Of a stretch of DNA of 64,000 nt, positions 1 through 64,000 are shown piece after piece. Origin of the DNA: Timonella senegalensis JC301 (GTDB taxonomy: Bacteria > Actinomycetota > Actinomycetes > Actinomycetales > Cellulomonadaceae); the NCBI RefSeq assembly GCF_000312125.1, contig NZ_HE978641.1:437054-501053 (forward strand). Direction: 5' to 3'. The translations under genes were made by a program, and so were the position numbers. How positions within the stretch are numbered: the first letter of the stretch is position 1; every line of letters begins with the position of its first letter. Under the pieces are notes generated by a model. That model saw nothing but the letters and a program-made list of their open reading frames with translations, was not told where the DNA came from and did no database searches.

Positions 1-519
1 GGCGCTGCGCCGGTCCTGGGTCCACCCCGCGCCGTTGCCTCGCACCTTGTTCTCAGTGACACGGCGAGGGTCTTCGGCTCCGGCGCCCACGCCGTCAACA
101 GTCCCGTAGCGCCCGGGCTCTGCCACGGTGGACGTGAACGCGATCGAGCCGGAGTCTGCGGACCACACAAAGGAGGAGACCCCAAACGTGCGGTTGGTGA
201 TGACGAGCGGTTCGCCGCCGCGTGCGTCCATGAGCGCGAGCTGTGGGCGGCCCTTGGCGTCCGGGCGCAGGAACGCGATGGTTTCCCCATCGGGAGAGAA
301 CTGCGGTTCGGAGTCGCTCTTGCCGCGCGTGATGCGGCGCGGTGCGCTCGAACCGTCGAGGGCGATCTGCCAGAGCTGGCCGGTGTAGGAGTCCGTGTCG
401 TAATTTGCGCGCGACGTTGCGACGACTGCGACGGACCCTTCTGGGTCAACGGTGGGGGTGGATACGGTGGTCATCAGGTCAAGTTGATGTGGTTTCACCT
501 TTCCAAGACTAACCTTCAT
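1..519 (-). CDS. S9 family (prolyl oligopeptidase-type) peptidase, N-terminal part
   Basis: The gene reads leftwards and runs off the left edge, so only about 173 N-terminal residues are present. The start I chose is ATG at 519, because the peptide that follows (MKVSLGKVKPHQLDLM, then TVSTPTVDPEGSVAVV) resembles the opening of S9 acylaminoacyl-peptidase/DPP-like proteins. A second ATG at 474 is possible. The visible part is the WD40-like β-propeller entry, including QFSPDGETIAFLRPD, PQLALMDARGGEP and VWSADSGSIAFTS. The catalytic α/β-hydrolase domain with the Ser-Asp-His triad would lie outside the window. No signal peptide is seen, so the enzyme is probably cytoplasmic. The family assignment rests on propeller signature alone. 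Confidence 0.8.
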   Translation of the reverse strand, partial: MKVSLGKVKPHQLDLMTTVSTPTVDPEGSVAVVATSRANYDTDSYTGQLWQIALDGSSAPRRITRGKSDSEPQFSPDGETIAFLRPDAKGRPQLALMDARGGEPLVITNRTFGVSSFVWSADSGSIAFTSTVAEPGRYGTVDGVGAGAEDPRRVTENKVRGNGAGWTQDRRSA

Positions 520-621
520 CTCGCACTGCGGGATGAGTGTCTCACGCTATGCACGGCCGGGTCGTACTCGGGGTGTCTTGGCTGTCGACTCCCCGAGCCC
601 TCCCCGGCCGGTCAGCGCAAC

Positions 622-1437
622 CTACTTCTTGGCGCCGATCTTGCGCACGCGCCGCGCTGCGACAGCGAGTTGCACGTCACGGTACTGGTTGGCGCGGTGA
701 AGCGTGCCCTTCCAGTCGCGTCCGGATGGGCGGTGCTTGAGGTCGCACGGGACCTCAACGGCAACGTACCCCTGGGACACGAGGTCGATCGTTAGCCCGG
801 TCTCGACGCCCCAGCCACGAGCCAGAGGCGTTGCTGCCTCGAATGCCTCACGGGTCAGGCAGCGCATGCCGGACAGCGGCTGGGTGGGGGTCCAGCCTGT
901 CAGCTTAGTGATTGCTGTGCGCGCTGCACCGACTACGAAACCCCGACCACCGGCACCGGGCTGAGGCGGAAGGAGCGCGATCGACATGTCGGCCTCGCCC
1001 TTCAACACAGGGTCGATCAGCGGAGCAGTGTTGACTGCGGTCTCTGCGAGGTCACCGTCGATAAACAGGAGCAGACGCGGGAGCTTGCCCTGAGCATCAC
1101 GCATCGCAACAACCGCGGCGCCAGTTTCCATGGCGGCAGCCTTCCCCCGGTTGTGGGAGTGCCGTACGACGACTGCACCGGCTTCTCGTGCCACATCCTG
1201 GGTGTCGTCTTCGGATCCGTCGTCGACTACGAGGACTAGGTCCACGTGTGGGATCGCCCGCGCAGAACGGACGGTCGCCGCAATGCGGGCGGACTCATCC
1301 TTGGCTGGGATCACCACGGCGACGCGCTGGCGTTCGAGGATACGCTCGTCCACCTGCGACGATTCTGACTTGGCGCGACGGATGCGCACGACTGGCTGGC
1401 TACCAGTACCCTGCGCTACCCGCGAGTTGTCGTTCAC
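622..1437 (-). CDS. Glycosyltransferase family 2
   Basis: The protein is 271 aa with a GT-A fold signature. It opens with RVAVVIPAKDESARI, continues with the nucleotide-binding VLVVDDGSEDDT, and has FIDGDLAET as the DxD-type metal/nucleotide-sugar motif. GTG at 1437 is chosen as start because AGGGG lies 5 nt upstream. An in-frame ATG at 1512 sits inside the hairpin that ends the upstream gene, so it is unlikely to be used. No transmembrane segment is visible. It resembles the soluble GT2/glucosyl-3-phosphoglycerate-synthase class, but the sugar donor and acceptor cannot be told. The leader carries a 9-bp inverted repeat (1457-1483). Confidence 0.82.
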   Translation of the reverse strand: MNDNSRVAQGTGSQPVVRIRRAKSESSQVDERILERQRVAVVIPAKDESARIAATVRSARAIPHVDLVLVVDDGSEDDTQDVAREAGAVVVRHSHNRGKAAAMETGAAVVAMRDAQGKLPRLLLFIDGDLAETAVNTAPLIDPVLKGEADMSIALLPPQPGAGGRGFVVGAARTAITKLTGWTPTQPLSGMRCLTREAFEAATPLARGWGVETGLTIDLVSQGYVAVEVPCDLKHRPSGRDWKGTLHRANQYRDVQLAVAARRVRKIGAKK

Positions 1438-1456
1438 AAAAGCCCCTAAATCGTTG

Positions 1457-1483
1457 CCTGATAAAAACCATTGCTTTATCAGG
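1457..1483. promoter_or_regulatory. Inverted repeat in the leader of the GT2 gene
   Basis: CCTGATAAA and TTTATCAGG form 9-bp perfect arms separated by 9 nt, about 20 nt upstream of the GTG start at 1437. It is AT-rich against the GC-rich surroundings. It could be an operator or an RNA hairpin next to the ribosome site. Function is inferred only from position and symmetry. Confidence 0.45.
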
Positions 1484-1495
1484 AGATTACTATTC

Positions 1496-1528
1496 GGCCG
1501 GGTGGGTCGCATTGCGACCCACCCGGCC
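1496..1528 (-). terminator. Perfect 15-bp hairpin after the DUF5926 gene
   Basis: The 15-nt arms are perfectly complementary around a 3-nt loop (ATT), 13 nt past the DUF5926 stop codon. No clear T-run follows on the minus strand, so it may act as a stem-loop stabiliser or factor-assisted terminator rather than a textbook intrinsic terminator. Confidence 0.6.
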
Positions 1529-1541
1529 AGTTACAAATATG

Positions 1542-2369
1542 TCAGCGAAGCGTGATCTGACGGGAGATGATTCCCGCACGTGCGCGGCGCTCGTTGGAGT
1601 CGAGTGGCTCGGTGTTCTCGATTGCCGCCTTAAGCGACTTCCAGAACTCAGCGGCTGGTGCGCTGATGTCCTCTGCCTCGGTTCCGCGGACGAGCTCCCA
1701 CACAGGGATCACGATTCCGCAGGAACGGAAAGCGCCGAGGAACTTCGAACCATCGATCGAGGACTCGCGCTTTGCGTGCAGGCGAGCAATTCCGTTGATT
1801 ACAGCGTCCTCGTCGTATGGCATCGACCAGCGCAGGAACTCCTTGGCGCCCATGCGGCACCAGTAGGCGGAGTCAACGGTGTCGAGCTTCACGGTGTCGA
1901 TCAGGGAGTCGGCAAGGTCCTCGAGCTCTTCCTTGATCTCCGGGGTCAGTTCCTCATCTGGGGACATCCAGTAGTCGAAGCCATCTCGGACCTCAACCTC
2001 GAAAGGCTGGGAGAGGTCGAGGATGTCTTGGAGGCGTGGGCCGGCCTCTGGGAGGTCGGAACGCAGGAGCGGGGTACCCGGCTCGAGCTCGATCGTCTCG
2101 AGCAGGTTTGCTGCTAGGTCGCGGGACAGGTCGCCCGATCCAGCGAGGGTCTGGAGTGCAAGGAGCACGACCCCATCGGTGCGGTGCAAACCAGCGAGCT
2201 GGTTTGGCAGGGAGGTGGTGAAGATGAACTCGCGGGAGCCGTACTCGGCGTTGGTGCGAGCCTTAATGGTTGCGGCGGGGACGATCTCGCGCATGGCGAC
2301 AAGGTCTGCCTCTGCGGGGAGTCCCTCAAATGGGCGCAACACAAACTCTACGGACGTATTCTTAGCCAT
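1542..2369 (-). CDS. DUF5926 family protein
   Basis: The protein is 275 aa from the ATG at 2369 (MAKNTSVEFVLRPFEGLP). The segment PFEGLPAEADLVAMREIVPAATI followed by a region with LQTLAGSGDLSRDLAA is the recognisable core of this actinobacterial family. Many relatives start with a Lys/Arg-rich tail; here that tail is absent and the core begins almost at once. The rest is acidic and soluble, with no membrane segment. Function is unknown. It is co-directional with the GT2 gene but separated from it by a strong hairpin, so the two may be separate transcripts. Confidence 0.8.
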   Translation of the reverse strand: MAKNTSVEFVLRPFEGLPAEADLVAMREIVPAATIKARTNAEYGSREFIFTTSLPNQLAGLHRTDGVVLLALQTLAGSGDLSRDLAANLLETIELEPGTPLLRSDLPEAGPRLQDILDLSQPFEVEVRDGFDYWMSPDEELTPEIKEELEDLADSLIDTVKLDTVDSAYWCRMGAKEFLRWSMPYDEDAVINGIARLHAKRESSIDGSKFLGAFRSCGIVIPVWELVRGTEAEDISAPAAEFWKSLKAAIENTEPLDSNERRARAGIISRQITLR

Positions 2370-2492
2370 ACCCGAAAGCCTACCGGTTGGCTTTGAACCT
2401 GCGGGAAGAATAATGCGCAAATTCTGCTCGCATTTCGAAATCTCGGCGTGACGGCCACCACCTTGGCAGGAAATAAGTGGGAAGATCGAGGC

Positions 2493-4166
2493 ATGGATCC
2501 ACGTGCTGGCACTGTTGCCCTCCCCGAAGACCTCATCGATGTTGACGCCCTCATTAGCGCCTACTACGACCTCGAACCCGACGTTTCCCTAGCTACTCAG
2601 AAGGTGACGTTCGGGACCTCTGGCCACCGCGGGTCTTCACTCGACCACGCGTTCAACGAAGCCCACATTGTGGCGACAACTGCGGCAATCGTCGAATATC
2701 GACGAGGCGCTGGAATTGACGGGCCGCTGTATATCGGGCGAGACACCCACGCGCTGTCTCTGCCAGCATGGCAGAGCGCGATTGAGGTGCTGGTAGCCGC
2801 GGGTGTACGCACAATGATTGATGCACGCGACTCGTATACGCCAACCCCAGCGGTGTCCCACGCCATCCTCCTGCACAACGGAGCCGCGACGTCGGAAGGC
2901 GTGCGCGTGGTCGGCCCCGGGCTAGCGGACGGAATCGTTGTCACCCCCTCCCACAACCCTCCGCGTGACGGCGGGTTCAAGTACAACCCACCCCACGGTG
3001 GACCAGCAGACTCGGACGCGACCAGTTGGATCGCGAACCGCGCAAACGAGATTCTGAGCCAGGGCTGGAAGTCAGTAGAGCGCGTGCCGTTCGCCCGCGC
3101 AGTGGAGTCCGAGTACCTGGGCCACCACGATTTCATGGCAGCCTACGTGGACGACCTAGCAAACGTACTCGATCTCGAGGCCATCCGCGGTGCCGGTGTA
3201 CGCATCGGAGCAGACCCACTCGGTGGCGCGTCCGTTGAATACTGGGGCGCAATCGGCGAGCACTACGGTCTTGACCTGACCGTAGTGAACCCGCAGGTTG
3301 ACCCTCGCTGGGCGTTCATGACGCTCGATTGGGACGCCAAGATCCGCATGGACTGCTCCTCCCCCTACGCCATGGCGTCGCTCGTGGAGAAGGTTAAGGG
3401 CACCTCGCAGTTCGACATCGCCACGGGCAATGACGCGGACTCAGACCGCCACGGTATTGTCACCCCGGACGCTGGCCTGATGAACCCGAACCACTTCCTA
3501 GCGGTGGCCATCAACTACCTGTACTCCGGTGCCCGTCCGGGCTGGGGCGAGGGCACCGCTATTGGCAAGACCCTCGTCTCCTCTGCACTCATCGACCGTG
3601 TGGCCGGCGGTTTGGGCCGCAAGCTCATCGAGGTCCCCGTGGGCTTCAAGTGGTTCGTCCCCGGCCTCATCGACGGCACCGTGGGCTTTGGCGGCGAAGA
3701 GTCGGCAGGGGCCTCGTTCCTGCGCAAGAACGGAAAGGTCTGGACCACGGACAAGGACGGCCTGCTGCTCGCACTGCTCGCGTCCGAGATCCAAGCCAAG
3801 ACCGGAAAGTCTCCATCGCAGCACCACGCCGACTTGGTGAGCCAATACGGCGAGTCGTGGTACGCCCGCGTGGATGCGCCAGCCTCGCTCGAGGAGAAAG
3901 CAACCCTGTCCAAGCTTTCCCCGGAGCAAGTCACGGCAACCGAGTTGGCCGGCGACCTGATCACCGCCAAGCTCACCTCAGCCCCAGGTAACAACGCCTC
4001 GATCGGCGGCCTCAAGGTCACCACCGACAACGCCTGGTTTGCGGCCCGCCCATCGGGCACCGAAAACGTGTACAAGATCTACGCCGAGTCGTTCACGTCG
4101 GCTGAACACCTGGCACAGGTCCAGGAATCGGCCAAGGCAGTGGTTTCCGAGGCCCTCGGCGGCTGA
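2493..4166 (+). CDS. pgm: Phosphoglucomutase (alpha-D-glucose phosphate-specific)
   Basis: A 557-aa cytoplasmic phosphohexomutase that interconverts glucose-1-phosphate and glucose-6-phosphate, linking glycolysis to glycogen, trehalose and cell-wall precursor synthesis. Visible signatures are [10 protein letters not shown] near the N-terminus, the phosphoserine loop [13 protein letters not shown], the Mg2+ loop [10 protein letters not shown], the sugar-binding GEESAGASF and the C-terminal phosphate-binding [10 protein letters not shown]. Length matches the family (about 550). ATG at 2493 ([14 protein letters not shown]) fits homologue N-termini better than the upstream ATG at 2448, and GGAAGA precedes it. 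The gene is divergent from DUF5926 and convergent with the methyltransferase, with a long inverted repeat at that junction. Confidence 0.95.
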
Positions 4167-4233
4167 TCACCCGGACTTCGCTCGCACTCTCTAGACGGCT
4201 ATGGCTAGACGGCCCCACGCCCAAACCAACACA

Positions 4234-4300
4234 CGAACCCACCATTTTTGTTCGGTGTCATCGTTCTACAGCGAGAAATCGAACAAAAATGGTGGGTTCG
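4234..4300. repeat. Long inverted repeat between convergent genes (family copy 1)
   Basis: Two perfect 21-nt arms (4234-4254 and 4280-4300) flank a 25-nt loop. The right arm contains GAACAAAAATGGTGGGTTCG. The element sits between the stop codons of pgm and the methyltransferase, so it is placed to end transcription from both sides, each arm giving a run of five T or A. The same 20-mer recurs in the repeat at 6168-6240, which makes this a repeated element rather than a one-off terminator. Confidence 0.75.
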
Positions 4301-4353
4301 TTGGTTTCAGTGCGGCATTTCGGCTGGCCCAGCACCAGCCTGCCCAGCCGCCG

Positions 4354-5238
4354 TCAGACCTTCCGCGCCACCAGCGTAAACGTGCACGGAATGACGTCGC
4401 GCAACGGCTCGGGCCACATCCAGCCCTCTGGACCCACCTGCACCATCTCGGTGGAGAACTCCCACGGCAACGTGTCGCCCTCGTGCATCGCCTCGAGCCG
4501 CAGGCCCGCAGCGAGCAGCGCATTCACGACCTCCGAGATCGGGTGCGGCCACTCGTACGTCCGCGTCGAGGTGAGCTTGCCATCGCCCGCATACGTGGTG
4601 TCGTCGTCCCAGCTCTGCGCCTTACCGTTGGGGAAGTAACGGTAACGCGGTGCTGGCGGGTGGACCATTTCGTCGAAAATATAGAGGGACGGGTGACCGT
4701 CCCGGATATAGAACACGCCGCCGCTGCGCAGCAGCGCGGCAATCTGCCGCGCCCACGCGGCCAAGTCATTAAGCCAGCAAATTGTGCCGATGGACGTGTA
4801 CACCACGTCAAACTGATCTTCGACGATTGTGGCGGCTTCCAGCACATCGCCTTCGACCCAGCGAACATCGTGTCCGAGCTCGTCCGCGAGCGCTCTTGCC
4901 GCTTTGAGTGCCTCCGGTGAGAAGTCGAGGCCGGTGACCCGCGCACCGAGGCGTGCGAACGACACGGTGTCCGTGCCGATGTGGCACTGCAGGTGGCAGA
5001 GGTCGAGGCCGCTCAGGTCCGCGGTGCCCGATGTGCTGTGTACTGCGGGAAGGTGCGGCAGCAGGTAGGGCAGGTCGTAGGCGACCACGGGCGATACATG
5101 CGCTGGATCGGTGCGGAGCGGTTCGAGGTTGTAGCCGCCGCCCGCGTGGAGAACGGCGCGCTCGTCCCAGTTCTCCTGGTTGGCCGCGCGGGCGTTCTCC
5201 CAGTCGATCTCGACGTCGGGGTTGTTGTTCGGGTTCAT
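4354..5238 (-). CDS. Class I SAM-dependent methyltransferase
   Basis: The protein is 294 aa. After an N-terminal helix region with NQENWDERAVLH, it has the Rossmann motif I region LDLCHLQCHIGTDTVSFARLGARVTGLDFSP in variant form (CHIGTDT in place of the usual GxGxG), then WVEGDVLEA (motif II) and FDVVYTSIGTICWL (motif III/IV). This N-terminal WDERAxxH plus HLQCHxGxDT pattern is common in actinobacterial methyltransferases of unknown substrate. No membrane segment is present. It stands alone between the two long inverted repeats. The substrate cannot be inferred. Confidence 0.88.
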   Translation of the reverse strand: MNPNNNPDVEIDWENARAANQENWDERAVLHAGGGYNLEPLRTDPAHVSPVVAYDLPYLLPHLPAVHSTSGTADLSGLDLCHLQCHIGTDTVSFARLGARVTGLDFSPEALKAARALADELGHDVRWVEGDVLEAATIVEDQFDVVYTSIGTICWLNDLAAWARQIAALLRSGGVFYIRDGHPSLYIFDEMVHPPAPRYRYFPNGKAQSWDDDTTYAGDGKLTSTRTYEWPHPISEVVNALLAAGLRLEAMHEGDTLPWEFSTEMVQVGPEGWMWPEPLRDVIPCTFTLVARKV

Positions 5239-5486
5239 GAGGTTGACCCTATTTCGGGCCGCGGTACCCGTCCACCGATTTTCCGCGTGCGACCTCGTGC
5301 AACGGCGCGCTAGTTCACGGGTAGTCGGCGCTCGCCGAGCGCAAGAATTTCATCCACCCAGTTCCTGAACATGGGTAGTTTTCCCCAACCTGCAAATCTA
5401 GACTCGGAGGGTCCTGCGGGGCGTAGTTACCCAGCAAATACGCCGCCGCACACCGCCCGTACCCTCACACAATGGAGTGCTCAGCT

Positions 5487-6095
5487 ATGCGCGTAGCAAC
5501 CCGCTTCCTTTCGGTGATCACCGCGGCTGCCCTGACCTTTGGAGTCGGCGCCGCCGTAGCGCCCGCGACCGCTGCCCCAGCAGGCATGGCCACGGCCACC
5601 GCAGTCAAGAACACCGTAACCATCACCAAACTCGCCAACAAGAAGGTCGCCTACGGCAAGAAGGCAACCTACAAGCCAGCAGTGAAGACCACCGGCAAAA
5701 TCAAGGTGACGTCCAAGACCCTCACGGTCAAGCAGGGCACCAAGACGCTGTACAAGAACAAGTCGTCCGTTGCCCTCAAGGCTGGCACCTACAAGATCAC
5801 CTCGACAGTGAAGTACAAGGTCGGCACCGTCAAGGCCGGTTCCGCAACCGTGGTCTATGGCGCAACCAAGACCAAGACGCTGACCCAGACCATTAAGGTC
5901 ACCCAGGGAGCCAAGCCGAACTGGGTATGGGGCACGGGCGGCTACAACTGCCCTGCCGGATATCCCGTCAAGGGCAACCAGTCAGGTATCTACCACGTCA
6001 AGGGCGGTGCCTACTACAGCCGCACCAAACCTGAGCAGTGCTTCACCACCGCGGCTGCCGCAAAGGCAGCCGGGTACCGCGCTTCCAAGCGCTAA
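5487..6095 (+). CDS. Secreted Lys-rich protein with C-terminal sunset domain
   Basis: The protein is 202 aa. ATG at 5487 is preferred (GGAG about 10 nt upstream) over an in-frame ATG 15 nt earlier. A Sec signal peptide is clear: MRVATR, a hydrophobic stretch, then a PATAAPA cleavage region. Residues about 40-145 form a very Lys/Thr-rich, β-rich stretch (TVTITKLANKKVAYGKKATYK and similar) resembling an Ig-like fold. The C-terminal about 50 residues (NCPAGYPVKGNQSGIYHV, then GGAYYSRTKPEQCF and AAAAKAAGYRASKR) match the small sunset domain found at the ends of exported proteins. The role of that domain is not established. The strong positive charge suggests binding to an anionic cell wall or nucleic acid (inference). 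Confidence 0.82.
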   Translation: MRVATRFLSVITAAALTFGVGAAVAPATAAPAGMATATAVKNTVTITKLANKKVAYGKKATYKPAVKTTGKIKVTSKTLTVKQGTKTLYKNKSSVALKAGTYKITSTVKYKVGTVKAGSATVVYGATKTKTLTQTIKVTQGAKPNWVWGTGGYNCPAGYPVKGNQSGIYHVKGGAYYSRTKPEQCFTTAAAAKAAGYRASKR

Positions 6096-6100
6096 CACAG

Positions 6101-6145
6101 ATTTACGACGATTGTGGCTGGTTACCAGCCACAATCGTCGTAAAT
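6101..6145 (+). terminator. Perfect 21-bp hairpin after the sunset-domain gene
   Basis: The arms 6101-6121 and 6125-6145 are perfectly complementary with a 3-nt loop, starting 5 nt after the stop codon. The stem contains ACGACGATTGTGG, a word seen again near other gene ends. The outer pairs are ATTTA/TAAAT. It probably terminates or stabilises the mRNA. Confidence 0.75.
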
Positions 6146-6167
6146 TTAGTGCCAAGCACGCTGGAAA

Positions 6168-6240
6168 CAGCGAACCCACTATTTCTGTTCGACCAGCCGC
6201 CTACAGGCGGTGAAACAGAACAAAAATGGTGGGTTCGCTG
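6168..6240. repeat. Long inverted repeat between convergent genes (family copy 2)
   Basis: The 23-nt arms (6168-6190, 6218-6240) pair with only two mismatches, both allowing G-U pairs. The loop holds a small second hairpin (CCGCC-TACA-GGCGG). The right arm contains the same 20-mer as the repeat at 4234-4300. The element lies just past the stop codon of the minus-strand GNAT gene and follows the 6101-6145 hairpin of the plus-strand gene. Confidence 0.75.
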
Positions 6241-6258
6241 TGGTTTAGAAGGTGAGCG

Positions 6259-6612
6259 TCAGCTCACCGGATCGAACTCGTCAGGGTCGCTGGGACCGTC
6301 CAGCAGGTCCTGGTAGACGGGGTTGTTCTCGATGTAGTCGGAGATGAAGGGGCAAATCGGGTCAACGGTTGCGCCGATCTTGCGGGCCCACGAAAACGCC
6401 TCAGTCGCCAGCTCGGATGCGATTCCGTGACCACGAAACTCAGGCTTGGTGACCACAGATGGAATCGCCATGATCTTGTTAAACAAGCCCTGTCCACTGA
6501 CCTCGTACTCGAGGTGGCCCACGATCTTGCCGTCATCGGTCACTGCATTGAAGCGGTGGCCGTCCTGGTCCTGAACGATATCGAAACCAAAGTCATCATC
6601 AATCTCTGACAT
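6259..6612 (-). CDS. Small GNAT-family N-acetyltransferase (YjdJ/GCN5-related type)
   Basis: The protein is 117 aa from the ATG at 6612; an in-frame ATG 12 nt upstream is less likely because GGTGG sits well placed before 6612. The motif-A segment VVTKPEFRGHGIASELATEAFSWARKIGATVDPICPFISDYIENNP is typical of the short Gcn5-like family (PF14542), which uses acetyl-CoA. The ending with PICPF and YIENNPxY is characteristic of the family. The acceptor is unknown. It is monocistronic between the long inverted repeat and the MFS gene's promoter region. Confidence 0.85.
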   Translation of the reverse strand: MSEIDDDFGFDIVQDQDGHRFNAVTDDGKIVGHLEYEVSGQGLFNKIMAIPSVVTKPEFRGHGIASELATEAFSWARKIGATVDPICPFISDYIENNPVYQDLLDGPSDPDEFDPVS

Positions 6613-6780
6613 AAACACAACCACCTTTTCCGCAGGTTATCCGGCACATACACAACTGTAGTTGAGGCCGAGAGACCTGCAAGCGGCCACTCCTGCAGTC
6701 GGGGTCATGACGCTATTTCGCAGAACTACGGTGTGGCAGATCACCACGTTAGGAAACGTAAACAATGAGAGAATTGGCAG

Positions 6781-8295
6781 GTGGTTAACGAATCTTCCCC
6801 GCTTGAAGACTCACGTGCACACACCGCGAAAAAAGCTTCTCGCAACCCGTACGCAACAGTCTATTCAAAACCCGGTGCCGCTCGATTTTCGATTGCTGGC
6901 GCGGTAGCCCGATCCCCAATGTCCATGGTTGGACTCGGAATCATCCTGATGATTTCGATGTACGCCGAGGAATGGGGCATGGGCAAAGAGGCATACGGAC
7001 TCGCAGGAAAGGTCAGCGCCGCATACGTGATCGCGCAGGCGATCTGCTCCCCGCAACTGGCCAAAATGGTTGACCGGTATGGGCAAGCCAAAATCATGCG
7101 TCCGGCTGTGGTCGTCTCGGCAACCTCGCTCTCCGCACTGGTCGCGTGCACGGTAACCGGACAGCCCATCTGGACCCTCTACCTCTTTGCAATCCTGACC
7201 GGTGCAACCATCGGATCGATTGGCGCAATGGTACGTTCGCGCTGGTCAAACGCGATCGACTCACCCAAGGAATTGCACACAGCGTTCTCGCTTGAAGCCG
7301 CAATCGACGAGATGATCTTTGTCATCGGACCGATTGCCGCAACATTGCTCGCCACCTCCGTGGCACCCCATGCTGGGCTTATCGTGCCCGTGGTCATGAT
7401 GATCGTGGGCGGGTTCTGGTTCCTCTCACAGAAGTCCACCGAACCACCCGTAGTCCGGTATGCCAAGCACGACAAGGTCAAGAGTGTGCTGCTCAACCCT
7501 GCGATGCTCTGCCTGATCGCAGTGTTCGTCTTCATGGGCGCAGTCTTTGGAGCAAGCGACGTTGCAACCATCGCGTTCGCAGAGGAACAAGGCCAGAAGT
7601 CAATGGCCGGAGCCATCCTCGCGGTGTTCGCTCTCGGATCCCTTATCTCCGGACTCGTCTACGGCGCCCGTCAGTGGGCGTCCCCACTGTGGCTGCGCTT
7701 TGCCATCGGCATCATTGCGCTCGCAGTCCTCAGCTCCCTGTTCTTCATTGCTACCAACCTCTGGATGCTCGCCGGAGCGATGTTCATCGCCGGGTTGGCC
7801 ATCTCCCCCACGCTGATCAACGGAAACAACATGGTCCAGCTCGTGGTCTCACCACGGCAGTTGACCGAGGGCCTCACGTGGGTTGGAACTGCGCTTGGCG
7901 TGGGAGTCTCCTTTGGCTCCTCGATTGCTGGTTCCCGCATTGACGCACACGGCGCCCACGAGGGCTTCCTCATCGTGGTTGTCTCCGCAGTGGCCTCCGT
8001 GGTTGTGGTTCTAGCTGCCGCAGGAGTGCTGCGCAAGAAGACTACCGAGCACGTCACCACAATCGAAGAGGTAGACCTGACCGGCTCTGAAACGTTGGGC
8101 ATCGAAGAACTCTCCAATACGGCCAAGGGACAGGTAGCCGCCCAGTCACAAGCCGAGGCTGAAAGCTGGGAAGAAGCCAAGGGCAACGACAAGTCCAAAG
8201 TAGACACAGCTACCAAGCCAGAAGCAGAGGCAGAATCCACAACTTTGGGTCAGGACGCCGAAGAACCAGAGTCCGAATCCACCACAGTTCCATAA
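6781..8295 (+). CDS. MFS transporter with acidic C-terminal tail
   Basis: A 504-aa inner-membrane protein with about 12 hydrophobic helices, for example SMVGLGIILMISMYAEEW and LYLFAILTGATIGSIGAMV. The cytoplasmic loop MVDRYGQAKIMRPAV is a form of the MFS loop 2-3 motif. GTG at 6781 is the start, with GAGAG about 9 nt upstream. The last about 75 residues are hydrophilic and Glu-rich (EAEAESTTLGQDAEEPES), unusual for the family and probably cytoplasmic. The substrate is unknown; small-molecule efflux is typical of the clan. A textbook terminator follows directly. Confidence 0.85.
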   Translation: MVNESSPLEDSRAHTAKKASRNPYATVYSKPGAARFSIAGAVARSPMSMVGLGIILMISMYAEEWGMGKEAYGLAGKVSAAYVIAQAICSPQLAKMVDRYGQAKIMRPAVVVSATSLSALVACTVTGQPIWTLYLFAILTGATIGSIGAMVRSRWSNAIDSPKELHTAFSLEAAIDEMIFVIGPIAATLLATSVAPHAGLIVPVVMMIVGGFWFLSQKSTEPPVVRYAKHDKVKSVLLNPAMLCLIAVFVFMGAVFGASDVATIAFAEEQGQKSMAGAILAVFALGSLISGLVYGARQWASPLWLRFAIGIIALAVLSSLFFIATNLWMLAGAMFIAGLAISPTLINGNNMVQLVVSPRQLTEGLTWVGTALGVGVSFGSSIAGSRIDAHGAHEGFLIVVVSAVASVVVVLAAAGVLRKKTTEHVTTIEEVDLTGSETLGIEELSNTAKGQVAAQSQAEAESWEEAKGNDKSKVDTATKPEAEAESTTLGQDAEEPESESTTVP

Positions 8296-8297
8296 AC

Positions 8298-8335
8298 ACG
8301 AAAGCCACCCCGCCGGGGTGGCTTTCGTGTTTCTA
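8298..8335 (+). terminator. Intrinsic terminator of the MFS gene
   Basis: ACGAAAGCCACCCC, a short CGCC-containing turn, and GGGGTGGCTTTCGTG form a GC-rich stem followed by TTTCT. It begins 3 nt after the MFS stop codon, so poxB must have its own promoter. Confidence 0.88.
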
Positions 8336-8423
8336 CGACCCGGTGCACATGCGAGCACAGCGGGTCGGCATAAGGATAGAGAAAAGGCCCGCTCAGCCAG
8401 AGCGCACCAACGGAAGGAAAACC

Positions 8424-10196
8424 ATGGCAAAGCCCGCAGCCAGAAGCAAGACAGTTGCAGACCTTTTGATCCAGCAGATCATCGCTGCCGGAGCAAAACG
8501 GATCTACGGAATCGTTGGGGACTCCCTCAACCCGATCGTGGACTCCGTTCGCCGCGCAGCCAAGGCCGGTGCCGATATTGAGTGGGTTCAAGTTCGCCAT
8601 GAGGAGGTTGCGGCGCTCGCCGCGGCTGCCGACGCCGAGGTCACCGGAAACCTCGCGGTCTGTGCTGGATCGTGCGGACCCGGAAACCTCCACCTCATCA
8701 ACGGTCTGTACGATGCAAACCGCTCCCGCGTCCCCGTCCTCGCAATCGCAAGCCACATTCCAAGCAAGCAGATCGGAACCGGGTTTTTCCAAGAAACTCA
8801 CCCAGACCGTCTGTTCACCGAGTGCTCCGTGTACTCCGAGATGATCTCAAGCGCACCCCAAGCACCTCGCGTGATCAGTTCTGCAATCCGCCACGCCTAC
8901 GGCAGCAAGGGCGTCGCCGTCCTAACCATTCCCGGAGACGTTGCCGATCTTGATGTGGCTGCTGAGCTACCGAACGTCGATTTCAACCCAGCTTCACCTC
9001 GCGTGATCCCTGCAGACGTTGAACTCCAAAAGCTTGCAGACGCAATCAACGGTGCCAAGAAGGTCACGATCTTCGCCGGAGCCGGAACACGCGGTGCCCA
9101 CGACGAGGTCCTCGCGGTCGCTGACAAGATTGCAGCTCCAGTCGGGCACTCGCTGCGCGGCAAAGAGTGGATCCAATACGACAACCCCTTTGACGTGGGA
9201 ATGTCGGGCCTGCTCGGATACGGTTCCTGCCACGAGGCGATGCATGCCTCCGACCTTGTGATTCTGTTGGGCACGGACTTCCCGTACGACCAGTTCCTCC
9301 CGGAAGACGTGAAGACCGCGCAGATCGATATTGACCCGACTCACCTTGGTCGGAGGACCCGACTCGACGTCGCCGTGGTGGGAGACGTCAAAGAGACGAT
9401 GATCGCGCTCCTGCCGCTCCTGAACGGTGGCCGCTCGCGTCGGTTCCTCGATTCAATGCGCAAGAAGCACATCAAGGCCATGACCGGTGTGGTTGGCGCG
9501 TACAAGGGTAAGAAGGCGGAAGACATGACGCCTATCCACCCCGAGTATGCTGCCGACATCCTCGACCAAGAGGCCGCGGACGACGCCGTGTTCACTGTGG
9601 ACACCGGAATGTGTAACGTGTGGGCGTCCCGCTACATCACGGCGACCGGCAAGCGCAGGGTGATCGGCTCGTTCCTCCACGGGACCATGGCCAACGCCAT
9701 GCCACACGCAATCGGAGTCGCGGCGTCCTCACCGCGCCGCCAAGCCATCGCGATGTGCGGTGACGGTGGATTGTCGATGCTTCTCGGTGACCTCATCACC
9801 ATCAAGCAGTACAACCTGCCGGTCAACATCGTGGTGTTCAACAACTCGACCCTGGGCATGGTTCGGCTTGAGATGCTCGTGGACGGCTTGCCCTCCTTCG
9901 GCACGGACTCCACGGCAGTGTCCTACGCCGCGATCGCCAACGCGATTGGCATTCCGGCCGTGCAGGTCGAGCGCGCCAAGGATCTGCGCCAGGCACTCCG
10001 TGGGGCGCTGGACCGCAAGGGCCCGACCCTCGTGGAGATCATGACGGATCCCCATGCCCTGTCCATGCCACCAACCATCACGGCCGGTCAGGTCGCAGGA
10101 TTCACGGTGGCCATGAGCAAGGAGGTGCTCGGCGGCGGACTCGGCGAGGTCGTCTCGATGGCACGTTCGAACCTGCGAAACATCCCTAGGCCGTAG
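8424..10196 (+). CDS. poxB: Pyruvate dehydrogenase (quinone)/pyruvate oxidase
   Basis: A 590-aa ThDP- and FAD-dependent enzyme that decarboxylates pyruvate to acetate and passes electrons to membrane quinone. Start ATG at 8424 has GGAAGG 6 nt upstream. Signatures are the Pyr-domain IYGIVGDSLNP, the catalytic-Glu segment QVRHEEVAALAA at about residues 57-68, the central FAD-binding domain (FAGAGTRGAHDEVLAVADKI), and the PP-domain ThDP motif from GDGGLSMLLGDL to VVFNNSTLGMV beginning near residue 446. The C-terminal end is the likely membrane-activation region. Neighbours are unrelated and it appears monocistronic. A peroxide-forming oxidase is the alternative, but the overall pattern favours PoxB. 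Confidence 0.92.
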   Translation: MAKPAARSKTVADLLIQQIIAAGAKRIYGIVGDSLNPIVDSVRRAAKAGADIEWVQVRHEEVAALAAAADAEVTGNLAVCAGSCGPGNLHLINGLYDANRSRVPVLAIASHIPSKQIGTGFFQETHPDRLFTECSVYSEMISSAPQAPRVISSAIRHAYGSKGVAVLTIPGDVADLDVAAELPNVDFNPASPRVIPADVELQKLADAINGAKKVTIFAGAGTRGAHDEVLAVADKIAAPVGHSLRGKEWIQYDNPFDVGMSGLLGYGSCHEAMHASDLVILLGTDFPYDQFLPEDVKTAQIDIDPTHLGRRTRLDVAVVGDVKETMIALLPLLNGGRSRRFLDSMRKKHIKAMTGVVGAYKGKKAEDMTPIHPEYAADILDQEAADDAVFTVDTGMCNVWASRYITATGKRRVIGSFLHGTMANAMPHAIGVAASSPRRQAIAMCGDGGLSMLLGDLITIKQYNLPVNIVVFNNSTLGMVRLEMLVDGLPSFGTDSTAVSYAAIANAIGIPAVQVERAKDLRQALRGALDRKGPTLVEIMTDPHALSMPPTITAGQVAGFTVAMSKEVLGGGLGEVVSMARSNLRNIPRP

Positions 10197-10203
10197 CTGG
10201 CTG

Positions 10204-10227
10204 GTGCGGGGGCTCATGGCCCCCGCG
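10204..10227 (+). terminator. GC-rich hairpin after poxB
   Basis: GCGGGGGC, loop TCAT and GGCCCCCGC form a compact GC stem 8 nt past the poxB stop. There is no T-run, so it may be a pause or stabilising hairpin preceding the larger element at 10267-10318. Confidence 0.55.
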
Positions 10228-10266
10228 CCATCAGCCAGAGGCTCGCACCCGCGCCCAGAGGCAACC

Positions 10267-10318
10267 AACGGATGATTATTGATCCGTTGGATGCCGAACG
10301 GATCAATAATCATCCGTT
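10267..10318. terminator. Perfect 22-bp inverted repeat between convergent genes
   Basis: AACGGATGATTATTGATCCG and two further bases pair perfectly with 10297-10318 around an 8-nt loop. It lies between the ends of poxB and the VIT transporter gene and is markedly AT-rich in its centre. Position suggests a bidirectional terminator. Its sequence is unrelated to the 4234/6168 family. Confidence 0.7.
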
Positions 10319-10328
10319 CGATGAAGGG

Positions 10329-11441
10329 TTAGCTGACCGTTGCGCCGAAGATCAGGCCCAGCAGGTACGTGGCCGCAGCCGCGCCCAGCCCAATCGCGAG
10401 CTGGCGCAGTGCGCGCCGCACCGGCGAGGAACCCGAAAGTACGCCCACGCTCGCACCGGTCAGCACCAGCGCGACGCTCACCAGACCCACCGCAATGGCA
10501 ACCGCCGCATACCCCTCCACTCCGCACACGTATGGAAGCAGCGGAATGAGCGCGCCGGAGGCGAAGAACGCAAAGCTCGAGGTGGCCGCACCCCACGGCG
10601 TTCCGATGGCCTCGTGGTGGTCCTCCGCTACGTCATCGGCAAGCTTGGACTTGGACGAGAAGTTCGCGATCATCTGATCCGCGTGGGCGCTGGCTTCCCG
10701 TGCAGACATTCCGCGTGCACGGTAGACCAGCGCGAGTTCGTTCTGATTCACGTCAAGATCTCCTATAGCACGCGAGGCCTCTGGCGCAGGGTTCTCGGCT
10801 TTCAGTAGCTCACGTTGCGAACTCACCGACACGTACTCGCCCGCACCCATCGACAGCGCCCCGGCGAGCAGCCCTGCGGCACCGGAAAACAGGACCATAT
10901 GAGTACTCGCACCGGATGCACCGATTCCCAAGATCAGCGCGAGGTTGGAGACGAGACCATCGTTCGCGCCAAACACTGCGGCCCGGAACGTCCCCGACAT
11001 CCGTTTGCGCCCTCGGGTGGCAAGCCCGCGCACGACCTCACCGTGAATGCGCTCATCCGCGAGCATCTGGGCTGGCGCATCCGGCTCGCTGCCGTACTCC
11101 GTGCGGTTCTCCGCCTGCTGTGCGAGCGCCAACACGAACACTCCACCGAACAACTTGGCAAGCCAGCCGAGCAGCCTCGTGCGCTTGGAACCGCGCAGCG
11201 GCTTACCCACCTGATCCCCTAACAGTTCACGCCAGTACTGCTCATGGCGTGCTTCGGCGTCCGCAAGTTCAAGCAAGATCTCTCGTTCCTCGCCCGTTCG
11301 CCCGGCGGCGAGCTCGCGGTAGACCGCGCCCTCCGCTTGCTCGTCCGCAAGGTACTGGCGCCACTTCTTGATCTGCTTCGCAGTGGGCACAGCGGGTGCG
11401 GGAGGGGTGGGCACAGCGGGAGGGGTGGGCTGGGAATCCAT
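10329..11441 (-). CDS. Ferritin-like/VIT1-CCC1 fusion Fe2+/Mn2+ transporter
   Basis: The protein is 370 aa. Residues about 20-145 form a rubrerythrin-like four-helix domain with candidate di-metal ligands (YRELAAGR, EARHEQYW, ADERIHGEVV). Residues about 150-370 are the VIT1/CCC1 membrane domain, with AVFGANDGLVSNLALILGIG, SMGAGEYVSVSSQRELL and five hydrophobic helices. Fusions of this type move ferrous iron or manganese across the membrane, with the ferritin-like part thought to collect metal at the cytoplasmic mouth. A Pro/Ala-rich tail of about 18 residues precedes the domain. ATG 11441 has GGAG 7 nt upstream. Direction of transport and choice of metal are not shown by sequence. Confidence 0.88.
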   Translation of the reverse strand: MDSQPTPPAVPTPPAPAVPTAKQIKKWRQYLADEQAEGAVYRELAAGRTGEEREILLELADAEARHEQYWRELLGDQVGKPLRGSKRTRLLGWLAKLFGGVFVLALAQQAENRTEYGSEPDAPAQMLADERIHGEVVRGLATRGRKRMSGTFRAAVFGANDGLVSNLALILGIGASGASTHMVLFSGAAGLLAGALSMGAGEYVSVSSQRELLKAENPAPEASRAIGDLDVNQNELALVYRARGMSAREASAHADQMIANFSSKSKLADDVAEDHHEAIGTPWGAATSSFAFFASGALIPLLPYVCGVEGYAAVAIAVGLVSVALVLTGASVGVLSGSSPVRRALRQLAIGLGAAAATYLLGLIFGATVS

Positions 11442-11533
11442 TCAAAGCTCCATGTCAACGCACGTTAGGCTGCCCACGATGAAGGCGCCTCTACGCACAC
11501 TACGCGGCCGAGACGGAACGCGGGATCCAGAAA

Positions 11534-11561
11534 CCACAAGTTCGCATGACCCAACTTGTGG
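11534..11561. promoter_or_regulatory. Inverted repeat upstream of the MazG-like gene
   Basis: CCACAAGTT and AACTTGTGG are 9-bp perfect arms with a 10-bp spacer, ending 13 nt before the ATG at 11575. The size suits a dimeric repressor site, or an mRNA hairpin covering the ribosome site. The gene has only a weak Shine-Dalgarno sequence, which fits translational control but does not prove it. Confidence 0.45.
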
Positions 11562-11574
11562 CAGGCTGGACACC

Positions 11575-11931
11575 ATGACCAGCATCTCCCAGTTCACTGC
11601 AGACGTCCGCGCGTTCTCCGAGGAGCGTGATTGGCCCAAGTTCCAGGATCCCAAGTCCCTCCTGCTCGCGCTGATGGGTGAGGTGGGAGAGGTAGCTGAG
11701 CTCATGCAGTGGACTCGCGAGGCGGACGTTGTTTCAGACTTCGAAAGCCCGGAACGCAATCATCGGGTCGGCGATGAGCTTGCCGACGTCTTCATCTACC
11801 TCGTACGGCTCGCGGACGTGCTCGGAGTCGACCTCGGCCAGGCAGCCGAGGAAAAACTCGAGCGAAACCGAAGCCGGTTCCCCACGCAGGGACCCGACAG
11901 TATCATCGGTAAATTGCCTTCCAAGCGTTAA
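11575..11931 (+). CDS. MazG-like nucleotide pyrophosphohydrolase (dCTPase type)
   Basis: A 118-aa all-α NTP pyrophosphatase. LLALMGEVGEVAELMQW supplies the first acidic (ExxE) Mg2+-binding helix and VGDELADVFIYLVRLADVLG the second (ExxD). Length and layout match the short DCTPP1/RS21-C6-like branch that hydrolyses non-canonical or excess dNTPs, so a house-cleaning role is likely. ATG at 11575 begins MTSISQFTADVRAF; the longer upstream reading would run through the inverted repeat at 11534-11561 and is rejected. It is divergent from the VIT gene. The substrate is inferred from family. Confidence 0.88.
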   Translation: MTSISQFTADVRAFSEERDWPKFQDPKSLLLALMGEVGEVAELMQWTREADVVSDFESPERNHRVGDELADVFIYLVRLADVLGVDLGQAAEEKLERNRSRFPTQGPDSIIGKLPSKR

Positions 11932-11943
11932 AGAAGCGAGCCC

Positions 11944-12087
11944 TTACAGCGTGTGGTCCTCATAGGTTTCAAAGTCGTGCTCGCCCGTGCGCTTGTCAAA
12001 GCGGCTCAGGAGCACGATCGAGACCGTGAGGCCTCCCCACAGAACCACAATTGACAGTACGAGCATCATGATCGCGAGGGGGCTCAT
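11944..12087 (-). CDS. metS: Methionine/alanine importer small subunit MetS-like (47 aa)
   Basis: A very short gene encoding one transmembrane helix (IMMLVLSIVVLWGGLTVSIVLL) followed by a hydrophilic tail (SRFDKRTGEHDFETYEDHTL). Its ATG overlaps the TGA of the NSS transporter gene (ATGA), a sign of translational coupling. Small single-helix partners of this type are required by the MetP NSS transporter described in Corynebacterium. The size and the typical Met-Ser-Pro start fit that family. It ends 13 nt short of the MazG-like gene's stop on the other strand. Confidence 0.85.
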   Translation of the reverse strand: MSPLAIMMLVLSIVVLWGGLTVSIVLLSRFDKRTGEHDFETYEDHTL

Positions 12088-13658
12088 GCTGCGTCCTTTC
12101 CGAATGGGGCGTGGGCGTGGATACGCTCACCCGGGATGGCGGGCTCGGGGACGAACTCGTCTGGGTTGTGCTTCCACGGGAGGGCTGTCATGATCGCGGC
12201 TGCGACCACCATGAATAGGACAGCACCCCAGCCGTACAGGGTGTTGAACCAGACCGGGTAGCCCGAGTACGAGTTCTGCAGGACGTTGACGACCTCAACC
12301 AGGAACATGATGAGCAGGACGACTGGAATGATGCCGCTGGCAAAGATCTGCCAGACCTTACCCACCTTGAAGCTCGAGTAGGCGTTGATGTGGTCGCGGA
12401 GAATCGGGAACATCTTGAGCAGAACCATCGCGGACAGCATGATGACTGCGGAGCTGACAATTCCAACCTCGTTGGCCCACTTGTCCACGGAGTCCAGGAC
12501 CCACAGCGCATCCTCACGGGCAAACAGCACGATGGACAGAACTGCTGAGACTCCACCCACCCGTAGCGCGCCCTGACGTGGTGTCAGGCCGAACTTGTCT
12601 TGGAAGCTCGAGGAAACCACCTGGAGCAGGGAGATCAAGGACGTCAGCCCGGCGAGGACGAGGGATGCGAAGAACAGGAAACCAAAGACCTGGCCGCCCG
12701 GCATCTCCGAGACGATGGACGGGAACGTGATGAAGGAGAGTGAGACGCCCGAGATGCCCTCAAGCTCGCTGATTGAGGTGTTCTGCTGCTGAGCGAGGAA
12801 CCCGAGGGTAGAGAACACACCGATTCCTGCGAGGATCTCGAATGACGAATTGGCGAACCCAACCACGAGGCCGGGGCCAGTCAGGTTGGTGCGCTTCTTG
12901 ATGTACGAGGAGTACGTGAGCATGATGCCAAACGCGATCGACAGGGAGAAGAAGATCTGCGCGTACGCTGCCAGCCACACCTTGGGTTCGAGCAGCGCCG
13001 ACCAGTTGGGCGTGAAGAAGGCGTTGAGACCGTCGATAGCGCCCGGCAGGAACAGGGCACGGACCACGAGCGCCACAAACAGGAGCACCAGGAGCGGAAT
13101 GAAGATGATGTTCGCGCGCTCGAGGCCCTTCTGCACACCAAGCGCCAGGATCACGAGCGTCACGAGCCATACGGCCGCGAGCATGATCAGGATGTGCGGA
13201 ACAAAGCCACCGACCTGGCCGACCTCGTTAGCCTGCAAGAACTCGCCCGTGAAGAACCCGGCCGCGTCGTCACCCCACTTGAGGTTCAGCGAGAACCCGG
13301 CGAAACTCGCAGCCCATGCCACGATCACCGCGTAGTACAGGATGATGACAAAGCAGATGGCGGCTTGGAACCAGCCGAGCATCTCGAGCTTGCCACGGAT
13401 ACGGCGGAACACTGTGGGAGGTGCGCCACGGAATCGGTTTCCCAGCGCGTAGTCCACGAACAGAATGGGCAGACCCGCAGTGAGCAGCGCGATCAGGTAG
13501 GGCAGGATGAACGCACCGCCGCCGTTTTCGTAGGCGACCCCTGGGAATCGCCAGATGTTACCGAGACCCACCGCGGAGCCGATGGCGGCGAAGATAAAGC
13601 CCGCCTGTCCGGTCCACTGTTCTCGCTTGCGGCTCGATGCCGGAGTCTTTGTGCTCAT
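12084..13658 (-). CDS. metP: Sodium-dependent NSS-family transporter, MetP-like (methionine/alanine)
   Basis: A 524-aa inner-membrane LeuT-fold symporter with about 12 helices. The N-terminus has the hallmark GFIFAAIGSAVGLGNIWRFPGVAYENGGGAF, with the unwound helix-1 region binding substrate and Na+. The following segments FILPYLIALLTAGLPILFVDYALG and GFLFFASLVLAGLTSLISLLQ also match. The small subunit gene follows with a 4-nt overlap, which points to the methionine/alanine importer MetPS rather than other NSS members. The substrate is inferred from that pairing. A GGACG sequence lies about 6 nt before the ATG. No SAM or other riboswitch was recognised in the leader. Confidence 0.88.
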   Translation of the reverse strand: MSTKTPASSRKREQWTGQAGFIFAAIGSAVGLGNIWRFPGVAYENGGGAFILPYLIALLTAGLPILFVDYALGNRFRGAPPTVFRRIRGKLEMLGWFQAAICFVIILYYAVIVAWAASFAGFSLNLKWGDDAAGFFTGEFLQANEVGQVGGFVPHILIMLAAVWLVTLVILALGVQKGLERANIIFIPLLVLLFVALVVRALFLPGAIDGLNAFFTPNWSALLEPKVWLAAYAQIFFSLSIAFGIMLTYSSYIKKRTNLTGPGLVVGFANSSFEILAGIGVFSTLGFLAQQQNTSISELEGISGVSLSFITFPSIVSEMPGGQVFGFLFFASLVLAGLTSLISLLQVVSSSFQDKFGLTPRQGALRVGGVSAVLSIVLFAREDALWVLDSVDKWANEVGIVSSAVIMLSAMVLLKMFPILRDHINAYSSFKVGKVWQIFASGIIPVVLLIMFLVEVVNVLQNSYSGYPVWFNTLYGWGAVLFMVVAAAIMTALPWKHNPDEFVPEPAIPGERIHAHAPFGKDAA

Positions 13659-13832
13659 GTGCCGTCCTGATGTGCTCAGCGCGCTTTCGACCGCGGGGGT
13701 CGTTATGTAATTAGAAACCTAGTCTCAGTCGACCTTACCCGCGAGACGAATCGTATCACTGGGCAGAAGGACCCGTTTTGGCCTGAACCTTGAGACTCAG
13801 TGTTTCACGCCTTGAGCACCTACTCGGGGCGT

Positions 13833-14501
13833 CTACCGTGACCTGATGAGGCGCTTTTCCAGCGCTACGGCCACCGCCGAGGTCCGCGAGTCCACGCCAA
13901 GCTTGGTGTAGATGTGAACGAGGTGCGTCTTCACCGTGGCCTCGGAAACGAATGCCTCCTGCGCGATCTCGCGGTTGGTCTTGCCCTTGGCCAGTGCCTC
14001 GAGGATCTCTAGTTCACGCGGCGAGAGCTGTGGAAGGGGGTCGCTCAGGCGATCCACAAGCCGGTCTGCGACCTGTGGAGACAGCGCCCTGCGCCCCTGC
14101 GCCACGCGCTCCACCGCCCCAATCAGCTCGGCATCCGTGGCGTCCTTCAGCAGATACCCCTGCGCCCCCGCGGACATCGCGGCCACAATGTCTGCATCCG
14201 TTTCGTACGTGGTCAGCACCAAAACTGGCAGGTCAACCCCCGCCTCACGCATCGCCTTGATGGCGCTCACGCCATCAAGGCCGGGCGCCATCTGCAAGTC
14301 CATGAGCACAACATCAAGTGATTCACGACGATCTTGGTCCCGTAGCAACTCCAGTGCGGCTCCGCCGTCGGCGGCTTCCGCGACTACCTCCACCCGGCCT
14401 GATTCGTTCAGGATCGCGGTGAGCCCGGCGCGCACAACCCGGTGGTCGTCCACGAGGAGGACCTTAATGGGTCCGGGTGCATCCTGGTGTGGCGCTGTCA
14501 T
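13833..14501 (-). CDS. NarL/LuxR-family response regulator (ChrA/HrrA-like)
   Basis: A 222-aa two-domain regulator. The receiver domain has VLLVDDH near residue 16, the phosphoacceptor Asp68 in DVVLMDLQM, and the conserved Thr and Lys (LVLTTYE, GYLLKDA). The C-terminal DNA-binding domain is LSPRELEILEALAKGKTNREIAQEAFVSEATVKTHLVHIYTKLGV, a LuxR helix-turn-helix. Its ATG overlaps the kinase stop (ATGA), so the pair is co-translated. Together with the divergent permease/ATPase genes it resembles the heme-responsive ChrSA-HrtBA arrangement of corynebacteria. Confidence 0.92.
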   Translation of the reverse strand: MTAPHQDAPGPIKVLLVDDHRVVRAGLTAILNESGRVEVVAEAADGGAALELLRDQDRRESLDVVLMDLQMAPGLDGVSAIKAMREAGVDLPVLVLTTYETDADIVAAMSAGAQGYLLKDATDAELIGAVERVAQGRRALSPQVADRLVDRLSDPLPQLSPRELEILEALAKGKTNREIAQEAFVSEATVKTHLVHIYTKLGVDSRTSAVAVALEKRLIRSR

Positions 14502-15865
14502 TCGGCGGTCCTTTCGGGAATGGTCAGGGTAACGACTGTGCCCTCGCCTGGGGCAGACTCGACCGACATCGTGCCGCCGAGTGCCTCCATCCGCTCCTTT
14601 ACGGAGCGCATGCCAAAGCCGGACCCATCTGACCTGATGGGAGGTGAGGAGGGCGTGAACCCGACCCCATCGTCGAAAATATCTACCACGTACGCACCGG
14701 GGAACGCGCTGAGCGTGATCACGCAGTGATCCGCCCGGGCGTGCGTGAGCACGTTCGAGGCGAGCGAGCGGACGGAGTTCAGGAGTTCGCGGGCGATCCG
14801 CGGATCCGCCACGAGCAGGTCCTCATCGGTGTGGAAGGTGAAGTCGGTTGGGCTCGCCGCTGCCTGCGCGGTCTGCGAAACGCCCGCAACCATACTGGTC
14901 AGCGCGTCAACGAGCTCGACGGGCGCGGAACGGTCGCTCAACTTGCCCACGAACGCGCGGGCCTCGGTCAGGTTCTCGGACGCGGTAGTTTCAATCACTT
15001 TGAGGCGCTGCTGAGCCAGCTCGTGCTCGCCGCGCTCAAGCGCATTGGCGGTAGACCTAGACATGAGCACGATCGAGGAAAATCCCTGGGCAAGCGTGTC
15101 GTGGATGTCGCGAGCGAGCCGCTCCCGCTCGGCAATGCGGCCGGCCTCGTGCTGGGACTCAGCAAGCGCGGAGCGGGTGGCCTCAAGCTCGGCGATCGCC
15201 TGCGCCTGCTCCGTAGACACCCTGAACAGCAGCGAATAGATCCAGTAGATGACGGCGGACGCAAATGCGCCGAGAATCGGACCCAGCCACACCGAGAACG
15301 ACCGTTCGGCAGCGTGCTGCCACAGGGCAGCGCCCACGTAGAGCGCGAGTACCAGCACCACGAGCCAGCCCCACGGCCGGCGCAGCAGATGGAGAACCAC
15401 AAAGAAGAGCGGGAAAACGATCCACGCGAACTCGCCCGAAAGCCACACCAGCGCCGCCCAGCCAAGCAGAACCGCAAGCAACCACCACAGGGCCATCCTT
15501 CTAGGGAGGTCAATGCCCTGCTGGGAGCCGCGCTTTTCGGCGACCGTGCCCACCAAGTACAGGCCACCCACCGCGAGCGCGAGCAGGAGCCCCACCACGG
15601 TGACGGGGAGGTTTCGACCGCTGTCTATTCCACCGGTCAGCTCGCCCTCGCCCTCCAGAACGAGCCACCTCACGATGGCGAGGCCGAGAAGGAGAGCGAA
15701 CGACACGTGCAGCACAACCCGGAGTATCCGCAGGGTGTTTGCCATGGTGTGGACGCGTTGAGCCTGCGTCTCGGCGGGACTGGTCGTTCTGAGTGGGTGT
15801 GTGGAGCCGCTGGGGGTTCTGGTGTGTGTGGAACCCGTGGGGCTAGTGGATTCGGTGGTAAGCAC
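14498..15865 (-). CDS. Sensor histidine kinase, NarL type (ChrS/HrrS-like)
   Basis: The protein is 455 aa from GTG at 15865, chosen because AAAGGAGG sits directly upstream; an ATG at 15940 would read through that ribosome site. A hydrophilic Thr/Ser/Pro-rich N-terminus of about 45 residues is followed by about six membrane helices (VVLHVSFALLLGLAIVRWLVL, VVGLLLALAVGGLYLVG, MALWWLLAVLLGWAALVWL and others), with no large extracytoplasmic domain. The dimerisation/phosphoacceptor motif is RERLARDIHDTLAQGFSSIVL (His about 255), and the ATPase has IFDDGVGFTPS and GSGFGMRSVKERMEALGG. Membrane-embedded sensing fits a heme- or cell-envelope-stress sensor. The signal is not proven. Confidence 0.9.
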   Translation of the reverse strand: MLTTESTSPTGSTHTRTPSGSTHPLRTTSPAETQAQRVHTMANTLRILRVVLHVSFALLLGLAIVRWLVLEGEGELTGGIDSGRNLPVTVVGLLLALAVGGLYLVGTVAEKRGSQQGIDLPRRMALWWLLAVLLGWAALVWLSGEFAWIVFPLFFVVLHLLRRPWGWLVVLVLALYVGAALWQHAAERSFSVWLGPILGAFASAVIYWIYSLLFRVSTEQAQAIAELEATRSALAESQHEAGRIAERERLARDIHDTLAQGFSSIVLMSRSTANALERGEHELAQQRLKVIETTASENLTEARAFVGKLSDRSAPVELVDALTSMVAGVSQTAQAAASPTDFTFHTDEDLLVADPRIARELLNSVRSLASNVLTHARADHCVITLSAFPGAYVVDIFDDGVGFTPSSPPIRSDGSGFGMRSVKERMEALGGTMSVESAPGEGTVVTLTIPERTAE

Positions 15866-16021
15866 ATTTCCTCCTTTCGCCAGACTATCCGCCGCAGCGG
15901 GCCTACGGATCAACCATTCGATTGAGTTTCGAATACCCATTCTGGCGTGTTCGGACCGGTAGTTCGCGCGATGTGGCAGGGGGTCAGAAAGCGAGAGGCT
16001 AGAAGGCAGAAAGGAACTCTC
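15866..16021. promoter_or_regulatory. Divergent promoter region of the kinase and exporter operons
   Basis: This 156-bp gap must hold both the leftward promoter of the kinase/regulator pair and the rightward promoter of the permease/ATPase pair. It includes AT-rich stretches (CAACCATTCGATTGAGTTTCG) and the AAAGGAA ribosome site of the permease. No strong palindrome was found. By analogy with ChrSA-HrtBA the regulator would bind here, which is inference. Confidence 0.4.
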
Positions 16022-17155
16022 ATGAAACTTGGACTTAAAGATATTCGTTTTGCCAAGGGCAGATTCGCACTCATGGCCGGCGTAGTTGCCCTCATCGCGA
16101 TGCTTTTGGTGATGCTCACCGGGCTGACCTCGGGACTTGGTAACCAGTCGATCTCGGCCGTGCGTGACCTACCCGTCGACCGCGTGGTGTTCTCCACCGG
16201 CGACTTGGCATCCGGTGAAGCCAAGCCTGACTTCACGTCCTCCCAAATCACTGCTCAGCAGCTTGCTGCCTACCAGGACGTGTACGGGGACGGGGCAACG
16301 CCTCTCGGCCTGACCTCGGCCCGCGCCCAGGGCGTGGCCACCGACGGTTCCGGCACTTCAGGCACCGCGAACGTTGCGGTGTTTGCGGCGCAACAGCCTG
16401 AAGCACTTTCTGGTGCAGGTTCCGCCCTGCCAAAGGGTTCAGTCTTCCTCGACGAAGACACTGCCTCCTCGCTGGGGCTCCTCAACGGTAGCGCCCTGAC
16501 CGCGGACGCCAAGGCCACGATCAACGGCAAGGAGTTCGCCGTAGCCGGCCTCGTCGACGCCCAGTGGTACTCGCATATGCCTGTGGCCTGGATGTCCATC
16601 GATGACTGGGCTTCGATCGCCCACACGTCCTCCGATGTGGTTGGTACCGTCATGCTGCTCGCCGATGGCTCGCTCGCGTCCACCTCTGGCGAGGTGCCTT
16701 CAACGCTTACCGACGATTCACTCACCACCGCGGTCTCCCCAGGTGCCGCTGTGCGCGGGTTGCCGTCCTACACTTCCGAAAACGGTTCGCTCGCACTTAT
16801 GCAGGCTTTCCTTTACGGGATCTCCGGCCTCGTGATCGCGGCGTTTGTGGCTGTCTGGACCGTCCAGCGCACCCGTGACATCGCGGTTCTCAAGGCACTC
16901 GGAGCCTCGAGCGGATACGTTGTCCGCGACGCGCTCTCGCAGTCGCTTGTGGTTACCGTACTCGGCGCGGTCGTGGGTGGGGCTCTGGGTGGCGGCATAG
17001 CTGTTGCTGCCTCCGCGGTCGTCCCAATTCACCTGACATTACTCTCCGCGGTACTGCCCATCGCCGGAATCATCGTGATCGGCCTTGCCGCTTCCATGGC
17101 AGCCGTCAAGCAAACCACCTCCATTGATCCACTCCTTGCTCTCGGGGGCAACTGA
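16022..17155 (+). CDS. ABC transporter permease, FtsX/DevC type (HrtB-like)
   Basis: The protein is 377 aa. Start ATG 16022 (MKLGLKDIRFAKGRFALMAGVVALIAMLLVML) has AAAGGAA upstream. The N-terminal helix with the KGRF/GLTSGLGNQSISA signature, a large extracytoplasmic segment (about residues 60-265) and three C-terminal helices holding the FtsX motif (TVQRTRDIAVLKALGASSGYVVRDALSQS) match HrtB/DevC-type permeases. HrtBA in related bacteria expels heme from the membrane. The TGATG overlap couples it to the ATPase gene. A different amphiphile or peptide remains possible. Confidence 0.85.
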   Translation: MKLGLKDIRFAKGRFALMAGVVALIAMLLVMLTGLTSGLGNQSISAVRDLPVDRVVFSTGDLASGEAKPDFTSSQITAQQLAAYQDVYGDGATPLGLTSARAQGVATDGSGTSGTANVAVFAAQQPEALSGAGSALPKGSVFLDEDTASSLGLLNGSALTADAKATINGKEFAVAGLVDAQWYSHMPVAWMSIDDWASIAHTSSDVVGTVMLLADGSLASTSGEVPSTLTDDSLTTAVSPGAAVRGLPSYTSENGSLALMQAFLYGISGLVIAAFVAVWTVQRTRDIAVLKALGASSGYVVRDALSQSLVVTVLGAVVGGALGGGIAVAASAVVPIHLTLLSAVLPIAGIIVIGLAASMAAVKQTTSIDPLLALGGN

Positions 17156-17943
17156 TGACTAACTCAACTCTGCTCGATTCGAGCGCCTCAACCGATCTGA
17201 CTACCACCAGACCACTAGTCCTAGAAAAGATTGGGGTGACCTACCCCGATGGGGACTCGACGCTCGAGGTGCTGCGCGGAGTGAGCGTTGCTCCCAGGGT
17301 AGGAGAGTTGTCCGCGCTCACGGGCGTCTCGGGTTCGGGTAAGTCCACGATGCTCACTGTGTCCGCGCTGCTCACCCGACCAACTGTGGGACGGGTTCTG
17401 GTTGCGGGCCAGGATGCTTGGTCGCTCAACGAGAAGGAGCGTACGGCTCTTCGCCGTGACAACGTCGGACTGGTGTTCCAGCAGCCAAACCTGTTTGCCT
17501 CACTTAACGCCCGCGAGCAGCTGGCAATGAGCGCAGACATCCGCGGAGAAATCGGGTCCGGCGTGCTTGGTGCTCTCGGCCGCGTGTTCGGCAAGGGCGG
17601 GTCGCGGGCCGACAAGCCTGCCGCGTTTGCTCGTGCCGATGAGCTCCTTGACTTGGTTGGGCTGGGCGACAAGCGCGACAGGCTCCCCCACCAACTCTCC
17701 GGCGGCCAGCGCCAGCGCGTGAACATCGCCCGCGCGCTCATGAACTCTCCAAAGGTCATCCTCGCTGACGAACCAACGTCCGCTCTCGACGAGGATATGT
17801 CCGCGCAAATCGTGGGCCTGCTGGGCAAGGTCACCCGCGAACTGAACGTAGCAACCCTCATGGTCACGCACGACACCGCGCAGCTCGACCAGTGCGACAC
17901 CGTGTATGCCCTGGAGCGGGGCGTGCTCTCCGAACTCCGCTAA
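17155..17943 (+). CDS. ABC transporter ATP-binding protein (HrtA-like)
   Basis: A 262-aa nucleotide-binding subunit with Walker A GVSGSGKSTMLT, Q-loop GLVFQQPNLFASLNA, signature HQLSGGQRQRVNIARAL, Walker B KVILADEPTSALDED and H-loop MVTHDTAQ. This is the LolD/MacB/HrtA subgroup that pairs with single-FtsX permeases. A loop of about 30 residues (DIRGEIGSGVLGALGRVFGK and onward) between Q-loop and signature is longer than usual. The ATG overlaps the permease stop by one base. A strong terminator follows at 17955. Confidence 0.9.
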   Translation: MTNSTLLDSSASTDLTTTRPLVLEKIGVTYPDGDSTLEVLRGVSVAPRVGELSALTGVSGSGKSTMLTVSALLTRPTVGRVLVAGQDAWSLNEKERTALRRDNVGLVFQQPNLFASLNAREQLAMSADIRGEIGSGVLGALGRVFGKGGSRADKPAAFARADELLDLVGLGDKRDRLPHQLSGGQRQRVNIARALMNSPKVILADEPTSALDEDMSAQIVGLLGKVTRELNVATLMVTHDTAQLDQCDTVYALERGVLSELR

Positions 17944-17954
17944 GACCCCGAACG

Positions 17955-17999
17955 CACGAGGGCCCCACCAACAACCATGTTGGTAGGGCCCTCGTGTTT
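17955..17999 (+). terminator. Intrinsic terminator of the permease/ATPase operon
   Basis: CACGAGGGCCC pairs with GGGCCCTCGTG across a loop that itself contains ACCAACA/TGTTGGT. TTTGTGTG follows. It begins 12 nt after the ATPase stop codon. Confidence 0.85.
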
Positions 18000-18108
18000 G
18001 TGTGCGGCTGGGTGTCTCTCTGCAGGGGACCGTGGCGCCTCTGAGGCAGACGTTAAGGCGCGACGTCCGGCTACTGAACCACGCGGCTTCCGCTACGCAA
18101 CTACTCGG

Positions 18109-21100
18109 CTAGGCGCGGACGGTCAGCGTGGAGCCGCCTGACTCGCGGTGACGCACCGAGATGCCATCCCCTATCGCTTGCTTGAGGGTTTCCACGTGTG
18201 AAACCACTCCTACGGTTCGCCCGCCGTCGCGGAGGCTCCCCAGAACCGATAGGACCGATTCGAGCGTGTCCGGGTCGAGCGAGCCGAAGCCCTCGTCCAC
18301 AAACAGCGTCCCCAACTCGACCCCGCCGGCTTCTGCAGTGACCACGTCAGCCAAGCCGAGCGCAAGGCACAGGGATACGTAGAACGTTTCACCGCCGGAA
18401 AGTGTCCGGGGATCCCGCGACGACTCAGTGTTGTGATCAATGACCTTGAGAGCGAGTCCCACCTTGCGGGTGCGGACGTCTTCCTTCTCCTCGGAGCGCT
18501 CGAGTTCATATCGCCCGTCCGACATCACCACGAGCCGGGAGTTTGCGGCCGCGACCACGTCCTCAAACCGCTTGACCAACACATATACTGCAAGCGTTTG
18601 GCGCTTTGTGTTGTCAGGTGAAGTTCCTGCCGCAATGTCGGCCATCCTGATGATCGGTTCGACCTCGCGGCGAGCAGCTCCGAGCTTGGAGAGAACCCTG
18701 TTCACCGTGGACTCGTGGCTTCGTGATTTCACAAGGGTCGACTTGGCTGAGGAGGATTTCACCGCAGCGGCGCGGTTCAGGGCCTCAGCACGCTGGAGTT
18801 CCTCCCGTAGCGCGTCAAGATCGAAGTCGATGGTTTCCGGGAGTTGGGCAAGGGCCTCGTCCATGAGTCGGTCATTTACGGACGCGACTTCCGCGCGGTA
18901 GCTCGACACGGAGTGATCAAGGTTCCGCAACTGTTCAGCCGGCAGGTGGCTTGCCCGGGCAGCCTCGACATCTTCGAAACCTTGCTCGAGCAGAGCTTCT
19001 GCGACTTCCGATGTGCGGTCCGCAAGGGCGCTTCGCGCGCTGCCTAGTGCGTCAATTGCCGCGATGAGTCGGGTCAGGCTTGCGGCTGCTTGCGCGTACC
19101 AGTCGCGCAGGGAGGCAATGTCCCGATGCTGGTCTGCGACAGGCTGCTCTGACAGGACACGTGCTACCGCCTCCTTGTCACTCTCCAACTGCTCCACCAG
19201 CTGAGCAACCTTTGAGGAAAGCGCGGAGCACTCCTTGCCAAGTCTGGACTGCCGCTCCTGCAAGTCCGCAGTTTCCCGCTCATGGTCGAGAACCGCCTTG
19301 ACCAGTTCCTTCAGTTCACCGGTAGCCTTCCGCGCCAAGGCTAGCGCCGCCTCAGCATTGGATCGCTCTGCCTGCGCGGACTCGAGGTCGTGTCCCTCTA
19401 CAGCCTTCTCAGCGCTTGTGACGCGCTCCTGTGCTGCCGCGTGCGCTGCTTGAGCGCCCGCAAGGACTTTCTCCGCGGCTTGCCGTGCGGACTGTGCCGC
19501 GTCGACCTGGGCCTTGGACACTGCCGATTCGTCCAGCTGCGCTGGGTTGGGGTGTTCAAGGGAACCGCAGACAGCGCATGGCGTGCCGTCTTCGAGCTCC
19601 TGAGCCAGTTGCCCAGCCATCTGAGAGAGCCACGATGCACGCAGGGTAGCTTCGGTGGACGACGCGGCGAGGGCCTTCGCGGCCTCGACCTCTATCGCGG
19701 CCTTGGCGGCGACTTCGCCTCGTCTGGCAACCTCGAGTGCGCCGAATGCGTCAATCAGCCCCTTGGCTTGGAGGACTCTCCCCTCTTCATACGGAACCCG
19801 CTCGCTCAGGCTCCTCGCTTGATCGCGCTCGGCAGAGAGAGCTAGTAGTCCAGCGGGACGCTCCGCCAGGAGTTCTGCATTCGACGCGAGTTCTCGCGTG
19901 AACTTCTCAACCCGGGTTTGCTCCCGTGCGATTTCTATCTCGCGCTGAGCAAGCCCGGACTCGGTATTCAGCAGACCCGCGAGCGCCCCCACCTGCATCT
20001 GTGCGTGGTCTCTCTGCACCACAAGGTCACTGCGCCCCTCGGCGAGTACCTTAACGAACAGCGCCTCCGTGGACCGGCGGTTAATGTCGTTTCCCTCGAG
20101 TGAGGGTGGAAAGTCGCCGTTGAGCTCGGGAAGTTGGGCGTAGTCTTGCGCGCTCGCAACCGCCTGTATCGACTCGCGCAACGCCTTATCGTGATCGGCG
20201 GCGGCCCGTTCGAGCCCGAGAGCAACAGGCATGACGACCGCTGCTCGACGTGCGCTGGACAGAGCAGCCTCGGCCTGTGTCATCTCGTGCGAGGACTGCT
20301 CAAGTTGGGACTTTCGAGTCCGAAGTTCGGCTCGCTTGGCGAACCGCTCGGTTGTGACTCTGGCAGACTCGAAGGACTCTCGGGCGGCCTGTTCATGTGC
20401 CATTGCTGAAGCCTCACGAGCGATTGCGTCGGTCTCAATGGCCTCGAGGCGCTCCAGTTCCTGCTCTAGCGCAGAGGTCAGGTCCTCATCAGTGGCACCC
20501 GCCAGGAGCTCGGGATCGAGTTCGGGGTTGTCAGCGCCCTGGACAAAGGCACGGATGGCGTCCCTTCGGTCTCCCTCGCCTTCTGCAATGGTCCGGACCG
20601 CCGTCCGCCTCATCTCCGCGAGACTCGCCTGCGCGCGCTCATAAATCTCTGTGCCGAATACCTTCTGCAGGAGGGCACTGCGGTCCCCTGGGTCGGAACG
20701 TAAGAAGTTTGCGAACTCACCCTGCGGGAGTACCACGGTCTGGACGAACTGGGCCCGGTCGAGCCCTATTGCTCGCGCGATCTCCCCTCCGGCCTCATCC
20801 ATGCGGCTTGAGCGGTGCGTCCCCAGCCCTAGCGCGGACACTGCCTCATGGTTGCCGCCCTCGGCGTAGCACTGGGTAATCCGGTCCAGATCATCAGGAG
20901 TTAGGCGCCACAGGGTCACCCCTGCCTGCTCCTTGGTTACTCCCGTCCCGCGCTTTTTTGCTCGATACCACTCCGGGGTCCGCACTACCCGGTAAATTCC
21001 TGAGTTCGTCTCAAACACGAGGTCCACAAAGGACTCTGTGCTTTCGTTGGCGTACGCCGAACGGACGCGGTCGTCGCTTGCCACATCCGAGGCGACCTTG

Positions 21101-21261
21101 CCGTAGAGCGCGTAGACGATCGCGTCAATGATGGTGGACTTGCCCGATCCAGTCGGGCCCTCAAGCAAGAAGAGGCCGGATGCTGACAGCGCGGAGAAAT
21201 CGATGTAGTGCTCGCCAGCAAAGGGCCCGATGGCGCTCAAAGTCATGTGGTGTAGCTGCAT
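18109..21261 (-). CDS. sbcC: Exonuclease subunit SbcC
   Basis: The protein is 1050 aa from the ATG at 21261 (MQLHHMTLSAIGPFAGEHYIDF), one base after the sbcD stop. It is the SMC/Rad50-like ATPase partner of SbcD that opens hairpins and trims DNA ends. Walker A is GPTGSGKSTIID (about residues 35-46). A long coiled coil follows, with the Rad50 zinc hook CAVC near residue 560, and the C-terminal half holds the signature LSGGETFYVSLCLALGLADV and Walker B/D-loop LFVDEGFGSLDPDTLE. Length matches the family. SbcCD cuts long DNA hairpins, which is notable because this window carries many perfect inverted repeats. Confidence 0.95.
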   Translation of the reverse strand: MQLHHMTLSAIGPFAGEHYIDFSALSASGLFLLEGPTGSGKSTIIDAIVYALYGKVASDVASDDRVRSAYANESTESFVDLVFETNSGIYRVVRTPEWYRAKKRGTGVTKEQAGVTLWRLTPDDLDRITQCYAEGGNHEAVSALGLGTHRSSRMDEAGGEIARAIGLDRAQFVQTVVLPQGEFANFLRSDPGDRSALLQKVFGTEIYERAQASLAEMRRTAVRTIAEGEGDRRDAIRAFVQGADNPELDPELLAGATDEDLTSALEQELERLEAIETDAIAREASAMAHEQAARESFESARVTTERFAKRAELRTRKSQLEQSSHEMTQAEAALSSARRAAVVMPVALGLERAAADHDKALRESIQAVASAQDYAQLPELNGDFPPSLEGNDINRRSTEALFVKVLAEGRSDLVVQRDHAQMQVGALAGLLNTESGLAQREIEIAREQTRVEKFTRELASNAELLAERPAGLLALSAERDQARSLSERVPYEEGRVLQAKGLIDAFGALEVARRGEVAAKAAIEVEAAKALAASSTEATLRASWLSQMAGQLAQELEDGTPCAVCGSLEHPNPAQLDESAVSKAQVDAAQSARQAAEKVLAGAQAAHAAAQERVTSAEKAVEGHDLESAQAERSNAEAALALARKATGELKELVKAVLDHERETADLQERQSRLGKECSALSSKVAQLVEQLESDKEAVARVLSEQPVADQHRDIASLRDWYAQAAASLTRLIAAIDALGSARSALADRTSEVAEALLEQGFEDVEAARASHLPAEQLRNLDHSVSSYRAEVASVNDRLMDEALAQLPETIDFDLDALREELQRAEALNRAAAVKSSSAKSTLVKSRSHESTVNRVLSKLGAARREVEPIIRMADIAAGTSPDNTKRQTLAVYVLVKRFEDVVAAANSRLVVMSDGRYELERSEEKEDVRTRKVGLALKVIDHNTESSRDPRTLSGGETFYVSLCLALGLADVVTAEAGGVELGTLFVDEGFGSLDPDTLESVLSVLGSLRDGGRTVGVVSHVETLKQAIGDGISVRHRESGGSTLTVRA

Positions 21262-21262
21262 G

Positions 21263-22444
21263 TCAAGCACTCTTTTCTTGCGCTCGTGCGAGGTCGATTG
21301 CGTCCTCAAGCACCTTGCGTTCCTGTGGGGTCGGTGGAGTGAGCGTGACGTCCTCAATAAACCGGGATGCCACCTCGGCGGGGTTCGAAGCCTGGGTCAC
21401 GGTAATGGCAGCGCGAGCGGTCTCCCCCACGCCTACCGGCCTGTGCTGCATGACCAGAGCATGGGGGAATCGCGCCTTGAGCCGAGCGTTCATTTCTTGT
21501 GGGCGCCGTTGGTCGGTCACGTATACGCGCAGCCAGTCATCCACGTACTTCTCCCCAGTTGCGCCGAGGAGTTCATCCATTGTTCCGGAGACCTCACTGA
21601 GCTTGCGAGGAACGGGGGCTGCGAAAAGTTGAGGTTCACCACGCACTCCATCCTGACCGATCTCCACGAGAGCGGAGGACTTCTTGTGGTTCATCTCGGA
21701 GAAGGAGAAGGCAAGTGGCGAGCCAGAGTACCGAGCAACGGCGCTTCCGGCCCCCTTGACCACTTGCGGTCCGTGCAGGTGTCCAAGGGCCACGTAGTCC
21801 ACACCGTCAAACACGCCGGACGGAACCGAGTCAACCCCACCGATGCGAATGTCCCGTTCGGATTCACTGGGCTGGCCGCCCACAACGAAGGCGTGGGCCA
21901 TAACGAGGGAGGCGGGTCGCGCACTCGAACGCGACTCCCGCACAGACAGGTCGGAGCGCACAGCTGACATTGCCGCGCTCATGACGGCCTCGTGACTGCG
22001 AGCGATTCCCTGCGAGTCCTCCGACAGCTGCGGACGCGCTGCGTCCGGGTCAAGGTATGGGAGCGCATAGACCAGCAGTTCCTCACCGTTCGTGGTCACA
22101 AGCTCGACGGGGCGCGCAATGTCCCGGATGAGCGAACGAATGTGGATGGAGGGTCGCATGAGGGAAGCACCGAACCCGAGGCGGATTGCCGAGTCGTGGT
22201 TTCCCGGGGTGACAACTATCTGGGTCTTCTCCGAAAGTCTGGCAAGAGTTTCATAGAGTAGTTCCACGGCATCCACCGGCGGGATCGCACGGTCGTAGAT
22301 ATCGCCGCTCACCACGACTGCGTCAATGTCCTCCTGACCAACAAGATCCACGAGGTGGTCAAAGTAGGTTGCATGGTGTTGCAGCAGATCAACGCCGTGC
22401 AGCGTGCGGCCGATGTGCCAGTCAGACGTATGGAGAATGCGCAT
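21263..22444 (-). CDS. sbcD: Exonuclease subunit SbcD
   Basis: A 393-aa Mre11-like metallophosphoesterase. The start at 22444 gives MRILHTSDWHIGRTL, with the first metal-binding Asp/His pair directly at the N-terminus as in all SbcD proteins; longer upstream readings are not supported. Further phosphoesterase motifs are VVVSGDIYDR, VVTPGNHDSAIRLG, VMAHAFVVGG and YVALGHLHGPQ. It forms an operon with sbcC (one-base gap). The C-terminal capping region shows no anomaly. Confidence 0.95.
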   Translation of the reverse strand: MRILHTSDWHIGRTLHGVDLLQHHATYFDHLVDLVGQEDIDAVVVSGDIYDRAIPPVDAVELLYETLARLSEKTQIVVTPGNHDSAIRLGFGASLMRPSIHIRSLIRDIARPVELVTTNGEELLVYALPYLDPDAARPQLSEDSQGIARSHEAVMSAAMSAVRSDLSVRESRSSARPASLVMAHAFVVGGQPSESERDIRIGGVDSVPSGVFDGVDYVALGHLHGPQVVKGAGSAVARYSGSPLAFSFSEMNHKKSSALVEIGQDGVRGEPQLFAAPVPRKLSEVSGTMDELLGATGEKYVDDWLRVYVTDQRRPQEMNARLKARFPHALVMQHRPVGVGETARAAITVTQASNPAEVASRFIEDVTLTPPTPQERKVLEDAIDLARAQEKSA

Positions 22445-22575
22445 GAGGCATACGTTAGCGGAACCCTCAGACACTGGGTGCATACCGCTCCGGAGCCGTC
22501 CGTTCGTCCTTTCACCGGACAGGAAGCATCCACATTGTGATTGTTTCGTGATAATTGCCGGGCCTTTACGACATT

Positions 22576-22608
22576 CATGACATGTTTCAGCGCACGTTGT
22601 TACATAAT
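22576..22608 (+). promoter_or_regulatory. Candidate promoter for a leaderless transcript
   Basis: ATGACA followed 18 nt later by TACATAAT ends about 7 nt before the ATG at 22615. That gene has no Shine-Dalgarno sequence, so a transcript starting at or near the ATG is plausible; leaderless mRNAs are common in actinobacteria. This is a visual match only. Confidence 0.35.
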
Positions 22609-22614
22609 CGTTAT

Positions 22615-23064
22615 ATGAAGTCAACGTCGACTCGAGTAGCCGCCGGGGTTCTAGCGATCACCATCCCGCTAGCACCCACCAGCGCCTACGCACTAGAACG
22701 GGCACACCACTCGCCCACGAGCGCGCGCATGGACGCAACCATCGCCACGTCGCAGCGTCTTGCTACCTCACAACGCACCAAGGTCTCCGAGTCCAACCGA
22801 ATCGCAATCGCTTCAGCAATTGATTCTGCAAGGTCCGCCGCCATGCAGACCATTACCGCGATTGGGCGCGCACTCAACGCAACGGAGTTTGACCGAGTGA
22901 CCGCCCGAGAGGACCTCGCATTTGCATCTGTCGCACTCGAGGCAGCACGCGCAGAGCTCTCCCACTCAACAACGTTGCTACCTCCTGGCGAGTCGCCCTT
23001 GCGCACAGCTTTGGAGGCGATCTCTTCCGACCTGACGATCCTGCGCAACGGCCTGCCCGCCTAA
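22615..23064 (+). CDS. Small secreted protein of unknown function
   Basis: The protein is 149 aa with a Sec signal peptide (MKSTSTRVAAGVLAITIPLAPTSAYA). The mature part is predicted helical, rich in Ala, Ser, Thr and Glu (RLATSQRTKVSESNRIAIASAIDSARSAAMQTITAIGRAL), with heptad-like spacing and no Cys. It has no recognised domain. It is divergent from sbcD and lies 114 bp before a second small exported coiled-coil protein. Start 22615 is chosen because the signal peptide begins there; no ribosome site is visible. Confidence 0.65.
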   Translation: MKSTSTRVAAGVLAITIPLAPTSAYALERAHHSPTSARMDATIATSQRLATSQRTKVSESNRIAIASAIDSARSAAMQTITAIGRALNATEFDRVTAREDLAFASVALEAARAELSHSTTLLPPGESPLRTALEAISSDLTILRNGLPA

Positions 23065-23178
23065 TTTGCGTGGTGACTGCACCGCGGGAGGTTCCGCCAC
23101 GGAGCGTACCAGAAACCCTCACATCGCCTGCGCGTGTACCCGTTGCCCTGGCCCCATCCGCTAGAGAACAATGAATGC

Positions 23179-23667
23179 ATGACGTCACCCATGCACACCA
23201 GCCTCCGCAAGGCCGCCACCGCCATTCTCCTGAGCGCCTCACTCGCTGGAGGCGCGTCCGTGCTCACGGGGTGCGCTGAGGTCCAAGACAGGGGCTCCCA
23301 GATCAGCAACAAGCTCAGTGAGGCTCGCGAGCAAATTAACCAGCTCGCCGCGCAGGGCGGCGAACTCATCAAGGACGCTCAGACGTTCAGCGCTGACGCC
23401 AAGAAGCGGGTAGAGGATGCCACCACGTCGGCCACCAAGGCTGCAGAGGAGGCTCGCACCGCGCTCACCGAGATCCAGGACAAGAAGAACGGGGCACAGG
23501 AGACTGTCGCGGACGCGCGCAAGCGCCTCGAGGACGCTAAAGCCCAACTAGAGGACCTCTCTGGGTCCCTGAGCAAGGTCGACATGACCGCGATTGAGGC
23601 CGAGCGAGACAAGGTCATTGCGTCGATCGACGAGCTGCTAGGTCAACTCAACACGACCAACAACTAG
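23179..23667 (+). CDS. Putative coiled-coil lipoprotein
   Basis: The protein is 162 aa. The N-terminus (MTSPMHTSLRKAATAILLSASLAGGASVLTGC) is a lipoprotein signal with lipobox LTGC, so the mature protein should be tethered to the outer face of the membrane. The rest is almost entirely charged coiled coil (SEAREQINQLAAQGGELIKDAQTFSADAKKRVEDA and onward), resembling LEA/apolipoprotein-like repeats with an about 11-residue rhythm. No enzymatic motif is present. ATG 23179 was chosen over an upstream in-frame ATG at 23134 because the signal sequence starts there. Function is unknown. Confidence 0.7.
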   Translation: MTSPMHTSLRKAATAILLSASLAGGASVLTGCAEVQDRGSQISNKLSEAREQINQLAAQGGELIKDAQTFSADAKKRVEDATTSATKAAEEARTALTEIQDKKNGAQETVADARKRLEDAKAQLEDLSGSLSKVDMTAIEAERDKVIASIDELLGQLNTTNN

Positions 23668-23754
23668 TTCCCACTGCGCTTCACCGCGCGTAGACACGGC
23701 CGCCACCCCCTACGAACCGTCCAAAACACGAACCGCCCAGCTCCGAGACCGAAC

Positions 23755-24705
23755 TTACTCCGACTCGACTGCGACCTCGTTGCTCTGAGGCTCTGACTCC
23801 GCCTTGTCTTGGCCCTTCTTGGCCGGAACGACAAAGATGCCTTGGGTTGGGTCTCCGGTAAGTTCCGTGGTCCGTTGGAGGATCTTCTCGCTCGCTGGCC
23901 ACGCATTGGCTGTGGTGCCCATGTACTCGAAGTGCCACGACTCCGGCTTCATTCCATCAGCATGTGCCCACGTGGGCGAGAACCAGCCATACTTCCACCC
24001 GTTGTCGAGCAACCACTGACGCTCCTTAGTACCGAATTGCGCCTCTGGCCCATTGATATCGAGCGCCATGCCCCAGCCGTGGTTTGAGTACCCGGGAGGC
24101 GCCGCGAGGAATGGCTTGATCCGCTTGAGGTAGACCTGAGATTCGTAGGTCCGGTACGAATCGGTGATCCCAATCGAACGCCCAAACTGCTCTGAGAAGT
24201 CCACGCTCATCAGGTCGAACATAACTGCAGCGTCGTGCCGCAGCCGCTCCCCAGGCGAGGTCAACATCGTCATAAGGAAATCTTCAGGGATCTTGCCGTT
24301 GGCGTAGGTCCCATCGAACGCGGACCAATCGCCCAGTAGGCGCGCGGTGAGTGCCACTACCTGTGGCCGCGTGAGTGTGCCGTCCTTGCTCTTCTTCTTA
24401 ATGAGAGCTTGGTAGGCGTCAGCGGACTCCTGTGAAATAGGGTCAGCGACACCCACCTTGGGAGAGTTGCGCTGTTCAGGGGTCGAGTTGGAGTTCGAAA
24501 TAGTGGGAAGCGTCTTACTTGTTGTTCCTGCAGAGCCACCGCCCGTCTCGTGCGCGCTGGCTGTGGGGGCAATGAAGAATGAAACGCCCAGCACACAGGA
24601 ACCCACCACGGCCGCGACTTTGCGGGTAAGTCCGTGTGAGGGAACAGGTGAGTCAAGTCCTGATGGGCACTTGGCTGCAGGTGGGGGAAACGCTGAACCG
24701 AGCAT
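23755..24705 (-). CDS. VanY-type D-alanyl-D-alanine carboxypeptidase
   Basis: The protein is 316 aa with an N-terminal membrane/signal segment (KVAAVVGSCVLGVSFFIAPTASA) and a Ser/Thr linker. The C-terminal peptidase M15B domain (about residues 150-275) has ITDSYRTYESQ, the zinc motif SNHGWGMALDI (HxxGxAxD) and the second zinc ligand in ESWHFEYMG. It would trim peptidoglycan stem peptides in the wall. The start at 24705 is uncertain: GATAAT immediately precedes it and looks like a -10 box, so translation might begin further in. Confidence 0.85.
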   Translation of the reverse strand: MLGSAFPPPAAKCPSGLDSPVPSHGLTRKVAAVVGSCVLGVSFFIAPTASAHETGGGSAGTTSKTLPTISNSNSTPEQRNSPKVGVADPISQESADAYQALIKKKSKDGTLTRPQVVALTARLLGDWSAFDGTYANGKIPEDFLMTMLTSPGERLRHDAAVMFDLMSVDFSEQFGRSIGITDSYRTYESQVYLKRIKPFLAAPPGYSNHGWGMALDINGPEAQFGTKERQWLLDNGWKYGWFSPTWAHADGMKPESWHFEYMGTTANAWPASEKILQRTTELTGDPTQGIFVVPAKKGQDKAESEPQSNEVAVESE

Positions 24706-24793
24706 TATTATCCAGGGTTGAAGAGTGCATGTTCACTCCATTCTTAACCGCACCTAGCCACTTGTCGCCATGGGTAGGGAATTTCATCCACGA

Positions 24794-25273
24794 CTATTCC
24801 GAGACGTCCACAACGGACGCGCCGAAAGCACTGATGACGTCGTCGGCGCGAACTGTGGCCGCCCAGCCATGATCGCCCGCTCCAATTGATACAGTCCGCC
24901 CCGCCAGCGCAGAATCGGCGATGACCGGCCACGCGGTCTTCGACCCAAAGGGCGTAATGGTTCCCCGCACAAACCCAGTCGCGTCGAATGCCTCGTCAGC
25001 ACTTGGCATGTGGAGCCGGGACACGCCTAGGTGAGCGCGGAGTTTGGCCCACGAGATCTGCTTATCCCCTCCAATGAGGACAAATACGTAGCGGCCCTCC
25101 TCGAGGCGCACAACAATGGTTTTGACGATGTCACGCGGCTGCACGCCCCTCGCGGCGGCGGCCTCCTCGAGCGAGTTAACCGGCCCGTGTTCGGTGATGG
25201 AGTAGTCGATTCCTGATGCTTCAAAGCTAGCAAGCGCCCGATCGCGCGGCGTTGTGGGGGTGGTATCGGACAC
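24794..25273 (-). CDS. YbaK/EbsC-type aminoacyl-tRNA deacylase
   Basis: A 159-aa single-domain trans-editing protein related to the ProRS INS domain. ITEHGPVNSLEEAAAARGVQPRDIVKTIVVR, the catalytic-Lys segment VLIGGDKQISWAKL, and GTITPFG and IGAGDHGWAATV are the family signatures. It hydrolyses mischarged tRNA, often Cys-tRNA(Pro) or Ala-tRNA(Pro); the exact substrate is not readable here. GTG 25273 is the start, with AGGAGAGG upstream located inside the end of the DinB gene (2-nt gap), so the two are a transcription unit. Confidence 0.9.
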   Translation of the reverse strand: MSDTTPTTPRDRALASFEASGIDYSITEHGPVNSLEEAAAARGVQPRDIVKTIVVRLEEGRYVFVLIGGDKQISWAKLRAHLGVSRLHMPSADEAFDATGFVRGTITPFGSKTAWPVIADSALAGRTVSIGAGDHGWAATVRADDVISAFGASVVDVSE

Positions 25274-25275
25274 GG

Positions 25276-25800
25276 CTACCTCTCCTCTCTGACATCCCAC
25301 GCGTGGTGGACCAAATCGTGGAGTGCATACTGGCCAAGCGTAAGAACTGTGAATCGGGATCCGTTTGAGCGCAACCCCGTCCTCCCTGCATGTTCTTCTG
25401 AAACCGCAGCAAAATCGCTAGAAAGCAGTTCCGTATTCGCGGCGATAGCCGCGGCCACGTCCTTGGGATCCGCCTGATCGTACTTGCCGTCAACGGCGGC
25501 GCGGTCTTGGTCCCAGTTGGGGAAGCCGGGGTCGTCGTTCTCGAGCATGAGGTGCAGGCGCCCACGCATGATGGTCAGGACATCGCGGACGTGGGCGCCG
25601 TACTCGAGCGGCGACCAGGTGAAGAGCTCGGGTCGCAGCGCCACGTCTGGACGGCCAAGCCGCTCGGTCCAGCCGCTCGTGGCCTCGCGAATCCGAGGGC
25701 CGATCTGGGCGAGCGGAACGGAGCCCGCGTCGAGGCCACAGTCGGGGCAGCGTTCACGCAGAACCCAGGTCCAATCCTTGTTGTCGGGTGAGATCGTCAT
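25276..25800 (-). CDS. DinB family protein
   Basis: The protein is 174 aa from ATG 25800. It has a four-helix DinB/YfiT-like layout with His residues spread as in metal-binding members: LEYGAHVRDVLTIMRGRL in the middle and LGQYALHDLVHHAWDVREE at the C-terminus. The N-terminal CPDCGLD is typical of the actinobacterial branch. Relatives are metal-dependent thiol transferases or of unknown role. It is the first gene of a two-gene unit with the YbaK protein. Confidence 0.85.
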   Translation of the reverse strand: MTISPDNKDWTWVLRERCPDCGLDAGSVPLAQIGPRIREATSGWTERLGRPDVALRPELFTWSPLEYGAHVRDVLTIMRGRLHLMLENDDPGFPNWDQDRAAVDGKYDQADPKDVAAAIAANTELLSSDFAAVSEEHAGRTGLRSNGSRFTVLTLGQYALHDLVHHAWDVREER

Positions 25801-25879
25801 GATGCCCTCCTTTGTCCTCAACAATGCTGTGACAACCACACTTCCACAACTCGGGGAGATTCTCAGGGACGTATGGCCA

Positions 25880-27523
25880 TTAGCCCACTGAGGACGCGAG
25901 TAACTCCCGGGTGTACTCGTGCTCAGGCCAAGTCAGGACCTGGTGTGCAGGACCCGTTTCCACCACGTCGCCGTCCTTCAGGACCACGATCGTGTGGGCG
26001 AGTTGGCCCACCACGGCGAGGTCATGGCTGATGAACACCATCGAGATGCCGGTCCGCGCCTGCAGGTCGGCGAGGAGGCCGATGACCTGTGATTGGACGG
26101 TTACATCCAGCGCGGAGACGGGCTCGTCGCACAGCAACAACGTTGGCCGTGCGGCAAGAGCCCTCGCGATCGCGACGCGCTGGCGCTGCCCGCCAGAGAG
26201 CTCGCTCGGCCTGCGGCCCGTTAGCCCCGGTTCCAGCCCCACACTGGCCATCAGCTCGAGGACTCGTGCCTTACGCGCGCGTATCCGATCTCTAAGCTGA
26301 AGTTTCTTGAACTCGCTCGGTTCCAGCCCCTCCGCGATGATCCGCTGCACGCTCCAGCGCTTGTTCATCGCCGAGTGCGCGTCCTGCGCAACCACTTGGA
26401 TGTCATGCCGGCGTGCCCTGCGGGAACGTTCGCTCACGCCTACGGTCGCGCTGTTCCACGGCTCCCCGTGGAACAGGACCTCGCCGGCGGAGGGCCGGTG
26501 CAGGCCGAGCAGAATACGCATGATCGTGGACTTTCCGGAGCCTGACTCGCCCACGAGTCCCACGGTCTCTCCTGCGCGAACAGTGATGTCCACGCCGTTA
26601 GCTGCGGTCACGCTTCCCCCGCCGGGGAGCGGAAACTTAGCCGTGATTCCGGTGCCGCGAAGCACCACTCGATCCTGCATCACGCGCTGCTCTGCGAGCA
26701 GTGGCTGCCCGTCGGGGTGTGCCGCGAGCAGTTCGCGCGTGTACGGGTGCGCCGGCGCGCTGAGGACAGCGGACGCCGGCCCCTGCTCAACCACCCGTCC
26801 GGACTTCATCACGATCACGTGGTCCGCGAGCCGCGCGACCACGTGCAGGTCGTGGCTGATCAGCACGATCCCGGTGCCCTGTTCCTTGATCTCGCCTAGG
26901 AGTTCAAGGATCCTGGCCTGCACTGTGGCATCCAGCGCGGTGGTGGGTTCGTCCGCGATCAGCACCTTGGGATGGGCCGCGAGCCCCGACGCAATGAGTG
27001 CGCGCTGGCGCAGCCCACCCGACAGCTGGTGCGGGTACTGTTTGGCCCTGCGCTCCGGTTCCGGCACATGCACGCGCGCCATCAGGCCCGTGACCTGCTG
27101 GTTCAGCTCTCTTCCTCGATGCGCGAGCCCGTGGACCACGAGCGGTTCGCCGACCTCCGCACCCACGCTCCGCAGCGGGTCGAGGGATACCAGCGCGTCC
27201 TGCGACACCAGCGCAATCTCCCGGCCGCGCACACTCAGCCATTCTCGTTCACGCTGCGGGGAACCCGCCGGGTATAGCTCGCGTCCCTCCAGTTGGACGC
27301 GCTCCGCCCGCGCCGTAGCGCGCTCGGGCAGCAGCCCAAGGAGCGCGCGTCCCGTCATGGATTTGCCGGCGCCGGACTCCCCCACGATTGCCATGCACTG
27401 GCCTGCGGCCAGTTCAAAACCCAGATTCTCGACGATCGACGCACCTCCCAGCACCACGCTCAGCCCCTTCACGTCGAGTAGGGGCTGGGTTCCGGAATCT
27501 GGGGCAGATCCATGGGCGCTCAT
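25880..27523 (-). CDS. Fused double ATP-binding subunit of a peptide ABC importer (OppD-OppF type)
   Basis: The protein is 547 aa and carries two complete nucleotide-binding domains. The first has Walker A GESGAGKSMTGRALL, signature HQLSGGLRQRALIASGL and Walker B VLIADEPTTALD. The second has GESGSGKSTIMRILLG, LSGGQRQRVAIARAL and LLLCDEPVSALD. Most importers encode these as two proteins (DppD and DppF); here they are fused, as in many actinobacteria. The ATG overlaps the permease stop (ATGA). It powers uptake of peptides or related solutes with the three upstream genes. Confidence 0.9.
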   Translation of the reverse strand: MSAHGSAPDSGTQPLLDVKGLSVVLGGASIVENLGFELAAGQCMAIVGESGAGKSMTGRALLGLLPERATARAERVQLEGRELYPAGSPQREREWLSVRGREIALVSQDALVSLDPLRSVGAEVGEPLVVHGLAHRGRELNQQVTGLMARVHVPEPERRAKQYPHQLSGGLRQRALIASGLAAHPKVLIADEPTTALDATVQARILELLGEIKEQGTGIVLISHDLHVVARLADHVIVMKSGRVVEQGPASAVLSAPAHPYTRELLAAHPDGQPLLAEQRVMQDRVVLRGTGITAKFPLPGGGSVTAANGVDITVRAGETVGLVGESGSGKSTIMRILLGLHRPSAGEVLFHGEPWNSATVGVSERSRRARRHDIQVVAQDAHSAMNKRWSVQRIIAEGLEPSEFKKLQLRDRIRARKARVLELMASVGLEPGLTGRRPSELSGGQRQRVAIARALAARPTLLLCDEPVSALDVTVQSQVIGLLADLQARTGISMVFISHDLAVVGQLAHTIVVLKDGDVVETGPAHQVLTWPEHEYTRELLASSVG

Positions 27524-28401
27524 GCTTTGCCTCCCTCGAGGTAGCGCTGCAGTGGGCGGGCCACCGTGGTCACAGCGATGACAGTGATTGCGAGCATGAG
27601 CCCAGGGAACACGGAGATCCACCACGCGTTACCCAGTTGGTTCTTGCCCTCGGACATCATGAGGCCCCACTCGGGGGTGGGCGGTTGGACGCCGAGGCCC
27701 AGGAAACTGAGGCCCGCCGCGGACACAATCGCGGACCCAAACCCCACGATTGCGAGGCCCACTAGGGACGCGGCCACGGAGGGAACAATGTGCCTCAGCG
27801 CCGCACGCGCGGGGTGCACGCCAAGGATCAGGGCGGCCTCGTACGGGCCGGAGATACGCAGCCGCTTGGTGCTAATGCGGGCCAACCGCACGTATGCGGG
27901 AATCACGGAAATGGTCACGCCCAGAGCAACGGCGGACGCGCCCTTACCCATAATCGCGACAACCAGCAGAGCGATCAGGAACTCCGGGAACGCCATAACA
28001 ACCTCGATCAGGCGGGAAAGCACCGAATCGAGGCGGCGAGGGGCAAGTCCCGCGAGGCTTCCGATGAGGATACTCACGGCGAGCGCTATGCCCACAGCCC
28101 GCAATCCGACTCCGAGCGAGATGCCGGTTCCGTGGACGACTCGAGTGAAGACGTCGCGCCCCGACTGGTCCGTGCCAAACAGGTGCTCGGCGCTCGGCGC
28201 AGCGAGGACGTTCCTGGCGTTCGTTGCAGTAGGGTCTCCGTGCGCGATCACCTCTGGGAACAGCGCGGCAACCGCGAGGAAGAGGAGCACCAACGCGCCG
28301 ACGAGCCACCCTAGGCGAGTAGCCCACGAGGTGGAGAACGCTCGCACGGTCCTAGGGACGAGGGAGCCGGCCAATCTGCCGGGGTGGTTGATTGTGCTCA
28401 C
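27520..28401 (-). CDS. Peptide ABC transporter permease (DppC/OppC type)
   Basis: A 293-aa inner-membrane subunit with an N-terminal helix (GWLVGALVLLFLAVAALFP), the OppC-type segment HLFGTDQSGRDVFTRVVHG, and the coupling motif EAALILGVHPARAALRHIVPS, followed by about four more helices. It overlaps both neighbours by 4 nt (ATGA), so it belongs to a tightly coupled operon. Substrate specificity lies with the binding protein. Confidence 0.92.
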   Translation of the reverse strand: MSTINHPGRLAGSLVPRTVRAFSTSWATRLGWLVGALVLLFLAVAALFPEVIAHGDPTATNARNVLAAPSAEHLFGTDQSGRDVFTRVVHGTGISLGVGLRAVGIALAVSILIGSLAGLAPRRLDSVLSRLIEVVMAFPEFLIALLVVAIMGKGASAVALGVTISVIPAYVRLARISTKRLRISGPYEAALILGVHPARAALRHIVPSVAASLVGLAIVGFGSAIVSAAGLSFLGLGVQPPTPEWGLMMSEGKNQLGNAWWISVFPGLMLAITVIAVTTVARPLQRYLEGGKA

Positions 28402-29483
28402 GATGCGCTTCCCTCCCCTTGATCCGTAGCTTTGGCAGGCTCGGCTTCTGCCCGTGCGCGAGCGCCCCTCGCCGCCGCACCACCCCGGCCAACTCGCAAC
28501 CTAGGGTCAAGCACGAGGGAAGCGGCATCGACCACAACGTTGATCAGGATGAACGCGATACCGGAGACGATCACCATCCCCATGACAATGGGAAGGTCGC
28601 GGCCTAGGATCGCGTCAAGCGTGACCCGGCCTAGCCCCGGCCGCGCAAACACGGTCTCGATGAGCACCGCGCCGCCCAGCAGTGAGCCAAACATGTACCC
28701 ACCGAGCGTCAACGTACCCACCGACGCGTGGCGCATCGAGTGACGCAGCGTCACCTGCCTACGCGAGAGCCCACGAGCACGAGCCGTGTGGGCAAAGGGC
28801 TCCGACTCGGCAACGTCCAAGCCCTGGCGCAGGACCTGGGCCAGAACAGCGGCGATCGGCAATGCCATCGCGATCGCAGGAAGGACCAAACGCGTCACCG
28901 TGTTTCCGCCAATCACGGGGAACCAGCCCAGCCGATAGGAAAACACCGCCGACAGCACGAGCCCAGTCCAAAAGACCGGCGCTGAGACCGCACCGAGTTC
29001 GAGTAGGTCGAAGAATCGTCGTGAAGCACCCCGGCGTGAAAGTGCCGCGCCCACGAGTGCCAGCACCACAGCGAGCCCGAGCGCTGCAAGCGCGAGCGCG
29101 AGCGTGTGCGGCAGGTTCTCCGCGATCACCGCGGACACGGGCCGGTGTAGCTGATACGACTGGCCGAGGTCGCCGGATGCGACGCGGCCAAGATAAGCGG
29201 CATACTGCACGAGCACGGGCTGGTTCAGGCCTAGGTCAGCGCGAATGGCGGCCCGGGCCTCCGGGGTCACGGAGGCGAGCGGGCCAATCATGACGTCCAC
29301 GGGATCGCCCGGGACCAACTTGAGCACGAGGAACGCGAGCGTCACCGCACCCCACAGTACGAGGAGCGCGCCGCCTACAAACCCGGCAACACGTCCGCCC
29401 CAGCGCACTGCGAGGCTGCCCCCGACCCCAGCGGGGACGGGGGCAGCACGCTCCACCGAAACGTCGGCGGGAGAGACCGTCAT
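28398..29483 (-). CDS. Peptide ABC transporter permease (DppB/OppB type)
   Basis: The protein is 361 aa. Start ATG 29483 (MTVSPADVSVERAAP) overlaps the binding-protein stop; the longer upstream reading runs antisense into that gene and is rejected. Typical features are LVPGDPVDVMIGPLASVTPEARAAIRADLGLNQPVLVQYAAYLG, ALGLAVVLALVGA and the ABC coupling loop YTARARGLSRRQVTLRHSMRHA in the form HTARARGLSRRQ. The C-terminal about 30 residues (RVGRGGAAARGARARAEAEPAK) are an Ala/Arg-rich cytoplasmic tail beyond the usual end. Confidence 0.92.
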   Translation of the reverse strand: MTVSPADVSVERAAPVPAGVGGSLAVRWGGRVAGFVGGALLVLWGAVTLAFLVLKLVPGDPVDVMIGPLASVTPEARAAIRADLGLNQPVLVQYAAYLGRVASGDLGQSYQLHRPVSAVIAENLPHTLALALAALGLAVVLALVGAALSRRGASRRFFDLLELGAVSAPVFWTGLVLSAVFSYRLGWFPVIGGNTVTRLVLPAIAMALPIAAVLAQVLRQGLDVAESEPFAHTARARGLSRRQVTLRHSMRHASVGTLTLGGYMFGSLLGGAVLIETVFARPGLGRVTLDAILGRDLPIVMGMVIVSGIAFILINVVVDAASLVLDPRLRVGRGGAAARGARARAEAEPAKATDQGEGSAS

Positions 29484-31159
29484 TTCTCTACGGTCACACC
29501 GGCCAGCAGCGGCCAACCGTAGCTGTCGTAGGCGAGGCCCTTGACGCTCGGCAGCGATGCGGTGGTGAACTGCGAGAGCGTCAGCGGGATGATACCTACA
29601 TTCTTCACGTTCCACTGCTGGACCTGCTTGTACAGGCCCTCACGGACGTTTGCGTCCGTGGCTGCTTGGGCCTGCTCGAGGAGCGCGTCGAGGGCTGGAT
29701 CGCTGATCGTGGAGGCGTTCTGGTAGCCCTGCGTGTGCAGGTGCTGACGCAGAATGTCGGCGTCCAACGAAGCGAAGCTCCAGTCAGTTGCGTCGAAGTC
29801 CAAGATCATGTTGCCGTCAGAGTCCGCGTAGCGGGCCTGGTACTCCGGCCCCTCGATCGCCTGGTGCTTGAGCTCGAAGCCGATCTTCTTCAGATCGTCG
29901 ATCATGAAGTTGACCAGGGCCTGCTTCTCGTCGGGGAAGGGCAACCAGGAGAGCCACTCGGCGCTCAGGCGCTCGCCATCCTTGGTGCGGTAGCCCTCGG
30001 CGTCGCGTTCGGTCCAGCCTGCCTCATCGAGGAGCGCGTTGGCCTTGTCAGCGTCAAACGGCCAGGCGTTCTCTAGGCTCGAATCGTAGGACTTAGGCGT
30101 AGAAGGGCTCAGGATTGACCATGGGCGCTGGTAGTCGCCCGAGTAGGCCGCGCCAACGGCCGCGTCGAGGTCAAAGCCCTGCTGGAATGCCTGGCGGACC
30201 TTGATGTCCTTGAACACGCCGTGCGACCAGTTCAAGTACATCGAGTACGGCATACCTGGGCTTGGGGCCACGTTGACGTGAGCACCCGAGAGCTGGGCGG
30301 TTCCGGTCGGGGTCAGGTCAATCGCGATCTGGGCGTCACCGGACTGGAGCGCACCCACGCGAGCGGATTCCTCGGGAACGATCCTGATCTTGAGCGAATC
30401 AAGCTTGGGAGCACCAGCCTGCACGGGAGCGCCCTCCGCGGTGGACACTTCAGGCCCCCAGACATAGTCCTTGTTTGGTGCGAAGTCCAGTTCCTGCTTG
30501 GGCGAGTAGGCCGTTAGCTTGAACGGGCCGGTTCCCACCGTGACCTCAGGTCCACCAGCCTTGAGTTGGTCCTGGGTCGCAGTCGAGAGGACCTTTGGAG
30601 AGTAAAAGCCCACAAACGCGGTGGACAGGTTGTTCAGGAGAGGAGCAAAAGGCGCCTCAAGCGTGAGCGTAAGCTCGTACTCTCCCGTGGCCTTGGCCCC
30701 CTTGAAGAGGTCGCCGCCGATCATGTCGCGGGACTGCGCGGATGCGGTCTCCTCGGCAGTGATGTGCTCGAAGTTCTTGACCGCCGCTGCAGCGTTGAAC
30801 TTCTCGCCATCCGTGAAGGTCACATCGTCACGGAGTTCAAAAACGTAGGTGAGTCCGTCCTCTGACACGGTCCAGGACTTGGCGAGCCAAGGCTTGATCT
30901 CTCCCGTGACGTCCAGAGCAACCAGCGAGTCAAATACGTTGCGGGTAACGTACGCGGACACGTCCAGTTGGCTCGAGTGAGGGTCCATGTGACCGTTCTC
31001 GAGGTTTCCGCCTGCAATGGCGAGTGTGAGGTCTCCCCCGGATGCTGCCGCTGGTGCGGGTTCAGACGATCCTTCAGGTGAGCAGGCCGTAAGTCCGAAA
31101 GCGAAAGTTGCTGCGGCTGCTACGGCAAAAATCCGACGCGTGATCGGCGAGTTGAACAT
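29480..31159 (-). CDS. Peptide/solute-binding lipoprotein of the ABC importer (family 5)
   Basis: The protein is 559 aa from ATG 31159, with AAAGGGGA upstream. The lipoprotein signal is FAVAAAATFAFGLTAC, followed by a Ser/Ala-rich linker and the family 5 fold: ELRDDVTFTDGEKFNAAAAVKNFEHI, GTGPFKLTAYSPKQELDFAPNKDYVWG and VRQAFQQGFDLDAAV. Members bind oligopeptides, dipeptides, nickel chelates or opines; specificity cannot be read. It is the first gene of the four-gene operon, with a possible operator at 31326-31351. Confidence 0.92.
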   Translation of the reverse strand: MFNSPITRRIFAVAAAATFAFGLTACSPEGSSEPAPAAASGGDLTLAIAGGNLENGHMDPHSSQLDVSAYVTRNVFDSLVALDVTGEIKPWLAKSWTVSEDGLTYVFELRDDVTFTDGEKFNAAAAVKNFEHITAEETASAQSRDMIGGDLFKGAKATGEYELTLTLEAPFAPLLNNLSTAFVGFYSPKVLSTATQDQLKAGGPEVTVGTGPFKLTAYSPKQELDFAPNKDYVWGPEVSTAEGAPVQAGAPKLDSLKIRIVPEESARVGALQSGDAQIAIDLTPTGTAQLSGAHVNVAPSPGMPYSMYLNWSHGVFKDIKVRQAFQQGFDLDAAVGAAYSGDYQRPWSILSPSTPKSYDSSLENAWPFDADKANALLDEAGWTERDAEGYRTKDGERLSAEWLSWLPFPDEKQALVNFMIDDLKKIGFELKHQAIEGPEYQARYADSDGNMILDFDATDWSFASLDADILRQHLHTQGYQNASTISDPALDALLEQAQAATDANVREGLYKQVQQWNVKNVGIIPLTLSQFTTASLPSVKGLAYDSYGWPLLAGVTVEK

Positions 31160-31420
31160 TTCAGTCCCCTTTGTCCGCCGAGTTGGCACTTAGCCCGGCG
31201 TATCGACAATCTGGCACCCAGGTGAGGCGCCATCACCACCCACAGTAATGAATTGCGTGAGATCGCGAAGGCACGGGGACCACCTCCCTCTTGCATAACC
31301 GCAGGTCCATGCCGATTTTGCCCCCAACCCTGTGGGCACGGTCACAGGGTTACGGACTCGGTGTATCGCAGTGTGAGAGACCAATTACGCAGGACGGGGA
31401 GTCGCGGTGGTCTCGAGACG
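31160..31420. other. Leader/promoter region of the peptide importer
   Basis: No protein-coding gene is supported in these 261 bp. The region holds the importer's ribosome site, an inverted repeat (31326-31351) and GC-rich stretches that could fold. I looked for SAM, cobalamin, TPP and T-box signatures and recognised none. Confidence 0.4.
31326..31351. promoter_or_regulatory. Inverted repeat upstream of the peptide importer
   Basis: AACCCTGTG and CACAGGGTT are perfect 9-bp arms with 8 bp between them, 167 bp upstream of the binding-protein ATG. It is a plausible dimeric-repressor operator, though no matching regulator gene is adjacent. Confidence 0.45.
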
Positions 31421-31480
31421 CAGCAGGACCCCAGCGGCCAAAGCCGCTGGGGTCCTGCTGAGCAGGGGCTGCGCCCCTGC
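31421..31480 (-). terminator. Tandem hairpins ending the giant surface-protein gene
   Basis: Reading leftwards, the first stem is GCAGGGGC/GCCCCTGC (31462-31480, loop 3). Directly after it comes a perfect 18-bp stem (31421-31438 with 31443-31460, loop CAAA). Both lie within 95 nt after the surface-protein stop codon. No T-run follows; the double stem should still block read-through into the peptide importer. Confidence 0.7.
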
Positions 31481-31512
31481 GTTATGTTCCGTTACCGGAG
31501 CCTGGAGTTACT

Positions 31513-34500
31513 TCAGGCGTGACGGCCAGTCCGTCGACGAGCAACCAGCAGGTAGGCTCCACCGGCGATCAGTGCGATCGCTGCCAGACCCGAACCCAGG
31601 ATCGCGACACCGGTGGTCGGCAGCTTGCCGCCCTCCTCAGTGTTGCCATCCACGATTGCTACGCCAAACGTGTTGACCACTGTGATCTTGGCGGAGCGTT
31701 CCTTCTCAACCTTCACGGACTTACCCAGGTCGGTCTTGGTTGCCCCGTGTGCGTCAACCTCGTTGACTACTGCACACTCGGCGCCCAGAGGAACGTTTGG
31801 AACAACCGGCTTGAACTTGTTGTCCGCGTTGGCCACTGCGGTGTAGGTGTCGTTGCCGCCCCACAGTACTGGGGTATCAACGCCATCCACGTCCGCCAGG
31901 CACTGGACCTCGAGTTCGAACGACAGGTCCTTAGCCTGGTGTGCGAAGGCACCCTTGAGTTCCTTCTTCACCTCGACCTCACCGATCTCGAACGTGTTGG
32001 TCACCGTGATGACAGCAGGGTCAGTGCCCGGCTCTCCCACGACCACGTTGTCACCCGTGTCAACGCTGGTTGCGCCGCCGGTCACCGTCTCGTCCGTGAC
32101 AACACAGTCGGCACCCGAAATCAGGTTCGGAACCATCTGGCTGTAGCCATTCTCAGGCGATAGGTCGAGGCTCAGCTTCTCCGCGCCATCCCACAGAACA
32201 GGGGTGGTCACTTCATCCTTGAGGTAGGTGCACGCCAGCTCGACCGTGTAGGTCTTGCCCGCTGCAAGAGCAGCGCCCGATCCCACGACGTCCTTGCGGA
32301 CCTCGATCTGGGAGACGTTGAACAGGTTGTCGAGGTTCGCGATGTTCTCGCTTGCCACGTCAATGTCCTCGGTATCCGCAATAAAGATCGAACCGTTGTT
32401 CTCGAACGTGGACTCCGAGGCTCCACCGCTCAACGTTTCCTCGAGAGCACACTCGGAGCCCACAGGGAGCTCGACCTTGTTGCCTTCCGTATCCAGGAAG
32501 TACTGGGTTTCGCCGCCCATGATGGTCAGTTCGCCCGTGTACACGTTGTCGTCCTGGTAGGTACACGATGCTGCGACCTTGAACTCCTGGTCCGCTCCGA
32601 ACCGGTCTGCGCCGTCACCCGAAAGGCTCTTGGTCACGCCGAGCGTGCCCACCTTGAAGGTGTTGGTCACGGTGATCTCACCAGACGCAACGTCGCTGGT
32701 GGCGGACTCGTCGCTGGAACCGGATGAATCGTCGGTAATCAGTTGGACGGGGGCAGTCCACGTCTTCGATGTGGCGCCGCCATCAACGGACTCACCAGTG
32801 ATCTCACACGTGGCGTCCTCGATGAGGTCGATGATGGTCGCCGAGTAACCGTTCTCCTTGGACAGCACTACGTCGAGCGTAGGCTCGCCGTCCCACAGGA
32901 TGTCGGTGTCGACTCCGTCCTTTTCGTAGGTGCAGGCAAGCTGAACCGTGAACGGACCAGCGCCGTACTGCTTGGCGCCAGCACCCACGATGTCCTTGTT
33001 AATGGTCACCTGGGCGGTGTTGAACGTGTTGGTCAGCTCGATCGCTGGGAGCGCAGGCGCTTCCACACCTTCCGCCGCCGCGGCTGGCACGATCACGTGC
33101 TCACCGAGGTGGACGTCGTTCGCGCCACCCTGCTGGGTCTCTTCCGTGACCCAGCAGTCTGCGCCAACAGGAAGATTGTCGATCTGCGTAGCGTAGCCGT
33201 TGTCCTTGTTCAGCGTGACCTCGGTGGTGTTACCGTCGTTCGCGAACACCGGAGTGTCGGTTCCGTTGACGTCGTATACACAGGACACGTTGGCCTTGTA
33301 GGTCTGCTCGCCAAAGCGGACAGCGGCCTCACCCACCACGTTCTTGTGAACCTGGATGGAGCCCGTGTTAAACGTGTTGGTCACGGTGATCTGTGCCTGG
33401 TTTTCAACACCATTTACGACGATCTTGGCTGGCTTGCCAAGGTCCGTTTCGTTGGCACCACCCTTACGAGACTCCTGCGTGATCTCGCACTCAGCGCCCT
33501 CGATCAAGCCCGTCTCGGTGTGGGTGTACTTGTTGGCCTGGTTGAGGACGATGTCAAGGAACTCGTCCTCACCCCACGTGATCGGCCTTGCTGCGCCGTC
33601 CACGTCGTAGGTGCAGGCTAGACGCACGGTGAACTCGTTCTGGCCGTACTGCGCGGCACCATCACCGAGGATCGCCTTGTTGATGGTGAGATCACCGGTG
33701 TTGAAGGTGTTGGTCACCGTTGCGGTCTGCTCGGCGGCAGGCTCGGCCGTTTCCGTGACCTTGACTGGGTTCTCCTTGGTTGCGGAGAACTCGATCTCGT
33801 TGGCGCCACCGGTTTGGGTTTCGCTAACGATCCAGCACTCAGCTCCGACCATCAGATCGTCGACAACAGCGCGGTAGCCCTCGGCCTCCTTCAAGGTCGG
33901 AGGCAGAGTCTTGGAGCCATCCCACAGGATGTCCTCCACCTTGCCATCAGCCATGTAGGTGCAGCTGAGATCCACCACGTAGTCGTTGCCGCCGAAGCGG
34001 TCCACGCCTGCGCCAACTTCCTTCTTTTGGATTGCGATGGAGCCGGTCTTGAACACGTTGGTTATGGATGCGGCCGCGACCTCCGTGTTGTCCCCATCCT
34101 TACCATTCGCAATGATCGTGACTGGAGACTTCTCCGTTGCAGAGAAGGCCCTATCCTGCGCTCCACCGGACACGGACTCGCCCGCGATCCAGCAGTCAGC
34201 GCCGGCAATGATGCCGTACACGCGCTTGGAGAACTCGTTGGAGGTGTTCAGGTCAACATTCAGGAAGTCATCACCAGTCTTGGCAACGGTTCCGGTGGTG
34301 TTGTCCCACAGGACCTTCTTGTCCTCGCCATCTACCTTGTACTGGCAGACGAGTTGAATGGTGTAGGAATCCACGCCGTAACGCTTGGCTCCCGTGCCCT
34401 CGACAACCTTCTTCAGGTCAATGTTGCCGACCGTGAAGATGTTCTCGACGTCCACCACGTTGTCAGAAGCCGTCGTGGCATTCTCGCCAGCAACGATTCC

Positions 34501-37500
34501 AACGTTCGCGGTGCCCTTGTTCACGATGGAGTCGTTAGCCCCACCCGTCTTGGTCTCTGCGATTACGCAGTCGGCACCAGCAGGGAGTTTGGCATCCTTG
34601 CCCCTGAACTTAAAGGTGGCAGTCTCGCCGGCCTTGAGGGTTACCTCGCCGGAGTAGACCTCGGTGCCGTTGTAGGTGCAAACGGCTGTAACGGTGAAGT
34701 TTTCTCCGCCGAAGTCGTCAGCGCCCGCTCCGGTTGCACGCTTGGTTACCGAGAGGGTTCCGTGCGTGAACTCGTTGGTGACGTCCACCGTGGTGTCGGT
34801 ACCGATCTTGACTGCCACACCGTTGTCCTTGGCGGTGACGGCGTTGCCGTCGACCTTGAAGGAAACGATCTTGGCGTTGCCGGTCTTGGTCTCCGTCAAC
34901 ACACAGTCCGCGTTTGCAGGGATCGTGTTCTTTGGAGCCGTCCAGGACAGTGTGCCGTTGCCCGTATCCGAAAGCGTGAAGTTGATCGGAGCGATCACCT
35001 TCCCGTTGAACGGCGCACAGGTGAGCGTGAAATCAAACGGACCGTAAGCGGCGCCCACGGTGTCGTTGGCGGTGATCGCCTTAGACACGGTGAGGTTGCC
35101 GTAGTCGTAGGTGTTCGTGATCGTTGCGAGTTGGTCGGCTCGAACCGTCTTGGTCGCAACGGAGTCGATCAGGATTGTGGCAGGGCCTTCAGAGACCACA
35201 CCATCAACCGAGATCTCACTGTCGGACTCAAGGTAGGTTCCCGTTTCCTCGATCTCGCAACTTGCCCCAATTGGCAGTTTGTCAATCGTGACCGAATACC
35301 CGTTCGCCTCGTTCAGCGTGACGGAGATTGGGTCCAACTTCGTTCCGGCAACCGTGCACGTGGCGGTAGCGGTGAACGACTGCGCTGCGAAGTCCTGTGC
35401 CGCCCCGTCCACCTTCTTCTCCACGGTGAGGCTACCCACTGGAATGTGGAGGCCCACGATGGACGCAACGCGGTTTACGGGGTTTCCACTCACTGGCGTT
35501 GCCGATACCGCAGCCTGGTTCCAGGCCTCTTGGTTCGGGTCACGCAACTCGTCGGCCGAAGTGCCGTCAGTGAAGCTCTTTACCGAGGTGGTGGTGAAGA
35601 GCTTGGTCTCCAACGCCTGGCCCGGCTGGAAGTAAGATCCACCTGCGAACTCGAAAGTGATCCTGAATGACTTGATGCTGTTCAGCGCTGCGCGGCTTGG
35701 GAACGCTGCCTGTGCAGCTGCGCCAACCGGCTTTCCATCCGCGTCAAACTCATACCATGTGGCCTTGGAGCACGACGTGTCGTTGAACCAGTTGGATTCG
35801 GTGCAGGCGTGCTGCTGCGTGGATACCTCGACCTTGACCGAGTACGGGGCCTTGTCAACGCTGCCATCCGCGGCGCGGCGGACGAACTCGAACGGCTTGA
35901 GCGCAACACCGGACTCGGCCAGCTGGAACTGGGTCGAGAACGTCGAATTACGTGGCAAGCCACCGGAGATCAGCTTGTCACCTGGCATCGGAAGCTCATC
36001 AATGAGGACAAACTTCTTCATGTCCTTGCCACCAGTGTTGGTCACTGGAATCTTCCATGCGTCCTTGCCGCCGATGATCGTGGCGTCGGCGCAGCCGCGG
36101 GTGTAGAAGCCCTCGCTGTCAGGAGCACAAGTCGCGTTTGCCGAGTTGGACTTGGCGCCCTCAATGTCGAACTTGCTATCGAGGTTTCCGTTGACCCACT
36201 TTTCCGTAGCGATGTCCGCGTCCGTGGTCATCGAGACCTTGAACTTGGCGCCACAGTCGGTGCCCGGGAGTTTCTCGCCCGTTTCCGGGTCCGTGGTCTG
36301 CAGGTTGTTCGCATTGGTGTCGTGCGTGCACGACTCGAGAGCGTGTGGCTGATCGGTACGCACCACAAAGCGGTTGGTGAGTTCCTCAGCCGATCCGCCA
36401 CCCGCACGAACCGTGGTGGGGATCTTGATGGTCATGGACTCGCCAGGTTCCATCCGGCCCTCGCCCTGCGCCCACACAAAGTTGAGCTGACGCTTGGCGT
36501 CGTCGTAACTCCACGACTCAGGAGCGTCCACACCGTCTGCTGGGTTGAAGGAGACCGTTGGGTCCGCTCCAGACCATGCAATCTGGCGCGGCAGGTAGTC
36601 CGTCAGGGTGTCCAGATCGATGTAGCCCGTACCCTTATTGGTGACCTTGAGGGTCCACATCACTGCGTCGTCAGCCCTCAGACCCGAGGCTGGGTCTGCG
36701 GCCTTGTCCACAGAGATCTTGGTGGTTCCGGAGTGCAAAGCGATGTCCGCAGGGTCCGTAGCAGTCTTCTCTCCGTTCAAGCGCCCAAGGCCCTTGCGCT
36801 CCACAGTCGAGTCCACGTGGTTGGTGTACTTGACTGGCGTTCCGCTTGGGAAGGTGACCGTCTCGGGCTCGCCAACCAGTCCCACGCTGGTCTCGCGGGG
36901 CACGATAGTGAACTTAGCCTCGGTCGACCATACAGGGGTCAGAGTCTTCTCGTCGAAGACGAGGTTCTTACCGTCGATCTCTCGGAAGTACTCGAACACA
37001 AAACCTGTGATCGATTCCAGCGCGATGTCATCGGGCAGAACTACCTCGAACTCCTGACCAGAGATAGCCTGAGTGACTGCGACCTTCGCCGTCTGTTCCT
37101 TACCGGTGAGCACGGAAACGACAACCTTGTTAGCGCCCTTAGGCGACTTCACCTTGAAGGTGTTGGAGGCCAGAGCGAAGGTGTTCCAGAACTCCTTGGT
37201 AGTGTCCTTGAGTTCGACCCGGTTGGGCCAGATCGTGGAAGCACCCTGATGTGCGGAGATGGTTACGCTGCTTGCCATTCCACGCTTGGGTTCGAGAACG
37301 GTCTCAATGCCTTGGACCGTGTCGGGAGCATCAATCACCTTGTCGGTCTTGATGTCCAACGTGCCGTCCACCAGCTTGGTGCCAACGGATTCGGCGTCGC
37401 TGACGTAACCCCACTGCTTGTCGAGCGGCTTGGTTTCGTCCCACTTTTCGTTGGCCAGTACGTGGTGGTAGGACTGCGCAGCCACCGTATTGGTCATTTC

Positions 37501-40500
37501 CTTGAATTGCGCGCCCTGCTCACCCGTACCAGCAATCTGCTGGTCGGTGGAGCGGTAGGTCTTGCGCAGTTCTACGCTCACGTCGGCCGTGATCTGGTCC
37601 TTCTTCCACAGGGAGCCCGCGCCTTCTAGGCCGCTTGCACCCACGTAGAGGACCGAGAAGCCAACCACTTGGGCAAGCTTTTCCTTCTTTGCAACGTCCC
37701 CGAGGGAGTTGAAGGCACGAAGGGAGATCTTCTCAACTGAGCTGACCTTGGACGCAGCGTCGTACTTCCACAGTTCAAGGGTGGTCAGCTCCTGATCGAG
37801 CACGTTCAGCGGGGAAATGGTTATTCCCGTGATTCCGAACGCCTCAAACGGGCTGGTTTTTGCACAGTCCTTGAAGTAGTCCTTGACGTTTCCACCCGAT
37901 GTGAACACGTCGCGCACTTGCACGCGCGGGTCGCCAAGGGTCGGGACTACACATGACTCATGGTCACCGGCATCGGTGATACGCAGTGAGTTCGCGGGTG
38001 ACGATGACTCATTGTTCACGGCGAGACGGTAGGTGTACGAAGGGTACTGCCCGGTGAAGTCACTCAATTCCGGTACCGCAACCGTGTATGGGCTCGGCTG
38101 TACTTGGTTGTTTACTACGATCTGCTTGCTCGTGTTGACGCCTGGAGTTGGATCCGAGATTGGGTTCTTTGAAGGAGCAACTTCGGTGTCAGTCTTGTCC
38201 CCGCTCCACGCAGATCCGCGCACCTCGTTCAGTACGTTTTCGTCCTTGGCAGTAATCCAGTCAGAAGGATTTGTGCGCTTGGAGTCCCTGAGTTTCCAGT
38301 CAAAGTTGAATGTGGAGTTCACCTTGCCTGGGTTCGGAACAACGATTCCGCTGCCAGCCTTTGGCGCAAGTGGGCTCTTAGATGCACTGCGTACAGCGGC
38401 GTCTTCAACAACGGTGATGCGAACACCTGTGACCGAGGCCTGGAGTTCTGCAGATAGGGTGACCTTGCGCATCGCACGGCCATTCATCCAGTTAACGTCG
38501 CCGCCCGCGGACAGTTGACCGTTGGTTCCTAGCGCCTTCCAGCCTTGGCCGGAAATATACACCTCGACGGACTTCACGCGGTCCCACTCGAAAGTGCCAT
38601 CCATCGAGATGGACGTCAGGTTCGTCATGTCGAACACGGTATTCGCGCCCACGCCAGCCGCGGGATCCGTGGATGGTTCCTGGATGACTACCGCGTCGGT
38701 GAGCTGGCTGTTGATACGCCAAGGAGTCTTGGTCCGGCGTTCCGTTCCCTGCTGGGTGTAGAACGGCTGGGCTGTTCCGTTCGCAACCGTGTACCAATTC
38801 TTTGAGATATCAATGTCAGGTCCTGGTCCAGGACCAGTCACTGGCTCCTTGTAGTAGTAGAGCTCGGCAGCCGCTGGGTCGCTGTCCACGCCCGTGAGGA
38901 TGCAGGTGTCCGGCTGAGTCTCACACGTCACACCTGGACGAGGAGCCTCTCCGGTTACCGTGGCCGTGTTGGTGATCTTCTGCTTGAGGTCAAAGGGAAG
39001 CTCATTGATAGGCTCCCCACCGGTTGCGGGACGTGGCTTCGGATCAAACACGAGCGTCGGCTCGACCTGGACGCCCTGGGAGAAGCTCTTCTCAGCGTCA
39101 TAGACGATCTCCACCTTGGTCACCTTGCCAACTAGATCAGCGGGCACGGCCAGCGATGACTCGCCTGCAGGCACCTTAACTGTCTGCGGTCCGGATGCCG
39201 TGTGGAAGACAACGGACACCTCAGTGTCCTCGCCGAGCGCGTGCTCAAGCCCGGAGACGCTCACCAGATCGGCGTGCTTCCAGATGTTGTTCGCGTCGCT
39301 TTCGATCAAGCCATCGGCGATGACCACCTTGTTTGGCGCAACGTTCTTGCCGCCTGCCTTCACGTTCGCCTGGAGGGAAGCAAAGATGTAGTTGTTCTCT
39401 GCGTACTTAGAATCAGAGAACTTCTTATCCAAGCTCGCTTCGATAGAGGGCTCGTGGATCGTCACGGAGTCCTTGGTTTCTGGCGCCTCTACCGGACGGT
39501 CCTTGTACTTACCGGAAGCGTTCAAAACGTTGTCCGCAACGCACGAGGTCTCGGCCGCTTCAACCGAACACAGTGCATTTTCGCCGGTGTTTTTGGCGTC
39601 GAGAACTGTGGTTGGATCCGTCTTGTATGTGACCTGTGCATTCAGGGACGCACTTGGGGCAATCTTGCCCTCTGCCACAACCTTGAACGATGCACCAGCG
39701 GTCAGAAGTGCGGTCACAGTAGCCTTGTCTGCTTCGCTGAGCTTAGCGCTGCCATCCACGACAGGAAGGTTAAACGTAGTGTCCACACCGCCCTTGGTCA
39801 CCACAAACTTGAGAGCGGTTACGCCTTCTGGAATGGTGCTGACCGAGATGCCGTCAAACGTGATTCCCTCTCCGAAGAACCCCGTGTCAACCAACGTCAT
39901 TGAGTCAAGCGAAACTGGCGATTTGTTCGTGCCTTCGATGGTGAAGGTTCCACCTGCCCCAGCTGGAACATGGTCCTCGGCGAAAACCTTCTTTGAACTA
40001 ATTTTCAGGTCGATTGGCACAATCTCGTAGCCTGCGTCGTCCACAGCAACGTTGGACTTCTTGTCCCCCCGCTCGAGGAACGTCTCGGCCTTGTTGTTGA
40101 CCGCGATCTTCTCGGCGACGTTGTCCAGTTTGGTGTCGGGGTTGCTGCGCATTGCGCTGCGCTGAGTCACTTGTGGCTCCACAACGAAAGTTGCGTCGCG
40201 TTCGATCAACCCACCATCGGCGGCCTGAAACTCCACGCTAAATCCGGTGACGTCTTCCAGGTTCACGGTGCTGAGGTCAGGAGATGAGCCCGCCGCCACG
40301 GTGACCGATCCAGCGCCCTCTGGCGCAAATGTAATTGTGGCGCTACCTGCGCCCTTCGGCCAGGTGCTGATTTCCAAACCATCGAGGTCGACATAGTCGA
40401 ACGGGTTGGTTCCGCCGATAGGATCATTTAGCGTCCAGCTCTCCGCCCCGGAGTTAGACGTGTTCTTACCTGTGAGCGACATGGATCCCACACCGTCGAC

Positions 40501-41187
40501 CATGGACCAGGTCTCGTCGAGGCCCACGGAGAGCTTGCGCTCAAACGTGTAGTCCACGGTTGCGTCCGAGGACGCCGTGGAGTTGGTGTTCTTGATCGCC
40601 GACGTTGCGGTGTTCTTGATGTCCTTGGCCGCGTGAACCCAGTCGGGGTCCTTGGCTTCGCTTGGGACTGTCATCTTGATGACGATGTCCGCACCCGCGC
40701 CAGCCTGCATGTTGGCGATCGACCCGCCAAGTTGGTGACGGCCGTCCTTGTCTTTGCCCAGCGTCAGGGAGTGGCTTGCCCCAGTGGGTAGCTTGACGCT
40801 CTGGATCTGCGCACCAAACCCGTTGAGTTCCTCGGGAAGGAGATCGTCAATTGCGGTCTCGAGGCAGGCAAAGTTGTCACACGCGACCTTGATGACCCAG
40901 TAGAGGTACTCCGTCTCGGGATCCGTAACAGAGATGTCCTTCACACCACTGTTGAAGTCAATACCTTCTTGGGAGTTCTTGGACGAGGTCAAGACTGTCT
41001 TATCGATACGCGTGACCGCACCTGCGTTCTGTTCACCCCCCGCCGCCTGTGCCGGCGCTGGCACAGCCATCGTCAGGAAGGACGAAGCCAAAACGGACAA
41101 GGTTGCAGCAACGGCCATAAAGGACCATCGTTTGCGAAGCGAGGCCATTAGCCCGGTCGCGCGCGGTTCCATATTCTCAAGTTCCAT
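31513..41187 (-). CDS. Giant LPXTG-anchored surface protein with 11 DUF5979/CnaB-like repeats
   Basis: The protein is 3224 aa, the largest in the window. A signal peptide (WSFMAVAATLSVLASSFLTMAVPAPAQA, about residues 22-49) is followed by about 1850 residues of β-rich modules of about 200-300 residues, several ending in a VTGF-type strand (VTGFSVEF, VVGFSVLYV, ITGFVFEYF), plus a DUF11-like stretch (VDKAADPASGLRADDAVMWTLKVTNKG). Residues 1918-3176 hold 11 tandem repeats of about 114 aa. The end is the sortase signal LPTTG (Leu3189), a hydrophobic helix and RRRTGRHA, so the protein should be linked to peptidoglycan. No sortase gene lies nearby. An adhesin or stalk role is inferred. No Shine-Dalgarno precedes the first ATG; in-frame ATGs at residues 6 and 14 are alternatives. 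Confidence 0.9.
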   Translation of the reverse strand: MELENMEPRATGLMASLRKRWSFMAVAATLSVLASSFLTMAVPAPAQAAGGEQNAGAVTRIDKTVLTSSKNSQEGIDFNSGVKDISVTDPETEYLYWVIKVACDNFACLETAIDDLLPEELNGFGAQIQSVKLPTGASHSLTLGKDKDGRHQLGGSIANMQAGAGADIVIKMTVPSEAKDPDWVHAAKDIKNTATSAIKNTNSTASSDATVDYTFERKLSVGLDETWSMVDGVGSMSLTGKNTSNSGAESWTLNDPIGGTNPFDYVDLDGLEISTWPKGAGSATITFAPEGAGSVTVAAGSSPDLSTVNLEDVTGFSVEFQAADGGLIERDATFVVEPQVTQRSAMRSNPDTKLDNVAEKIAVNNKAETFLERGDKKSNVAVDDAGYEIVPIDLKISSKKVFAEDHVPAGAGGTFTIEGTNKSPVSLDSMTLVDTGFFGEGITFDGISVSTIPEGVTALKFVVTKGGVDTTFNLPVVDGSAKLSEADKATVTALLTAGASFKVVAEGKIAPSASLNAQVTYKTDPTTVLDAKNTGENALCSVEAAETSCVADNVLNASGKYKDRPVEAPETKDSVTIHEPSIEASLDKKFSDSKYAENNYIFASLQANVKAGGKNVAPNKVVIADGLIESDANNIWKHADLVSVSGLEHALGEDTEVSVVFHTASGPQTVKVPAGESSLAVPADLVGKVTKVEIVYDAEKSFSQGVQVEPTLVFDPKPRPATGGEPINELPFDLKQKITNTATVTGEAPRPGVTCETQPDTCILTGVDSDPAAAELYYYKEPVTGPGPGPDIDISKNWYTVANGTAQPFYTQQGTERRTKTPWRINSQLTDAVVIQEPSTDPAAGVGANTVFDMTNLTSISMDGTFEWDRVKSVEVYISGQGWKALGTNGQLSAGGDVNWMNGRAMRKVTLSAELQASVTGVRITVVEDAAVRSASKSPLAPKAGSGIVVPNPGKVNSTFNFDWKLRDSKRTNPSDWITAKDENVLNEVRGSAWSGDKTDTEVAPSKNPISDPTPGVNTSKQIVVNNQVQPSPYTVAVPELSDFTGQYPSYTYRLAVNNESSSPANSLRITDAGDHESCVVPTLGDPRVQVRDVFTSGGNVKDYFKDCAKTSPFEAFGITGITISPLNVLDQELTTLELWKYDAASKVSSVEKISLRAFNSLGDVAKKEKLAQVVGFSVLYVGASGLEGAGSLWKKDQITADVSVELRKTYRSTDQQIAGTGEQGAQFKEMTNTVAAQSYHHVLANEKWDETKPLDKQWGYVSDAESVGTKLVDGTLDIKTDKVIDAPDTVQGIETVLEPKRGMASSVTISAHQGASTIWPNRVELKDTTKEFWNTFALASNTFKVKSPKGANKVVVSVLTGKEQTAKVAVTQAISGQEFEVVLPDDIALESITGFVFEYFREIDGKNLVFDEKTLTPVWSTEAKFTIVPRETSVGLVGEPETVTFPSGTPVKYTNHVDSTVERKGLGRLNGEKTATDPADIALHSGTTKISVDKAADPASGLRADDAVMWTLKVTNKGTGYIDLDTLTDYLPRQIAWSGADPTVSFNPADGVDAPESWSYDDAKRQLNFVWAQGEGRMEPGESMTIKIPTTVRAGGGSAEELTNRFVVRTDQPHALESCTHDTNANNLQTTDPETGEKLPGTDCGAKFKVSMTTDADIATEKWVNGNLDSKFDIEGAKSNSANATCAPDSEGFYTRGCADATIIGGKDAWKIPVTNTGGKDMKKFVLIDELPMPGDKLISGGLPRNSTFSTQFQLAESGVALKPFEFVRRAADGSVDKAPYSVKVEVSTQQHACTESNWFNDTSCSKATWYEFDADGKPVGAAAQAAFPSRAALNSIKSFRITFEFAGGSYFQPGQALETKLFTTTSVKSFTDGTSADELRDPNQEAWNQAAVSATPVSGNPVNRVASIVGLHIPVGSLTVEKKVDGAAQDFAAQSFTATATCTVAGTKLDPISVTLNEANGYSVTIDKLPIGASCEIEETGTYLESDSEISVDGVVSEGPATILIDSVATKTVRADQLATITNTYDYGNLTVSKAITANDTVGAAYGPFDFTLTCAPFNGKVIAPINFTLSDTGNGTLSWTAPKNTIPANADCVLTETKTGNAKIVSFKVDGNAVTAKDNGVAVKIGTDTTVDVTNEFTHGTLSVTKRATGAGADDFGGENFTVTAVCTYNGTEVYSGEVTLKAGETATFKFRGKDAKLPAGADCVIAETKTGGANDSIVNKGTANVGIVAGENATTASDNVVDVENIFTVGNIDLKKVVEGTGAKRYGVDSYTIQLVCQYKVDGEDKKVLWDNTTGTVAKTGDDFLNVDLNTSNEFSKRVYGIIAGADCWIAGESVSGGAQDRAFSATEKSPVTIIANGKDGDNTEVAAASITNVFKTGSIAIQKKEVGAGVDRFGGNDYVVDLSCTYMADGKVEDILWDGSKTLPPTLKEAEGYRAVVDDLMVGAECWIVSETQTGGANEIEFSATKENPVKVTETAEPAAEQTATVTNTFNTGDLTINKAILGDGAAQYGQNEFTVRLACTYDVDGAARPITWGEDEFLDIVLNQANKYTHTETGLIEGAECEITQESRKGGANETDLGKPAKIVVNGVENQAQITVTNTFNTGSIQVHKNVVGEAAVRFGEQTYKANVSCVYDVNGTDTPVFANDGNTTEVTLNKDNGYATQIDNLPVGADCWVTEETQQGGANDVHLGEHVIVPAAAAEGVEAPALPAIELTNTFNTAQVTINKDIVGAGAKQYGAGPFTVQLACTYEKDGVDTDILWDGEPTLDVVLSKENGYSATIIDLIEDATCEITGESVDGGATSKTWTAPVQLITDDSSGSSDESATSDVASGEITVTNTFKVGTLGVTKSLSGDGADRFGADQEFKVAASCTYQDDNVYTGELTIMGGETQYFLDTEGNKVELPVGSECALEETLSGGASESTFENNGSIFIADTEDIDVASENIANLDNLFNVSQIEVRKDVVGSGAALAAGKTYTVELACTYLKDEVTTPVLWDGAEKLSLDLSPENGYSQMVPNLISGADCVVTDETVTGGATSVDTGDNVVVGEPGTDPAVITVTNTFEIGEVEVKKELKGAFAHQAKDLSFELEVQCLADVDGVDTPVLWGGNDTYTAVANADNKFKPVVPNVPLGAECAVVNEVDAHGATKTDLGKSVKVEKERSAKITVVNTFGVAIVDGNTEEGGKLPTTGVAILGSGLAAIALIAGGAYLLVARRRTGRHA
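31609..31623 (-). other. Sortase recognition motif LPTTG
   Basis: LPTTG at residues 3189-3193 is followed by VAILGSGLAAIALIAGGAYLL and the charged tail VARRRTGRHA, the standard three-part cell-wall sorting signal. It predicts cleavage between Thr and Gly and attachment to the wall. Confidence 0.92.
31660..35436 (-). repeat. Eleven tandem DUF5979/CnaB-like protein repeats
   Basis: Each repeat begins like GSLTVEKK and ends like ITNTY or VTNTF. In all 11 the Lys at position 7 (as in GNLTVSK, GDLTINK, GEVEVKK) is kept, a Cys occurs in the LxCTY-type strand, a second Cys with a Glu 4-5 residues later occurs in the CxIxET-type strand (CEIEET, CVIAET, CALEET), and the last strand has Asn (TNTF, ENIF, DNLF). 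Lys/Glu/Asn in these strands is the CnaB isopeptide triad. At the DNA level the repeats have drifted, so this is an old array. Repeats 4-8 are most alike. Confidence 0.8.
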
Positions 41188-41682
41188 TCAAGGTGGCGGA
41201 GTGTGGGCAGAGCTACGCCAAGAACTTTGAGTTGACACAAAGGCGGCGGAGCGAATGTCAATTGCTCGTGGAGGCCTGTCTGGCGGGACGGCCACGGGCA
41301 GTTCTGTCCATCGACATTATTTATCTACAAAACTAACGCGTGGAAGGTTTTCTTCCAAGGTGCCGGCTAGGGCCCTGAATGACACAAACCATCCGGTCGA
41401 AGGCACATTTTTCCTACCAGGCGGCAAGTTTTTGGCATGATCACGCGGTTTGTTTTGCAAGCACCTTGGCGGGACTCTTCACGTGGGCGGAGAAACACGG
41501 CCGATAGTTCACCCGAAAGCCGACTGTGATTCGCGCCCCACCCGGCGATGCCTCGACGTAAGACCCACCTTCACTCAGTATCGTTCGCTATCTCCCAAAT
41601 CGGCCAACAAGGGTGGCGCGATCTCGCCCGCTCCTCGCCCTTCACTCAAATAAAGTTGGGGAAGCCCCCTGCTACTGGGAGA
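41188..41682. other. Long intergenic region between the surface protein and hrpA
   Basis: These 495 bp separate two divergent genes. There is an AT-rich patch (ATTATTTATCTACAAAACTAACG, shown here only in part, 41325-41347) suited to a promoter. Short open frames occur, but none has a ribosome site or protein-like composition. No RNA gene or repeat was recognised. Control of the surface protein is probably located here. Confidence 0.4.
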
Positions 41683-44600
41683 ATGGAGCCCGTGAACGGC
41701 CCGCAGCACTCCCCAAACCCCCAGCCCAACTCAGCCACTCCCCCAACGGAGGGGCAGAAGAGTGCGCGCCAAGATCGTCGTGAATCTGGGTCCCAGCGGA
41801 CACAGGCCCGCGGGGCGGGCCAGAACCGCAACGCCCGAGACCCAAAGAACCAGCGCGATTCCCGAGCCAACGCCGCCAACACCGCCAACGCCGACAAGGA
41901 CCGCACAACAAGCGCGCCCCGGCGCAACCGCAATGCCAAGCCAAAGCGCGACACCTCCGCCACCCCGCACGTGAACCTCGCGCGCCTTGCCAAGGCCGCC
42001 GAGCATCGCGCGAACGTGACCGTTCCACCCATCACGTACCCAGAGCAACTGCCCGTCAGCGCACGCCGCGAGGAAATCGCCAACGCGATCCGGGACAACC
42101 AGGTTGTGATTGTGGCCGGTGAGACCGGTTCGGGTAAGACCACCCAGCTGCCCAAGATCCTGCTGGATCTTGGCCGCGGCCGGAAGGGCCAGATCGGGCA
42201 CACGCAGCCTCGCCGCATCGCGGCGCGCACGGTGGCCGAGCGCATTGCCCAGGAGATCGGCACGAACCTCGGTGACATCGTGGGTTACCAGGTCCGATTC
42301 ACGGACGAGTCCAGCGCGAACACGCTGGTCAGAGTCATGACCGACGGCATTCTGCTGGCGCAGATCCAGCGCGATCCCCAGTTGCTCGCCTACGACACGA
42401 TCATCATCGACGAGGCCCACGAGCGCTCCCTCAACATCGACTTCCTGCTGGGTTACCTGACCAATCTCCTGCCTCAGCGCCCAGACCTCAAGGTGGTCAT
42501 CACCTCGGCAACCATTGACTCGGAGCGCTTTGCCCGGCACTTCGCGCCGGGTGGACCGATTACCGACGATGAACTCGAGTCCCAGCAGCCTCTGCGCGAC
42601 CCCGCTCCGGTTGTGGAAGTGAGTGGCCGAACTTTCCCTGTGGAGATCAGGTACCGGCCTTTTGACGAGGACGATGACGTCGACATGATGTCGGCGATCT
42701 GCACGGCATTCGATGAGCTCCAGCGCGAAGGCCCAGGCGACGTGCTCGTGTTCCTCTCCGGTGAGCGCGACATCCACGACGCCGAGGACGCGCTGCGCCA
42801 GCACCTGGGCGCCCGCGCGAACGACCCACGGACTCCCGGCTACACGCAGATCCTGCCCCTGTACGCCCGGCTCTCCGCGGCCGAGCAGCATCGCGTGTTC
42901 CAGCACCACGAGCACCGCCGCATCGTGCTCGCCACGAACGTTGCGGAGACCTCGCTGACTGTTCCTGGCATCCGCTATGTCATCGATCCGGGCACCGCCC
43001 GCATCTCGCGCTACTCCAAGTCCACCAAGGTCCAGCGGCTCCCCATCGAACCGGTCTCGCAGGCGAGCGCGAACCAGCGTTCCGGCCGCTGCGGGCGAGT
43101 CTCGGACGGCATCGCAATCCGCCTGTACTCGGAGGAGGACTTTGCGTCCCGTCCCGAGTTCACGGAGCCCGAGATCCTGCGCACCTCGCTCGCCTCTGTT
43201 CTGCTCCACATGGTCTCCGTGGGCGTGGCCAAGGCTCCCGGCGACGTGGCCAAGTTCCCGTTTGTGGAAGCCCCAGACACCCGCGCCATCCGCGATGGCG
43301 TGGCCCAGTTGCAGGAGCTCGGCGCCCTCGAGTACCGCACCGGCCGCGACGGTGAGCAGCGCACCGCGCTCACCGCTGTCGGCCGCCAACTCGCAGCACT
43401 CCCCATGGACCCACGCCTGGCACGCATGATCGTGGAGGGTGGAAAGCACGGCGTGGCCCGCGAGGTCATGATCATCGCCGCGGTCATGTCCATCCAGGAT
43501 CCGCGCGAACGCCCGAGCGAGGTGCGCGACCTCGCGGACGCCAACCACTCCCGGTTCGTGGACGGTCACTCCGACTTCATGACGTACCTGAACCTGTGGG
43601 AGTACGTCCGCCAGCAGCAGCGCGCGCTGTCTTCCTCTGCGTTCCGCCGCATGTGTAAGGCCGAGTACCTCAACTTCCTGCGGATCCGCGAGTGGCAGGA
43701 CGTGGTGTCCCAGCTCAAGGAAATGACCCGCTCGATGGGTATCGAGTCCGAGGTTAGGAAGCCGCAACCGCTCCGGGACAAGGTCGCACTGGACCAGGGC
43801 ATCACGCCGGGCGGCCGGGGCCGCTCGGGTGAGACGATCGCGCAGGGCACTGCGGCGCAGGCTGCCACCGTTCAGGCCGCCACCAGCGCGACCAGCGCCA
43901 GCGCAAACAGCACCAATAGCGCCAAAATCACCCCCGACACCAAGTTCGTGTGGGACTCGCAGACCATCCACCGCTCCCTCCTCGCCGGTCTACTCAGCCA
44001 GCTCGGCATGCAAGAGGCCACCGAGGTACGCCTGAACAAGACTGGGCGTGAGACCGCTGCGGACAAGCGCGCCAAGCGCATGGCACGCAACGAATACCTC
44101 GGTGCCCGTGGCGCCCGGTTCGCCATCTTCCCCGGATCCCCTCTGTCCAAGAAGCCGCCGGCGTGGGTCATGGCGGGCGAACTCGTCGAGACCTCGCGCC
44201 TATGGGCTCGCGATGTCGCCATGATCGAGCCCGAGTGGGCCGAGGAACTCGCCGCTGGGATCGTTAAGCGCAACTACTCCGACCCGCACTGGTCAACCAA
44301 GCGCGGGGCCGCGATAGCCAACGAGAAGGTGCTGCTGTACGGCGTGCCTATCGTTGCGGAGCGCCCCGTTCTGTACTCCAAAGTGGACCGCGAGGCCGCC
44401 CGCGACATGTTCATCCGCCACGCCCTCGTGGCCGGCGAATGGACCACGCACCACAAGTTCTACGCGCACAACCGCAAGGTCCTAGCCGAGGCCGAGGAAC
44501 TCGAGGCACGCTCCCGTCAGCGCGGTCTCGTGGTGGACGAGGAGGCGCTGTTCGCCTTCTACGACGAGCGTCTGCCAGAGACCATCGTGTCCCAGCGTCA

Positions 44601-46317
44601 CTTTGACCAGTGGTGGAAGGGCGCGCGCATTGCCACCCCGGCCCTGCTCGATTTCTCGCTGGAGCAGCTGGTCCCTGAGGGCCAGGACGCCGTGTCCGAT
44701 ACCGACTTCCCGCAGACCTGGGTCCAGGGCGACATCACGTTGCCGTTGACCTACCAGTTCTCCCCGGGATCGGCCGCCGACGGCGTCACCGTGCACATCC
44801 CCATCCAGCTCCTCAACCGAGTGGTTCCTGACGGCTTCGACTGGATGGTCCCCGGACTGCTCGATGAGTTGTGCGTGGCCACGATCCGCGCACTGCCCAA
44901 GGTTCTGCGCCGCGAGCTCGTGCCTGCCCCCGACTGGGGCGCCAAGATCGCGCAGTGGCTGCGCGAGAACACGCCCGCGTGGGAGGACATGACCCGTGCC
45001 GGCGATATGGCGGAGTCCTTCTTTGGCGCGTTCCAGCGTGCCGTGTGGGCTCTGAAATACCTAGAAATTAGCGACGATTCATTTAGTTCCAGCACCCTGC
45101 CCGGCCACCTGCAGGTCACGTTCCGGGTGTTCGCCCAGCGCGGGTCCGGCCGCGGGGCCGTGGTGGACGTCCTCGGGGAATCCAAGGACCTCGTAGCGCT
45201 TCAGCGCACGCTCGCGAACGCTGCCGAGGATGCTGTGCGCAGCGCCGTACGCGGCGCTGTGGGTGCGGCTCTCGCCGAGGCACAAGCAGGGGCCCAAGCC
45301 GGGGCGAACGGCCGGAAGGGCCGCGGTCAACAGCCGGGAGGCTCCGGAAACACAGGCAAGCTCAAACAGAATAGTCTCGGCGCCGGACCGGAACAGATCA
45401 CGCACACCATCTCCGAGGCCGAAGGGCTGGAGGACTGGCCAACCGGCGGCTCGTACGACGAACTGCCGCTCGTGGTGGAGGGACGCGGTCCAGGCGGTAT
45501 TGAGGTGCGGGGTTACCCGGCCCTGATCGTCGAAAGTCAGGGGCCAAAGGACCACACAGTTGCCCTGCGCATTCTGGCCGACCAGAACAAGCAGTTGGCC
45601 TCGCAGCGCGAGGGCGTGTGGCGGCTGGTACTGGGGCGTACGGCGCTCGCGCCGGCCCGCGTGACCTCGCGGTGGACCGGTAAGCAGGCGCTCACGCTTG
45701 CGGCCAGCCCGTACAAGAACACGGATGCGCTGGTGGCGGACGTGCAGCTCGCGGCCGTGATGGCCCTGCTGCCAGATGCGGGGACTATCCGCAGCCGCGC
45801 CGATTTCGAGGACGCGGTGACGATGGTGCGCGGCAAGATTGAGGACGAGATTCACCGGATCATCGGGGATGTCGTGGCGGCGCTCAGCGCATACCGTGAT
45901 GTGGATGCGGCGGTCAGCGGCAACAAGTCGCTCGCGCTGCTCGCAACCCTCAACGACGTGCGGGCGGTTGCCGGCGCGCTCATTTATCCCGGGTTTGTGT
46001 CCGCGACCCCACCTGCGCAACTCCGGCACCTCGCGCGCTACCTGCGCGCCCAGGTGCACCGGATCGACAAGGCCGCGGACTCCGTGCACCGTGATAACGA
46101 GATCGCGTGGAAGATCGGCAACGTCACCGACCAGTTCACCAAGGCGCTTGGGACGCGGAATTCCGCGGGGCTTGTGGGCCTAGACAACCCGGCGCTCGTG
46201 GACGTGAAATGGATGATCGAGGAACTCCGCGTCTCGATGTACGCCGTCCAGCTGGGCACTAATGGCTCGGTCTCGGAAAAGCGTATCCTCAAGGCCATCA
46301 CGGCGGCGGTCGCCTAG
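41683..46317 (+). CDS. hrpA: ATP-dependent RNA helicase HrpA
   Basis: The protein is 1544 aa, longer than the usual 1300. Residues 1-100 are a low-complexity Asn/Arg/Gln/Ala-rich tail. The DEAH helicase core has Walker A GETGSGKTTQLPK (from residue about 146), DEAH in IIDEAHERSLNIDFLLGYL (about 243), SATID, and the motif VI region ANQRSGRCGRVSDG, then HA2/OB and the DUF3418 domain typical of HrpA (VFRVFAQRGSGRGAVVD and later segments). Two Ala/Gly-rich inserts (about 705-750 and 1190-1230) separate domains. It acts on structured mRNA and stalled or collided ribosomes in E. coli. ATG 41683 has GGGAG very close upstream; GTG 41692 is an alternative. Confidence 0.93.
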   Translation: MEPVNGPQHSPNPQPNSATPPTEGQKSARQDRRESGSQRTQARGAGQNRNARDPKNQRDSRANAANTANADKDRTTSAPRRNRNAKPKRDTSATPHVNLARLAKAAEHRANVTVPPITYPEQLPVSARREEIANAIRDNQVVIVAGETGSGKTTQLPKILLDLGRGRKGQIGHTQPRRIAARTVAERIAQEIGTNLGDIVGYQVRFTDESSANTLVRVMTDGILLAQIQRDPQLLAYDTIIIDEAHERSLNIDFLLGYLTNLLPQRPDLKVVITSATIDSERFARHFAPGGPITDDELESQQPLRDPAPVVEVSGRTFPVEIRYRPFDEDDDVDMMSAICTAFDELQREGPGDVLVFLSGERDIHDAEDALRQHLGARANDPRTPGYTQILPLYARLSAAEQHRVFQHHEHRRIVLATNVAETSLTVPGIRYVIDPGTARISRYSKSTKVQRLPIEPVSQASANQRSGRCGRVSDGIAIRLYSEEDFASRPEFTEPEILRTSLASVLLHMVSVGVAKAPGDVAKFPFVEAPDTRAIRDGVAQLQELGALEYRTGRDGEQRTALTAVGRQLAALPMDPRLARMIVEGGKHGVAREVMIIAAVMSIQDPRERPSEVRDLADANHSRFVDGHSDFMTYLNLWEYVRQQQRALSSSAFRRMCKAEYLNFLRIREWQDVVSQLKEMTRSMGIESEVRKPQPLRDKVALDQGITPGGRGRSGETIAQGTAAQAATVQAATSATSASANSTNSAKITPDTKFVWDSQTIHRSLLAGLLSQLGMQEATEVRLNKTGRETAADKRAKRMARNEYLGARGARFAIFPGSPLSKKPPAWVMAGELVETSRLWARDVAMIEPEWAEELAAGIVKRNYSDPHWSTKRGAAIANEKVLLYGVPIVAERPVLYSKVDREAARDMFIRHALVAGEWTTHHKFYAHNRKVLAEAEELEARSRQRGLVVDEEALFAFYDERLPETIVSQRHFDQWWKGARIATPALLDFSLEQLVPEGQDAVSDTDFPQTWVQGDITLPLTYQFSPGSAADGVTVHIPIQLLNRVVPDGFDWMVPGLLDELCVATIRALPKVLRRELVPAPDWGAKIAQWLRENTPAWEDMTRAGDMAESFFGAFQRAVWALKYLEISDDSFSSSTLPGHLQVTFRVFAQRGSGRGAVVDVLGESKDLVALQRTLANAAEDAVRSAVRGAVGAALAEAQAGAQAGANGRKGRGQQPGGSGNTGKLKQNSLGAGPEQITHTISEAEGLEDWPTGGSYDELPLVVEGRGPGGIEVRGYPALIVESQGPKDHTVALRILADQNKQLASQREGVWRLVLGRTALAPARVTSRWTGKQALTLAASPYKNTDALVADVQLAAVMALLPDAGTIRSRADFEDAVTMVRGKIEDEIHRIIGDVVAALSAYRDVDAAVSGNKSLALLATLNDVRAVAGALIYPGFVSATPPAQLRHLARYLRAQVHRIDKAADSVHRDNEIAWKIGNVTDQFTKALGTRNSAGLVGLDNPALVDVKWMIEELRVSMYAVQLGTNGSVSEKRILKAITAAVA

Positions 46318-46353
46318 CCCACCCCAAGAAAGGCCCACCCCTTCCATTTGTTA

Positions 46354-46415
46354 CATCGAGAGTATTCCTGAGCCCACTCTCGTCATCGAGAGCGGGCTCA
46401 GGAATACTCTCGATG
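46354..46415 (+). terminator. Near-perfect 29-bp hairpin after hrpA
   Basis: Outer arms of 22 nt (46354-46375, 46394-46415) pair perfectly. After one mismatched pair, CTCTCG/CGAGAG continues to a 4-nt loop (TCAT). It starts 37 nt past the hrpA stop, ahead of the next co-directional gene. It is much longer than needed for termination, and no T-run follows. Confidence 0.7.
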
Positions 46416-46479
46416 ACGGGGGGGATGGGCGCCGAGTAGTGGGTGGGGCACCAGACCCGGGATAGGGGAGAATGGAACC

Positions 46480-46734
46480 ATGGCAAAAATGAACACCACC
46501 AGCGCCTCCGCCCGGGTCGAAAACATCGAGGTCGACGGCGAACGCTTCCGCGTAACCGTGGACGGCGACGGCGCAACCTACGACTGGCTTTCCGGCCCCA
46601 ACAAGGACTACGGCTTTTCCCTCTCGGTCCAGGGACCGAGCCGCTTCACGTTCCCCCGCGAGTTCCACGTCTCCCAAATCAAGACATTCCTGGCAGACAT
46701 CGACCCCGCCACCGGTTACCTGCCCGAGGACTAG
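46480..46734 (+). CDS. Conserved-looking small protein of unknown function (84 aa)
   Basis: The ATG at 46480 follows GGGGAGAATGGAACC, a usable ribosome site. The protein is hydrophilic and acidic with a β-rich pattern (VENIEVDGERFRVTVDGDGATYDWLSGPNKDYGFSLSVQG) ending in IKTFLADIDPATGYLPED. There is no signal peptide, membrane helix or Cys. Codon use (GC-rich third positions) matches its neighbours, which supports it as a real gene. I do not recognise a family. Confidence 0.65.
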   Translation: MAKMNTTSASARVENIEVDGERFRVTVDGDGATYDWLSGPNKDYGFSLSVQGPSRFTFPREFHVSQIKTFLADIDPATGYLPED

Positions 46735-46789
46735 CTCCGCGTGTGGGCAGGTCCCAGCCCTGTCACACCAAAATTATCGACGATCTTGG

Positions 46790-47161
46790 TCACGCAGCGC
46801 GTGACGCCCCGTCCTGCTCCAACAGGTAATCGCGGAGCACGACCACGTGATTGATGTGCTCGTCCTTGGCCGCGTAGACCAGCGTGACAAGGTCGTGCTT
46901 TCTGAGCAGTTCGAGCGCCTGGGCGACAGCCGGATTGGTGTCCAACTCGGCTCGGTACACATCGGCGAACTCGGCGAACCGGTCGGCCATGTGGCCGAAC
47001 TCCTTGCGCGCGTCGGTGGACGGCGCAATCTCCTTAAACCACAGGTCAATCTCAGCTTTCTCCTTGGCTACGCCCCGCGGCCACAGCCGGTCAACCAAGA
47101 CGCGGAACCCATCCGAGGATTCCGGTTCGTCGTACACGCGCTTCATCGCAATCGTGGCCAC
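46790..47161 (-). CDS. DUF488 family protein
   Basis: A 123-aa single-domain protein with the family signatures MKRVYDEPESSDGFRVLVDRLWPRG at the N-terminus, then DLWFKEIAPSTDARKEFGH and LVYAAKDEHINHVVVLRDYL at the C-terminus. GTG 47161 is chosen since GGAG lies about 9 nt upstream. Structural relatives look like small nucleotide- or nucleic-acid-binding proteins, but the function is unknown. It is convergent with the 84-aa gene. Confidence 0.88.
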   Translation of the reverse strand: MATIAMKRVYDEPESSDGFRVLVDRLWPRGVAKEKAEIDLWFKEIAPSTDARKEFGHMADRFAEFADVYRAELDTNPAVAQALELLRKHDLVTLVYAAKDEHINHVVVLRDYLLEQDGASRAA

Positions 47162-47316
47162 TTTCCCATCTCCTTGACCGCTACCTGTCGGCACACTTGC
47201 CGCCACAGGACTTCACCGGCCGGCCACCGGCATGATGCTTTAGCCGGATACTATTCGTGTGAAGACCACAAGCCCATCGTGGGCCTCCGACGCCTGAAAG
47301 TCGAGCGATAATCCCC

Positions 47317-47937
47317 ATGACCACCCGAATCCACTTCATCCGACACGGCCAGATCGACTCAAACGTCACCGGAGCACTCGACACTGCAGTCCCCGGGCCC
47401 GCGCTCAACCAGCTTGGGCTCACGCAAGCGGAAGCGCTCGTGCAAACGCTCGCGCACGTGCCTTTCGAGGCCATTTACGCCTCCACTGCGACCCGCGCCC
47501 AGATGACCGCAGCACCACTCGCCGCCGCGTTGGGCCTAGAACCCCAGATCCGCGATGACATCCGCGAAATCTCCGCGGGCAGCCTAGAAATGAGCATCCG
47601 GCACGAGGACCGCGTGGCCTACCACATGGCAATCGACACGTGGGGCCGAGGCGACCTTGACGTGAAGCTCGCCGGCGGCACCACCGGGCGAGAGGTCCTC
47701 GCGCGCGCAGACCGAGTATTCAACGAGATCCTGGCCGGACCGCACCGTGAGGTCGCAGTAGTCGCACACGGGGCTCTCATCGCGTACTGGACCGCGGTCC
47801 GTTCGGGTAATTTCCCAGAGGATCTGCTCATGTCGCACCCGCCGCTCAACACCGGCTTTGCGGTAGTGGAGTCACACCCGGGTGGCTGGCGCTGTACCCA
47901 GTGGATGGGCCAAGACATCGCGCTGCCAGTCCAGTAG
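47317..47937 (+). CDS. Histidine phosphatase family protein (phosphoglycerate-mutase-like)
   Basis: The protein is 206 aa. The catalytic RHG motif is at TRIHFIRHGQIDSN, the second Arg/Glu region at ASTATRAQMTAAPLAAALGLEPQIRDDIREISAGSLE, and the second catalytic His at VVAHGALIAYW. Residues match the broad-specificity phosphatase branch more than the glycolytic mutase. The substrate is unknown. It is divergent from DUF488 and convergent with the ROK kinase. Confidence 0.88.
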   Translation: MTTRIHFIRHGQIDSNVTGALDTAVPGPALNQLGLTQAEALVQTLAHVPFEAIYASTATRAQMTAAPLAAALGLEPQIRDDIREISAGSLEMSIRHEDRVAYHMAIDTWGRGDLDVKLAGGTTGREVLARADRVFNEILAGPHREVAVVAHGALIAYWTAVRSGNFPEDLLMSHPPLNTGFAVVESHPGGWRCTQWMGQDIALPVQ

Positions 47938-47979
47938 CAGCCGCGCCTCTACGAGCGGTGAAGTGGTGCTGGAACGCGC

Positions 47980-48173
47980 CCAAGATCGTCGAAAATAAGG
48001 AACCGAGTTCCTCGGCATAAATGGGAAATGGGCGGAGGTCCGGACTGCACAATCCGGGTCTCCGCCCATTTTCACTTGTAGTTGCCGGATCCCGAGGGGC
48101 AAGGCCCAACGGGATGTTGCGGCAACCCACGCAACAGCTGCCTAACCCTCTCGAGTTGGCGCACCCAACTCGA
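47980..48173. terminator. Hairpin cluster between the phosphatase and ROK kinase genes
   Basis: Three stems lie here: CCGAG/CTCGG (48007-48019), a 19-bp stem with two central mismatches (48026-48044 with 48053-48071) followed by a short T-run, and TCGAGTTGG/CCAACTCGA (48151-48173). The first is preceded by CCAAGATCGTCGAAAAT. The middle stem can terminate the plus-strand gene and the last one the minus-strand kinase gene. Confidence 0.65.
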
Positions 48174-48183
48174 ACATGGTGGA

Positions 48184-49173
48184 TCAGGCGACCTGCTGCA
48201 ATGCGCCAAGCCAGTCGATTGTCATGAGCGCAACACCCAGTACGCCCGCTCGCTGACCTAGTTGCGCAAGTACAATTTCTGGCGCCTCTATAACAGTTGC
48301 CAGTTCCTTCATCCGCGCTTCCACGGGGTCTACCAGGATCGATCCTGCTGCGGCGAGACCGCCGCCGAGAATGATCCGGGTTGGACCCGTCACCATGGCT
48401 GCGCTGAACAGCCCGAACGCAAGGTTGCGGGTGGCTTCGTCCCACACCGTCGCAGCAATCGGGTCAGTGGAAAGGTTCTCCACCAGATCGCGCGAGGTCT
48501 TGAGCTCCGGACCGCACGGGTCGATGCCCAGCGCCTTGGAGTAGATCTGCCCGATCGCACGCGCAGAGCAGAAGAGCTCTAGGCATCCCCGCTGGCCACA
48601 AGCACACCAAGGGCCATCCTGGACGATGGGCATGTGCCCAATCTCGCCTGCAGGCTGACGGTTGCCCGAAGGCATCAGCCCACCACGAACGATTTTTCCG
48701 CCGCTGACCAGTGTTGCAGCGATGCCGGTTCCTAGGAATACGGCGAGCACGTCTTCGACTCCGCGCCCGGCTCCTAGCCGCTTCTCTGCAACGCCCGCTG
48801 CGGTGACATCGTGCGTCAGGTAAACGGGGATGCCTAGAGCGGCCTGAAGCTCGGAAGCAACGTACCTGTCGTTCCATCCGAGGTTGGAGGCAAGCTTCAC
48901 CAGACCCGTGTCGGAGTCAAGGACTCCGGGTACGCCGAGACCCACCGCGCGCACGTTAGTGCGCTCGGCTGGGTCCACGCTCTCCAGAAGAGTACTGCTC
49001 AACGAGATGATCGTTTCGATGGCAGCGTCGCCGTCGCCCGTGGGCGTTGGCAGGGAGTGCGTGGCGAGAGGCTCGCTGAGAGTCCCGCCCTCCCAGCGCA
49101 TGATCTCTCCGCGGCTGTTAGTGCCGCCGATGTCGAGCGCTAGGACGAGCGTCTCTGTCAGAACTTCTGCCAT
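48184..49173 (-). CDS. nagK: ROK family sugar kinase, probable N-acetylglucosamine kinase
   Basis: The protein is 329 aa. The ATP-binding [14 protein letters not shown], the sugar-binding region with [18 protein letters not shown], and the ROK zinc motif [23 protein letters not shown] are all visible. No HTH domain is present, so it is a kinase rather than a regulator. It overlaps nagB by 16 nt, which argues for N-acetylglucosamine (or glucosamine) phosphorylation inside the cell. Glucokinase activity is the alternative. Confidence 0.85.
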
Positions 49174-49940
49174 TCTGGCTTCCGATCAAAGGAAAGACGG
49201 TAGTACTCGGAGTGCTCGAGGCCGGACGCTGCTGCCTCGTCTACGAATACGGTTGCACGGTTGTGGAGCTGTAGGACCGAGCCTGGGCAGACCGCTGCGA
49301 GTGGTCCCTCAACCATGTCGGCAACAGCCTTGGCCTTGCCCTCACCGGTTGCGATGAGAACGAGGTGGCGTGCCTCAAGAATGGTGCCAAGGCCCTGGGT
49401 CAGGGCGTGCATTGGAACGTCATCGATCGAGTCGAAGAAGCGCGCGTTGTCCTCACGGGTCTGCTGGGTGAGCGTCTTGAGACGGGTGCGCGAGCTAAGG
49501 GAGGAGCCAGGCTCGTTGAATGCAACGTGCCCGTCCGAGCCAATGCCGAGGATCTGGACGTCCACGCCGCCGGCGTTCTTGATGGCCTCATCGTAGCGAG
49601 CACCAGCGGTCTGCAGGTTCTCGGAGGATCCGTCTGGGCTAAAAACGCGGGAGTCATCGATGTCTACGTGGCGAGTGAACTCGTTACGGATGACCTCGTA
49701 GTACGACTCCTTGTGTCCCTGCGGAAGACCCACGTACTCGTCAAGAGTGAACGCGGTGCAGTTCGCAAACGACAGTCCCTCTTCCTTGTGCCGACGAATC
49801 AGCTCCTTGTAGATCGGAAGAGGCGATGATCCGGTGGCGAGACCGAGAACAGGGTTCTCGGTGTTGCGTACGGCGTCCTCAATGACATCGGCGGCCATCC
49901 GCGCCAGTTCCAGGCCCGAATCATGAATAACGATTTCCAC
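49158..49940 (-). CDS. nagB: Glucosamine-6-phosphate deaminase
   Basis: A 260-aa enzyme converting glucosamine-6-phosphate to fructose-6-phosphate and ammonia. GTG 49940 is the start ([20 protein letters not shown]), with AAAGGAAA upstream. Family signatures are [15 protein letters not shown], the general-base Asp in FTLDEYVGL, and [19 protein letters not shown] with catalytic His and Glu. Length matches other NagB proteins. It is co-transcribed with the ROK kinase. Confidence 0.95.
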
Positions 49941-50216
49941 AGCGTTTCCTTTCAGAGCTAGACACCCGTTCGTGCTGGTCTGCGCGGGTGCCCTGCGGTG
50001 CGTAGGGCTGTCTCCGAGTGATCGGTTCCAGTCCAAGTAGTCGCGACTTTGTGTGCGACGAGGTCTTACATGACGTAGTTGGTCCCAACCGTGGACCGCG
50101 TAGTCCATGGCTCGGGGCCGAAGTAATAACCGAAGTGCCGGGCAAGTCAATGAGGGGAGGTCTGTAGCTAGCCCGGCACTTTGGCCGTCTGGTGATCGCG
50201 TGCTAAAACGAGTTCC
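49941..50216. promoter_or_regulatory. Intergenic region upstream of nagB
   Basis: These 276 bp hold the terminator-like stem of the repressor gene (AAGTGCCGGGC, 50133-50143, with GCCCGGCACTT, 50171-50181) and presumably the nagB promoter. I found no full copy of the AAGTAAG palindrome seen at 51376, only the loose match AAGTAATAAC at 50121. Confidence 0.45.
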
Positions 50217-51374
50217 TTAAGAGAGCCCGAGTTCACCACCCAGCACGTGCGCTGCTGCGCCCGTTAGCACTCCTTCGCGATCCAATGCGGCCATGCGAAG
50301 CACGATTGGCTTGTTGGAGAAGTGGGAGGTGTTTGCGTTCACTCGTTCTTCGGCGGCCACGCGAAGCGGACCGTCGAGAAGTTCCATTGCGCCGAACAAC
50401 ACGATGTCGTGGAGACCAAGTGCTTGGGCGATTGGGGCGACGACGTCCCCAAGGCGCTGACCTGCAAGCGTGAGCTCGCGGTGCGTTGTTTCCTCGTCCT
50501 GGTCCCTGATCAGGGAGCGGAGGCGAGGTGAGTTGATGTAGGCCTCGAGGCAGTCCGTGCGCCCGCAGGAGCAGAGAAGACCGTCGCCAGAGATCTTGAC
50601 GTGCCCAATCTCTCCAGCGGTTCCGTCGGGACCACGAAGCAGGCGTCCGTCACACAGGATTCCCGCGCCAACACCGCGGCTGATCTGCACGAGGATGAGG
50701 CCGGAGCCGTCGCCCTCACCAAACGTGTTCTCGGCAAGCGCTGCAGTGTCTGCGTCGTTTGCAACGTAGGTGGGGAGTTCAAGTTCGGTCGAGACAATCT
50801 TGGGCAGGTCCACGTCCGTCCAACCGAGGTTGGGGGCGTTGTGCACGAGTCCCTCGGCGTTGACGATACCAGGGGTACCGATACCCACTCCGAGGACTGG
50901 CGCAGAGGCAGCAGCAACCAACTTCTTTGCGAGGGTGATAACTCGGGCCGTGGCCTTGTCCCCCTTCTCGCCATCGAGTTGAATGGAGTCCCGGGTGAGA
51001 ATCTCGCCACCAAGCGAAACCACTGCACCTCGGAACTCGTTCTCGTTGGACAGGTCGAGGCAGACGATGTTGTGTGCGTCGTACTTGATGTCCACGAGCG
51101 TGGCGGGCTTACCTACGCGCACACCTGGACGGGGGCCGATCTCCTCAATGAGGTCGCGTTCCATAAGGTCAGTTACAACGTCCGAGATGGTTACTCGGGT
51201 CAAGCCCGTTGCGCGAGCGAGGTCCGCACGACTAGCGGGGTCCTTCTTGTAGAGCTCTTGGAGCACGAGGGATCGGTGTAGTTGCCGTACATTTACCGGC
51301 AGGATCTTCGATGATCCTCCGGTAACGCGAGCCCCATTTGCTCGTCGGCCTGTACTACTGGCGATCGATGTCAT
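50217..51374 (-). CDS. ROK family transcriptional repressor (NagC-like)
   Basis: The protein is 385 aa. An N-terminal MarR-like winged helix (VLQELYKKDPASRADLARATGLTRVTISDVVTDLMERDLIEEIG, about residues 34-77) precedes a ROK domain with DLSNENEFRGAVV, GVGIGTPGIVNAEG, NDADTAALAE and the zinc motif CSCGRTDCLEAYI. The sugar-kinase ATP motif is degenerate, as expected for a regulator. Its position between nagB and the divergent hexosaminidase gene, with a palindrome at its own start, suggests an autoregulated GlcNAc-responsive repressor. Confidence 0.9.
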   Translation of the reverse strand: MTSIASSTGRRANGARVTGGSSKILPVNVRQLHRSLVLQELYKKDPASRADLARATGLTRVTISDVVTDLMERDLIEEIGPRPGVRVGKPATLVDIKYDAHNIVCLDLSNENEFRGAVVSLGGEILTRDSIQLDGEKGDKATARVITLAKKLVAAASAPVLGVGIGTPGIVNAEGLVHNAPNLGWTDVDLPKIVSTELELPTYVANDADTAALAENTFGEGDGSGLILVQISRGVGAGILCDGRLLRGPDGTAGEIGHVKISGDGLLCSCGRTDCLEAYINSPRLRSLIRDQDEETTHRELTLAGQRLGDVVAPIAQALGLHDIVLFGAMELLDGPLRVAAEERVNANTSHFSNKPIVLRMAALDREGVLTGAAAHVLGGELGLS

Positions 51375-51375
51375 A

Positions 51376-51394
51376 AAGTAAGTACACCTTACTT
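51376..51394. promoter_or_regulatory. Palindromic operator of the ROK repressor
   Basis: AAGTAAGTACACCTTACTT has 7-bp perfect arms and a 5-bp centre, and starts directly next to the repressor start codon. A half-site GAGTAAGTAATCG follows at 51429-51441 before the GH20 gene. Placed between divergent genes, it could control both. The AT-rich symmetric form resembles other ROK-repressor sites. Confidence 0.65.
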
Positions 51395-51466
51395 ACTAAT
51401 TAGCGTCAAGCCCCACCGACCGAAATCGAGTAAGTAATCGTAATCGCGCCAACGACGGAGCTAAAC

Positions 51467-52894
51467 ATGAGCTTGCACATCATTCCAAGGCCTCAAGACC
51501 TTACCCTTCTGGAAGGCCCTGCAGCGGTTCTCAGCAGCGCCAAGATCCTCGAGCTGGCGGCCGCTGTTCGGCCAGAAGCACCAGCAGCTGCCGACCGCCT
51601 AGCAGCTTTTGCTAACGAGGCCGCACAGGGTGGTTCTGAGTCCGCGGTCGAGGCAAACCCCACACTCGATTTCGTCCTCGATGACAGCCTCGCGCCCGAG
51701 AGCTTTGAGCTTGTAGTGACTGAAGGCGGGGTATCCATCAAGGCCGCCTCGGCTGCCGGAGCCCTGTATGCCGTGAACGCGCTCATCCAAGCGCAGCGCA
51801 CCCCGAACGCTCCAGCGTTCAGCGCATCGTCCACCCCACGCTACCCAAACCGCGGCTTTATGCTCGATATTGCCCGCCACTTCTTTGGCGTGAAGGAGAT
51901 CAAGCAGGTCATCGACATTGCCTCCACCTACAACTTGAATCGCCTCCACCTCCACCTGTCTGATGACCAGGGTTGGCGCATCGAGATCGACGGCCGCCCA
52001 GAGCTCACCAAGCTCGCCTCTGCAAACGATGCAGACGGCGGGCCTGGTGGCTTCCTCAACTTTGACGACTACGAGGAGATCCAGGTCTATGCCGCCCTCC
52101 ATGGCATGACCGTCATCCCGGAGATCGATCTCCCCGGTCACACCAACGCGCTGCTGGTTGCTTTCCCTGAGGCTTCCCCGGACGGAAAGCCGCGCGAGCC
52201 ATACGCAGGCATCGAGGTTGGCTTCTCTTGGGTAAACCTCACCTCGGACGACACCTGGGCAATTCTCGACGACATCGTGGCTTCGCTTGCCCGCCGCACG
52301 CACGGCGAGTACCTGCACCTCGGTGGTGACGAAGTCCTCAAGGTTGAACGCCCTGAGTACGAGGAGTTCATGACGCGTCTGGGCAAGCTCGTAACCAAGC
52401 ACGGCAAGAAGATGGTGGCCTGGCACGAGGTCGCTGGTTCCGAGCTTCAGGACGACACGCAGGTCCAATTCTGGACCGCTAACTTCAACCTTGAAAAGCT
52501 CGCAACCATCGCGGAGAACCCGAACGTTCAGGTCATTGCGTCTCCAGCGCCGCACGTCTACCTCGACCTCAAGCCTGTTGAGGACTTCCCTCTGGGACTC
52601 ACCTGGGCCGGACTCGTTCCGCTCAAGGCGACGTTCGAGTGGGAGCCAAGCGAGGCCGTGCCGGTTCCAGCCAAGATGATCACCGGCGTGGAATCCTGCC
52701 TGTGGACCGAGACCATCCGCACCATGGACGACATCACCACGATGATGCTCCCACGCATCGCCGGTGTTGCATCCGTGGCATGGGGTTCCCCACGCGACTT
52801 TGAAGAGTTCGCGCAGGCCCTCCCAACCCACGCCCGTGACTGGGCCGCACGCGAGGTCGCGTTCTACCGCGATCCAGCGGTCAACTGGGACTGA
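51467..52894 (+). CDS. Cytoplasmic beta-N-acetylhexosaminidase (GH20)
   Basis: The protein is 475 aa. An N-terminal GH20b domain (about 1-115) is followed by the TIM barrel, starting RGFMLDIARHFFGVKEIKQVID, with NRLHLHLSDDQGWRIEI, VIPEIDLPGHTNALL and the catalytic pair in YLHLGGDEVLK (Asp-Glu about 288-289). ESCLWTE forms the usual late loop. There is no signal peptide, so it acts in the cytoplasm on imported GlcNAc- or GalNAc-containing oligosaccharides such as chitobiose. GGAG precedes the ATG. It is divergent from the repressor. Confidence 0.92.
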   Translation: MSLHIIPRPQDLTLLEGPAAVLSSAKILELAAAVRPEAPAAADRLAAFANEAAQGGSESAVEANPTLDFVLDDSLAPESFELVVTEGGVSIKAASAAGALYAVNALIQAQRTPNAPAFSASSTPRYPNRGFMLDIARHFFGVKEIKQVIDIASTYNLNRLHLHLSDDQGWRIEIDGRPELTKLASANDADGGPGGFLNFDDYEEIQVYAALHGMTVIPEIDLPGHTNALLVAFPEASPDGKPREPYAGIEVGFSWVNLTSDDTWAILDDIVASLARRTHGEYLHLGGDEVLKVERPEYEEFMTRLGKLVTKHGKKMVAWHEVAGSELQDDTQVQFWTANFNLEKLATIAENPNVQVIASPAPHVYLDLKPVEDFPLGLTWAGLVPLKATFEWEPSEAVPVPAKMITGVESCLWTETIRTMDDITTMMLPRIAGVASVAWGSPRDFEEFAQALPTHARDWAAREVAFYRDPAVNWD

Positions 52895-52901
52895 GACACC
52901 G

Positions 52902-52933
52902 AGTGGCTGGCACCGCGCGCGGTGCCAGCCACT
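52902..52933 (+). terminator. GC-rich hairpin after the GH20 gene
   Basis: AGTGGCTGGCACCGCG is followed immediately by its exact reverse complement. It starts 8 nt past the stop codon and is the first of two stems between GH20 and nagA. Confidence 0.7.
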
Positions 52934-53044
52934 GAGTAATCCTGAGGCGCAATGCCTCTTTGAGCTGGGAGCTCCTCACGGAGCCCCGGACTCGTCGCAG
53001 CATAACTGATACGGGGACTCCGCTGACGTTGGCCGAAACGAGTA

Positions 53045-53088
53045 GGTCGTGGCTCGATGCGGGGGCATCGGGCCACGACCGTTTTTTT
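53045..53088 (+). terminator. Intrinsic terminator between GH20 and nagA
   Basis: GGTCGTGGCTCGATGC pairs with GCATCGGGCCACGACC (one G-U) around GGGG, followed by G and seven T. It is the most classical terminator in the window, oriented for plus-strand transcription. It also sits directly after the nagA end on the other strand. Confidence 0.9.
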
Positions 53089-53109
53089 GTGCTGTGGTTC
53101 CGGGTCAGG

Positions 53110-54264
53110 TCAGCGTTCTACTGCGAGCTCTCCCCCGCGGTACACCTTGGTCACGTTGAGGCTTGGGTCGAGCACAACCACGTCGGCGCGCGCCCCCACC
53201 TCGAGGTTGCCGATGTCAGTGCGGCCCAGAGCCGCGGCCGGGGTCGTGGTGGCTGCTGCCAGCGCGTCCTCGAACTCCAGTCCTGCCTCTGCAACGGCAA
53301 ACTGCACGGCGCGCTCCATGGTGAGCGTGGATCCAGCGATAGAGCCGTTCGACTTGAGTCGGGCCACTCCGTCCAGCACAGACACTTCAAGCGAGCCGAG
53401 CATGTAGTCGCCGTCGGACATGTCGGTGGCGTCCATCGAGTCGGTGACAAAGATGGTGCGCCCGCGTCCGGCGGTCTCCGCTGCGTGCTTCACGATTCCC
53501 GGGTGCAGGTGCACGCCGTCCGCGATGAGCTCAACGGTGATGCGCTCGTCGTCCAGGAACTTGATGATGGGGCCGGGGATGCGGTGGTGGATTGAGTTCA
53601 TGGCGTTGAACAGGTGGGTTACGTTGTTTGCGCCTGCGTCGATCGCCTCTGCAGCGCCATCGTAGTCCACGTCCGAGTGGCCGACTGCGGCGATTGCGCC
53701 GCGTGCCACGAAGTTGCGCACTGCGTCGATTCCGCCCTCAAGTTCGGGGGCGATGGTGACCATCTTGACCGCGCCCGGGTGGGCGTCAAAAATCGTAGCG
53801 ATGTCCTCAGGGGTTGGCGCCTTGAGCAGTTCGGGCGCGTGGGCGCCCTTGTGCTTGAGGGAGAGCCATGGACCCTCGAGGTGGATACCCGCGATCTCGC
53901 CGGCGTCCACGAGCGGGCCGAGCGTGCGTACGGACTCTGCAACCTGGTCGATCGCGCCCGTCACGAGCGAGGCAACCATCGTGGTGGTGCCATGGTTCAG
54001 GTGCGTGCGCAGCGCGGTTCGTGCGGCCGCTAGCGCGTCCTCACCCGAACCTCCAAACGCTCCGCCGCCACCACCGTGGCAGTGGATGTCCACGTACCCG
54101 GGCACCATCGTGCCTTCGAGTTCCGTGACCTGCGCGTCCGCGTAAATTGGGTCGATGTCTTCAGTGCCGATTGCGGTAACCCTGCCATCCGCGATCGCGA
54201 TCCATCCGTTCAGCAGAATCTGCTTTCCCGTGTGGATTGCGGCGGCTCGGAGCACTTGTGTCAT
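53110..54264 (-). CDS. nagA: N-acetylglucosamine-6-phosphate deacetylase
   Basis: A 384-aa amidohydrolase-superfamily enzyme removing acetate from GlcNAc-6-P ahead of NagB. Metal and substrate motifs are VDIHCHGGGGGAFGG, GIHLEGPWLSLKHKGAH, AVGHSDVDYDGA, NVTHLFNAMNSIHHR and the catalytic-Asp segment FVTDSMDATDMSDG. Length is standard. It lies apart from nagK-nagB on the far side of the hexosaminidase gene and has its own promoter in the 331-bp gap upstream. Confidence 0.95.
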   Translation of the reverse strand: MTQVLRAAAIHTGKQILLNGWIAIADGRVTAIGTEDIDPIYADAQVTELEGTMVPGYVDIHCHGGGGGAFGGSGEDALAAARTALRTHLNHGTTTMVASLVTGAIDQVAESVRTLGPLVDAGEIAGIHLEGPWLSLKHKGAHAPELLKAPTPEDIATIFDAHPGAVKMVTIAPELEGGIDAVRNFVARGAIAAVGHSDVDYDGAAEAIDAGANNVTHLFNAMNSIHHRIPGPIIKFLDDERITVELIADGVHLHPGIVKHAAETAGRGRTIFVTDSMDATDMSDGDYMLGSLEVSVLDGVARLKSNGSIAGSTLTMERAVQFAVAEAGLEFEDALAAATTTPAAALGRTDIGNLEVGARADVVVLDPSLNVTKVYRGGELAVER

Positions 54265-54595
54265 TGCGTGACTATCCTTCGGTGTCGAAAGTTGTGACCT
54301 CCCCAGGCCTCCTCAAGCCTACCTGAGCCGCGCCCTACGGCCGCGTGTCGTTGGTCCTTCGCCGCACAGTGATGCGGCTGGTTCCGCCCCCTGATTTTCG
54401 ACGATTGTGCCAACGCAAGTCGGAAGAGTTGCGCCTCGCAGTCGGCGCGTTGGTACGGGTGCCTGACGGCACGAGGATCGCTGGTGGTGGGCGTTGAGCG
54501 GGGGTGGGGCACGATCGTCGAAAATCAGGGGTGGTGCCGCAGGCGGCACCACCCACTACAGTTACCTACGGCCCACACCCCACAGAAGAGGAACC
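54265..54595. other. Gap between nagA and the cupin gene with large inverted repeats
   Basis: Most of this 331-bp divergent gap is symmetric. CCCCTGATTTTCGACGATTG and four further bases (54388-54411) pair with 54508-54531 (one mismatch) across about 96 nt. A second stem, GGGTGGTGCCGC/GCGGCACCACCC (54529-54554), follows 41 nt before the cupin ATG. No coding gene is supported. The 24-nt ends far apart make it look like a small palindromic or MITE-like element, but I see no target-site duplication. Confidence 0.5.
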
Positions 54596-55153
54596 ATGCT
54601 CCCGCGCACTGTCACTCACCGCGTCACCGGCGAGACAATCACATTTGTTGAGACCGCCTCCGAGACGGGCGGCGAACACCTGACCCTGCTCGTGGAGCTG
54701 CCGTCCAACGGCGATGGGCCTCCCCTGCACAGCCACAAGCGATTCGTTGAAGAGTTCACGGTGCAGAATGGAACGCTCGCGGTCACTGTGGATCGCCAGA
54801 AACTCGAGCTGGGCGCCGGCGACAAGGCCCTCGTTCTGCTGGGGCTCAACCACACGTTCACCAACGACTCCCCTGAGCCCGTGGCGTTCAACGTGCGCAT
54901 CTCGCCGCCGCTCCAGTTCGAGGAGTCCGTGCGAATCCACTACGGCCTTATGGACGACAATCTGACCGACAAGAACGGCACACCCAAGAACCCGCTCCAC
55001 CTCGCGCTCATCCTGCATCTCCAGGACACGATCGTTGCGGGAGTGCCCAAGGGCCTGCAAAGTGCGATCCTGCGGTCGCTCGTGTGGCTCGGGCGCAAGA
55101 CAGGCGCCTACAAGGACTTGGACAAGTACACGGGCGCGCCCCTGCAGTTCTGA
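54596..55153 (+). CDS. Cupin-domain protein
   Basis: The protein is 185 aa; ATG 54596 has GAAGAGGAA upstream. The cupin core spans about residues 15-105: HLTLLVELPSNGDGPPLHSHKRFVEEFTVQNGTLAV with HxH...E metal ligands, then LGAGDKALVLLGLNHTFTNDSPEPVAFNVR with the second-motif His. The C-terminal about 70 residues (TDKNGTPKNPLHLALILHLQDTI and onward) resemble the tail of cupins found beside aliphatic-ring or quinone metabolism genes. The reaction is unknown. Confidence 0.85.
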   Translation: MLPRTVTHRVTGETITFVETASETGGEHLTLLVELPSNGDGPPLHSHKRFVEEFTVQNGTLAVTVDRQKLELGAGDKALVLLGLNHTFTNDSPEPVAFNVRISPPLQFEESVRIHYGLMDDNLTDKNGTPKNPLHLALILHLQDTIVAGVPKGLQSAILRSLVWLGRKTGAYKDLDKYTGAPLQF

Positions 55154-55182
55154 GCTGCTGGGTGGTGGGCGGGGTGGTCGCC

Positions 55183-55253
55183 AGCGAGCCGAGCGAGCAC
55201 GGCGAGCACGGCGAGCACCGCGAGCACCGCGAGCACCGCGAGCACCGCGAGCG
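55183..55253. repeat. 9-bp tandem repeat (CGAGCACCG type)
   Basis: CGAGCACGG/CGAGCACCG units run almost without change for about seven copies from 55193, with decayed units before it (GCGAGCCGAGCG). The array lies 30 nt after the cupin stop and abuts the perfect 32-bp hairpin. It reads through as Glu-His-Arg or Ser-Thr-Ala in translation, but no gene is supported. Confidence 0.8.
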
Positions 55254-55276
55254 GCCTCCTCAACCCAAACTCCCGC

Positions 55277-55343
55277 GAGTGCCGGTTTTTGGCGGTGAGT
55301 GCCGGATCCGCGATCCGGCACTCACCGCCAAAAACCGGCACTC
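55277..55343. repeat. Perfect 32-bp hairpin between the cupin and GH2 genes
   Basis: The 32-nt arms 55277-55308 and 55312-55343 are exactly complementary with a 3-nt loop (CGC). The stem contains GAGTGCCGGTTTTTGG. Flanking sequence (GCGGCCTCCTCAACCCA at 55251 and AAAAACCGGCACTCGCC at 55330) recurs in rearranged order at 62873-62916. It sits between convergent genes and could terminate both. Confidence 0.8.
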
Positions 55344-55422
55344 GCCTGGCCAGATGCGATGTCATCTCACATGCTGGAGTTCAGTTCCGCCTGTGATCCC
55401 TGTTCAATGCAGATACCTGCGC

Positions 55423-58098
55423 CTACTCACCGGCAGCCGCGCGCAGCATTGCAAGCCCAAGCTCGCGTGCGACAGGCGCTTGCGCGAGTGCTTGGCGCAA
55501 CTGGAAGGTCGTCAGCGTAACGTCACCTTCACTCCAGCGCACGGTGGCTGTTGTCGTTGCCGTACCACGCAACCAACCCGAGAAGATTCCCGAGTACTGC
55601 AGCGCTGGCCTCATCATGTTGGGCAGCCCGTTAATGACTAGCGGTCCGAGGAGATCTTCGAACGCGATACCCAAGATCGTCTCGCCAGGAACGGAAGCAA
55701 ATGGCCCAGAGCGATCGAGCCACTCGTTGCGTGGCACCCAGTCTCCGTCGCCGGTGCGTGCACCAACTCGAGCTGAGGGCAAGAACCCAAAGCCATCCGC
55801 AAGGGCCCCTTCATCCTCAATCAGAACCAGGACCGATCCTCCTGAGCGTGCATGCGCCTGAGCCTCAACGTCGAAGAGTGTCGTCACAAGCAGACCGGAA
55901 CCTTCGCCATCACACGACGTCTTTTGAGTTCCAAAGCGCTCATGCTTCTGCCCCAGAGCATTGAGCCAATCGGCTACATCATCGTTCGCAGCAATAACCG
56001 GTGTAGAAATCGATCCGCCCGCGCTAGCAACCACAATGATGTCTGAGACGTCACGTGAGACCAACTCGCCATCGACTCGAAGCTCAGCGGCCAGTTCGAT
56101 CGCACCAGCGTGCACGGGTAACGTCACTGTGAACTCATGAGTGCTAAACGATTGTGCAGGTACTGGAACCTCATGGACTGCACGACCGTCTACCGATAGA
56201 GACAGCATCCCCAACGCCTCTGACTGAGGCGCACCGTTGCGCGCGGGCACCACAGTCAACGAAACCTCGAGATCCTGCTCGACAAAACCTGAGTAGGACG
56301 CAGGACGAACGGCAACCGCATAATCGCTGTTCACCAGTGCAAACTCTCCGTTGAACTGCTTGGGTCCGCGGTTCATATCAAAGAGTCCATTCGCTTCCCA
56401 CTGCACATCGCTTAGCTGAGTAAGGACGTACCCGGACAGTTCCGGATGCGATCGAATGGACGTGGTCTGGTACCGGTTCGCAACCATTTGCACGCGCTGA
56501 AGCTGGCGCACGAGGCTTTCCCAACTGCCGAACACTTCCCTCAGCCCGGAAAACTCGAATCGGGACAGCAAGTTAGTGCCTTCTGCAGCGCCGAAAGCCC
56601 AATCTGCACCGGTCGCGAACCACCAGGGTTCGGATCCGTCGGTGAACTGATCCAAAACATGTGGAAGGCCCCAGTTTCCAAACTCTGAAAGCACTAATGG
56701 CTCGTGCCCGGTCCGCTCACCGTCTCCATGGGGGCTGAAAGTCCAGGACGGCCGCTCAGCAAACTCAGAAACTAGGCGATCCCACTCACGCCTGCTCTCC
56801 GGGATGCCACGATAAAGGTGGTAGTCATCAACATCGGTCTTGAGGTGGTAGTTGGGTAGACACGCAGAGTTATCAACAACGAGTGAACCTCGTGCTGCGT
56901 TCTTTACACGGTCAAACGAGTGCCGCAGCCATTCACGTTGCTTACTGCTGTCAAGGTCGATACCCCACGATTCGTTCATCAGCGTCCACATGACGATGCT
57001 TGGGTGATGTTCGTCCTCGCGGATAAATCGTTCGAGCAGGGCAACCCCGCGCTCCGCGCCTTCAGGGGTCCAGGTGAGCCAACTCGGCAGTTCTGTCCAG
57101 ACCAGCATGCCAAGACGATCTGCGAGTTCGTAGTACCTGGGGTCTGGCCGTTTGATGTGCACTCTGAGCATGTTGAATCCGAGTGCACGAGTTTCGCGGA
57201 ATAGGGACTCCAGTGCTTCTGTCGATTCTGGAATGCTCGAAGAACCAGGGTGATAGTCCTGGTCAAGCACACCGCGCAGTTCAAGTTCGTGTCCGTTCAG
57301 GAAGAACTTACCGTCGCGCGACTCGAACGCGCGGAAACCGGTTGTGCGCTGGACGGAGTCGCAGATAACGCCGTCGCGCACAATACTAACGTTGACGTCA
57401 TACAAGTTCGGCTGATCGATTCCCCAAAGTTCTGGCTGATCCACACCTACATGGATTGGGGCCCCAGGTTCCGCAACCGCGGAAGCCACTGGTTGCCCTA
57501 GGTACGAGACTTCGACGCGGACCTGTACACCTTCTTCAGCTCGTGACAGTTGTGGTTCCACAGAGATGAGGCCAGTCGCAGCATCCGCATGCAGACCGAG
57601 CGAAGTGACATGCACAGGATGACGTTCTTCAATCCGAACAGACTGCCAGATTCCGGCGGTGGTTCCATACCAGGTCTGCTTACCGTGCGGGATCTCAAGA
57701 AAACCTGGCACCTTTGGAGTGCCGTATCGGGGCGGATAGCCCACCTCGACCACGATCGTGTTCTCACCGCCGACAAGCGCATCCGTCAGGTCACACTCAA
57801 ATGACTCCCAGGCGCCCTCGTGCTCACCGACAATCTCGCCATTGAGGAGGACCCGAGCGGAGTGGTTCACTCCGCCAAACACGGCCACAATCACAGATTC
57901 ACTGTGTGACGAGCCAAGGACGTACTCAAAAGTGCGTGAGTATCGGACAGTGGCGTGAGAGTCTCCGTACCCTGCCACTTGAGTAGTCCACGGTCCTGGC
58001 ACTTGGACTGCGGCGGTGAGTTCAACCTGCGAGTTCCGGTCTAGGATTTCCAGATTCCACGTGCCATCTAGATCGAGCACGGGGCGAGTGGTGACCAC
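55423..58098 (-). CDS. Glycoside hydrolase family 2 enzyme
   Basis: The protein is 891 aa from GTG 58098, which has AGGAGG 8 nt upstream. The N-terminal sugar-binding domain (LDLDGTWNLEILD, VHVPGPW-like VQVPGPWTTQVAGYGD) is followed by an Ig-like domain and the TIM barrel (FFLNGHELELRGVLDQDYHPGS, LGFNMLRVHIKRPDPRYYELADRLGMLVWTELPSW). The acid/base Glu is in MWTLMNESWG and the nucleophile Glu probably in LVLSEFGNWGLP. The C-terminal about 250 residues add β-domains. There is no signal peptide, so it acts on imported sugar. β-Galactosidase, β-glucuronidase or β-mannosidase cannot be separated by eye. It is the last gene of the LacI-flanked operon. Confidence 0.88.
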   Translation of the reverse strand: MVTTRPVLDLDGTWNLEILDRNSQVELTAAVQVPGPWTTQVAGYGDSHATVRYSRTFEYVLGSSHSESVIVAVFGGVNHSARVLLNGEIVGEHEGAWESFECDLTDALVGGENTIVVEVGYPPRYGTPKVPGFLEIPHGKQTWYGTTAGIWQSVRIEERHPVHVTSLGLHADAATGLISVEPQLSRAEEGVQVRVEVSYLGQPVASAVAEPGAPIHVGVDQPELWGIDQPNLYDVNVSIVRDGVICDSVQRTTGFRAFESRDGKFFLNGHELELRGVLDQDYHPGSSSIPESTEALESLFRETRALGFNMLRVHIKRPDPRYYELADRLGMLVWTELPSWLTWTPEGAERGVALLERFIREDEHHPSIVMWTLMNESWGIDLDSSKQREWLRHSFDRVKNAARGSLVVDNSACLPNYHLKTDVDDYHLYRGIPESRREWDRLVSEFAERPSWTFSPHGDGERTGHEPLVLSEFGNWGLPHVLDQFTDGSEPWWFATGADWAFGAAEGTNLLSRFEFSGLREVFGSWESLVRQLQRVQMVANRYQTTSIRSHPELSGYVLTQLSDVQWEANGLFDMNRGPKQFNGEFALVNSDYAVAVRPASYSGFVEQDLEVSLTVVPARNGAPQSEALGMLSLSVDGRAVHEVPVPAQSFSTHEFTVTLPVHAGAIELAAELRVDGELVSRDVSDIIVVASAGGSISTPVIAANDDVADWLNALGQKHERFGTQKTSCDGEGSGLLVTTLFDVEAQAHARSGGSVLVLIEDEGALADGFGFLPSARVGARTGDGDWVPRNEWLDRSGPFASVPGETILGIAFEDLLGPLVINGLPNMMRPALQYSGIFSGWLRGTATTTATVRWSEGDVTLTTFQLRQALAQAPVARELGLAMLRAAAGE

Positions 58099-58164
58099 TT
58101 TTGATACCTCCTGAGATTGAGCGCGGCCCGTGTCGGGCCGCGCTCGATGCCGCATCGGCACTGA

Positions 58165-59547
58165 CTACTTGGTCTGCTGCTCTACCCGAGACTGCGCTTC
58201 GGTGAGTGCTGCATCAATGGCCTTGCCGTTGAACCAGACTTCCTCAAGCTGCGTGTGGATAAGCGACTTGATCGCGGTCCAGTTGTCTACCTGAGGCACG
58301 AACGTAATGTTCTTGAGTGCCGTTTCCGTGTAGTTGGAACGCAGTGGAGCGTTCAGGTACGCATCGGAGTTGATAACCGAGACTCGTGGCGAGAAGTGAC
58401 CAGTGGCGAGCGACCAGGTGTCGGTGTTGTTGTACAGGTACTTGGCAAACTCAATCGCCGCACGGTATTGCACTGGGTCATTGTCCTTCTGGGTCGGCAT
58501 AACCCACATGTGCGAGGATGCCCAAGCAGCAGACTGGTTGAACACTGTTGGGAAGTCCACCACCGTGTAACCGAAGGTTGAGGTTGCAGCGTATTCGTTG
58601 ACTGCCCAAGTTCCGTTCGCAAGAATTGCCGACTTCTCGTTCTTCCACTCGTCGATCGATCCTGCGTAGTCGGCGTTGGTGTGGATGTACTCACCCTCGA
58701 TGAGCTGGTTGATGAACTCAAGGGCCTTCTTTGCCTCTGCGGAGTTCACGTTTGCTGAGCCATCCTCATTGAGGAGTGCGCCGCCCTGCTGCGCAACAAA
58801 GGTGAAGAACGTGCGCCACAGCATGTCGTCATTGGCTACGCCAACGCTCATGATGTACTTGCCAGTCTTCTCCTTCACGTCCTTTGCCATTTGCAAGAAC
58901 TCTTCTGGCGAGGTTGGAGAAACGGGCTTGCCGTCCTTCATGTATCCCGCCTGCTCCAGGATGTCAGTGTTGACGTGCCACAACAGTGCGTGGGAGTCGA
59001 ATGGGACTGCGTAGGTCGAACCGTCGTACTGCACGGATTTCTGCGCTTGTGCAGTGGCATCAGACATTTCAATGCCAAAGTCGGCTGGGTTGAAGGACAG
59101 GAGTTGTCCGCGCTTTGCGTAGTCGGACAGTGCGTAGTCGTGGAGGTTTGCCACATCAGCGGGCTCGCCGCCCGCGATCGAAGCGTTGAACGCGTCGTAG
59201 TAGGAGTTCCAGTCCGACCCACCTAGCCGTTCAATCTTGATTCCGAACTCATTCTCAGCGTTGAACTTGTTGGTGAGGATCTGGATAGCCTCACACTCAG
59301 AGGTTGCCTTTGCGGTGTCGGTAACACCCTGAGTTGTCTCTTCACAGTCGCCGAACATGCGCGACATCGTGATCGTTGTGCCCTTAAGTTCATCAGCAGT
59401 GACAGCCTTAATGGCTGCGTTCAGGTCCTTGTTTCCTTCGGGTGAGCCACCTTCGGGCGCACCACTAGTGCCGCCTCCGCACGCTGCGAGCAGCATCGCT
59501 GCTGCGGCGAGCGACGCCGTTGTCGCGAGGGCCTTCATCTTTCGCAT
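58165..59547 (-). CDS. Sugar-binding lipoprotein of a carbohydrate ABC importer
   Basis: The protein is 460 aa, with GAAAGGAGAAAGAA before the ATG. The lipoprotein signal ends in MLLAACGGG. The mature part is a family 1 (MalE-like) binding protein: ILTNKFNAENEFGIKIERL, DWNSYYDAFNASIAGGEPADVANLHDYALSDYAKRGQL, YDGSTYAVPFDSHALLWHVN and AILANGTWAVNEYAATSTFGYTVVDFPTV. An about 50-residue insertion after the N-terminus (MSRMFGDCEETTQG to SECEAIQ) contains two Cys that could form a disulfide. It feeds the two permeases encoded upstream. No ATPase gene is in the operon, so a shared MsmK-type ATPase elsewhere is expected. Confidence 0.92.
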   Translation of the reverse strand: MRKMKALATTASLAAAAMLLAACGGGTSGAPEGGSPEGNKDLNAAIKAVTADELKGTTITMSRMFGDCEETTQGVTDTAKATSECEAIQILTNKFNAENEFGIKIERLGGSDWNSYYDAFNASIAGGEPADVANLHDYALSDYAKRGQLLSFNPADFGIEMSDATAQAQKSVQYDGSTYAVPFDSHALLWHVNTDILEQAGYMKDGKPVSPTSPEEFLQMAKDVKEKTGKYIMSVGVANDDMLWRTFFTFVAQQGGALLNEDGSANVNSAEAKKALEFINQLIEGEYIHTNADYAGSIDEWKNEKSAILANGTWAVNEYAATSTFGYTVVDFPTVFNQSAAWASSHMWVMPTQKDNDPVQYRAAIEFAKYLYNNTDTWSLATGHFSPRVSVINSDAYLNAPLRSNYTETALKNITFVPQVDNWTAIKSLIHTQLEEVWFNGKAIDAALTEAQSRVEQQTK

Positions 59548-59665
59548 TTCTTTCTCCTTTGAACGTACGGACCGAACAGTCCGTCTGAGGTGCGGTGAGT
59601 TTCACCGGCTTCTGAATGCATCGCACGCTGCCACCCCAAGGGGTTAGCGTCGAACGAACGCGGGC

Positions 59666-60568
59666 CTACTTGTCACCCGAGGTCATTGCGATACCTCGGA
59701 TCAAGTGCTTCTGGAAGAGCACAAAAATGATGAGCAGTGGCAGCGACCCCACAAGTCCACGAGCCATAAGACTTCCCAGCTCCGTCGCTTGAGCAAAGTT
59801 GCCCTGGAGCGAGGCCAATCCTGTGGTAATGGTGAACATCTCTGCCTTCGTTGCGGAGACCAGCGGCCAGAGGTAGTCGTTCCAGGTCTGCACGAACGTA
59901 AAGATTGCGAGTGCGACCATGGATGGTCGCGCCAGCGGAAGCATGATCGAGAAGAAGACTCTCCAAGGGCCCGCACCGTCGAGCCGCGCAGCTTCCTCAA
60001 CCTCATCCGGCACCTTGGAGAAGAATTGGGTCATGAGGAACACTCCGAGTGGCGCTGCAATGCGCGGGAGAATCAGTGCCCCGTAGGTGTTATGCATTTC
60101 CCAATCCGCAAACATTGTGAACAGGGGGATGAACATCGCTTCCTTCGGGATCATCAGACCAGCAAGGACTGACGCATAGACGATCGTCTTTCCACGGAAG
60201 TCGATCTTTGCAAAGGCATAACCCGCCATTGCACACAGGAAAACCGTCAGCACGGTGGTCCCAAGCGTCACGATCGCACTGTTAAGGAACCACTGACTTG
60301 TAAGCCCAACGGAGAAAACGCCCAAGAAGTTATCGAGTGTAAAGTCCTGCGGGATAAGGCTCGTCGTGTTCTTAGTCAGAGCCTCGTTGTCGGTAAGCGC
60401 GAGCGAAGTCATCCAGAACATTGGAATGAGCCACACCAGCGCCGCAATCACCATCGCGATGTGATACCAAGCGGTCCCGGAGACTCTGCGGAACGACCGC
60501 CGCGGCTCGAGGGTGACCGATGGGGCATCAAGGGTTTTCACGCGAGAAGGAGACACGACGGTGCTCAT
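59666..60568 (-). CDS. Carbohydrate ABC transporter permease (MalG type)
   Basis: The protein is 300 aa with six helices. The MalG signature is EAARLDGAGPWRVFFSIMLPLARPSMVALAIFTFVQTWNDYLWPL, the coupling loop to the ATPase. The ATG overlaps the MalF-type stop (ATGA). The 118-nt gap before the binding-protein gene contains small stems (ACGGAC/GTCCGT, 59567-59584), which may raise binding-protein mRNA levels relative to the permeases. Confidence 0.93.
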   Translation of the reverse strand: MSTVVSPSRVKTLDAPSVTLEPRRSFRRVSGTAWYHIAMVIAALVWLIPMFWMTSLALTDNEALTKNTTSLIPQDFTLDNFLGVFSVGLTSQWFLNSAIVTLGTTVLTVFLCAMAGYAFAKIDFRGKTIVYASVLAGLMIPKEAMFIPLFTMFADWEMHNTYGALILPRIAAPLGVFLMTQFFSKVPDEVEEAARLDGAGPWRVFFSIMLPLARPSMVALAIFTFVQTWNDYLWPLVSATKAEMFTITTGLASLQGNFAQATELGSLMARGLVGSLPLLIIFVLFQKHLIRGIAMTSGDK

Positions 60569-61692
60569 TTGGTGTTGTCCTTCCCGAGGTACTTCATTTG
60601 GATGACGGAGACGACGAGCATTAGCGCGAACAAGAAGAGAGAAATCGCGGATGCATAACCCAGTTCGAAGTCTCTGAACCCTGTTTGGTAGATATGCTGA
60701 ATAAGCACCTTTGTCTTAGTTCCGGGACCACCTCCGGTCATGATGTTGACCTGACCGAATACCTGGAACGATGCGATAACTTGCATGACCATGACCAGCA
60801 GCAGAACGTGCTGAATCCCCGGGAGAGTTACCGAGACGAACTTGCGCCAGCGACCTGCACCGTCAAGGGACGCGGCTTCATAAAGAGTTGCGTCTACGTC
60901 TTGCAAACCAGCTGCAAAGAGGACCAAGTTGAAACCGACGGTCCACCAAACGGTGGTGATAATGATTGCCGTCATGGCTGTGTTTGGATTCGCAAGCCAC
61001 GAGATCGGGTCGACGCCAAATGGTTCAAGCATTCGTGCAAGAAGCCCCTGGTTCGGTGAGAGGAAGTAACTCCAGATCAGCGTGACAACCGAAACTGGCA
61101 GGATGTATGGCAAGAAGAATGCCATTTGGTAAAGCCTGGAGCCTCTTCTCCCACCTTGCAGCGCGAGCGCCATGATCAGACCCAGCCCTGCGATGATCGG
61201 GGTGGAAATGAGGGTGAAGTAGAGGGTGTTCTTCAGAGAGACCCAGAAGTCCGGGTCATTCCAGAATCCGTTCTCCCCGGGGTGGAACCCGAGAACAAAC
61301 GCAAGGGCAACAAGTGCAAGCACGCCGGTAACACGCCAGGCCGTAATGCTCTTCGATTTCACAGGCGTGAACAACAGCAGCACAGCAACCACCAGCAAGC
61401 CCAGCCTGACCCAGAACATGTGGGTCATTGACCACGCGATGTTCACGCCCCACAGCATCCTCTCGTAGTTGCCGAGGCCAATGAACTCCTTGGTGGAACC
61501 AAGGAGATCCCAGTCGTAGAAGCTCATCTGCACCGCTTGCACCACTGGATACAGAACGAAGATCAGGTACAGAACGATGAATGGTGCAATGAAGGCAATT
61601 CCATAGCGCAGATTCCGACTCCTTGCCTTCTTCGCGCTTGGACTCAGGACTCTTTTCTTGCCACCTACTGCCCGGGCGGATGCTGTTGCCAC
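60565..61692 (-). CDS. Carbohydrate ABC transporter permease (MalF type)
   Basis: The protein is 375 aa from GTG 61692, preceded by GGGAGGG about 6 nt away; a GTG at 61713 would place that site inside the coding region. Signatures are YGIAFIAPFIVLYLIFVLYPVVQAVQMSFYDW and the coupling loop EAASLDGAGRWRKFVSVTLPGIQHVLLLV. About 60 extra residues form two extra helices (LGLLVVAVLLLFTPVKSKSITAWRVTGVLALVALAFVLG) that ordinary MalF-type permeases of this subgroup lack or hold in variable form. It is the first gene of the operon, divergent from the LacI gene. Confidence 0.92.
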   Translation of the reverse strand: MATASARAVGGKKRVLSPSAKKARSRNLRYGIAFIAPFIVLYLIFVLYPVVQAVQMSFYDWDLLGSTKEFIGLGNYERMLWGVNIAWSMTHMFWVRLGLLVVAVLLLFTPVKSKSITAWRVTGVLALVALAFVLGFHPGENGFWNDPDFWVSLKNTLYFTLISTPIIAGLGLIMALALQGGRRGSRLYQMAFFLPYILPVSVVTLIWSYFLSPNQGLLARMLEPFGVDPISWLANPNTAMTAIIITTVWWTVGFNLVLFAAGLQDVDATLYEAASLDGAGRWRKFVSVTLPGIQHVLLLVMVMQVIASFQVFGQVNIMTGGGPGTKTKVLIQHIYQTGFRDFELGYASAISLFLFALMLVVSVIQMKYLGKDNTK

Positions 61693-61734
61693 GGGAACCC
61701 TCCCTTTTGCCACGTTGCAAAAACTTGATGGATT

Positions 61735-61765
61735 GATTTACGCATGAAGCCTGTAAGTCTGTCAA
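61735..61765 (-). promoter_or_regulatory. Candidate promoter of the carbohydrate uptake operon
   Basis: On the minus strand TTGACA (61765-61760) is a perfect -35 box. CGTAAA/TAAATC lies 17-19 bp further (61742-61735) as a possible -10, about 40 nt before the MalF-type GTG. The intergenic region also contains CGTTGCAAAAAC, which could be part of a LacI-family site, but no clean palindrome was found. Confidence 0.5.
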
Positions 61766-61840
61766 CTAGCGTGACCGAACTGTTGTAAAGTGACTGGGAA
61801 AATACGGATTCTTGGCTGGTCAGCAACTCAAGGAGCGCGC

Positions 61841-62848
61841 ATGTCCGCAAACATTCACGACGTCGCGAAGCTCGCTGGGGTCTCGCCGCGCACAGTCTCC
61901 AACGTGGTCAATGACTTCGTCCACGTACGTCCAGCCACCCGAGAAAAGGTCCTCAGAGCAATCGAGGAACTGAACTACCGCCCTAACATCTCGGCGCGTA
62001 GGTTGCGTCAGGGGCGCACACGAATCATCGGCTTTGCCGTCCCGGAGCTCTCTCAGCCTTATTTTGCGGAATTGTGCGAACTTGTCGAGTTTGTTGCGCA
62101 AGAACACGGCTACACAGTCATCGCAACGCAAACAGGGGGCGAGAAAGAAGCCGAACGAAAGTTTCTCCGAGAGTTCTCGTCCCACATCGTTGATGGGCTA
62201 ATTTTCAGCCCGATGGGTCTCCAGAAACCGGAGCTCTACAAAACACCGCCCAGCGTGCCCACAGTGCTGATCGGCGAGCAAATCTCTAGTTCCAAGTACA
62301 CCTCGATAGCAATTGACAACGTGCGAGCCGCCCAAGATCTCACCCGCCACCTCATCGAGCAAGGAAACACAAGGATTGCAACACTCGGTGCGTACCATAC
62401 TGACCTCTATCGCAGTTCTCGGTTACGCCTCGAAGGGTATAGAAACGCACTCGACGAAGCGGGACTGATTTTCGATCCTGAACTGGTGCTTTATACAGAT
62501 CAGTTCAGCAGAACGGCAGGCAGGGAAGGCGTAACCGCGGCGCTGCAACAGGGCATCGAGTTTGACTCGATAGTGTGCTTCACGGACGTGCTTGCCTTCG
62601 GCGCGCTTCGCGCGCTTGCAGACGCAGGAAAACGCGTTCCGACTGACGTCGCACTGGCAGCCATCGACGACCTCCAAGAAGCCGAGTTCTCGGTTCCCTC
62701 ACTCACCTCGATCCGACCCAACAAACGGCGGATCGCAGAGCAAGCCGTGAACAGTTTGCTCGAACTCATCGCGTCCAATGAACAAGAGCCGCAGAACATC
62801 GAGATCGACTACTCACTCGTCATCCGCGAAAGTTCCATATCCGCATAG
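61841..62848 (+). CDS. LacI family transcriptional regulator
   Basis: The protein is 335 aa. ATG 61841 (MSANIHDVAKLAGVSPRTVSNVVNDFVHVRPATREKVLRAIEELNYRPN) has AAGGAG upstream and gives the classical LacI N-terminal HTH plus hinge. The C-terminal periplasmic-binding-like domain includes RTRIIGFAVPELSQPYFAELCELVE, VDGLIFSPMG and FTDVLAFGALRALADAGKRVPTDVALAAID. Divergent orientation to the permease/binding protein/GH2 operon makes it the likely local regulator, responding to the imported sugar or a breakdown product. Confidence 0.94.
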   Translation: MSANIHDVAKLAGVSPRTVSNVVNDFVHVRPATREKVLRAIEELNYRPNISARRLRQGRTRIIGFAVPELSQPYFAELCELVEFVAQEHGYTVIATQTGGEKEAERKFLREFSSHIVDGLIFSPMGLQKPELYKTPPSVPTVLIGEQISSSKYTSIAIDNVRAAQDLTRHLIEQGNTRIATLGAYHTDLYRSSRLRLEGYRNALDEAGLIFDPELVLYTDQFSRTAGREGVTAALQQGIEFDSIVCFTDVLAFGALRALADAGKRVPTDVALAAIDDLQEAEFSVPSLTSIRPNKRRIAEQAVNSLLELIASNEQEPQNIEIDYSLVIRESSISA

Positions 62849-62999
62849 CCGCGAAACCACCCGGCGCCCCAGCCCAAACTCCCGCGGCCTCCTCAACCCA
62901 AAAACCGGCACTCGCCAGACCGAGCGGGAAGGTCCTGCGAAGGCAGTAGGGCGTGGCGCAGAAAAGAGCCTGCAACAAACGTGGCGTAGCGTTGAAGTC
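62849..62999. repeat. Rearranged fragments of the 55.3-kb hairpin element
   Basis: The gap after the LacI gene holds CCCAAACTCCCGCG (62873-62886), GCGGCCTCCTCAACCCA (62884-62900) and AAAAACCGGCACTCGCC (62900-62916). All three occur at 55251-55346 but in a different order, and no intact hairpin remains here. The rest of the gap shows no gene. Confidence 0.7.
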
Positions 63000-64000
63000 A
63001 TGAGCAACTCAGTAATCGCAATCACCGGCGGGCGCGTAGTGCCCGTCACCTCCGAGCCGATCGAGGGCGGCGTTGTCCTGATCGAAGGCGGGAAGATCAC
63101 GGCCGTGGGTGCAGCCGGCGACGTGACCGTGCCCGAAGGCGCCGAGATCATCGACGCGACCGGCAAGTGGGTAACCCCGGGTGTCGTTGAGGCGCACGGA
63201 CACATCGGCATCGATGAGGAAGCCAATGGCCCAGCGGGCGACGACACCAACGAGATGACCCAGCCAACTACCCCCGGGGTTCGCGCGCTGGACGCCATCA
63301 ACATCGACGACGAGGGCTTCCGCGACGCGCTCGCGGGTGGAGTGACCGCGGCCGTCATCAAGCCCGGTTCCGGAAACGTCATCGGCGGACGCACCTGCGC
63401 CATCAAGACGTGGGGTGGCCGCACAATCGACGAGCAGGTCATCAAGGCTGAGGTCTCCGTGAAAGCCGCGCTGGGCGAGAACCCGAAGCGCGTGTACGGG
63501 GGCAAGGACAAGATGCCCTCAACTCGTCTGGGCGTCGCGTACGTCATGCGCACCGCATTTGTGAAGGCGCAGAACTACGCCGCAAAGCGCGCGGCAGCCG
63601 AGGAAAAGGGCGAGCCGTTTGAGCGCGACCTTGAGCTCGAGACTCTCGCTGCAGTCCTCGACGGGACCCTCGTATGGGACCAGCACACCCACCGCCACGA
63701 CGACATTGCAACCGCGATTCGCCTGTCGGAGGAGTTCGGATACAAGCTCGTGGTCAACCACGGAACCGAGGGTGGCAAGCTCCGCGACGTGCTCGTGGAG
63801 AAGGACATCCCCGTCATCTACGGCCCGATCCTGACCTCGCGTTCCAAGGTTGAACTGCGCGACCGCGGCATCAACAACTTTGTGGAAATGGCGAATGCGG
63901 GCGTGAAGCTCGCGATCACCACCGACCACCCCGTTGTACCCATCGATCGCTTGGTACTGCAGGGCATTCTCTGCGTGCGCGAGGGCGCCGAGCACCAGAC
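63000..64000 (+). CDS. Amidohydrolase (imidazolonepropionase-like), N-terminal part
   Basis: The gene begins at ATG 63000 and runs off the right edge; about 333 residues are present. The N-terminal β-sandwich (VIAITGGRVVPVTSEPIEGGVVLIEGGKITAVG) leads into the barrel with the metal motif WVTPGVVEAHGHIG, DALAGGVTAAVIKPGSGNVIGGRTCAIKTWGG, and later HTHRHDDIATAIRL, LVVNHGTEG and ITTDHPVVPIDRL, which carry the remaining His/Asp ligands. This branch is known mainly from genomes, and the substrate is unknown. The ribosome site (GAAG) is weak. Confidence 0.88.
   Translation, partial: MSNSVIAITGGRVVPVTSEPIEGGVVLIEGGKITAVGAAGDVTVPEGAEIIDATGKWVTPGVVEAHGHIGIDEEANGPAGDDTNEMTQPTTPGVRALDAINIDDEGFRDALAGGVTAAVIKPGSGNVIGGRTCAIKTWGGRTIDEQVIKAEVSVKAALGENPKRVYGGKDKMPSTRLGVAYVMRTAFVKAQNYAAKRAAAEEKGEPFERDLELETLAAVLDGTLVWDQHTHRHDDIATAIRLSEEFGYKLVVNHGTEGGKLRDVLVEKDIPVIYGPILTSRSKVELRDRGINNFVEMANAGVKLAITTDHPVVPIDRLVLQGILCVREGAEHQ

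Follow-up and report, generated by a model that had tools for sequence, protein, structure and literature searches.

One gene in the window, as the whole 64,000-nucleotide stretch of Timonella senegalensis JC301 DNA analysed here is called, encodes a surface protein that is very probably (roughly 0.9) a fibrillar adhesin anchored by sortase, with a stalk of 11 DUF5979 domains, each of which would be cross-linked twice, by an isopeptide bond and by a disulfide. The protein scores 281 bits against the Pfam family DUF5979 (PF19407; cut-off 25) in 11 stretches, and the array occupies positions 31651-35439 of the window (minus strand, aa 1917-3179; Table 1). This agrees with the 11-repeat block that an earlier note on this DNA had placed at 31660-35436. 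The note's claim that every repeat keeps Lys, Cys, Cys, Glu and Asn holds as well: all five are found in 11/11 repeats, in the order K-C-C-E-N and with exactly two Cys per repeat, the conserved Lys being position 8 in the present numbering and 7 in that of the note. These five are the only invariant columns among 87 ungapped ones in the alignment of the 11 repeats, whose pairwise identity averages 30% (18-47%). Could five invariant columns arise by chance? They appeared in 0 of 5000 within-sequence shuffles. Nor is the invariance a remnant of recent tandem duplication, since Tandem Repeats Finder detects no DNA repeat over the array.

Table 1. Features of the surface protein gene and of its product (window positions; residue numbers of the protein).
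Feature	Position	Strand	Residues	Basis or remark
Surface protein gene, 3224 aa	31513..41187	-		putatively secreted and cell-wall-anchored, fibrillar adhesin-like; termini read from sequence
Signal-peptide-like N-terminus	41044..41187	-	aa 1-48	putative, from sequence: charged n-region, hydrophobic stretch, APAQAA
DUF11/CLIPPER-like domain	36349..36717	-	aa 1491-1613; candidate Lys1495/Asp1530/Asn1605	Pfam PF01345; putative bond
R1	35104..35439	-	K1924 C1944 C1977 E1981 N2025	DUF5979
R2	34765..35103	-	K2036 C2057 C2095 E2099 N2138	DUF5979
R3, +4 type	34432..34764	-	K2149 C2170 C2207 E2211 N2249	DUF5979; AlphaFold2 pLDDT 94.7
R4	34048..34431	-	K2260 C2281 C2332 E2337 N2377	DUF5979
R5	33700..34047	-	K2388 C2409 C2451 E2456 N2493	DUF5979
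R6, +5 type	33367..33699	-	K2504 C2525 C2567 E2572 N2604	DUF5979; AlphaFold2 pLDDT 91.4
R7	33019..33366	-	K2615 C2636 C2678 E2683 (or E2682) N2720	DUF5979
R8	32653..33018	-	K2731 C2752 C2794 E2799 N2842	DUF5979
R9	32317..32652	-	K2853 C2875 C2913 E2917 N2954	DUF5979
R10	31987..32316	-	K2965 C2986 C3028 E3033 N3064	DUF5979
R11 and start of C-terminal linker	31651..31986	-	K3075 C3096 C3138 E3143 N3172	DUF5979
LPTTG sortase motif	31609..31623	-	aa 3189-3193	from sequence; followed by hydrophobic stretch and RRRTGRHA

The sortase motif lies where the NCBIfam LAVTG and LPXTG models score below their cut-offs (17.2 vs 27 and 11.1 vs 15.9). In the N-terminal part of the protein no known binding domain was found, and the DUF11-like domain (PF01345, 31.1 bits; cut-off 24.6) stands alone there; Pfam detects no ester-bond or thioester domain in the 3224 residues. 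As the first 1490 residues have no convincing Pfam family, it is the architecture from which we infer a fibrillar adhesin role. Or might a pilus-specific sortase polymerise the protein as a pilin-like subunit? Pilins typically contain CnaB-type domains, and the genome has three sortases, one of them about 2 kb from its second DUF5979 protein, which bears LPLTG. None of the three, however, lies within the window, where genes for an ABC transporter of the Opp type and for a helicase resembling HrpA flank this one, and 3224 residues with 11 repeats suit single-chain fibrillar adhesins. A pilin is thus unlikely, and the single-chain adhesin is the preferred reading.

AlphaFold2 models of R3 and R6 both have the CnaB (transthyretin-like) beta-sandwich fold. 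The nearest solved folds are PitA (Z 12.4, rmsd 2.2, 99 residues aligned for R6; Z 10.9, 1.8, 86 for R3) and Spy0125/Cpa (Z 10.0, 2.6, 98 for R6; Z 10.8, 2.4, 95 for R3), followed by Cna, Spy0128 and RrgB at Z 6-9; a single-sequence PDB search returned one type of match alone, an unrelated antibody. Lys8 is placed in a strand at 2-11 or 2-12 and Asn108 in one at 102-109 or 100-110, and in 11/11 repeats the Lys falls on the first strand, the Glu on a middle strand and the Asn on the last. With the ends of the structural alignments taken as ungapped, which the mapping presumes, Lys8 and Asn108 of both models correspond to K610/N715 of Spy0125/Cpa, K633/N717 of Cna B1 and K349/N428 of RrgB, proteins whose bonded residues are given in Table 1 of PMC12617251. 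The predicted fold and this match to solved domains favour the earlier proposal that Lys, Glu and Asn form a CnaB isopeptide triad. In each domain the first-strand Lys would join the last-strand Asn unaided, with the buried Glu promoting the reaction. The FimP N-domain has a full triad yet forms no bond as an isolated protein, as is true of some CnaB domains.

The Glu had been said to sit at two slightly different spacings, and it does: the second Cys is followed by Glu at +4 in four repeats (R1, R2, R3, R9) and at +5 in seven (R4-R8, R10, R11), R7 being ambiguous because it has a Glu at both positions. Among 157 Cys-bearing DUF5979 domains surveyed, 149 are of the +4 type, and the remaining 8 are the seven window repeats and a single domain from the second DUF5979 protein that this genome encodes, so that the +5 register is confined to the JC301 genome in this sample. 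Is the triad then kept for packing only, or is the +5 Glu out of register, with isopeptides in just a part of the stalk? An odd shift within a strand requires a bulge, and +4 is clearly the rule. Either reading is nonetheless quite improbable, as the confident model of R6 (+5) overlays the solved isopeptide domains from end to end, like that of R3 (+4), and Lys and Asn are invariant in the +5 repeats too.

How does the array compare with the rest of its family? A search with a 3-repeat alignment gave 8 named related loci, and related loci in Isoptericola, Cellulomonas, Sediminihabitans, Propionicimonas and Streptacidiphilus show that DUF5979 is spread in Actinomycetota; plasmid searches for related loci gave no match. 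In 197 DUF5979 domains, which were chosen by profile and are hence biased toward conserved columns (yet 20% Cys-less domains passed), Lys is present in 196/197, Glu in 197/197 and Asn in 190/191, and the single domain that lost its Lys (K to R) lost its Asn too (N to S). The Cys pair behaves differently: 157 domains have both, 40 neither and 0 a single one, the figures being 95/31/0 across 126 clusters below 50% identity, and the two Cys changed jointly at least 8 times on the tree of domains. To judge from these sequences, the putative isopeptide triad is near-universal in DUF5979 and the putative disulfide an optional, all-or-none addition.

This pattern indirectly backs the formation of an intradomain disulfide, which in each domain would run from the second-strand Cys to the one that shortly precedes the catalytic Glu on a later strand. 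Both by spacing (20-22 residues from Lys to the first Cys, 4-5 from the second Cys to Glu) and by alignment of the family profile with Mobiluncus 5u5o (E 8.9e-5, both Cys aligned), the pair stands at positions equivalent to those of Mobiluncus 47I and SpaD D3. The suggestion of a second cross-link thus gains support by analogy with solved doubly cross-linked CnaB-type domains. The genome encodes 2 VKOR and 4 Thioredoxin_4 proteins, and the disulfides would probably be put in after export via the actinobacterial thiol-oxidase/VKOR system. That the isopeptide alone forms, with the two Cys as free thiols, metal ligands or links between neighbouring molecules, is highly improbable, for although the disulfide is only in part formed in Mobiluncus crystals, the Cys are gained and lost strictly together, each repeat has just the two, the corresponding Cys are disulfide-linked in both SpaD D3 and FimP, and the oxidases are encoded.

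What might each bond contribute to a doubly cross-linked stalk? From the Asn of one domain to the Lys of the next there are exactly 11 residues at 10/10 junctions of the array, and with this fixed spacing the isopeptides would form a near-continuous covalent spine, sheltering about 97-117 residues per domain from pulling force. Because both Cys lie between Lys and Asn in the chain, the isopeptide would shunt end-to-end tension past the disulfide. The very stable, doubly cross-linked stalk suggested in the earlier note would thus have the isopeptide as its load bearer; inside the sheltered loop the disulfide would most likely serve folding, thermal stability and protease resistance instead. Across the family the Asn-to-next-Lys spacing is 11 in 102/132 junctions and an odd number in 21 of the other 30, and the Lys-Asn span inside domains runs from 81 to 134. 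A tentative, and rather doubtful, generalization is a node-to-node rule, whereby the 11-residue gap is held by selection on a force-bearing spine and on interdomain rotation, beyond any acting on the single domains, with the +5 register as an adjustment of the reaction site peculiar to this lineage. The exact 11-residue spacing and the genome-specific +5 register are observations beyond those of the earlier note.

The isopeptide-plus-disulfide layout is known chemistry, solved in Mobiluncus 47I, SpaD D3 and FimP, and the array would be a clear, if ordinary, case of an established route to a tough adhesive stalk. It contributes a natural series of putatively doubly cross-linked domains, long and well conserved, from an actinobacterium, and a clean family-level statistic, the near-universal triad versus the all-or-none Cys pair. 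With natural Cys and Cys-less DUF5979 domains at hand, the contribution of the disulfide becomes testable by comparison.

In the available part of Costa et al. (2025; PMC12617251), DUF5979 is a named isopeptide family (4BUG, K610/E680/N715), isopeptide domains occur in tandem repeats of surface proteins, and disulfides are present in 41.3% of Actinomycetota isopeptide domains, DUF5979 not being named there among the disulfide-rich families. The structural reference, placed in the same Pfam family in that text, is the C-terminal domain of Spy0125/Cpa from Streptococcus pyogenes (2xic/4bug), which has the same fold, with Lys610/Asn715 in the place of Lys8/Asn108, and which has a lower Tm and lower trypsin resistance when the isopeptide bond is missing. 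Unlike the repeats here, it is a single domain of a pilus-tip adhesin, and the portion of the source available mentions no disulfide. Corynebacterium diphtheriae SpaD D3 and the Actinomyces oris FimP C-domain are CnaB domains with both an isopeptide and a disulfide, as proposed here, and their spacings are close (from Lys to the first Cys, 20 in SpaD D3 and 22 in FimP; from the second Cys to Glu, 4 in SpaD D3 and 3 in FimP). SpaD and FimP, however, are pilus shaft subunits polymerised by sortase, both domains carry a calcium-binding loop, and the bond partner in FimP is Asp rather than Asn. Domain 47I of the giant Mobiluncus mulieris adhesin (5u5o/5u6f; PMC10619420) has a disulfide demonstrated by mass spectrometry, only partly formed in crystals. 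That adhesin mixes isopeptide domains with ester-bond and thioester domains, unlike the present array, and 47I lacks the +5 spacing of seven repeats here. Like the array, it belongs to an actinobacterial tandem stalk of CnaB type with a Lys-Asn isopeptide between first and last strands, and its disulfide joins strands 2 and 5 with the second Cys 4 residues ahead of the catalytic Glu, the layout proposed for the repeats here.

The eleven DUF5979 repeats, R1 (N-terminal-most) to R11 (nearest the LPTTG), form the stalk of a 3224-aa protein. It starts with a signal-peptide-like sequence, and at its C-terminal end LPTTG is followed by a hydrophobic segment and an Arg tail, where the matches to NCBIfam anchor models score under the cut-off. 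Pfam assigns DUF5979 (PF19407) to 11/11 repeats (281 bits, 11 stretches), and the span proposed in the earlier note agrees with the tabulated one to a few bases. The Lys, Cys pair, Glu and Asn claimed for every repeat are present in all eleven, and at a mean pairwise identity of 30% they are the sole invariant columns (Lys8, Cys29, Cys71, Glu76 and Asn108, R6 numbering); within-sequence residue shuffles gave none in 5000 trials. Each repeat has exactly two cysteines. No tandem repeat is detectable at the DNA level across the repeat region; the five positions have therefore been retained over long divergence.

Positions of the stalk protein, its parts and a second DUF5979 locus (window coordinates unless marked C1, the genome carrying the window)
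Feature	Position	Strand
3224-aa protein ORF	31513-41187	minus
Eleven DUF5979 repeats, aa 1917-3179	31651-35439	minus
+5 repeats R4-R8	32653-34431	
+5 repeats R10-R11	31651-32316	
DUF11/CLIPPER-like domain, aa 1491-1613, upstream of stalk; candidate Lys1495/Asp1530/Asn1605	36349-36717	
N-terminal ~1440 aa	36718-41043	
Second protein, with LPLTG motif, 1162 aa, two DUF5979 domains (L082:260-3748)	C1: about 600759-604247	
Sortase gene	C1:598240-598614	

The N-terminal region presumably holds the binding part; no convincing Pfam family was found for it, and several of its cysteines lie close together. The genes adjoining the stalk gene, an Opp-type ABC transporter and an HrpA-like helicase, have no obvious functional link to it. 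The tabulated sortase gene lies ~2 kb from the LPLTG protein.

DUF5979 is a CnaB-like isopeptide family in Table 1 of Costa et al. (2025, PMC12617251), with 4BUG (Spy0125/Cpa; Lys610, Glu680, Asn715) as reference, and autocatalysis between a first-strand Lys and a last-strand Asn via a buried acid is established for the CnaB fold (PMC4014117). AlphaFold2 models of R6 (11-sequence alignment) and R3 (32 sequences) are confident (pLDDT 91.4 and 94.7), and put Lys8 on strand one and Cys29 on strand two; a single later strand carries both the second Cys and Glu, and Asn108 sits on the final strand. The top structural match is PitA (Z 12.4 for R6, 10.9 for R3); Spy0125/Cpa gives 10.0 and 10.8, with Cna B1, Mobiluncus 5u6f, Spy0128, T-antigens and RrgB below. 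With aligned ends taken as ungapped, Lys8/Asn108 of both models fall on Cpa 610/715, Cna 633/717 and RrgB 349/428, which the same Table 1 lists as bonded. Family, predicted fold and these positions argue for the isopeptide reading of the triad. Loss of the bond in Spy0125 is reported to lower the melting temperature and bring trypsin sensitivity (PMC4282584).

The pattern extends through a set of 197 distinct DUF5979 domains of full length, drawn from the window and from 47 loci, almost all of them in other actinobacterial genomes. The set was collected by profile, which favours conserved columns: Lys is present in 196, Glu in 197 and Asn in 190 of the 191 with a residue there. The sole Lys-less domain, at locus L056, has Arg in place of Lys and Ser in place of Asn, and retains both Cys. 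The Cys pair is complete in 157 domains and absent from 40, with one alone in none; among 126 clusters (<50% identity) the counts are 95, 31 and 0, with at least eight state changes on a weak tree from a short alignment. Such all-or-none co-occurrence is what a disulfide would predict.

The two Glu spacings that had been pointed out are real: Glu follows the second Cys at +4 in R1-R3 and R9 and at +5 in the other seven, R7 having Glu at both. Outside the window +5 occurs in one surveyed domain, which belongs to a second DUF5979 protein encoded by the same genome (L007). Both spacings appear to be built on one framework, because Lys8 and Asn108 of either model match the same bonded residues; the additional residue is probably a local strand bulge.

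From Asn to the next Lys there are 11 residues at all ten junctions, with Lys-Asn spans of 97-117. Over all surveyed junctions the number is 11 in 102/132 and 13 in 15/132, and 21 of the 30 that are not 11 are odd (13, 15, 17, 9). Spy0128, where the bond joins first and last strands, is reported to be inextensible to 800 pN (PMC8382745). With a comparable covalent spine and the constant 11, the pulling force would run through only ~11 residues per domain. What would the disulfide contribute? The Lys-Asn loop encloses Cys29 and Cys71, which should therefore bear little load once the isopeptide has formed; guiding folding before closure, thermal stability and protease resistance seem likelier roles. 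The doubly linked, mechanically stable stalk of the earlier note is supported as an interpretation, with the load assigned to the isopeptide alone and not to the nested Cys pair. The genome has three sortase genes, two VKOR and four Thioredoxin_4 genes, the latter two kinds in keeping with an oxidative folding route for exported proteins such as the one demonstrated with MdbA/VKOR in Actinomyces oris (PMC5478893).

A profile drawn from the window repeats together with named relatives hits adhesin domain 47I of Mobiluncus mulieris (5u5o; E 8.9e-5) with both Cys aligned. Mass spectrometry found there an isopeptide, Lys6842-Asn6955, and a disulfide described between strands 2 and 5 (PMC10619420). 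By sequence count the cysteines of 5u5o are 6867 and 6895, with Glu6899 four residues further; the printed Cys6887 is probably a numbering slip for 6867, since the aligned sequence has Glu at 6887. The residue order of the window repeats recurs in SpaD D3 (Lys332, Cys352-Cys402, Glu406, Asn450) and the FimP C-domain (Lys363, Cys385-Cys449, Glu452, Asp487). The first Cys comes 20 and 22 residues after Lys, respectively (20-22 here), and Glu 4 and 3 residues after the second Cys (4-5 here). The combination is already solved in three actinobacteria, as 47I, SpaD D3 and the FimP C-domain carry both bonds, and PMC12617251 reports disulfides in 41.3% of Actinomycetota isopeptide domains. What the earlier note observed is confirmed, and the doubly cross-linked stalk is supported as a known kind of structure; its least ordinary features are the constant spacing of 11 residues between nodes and the +5 register of Glu.
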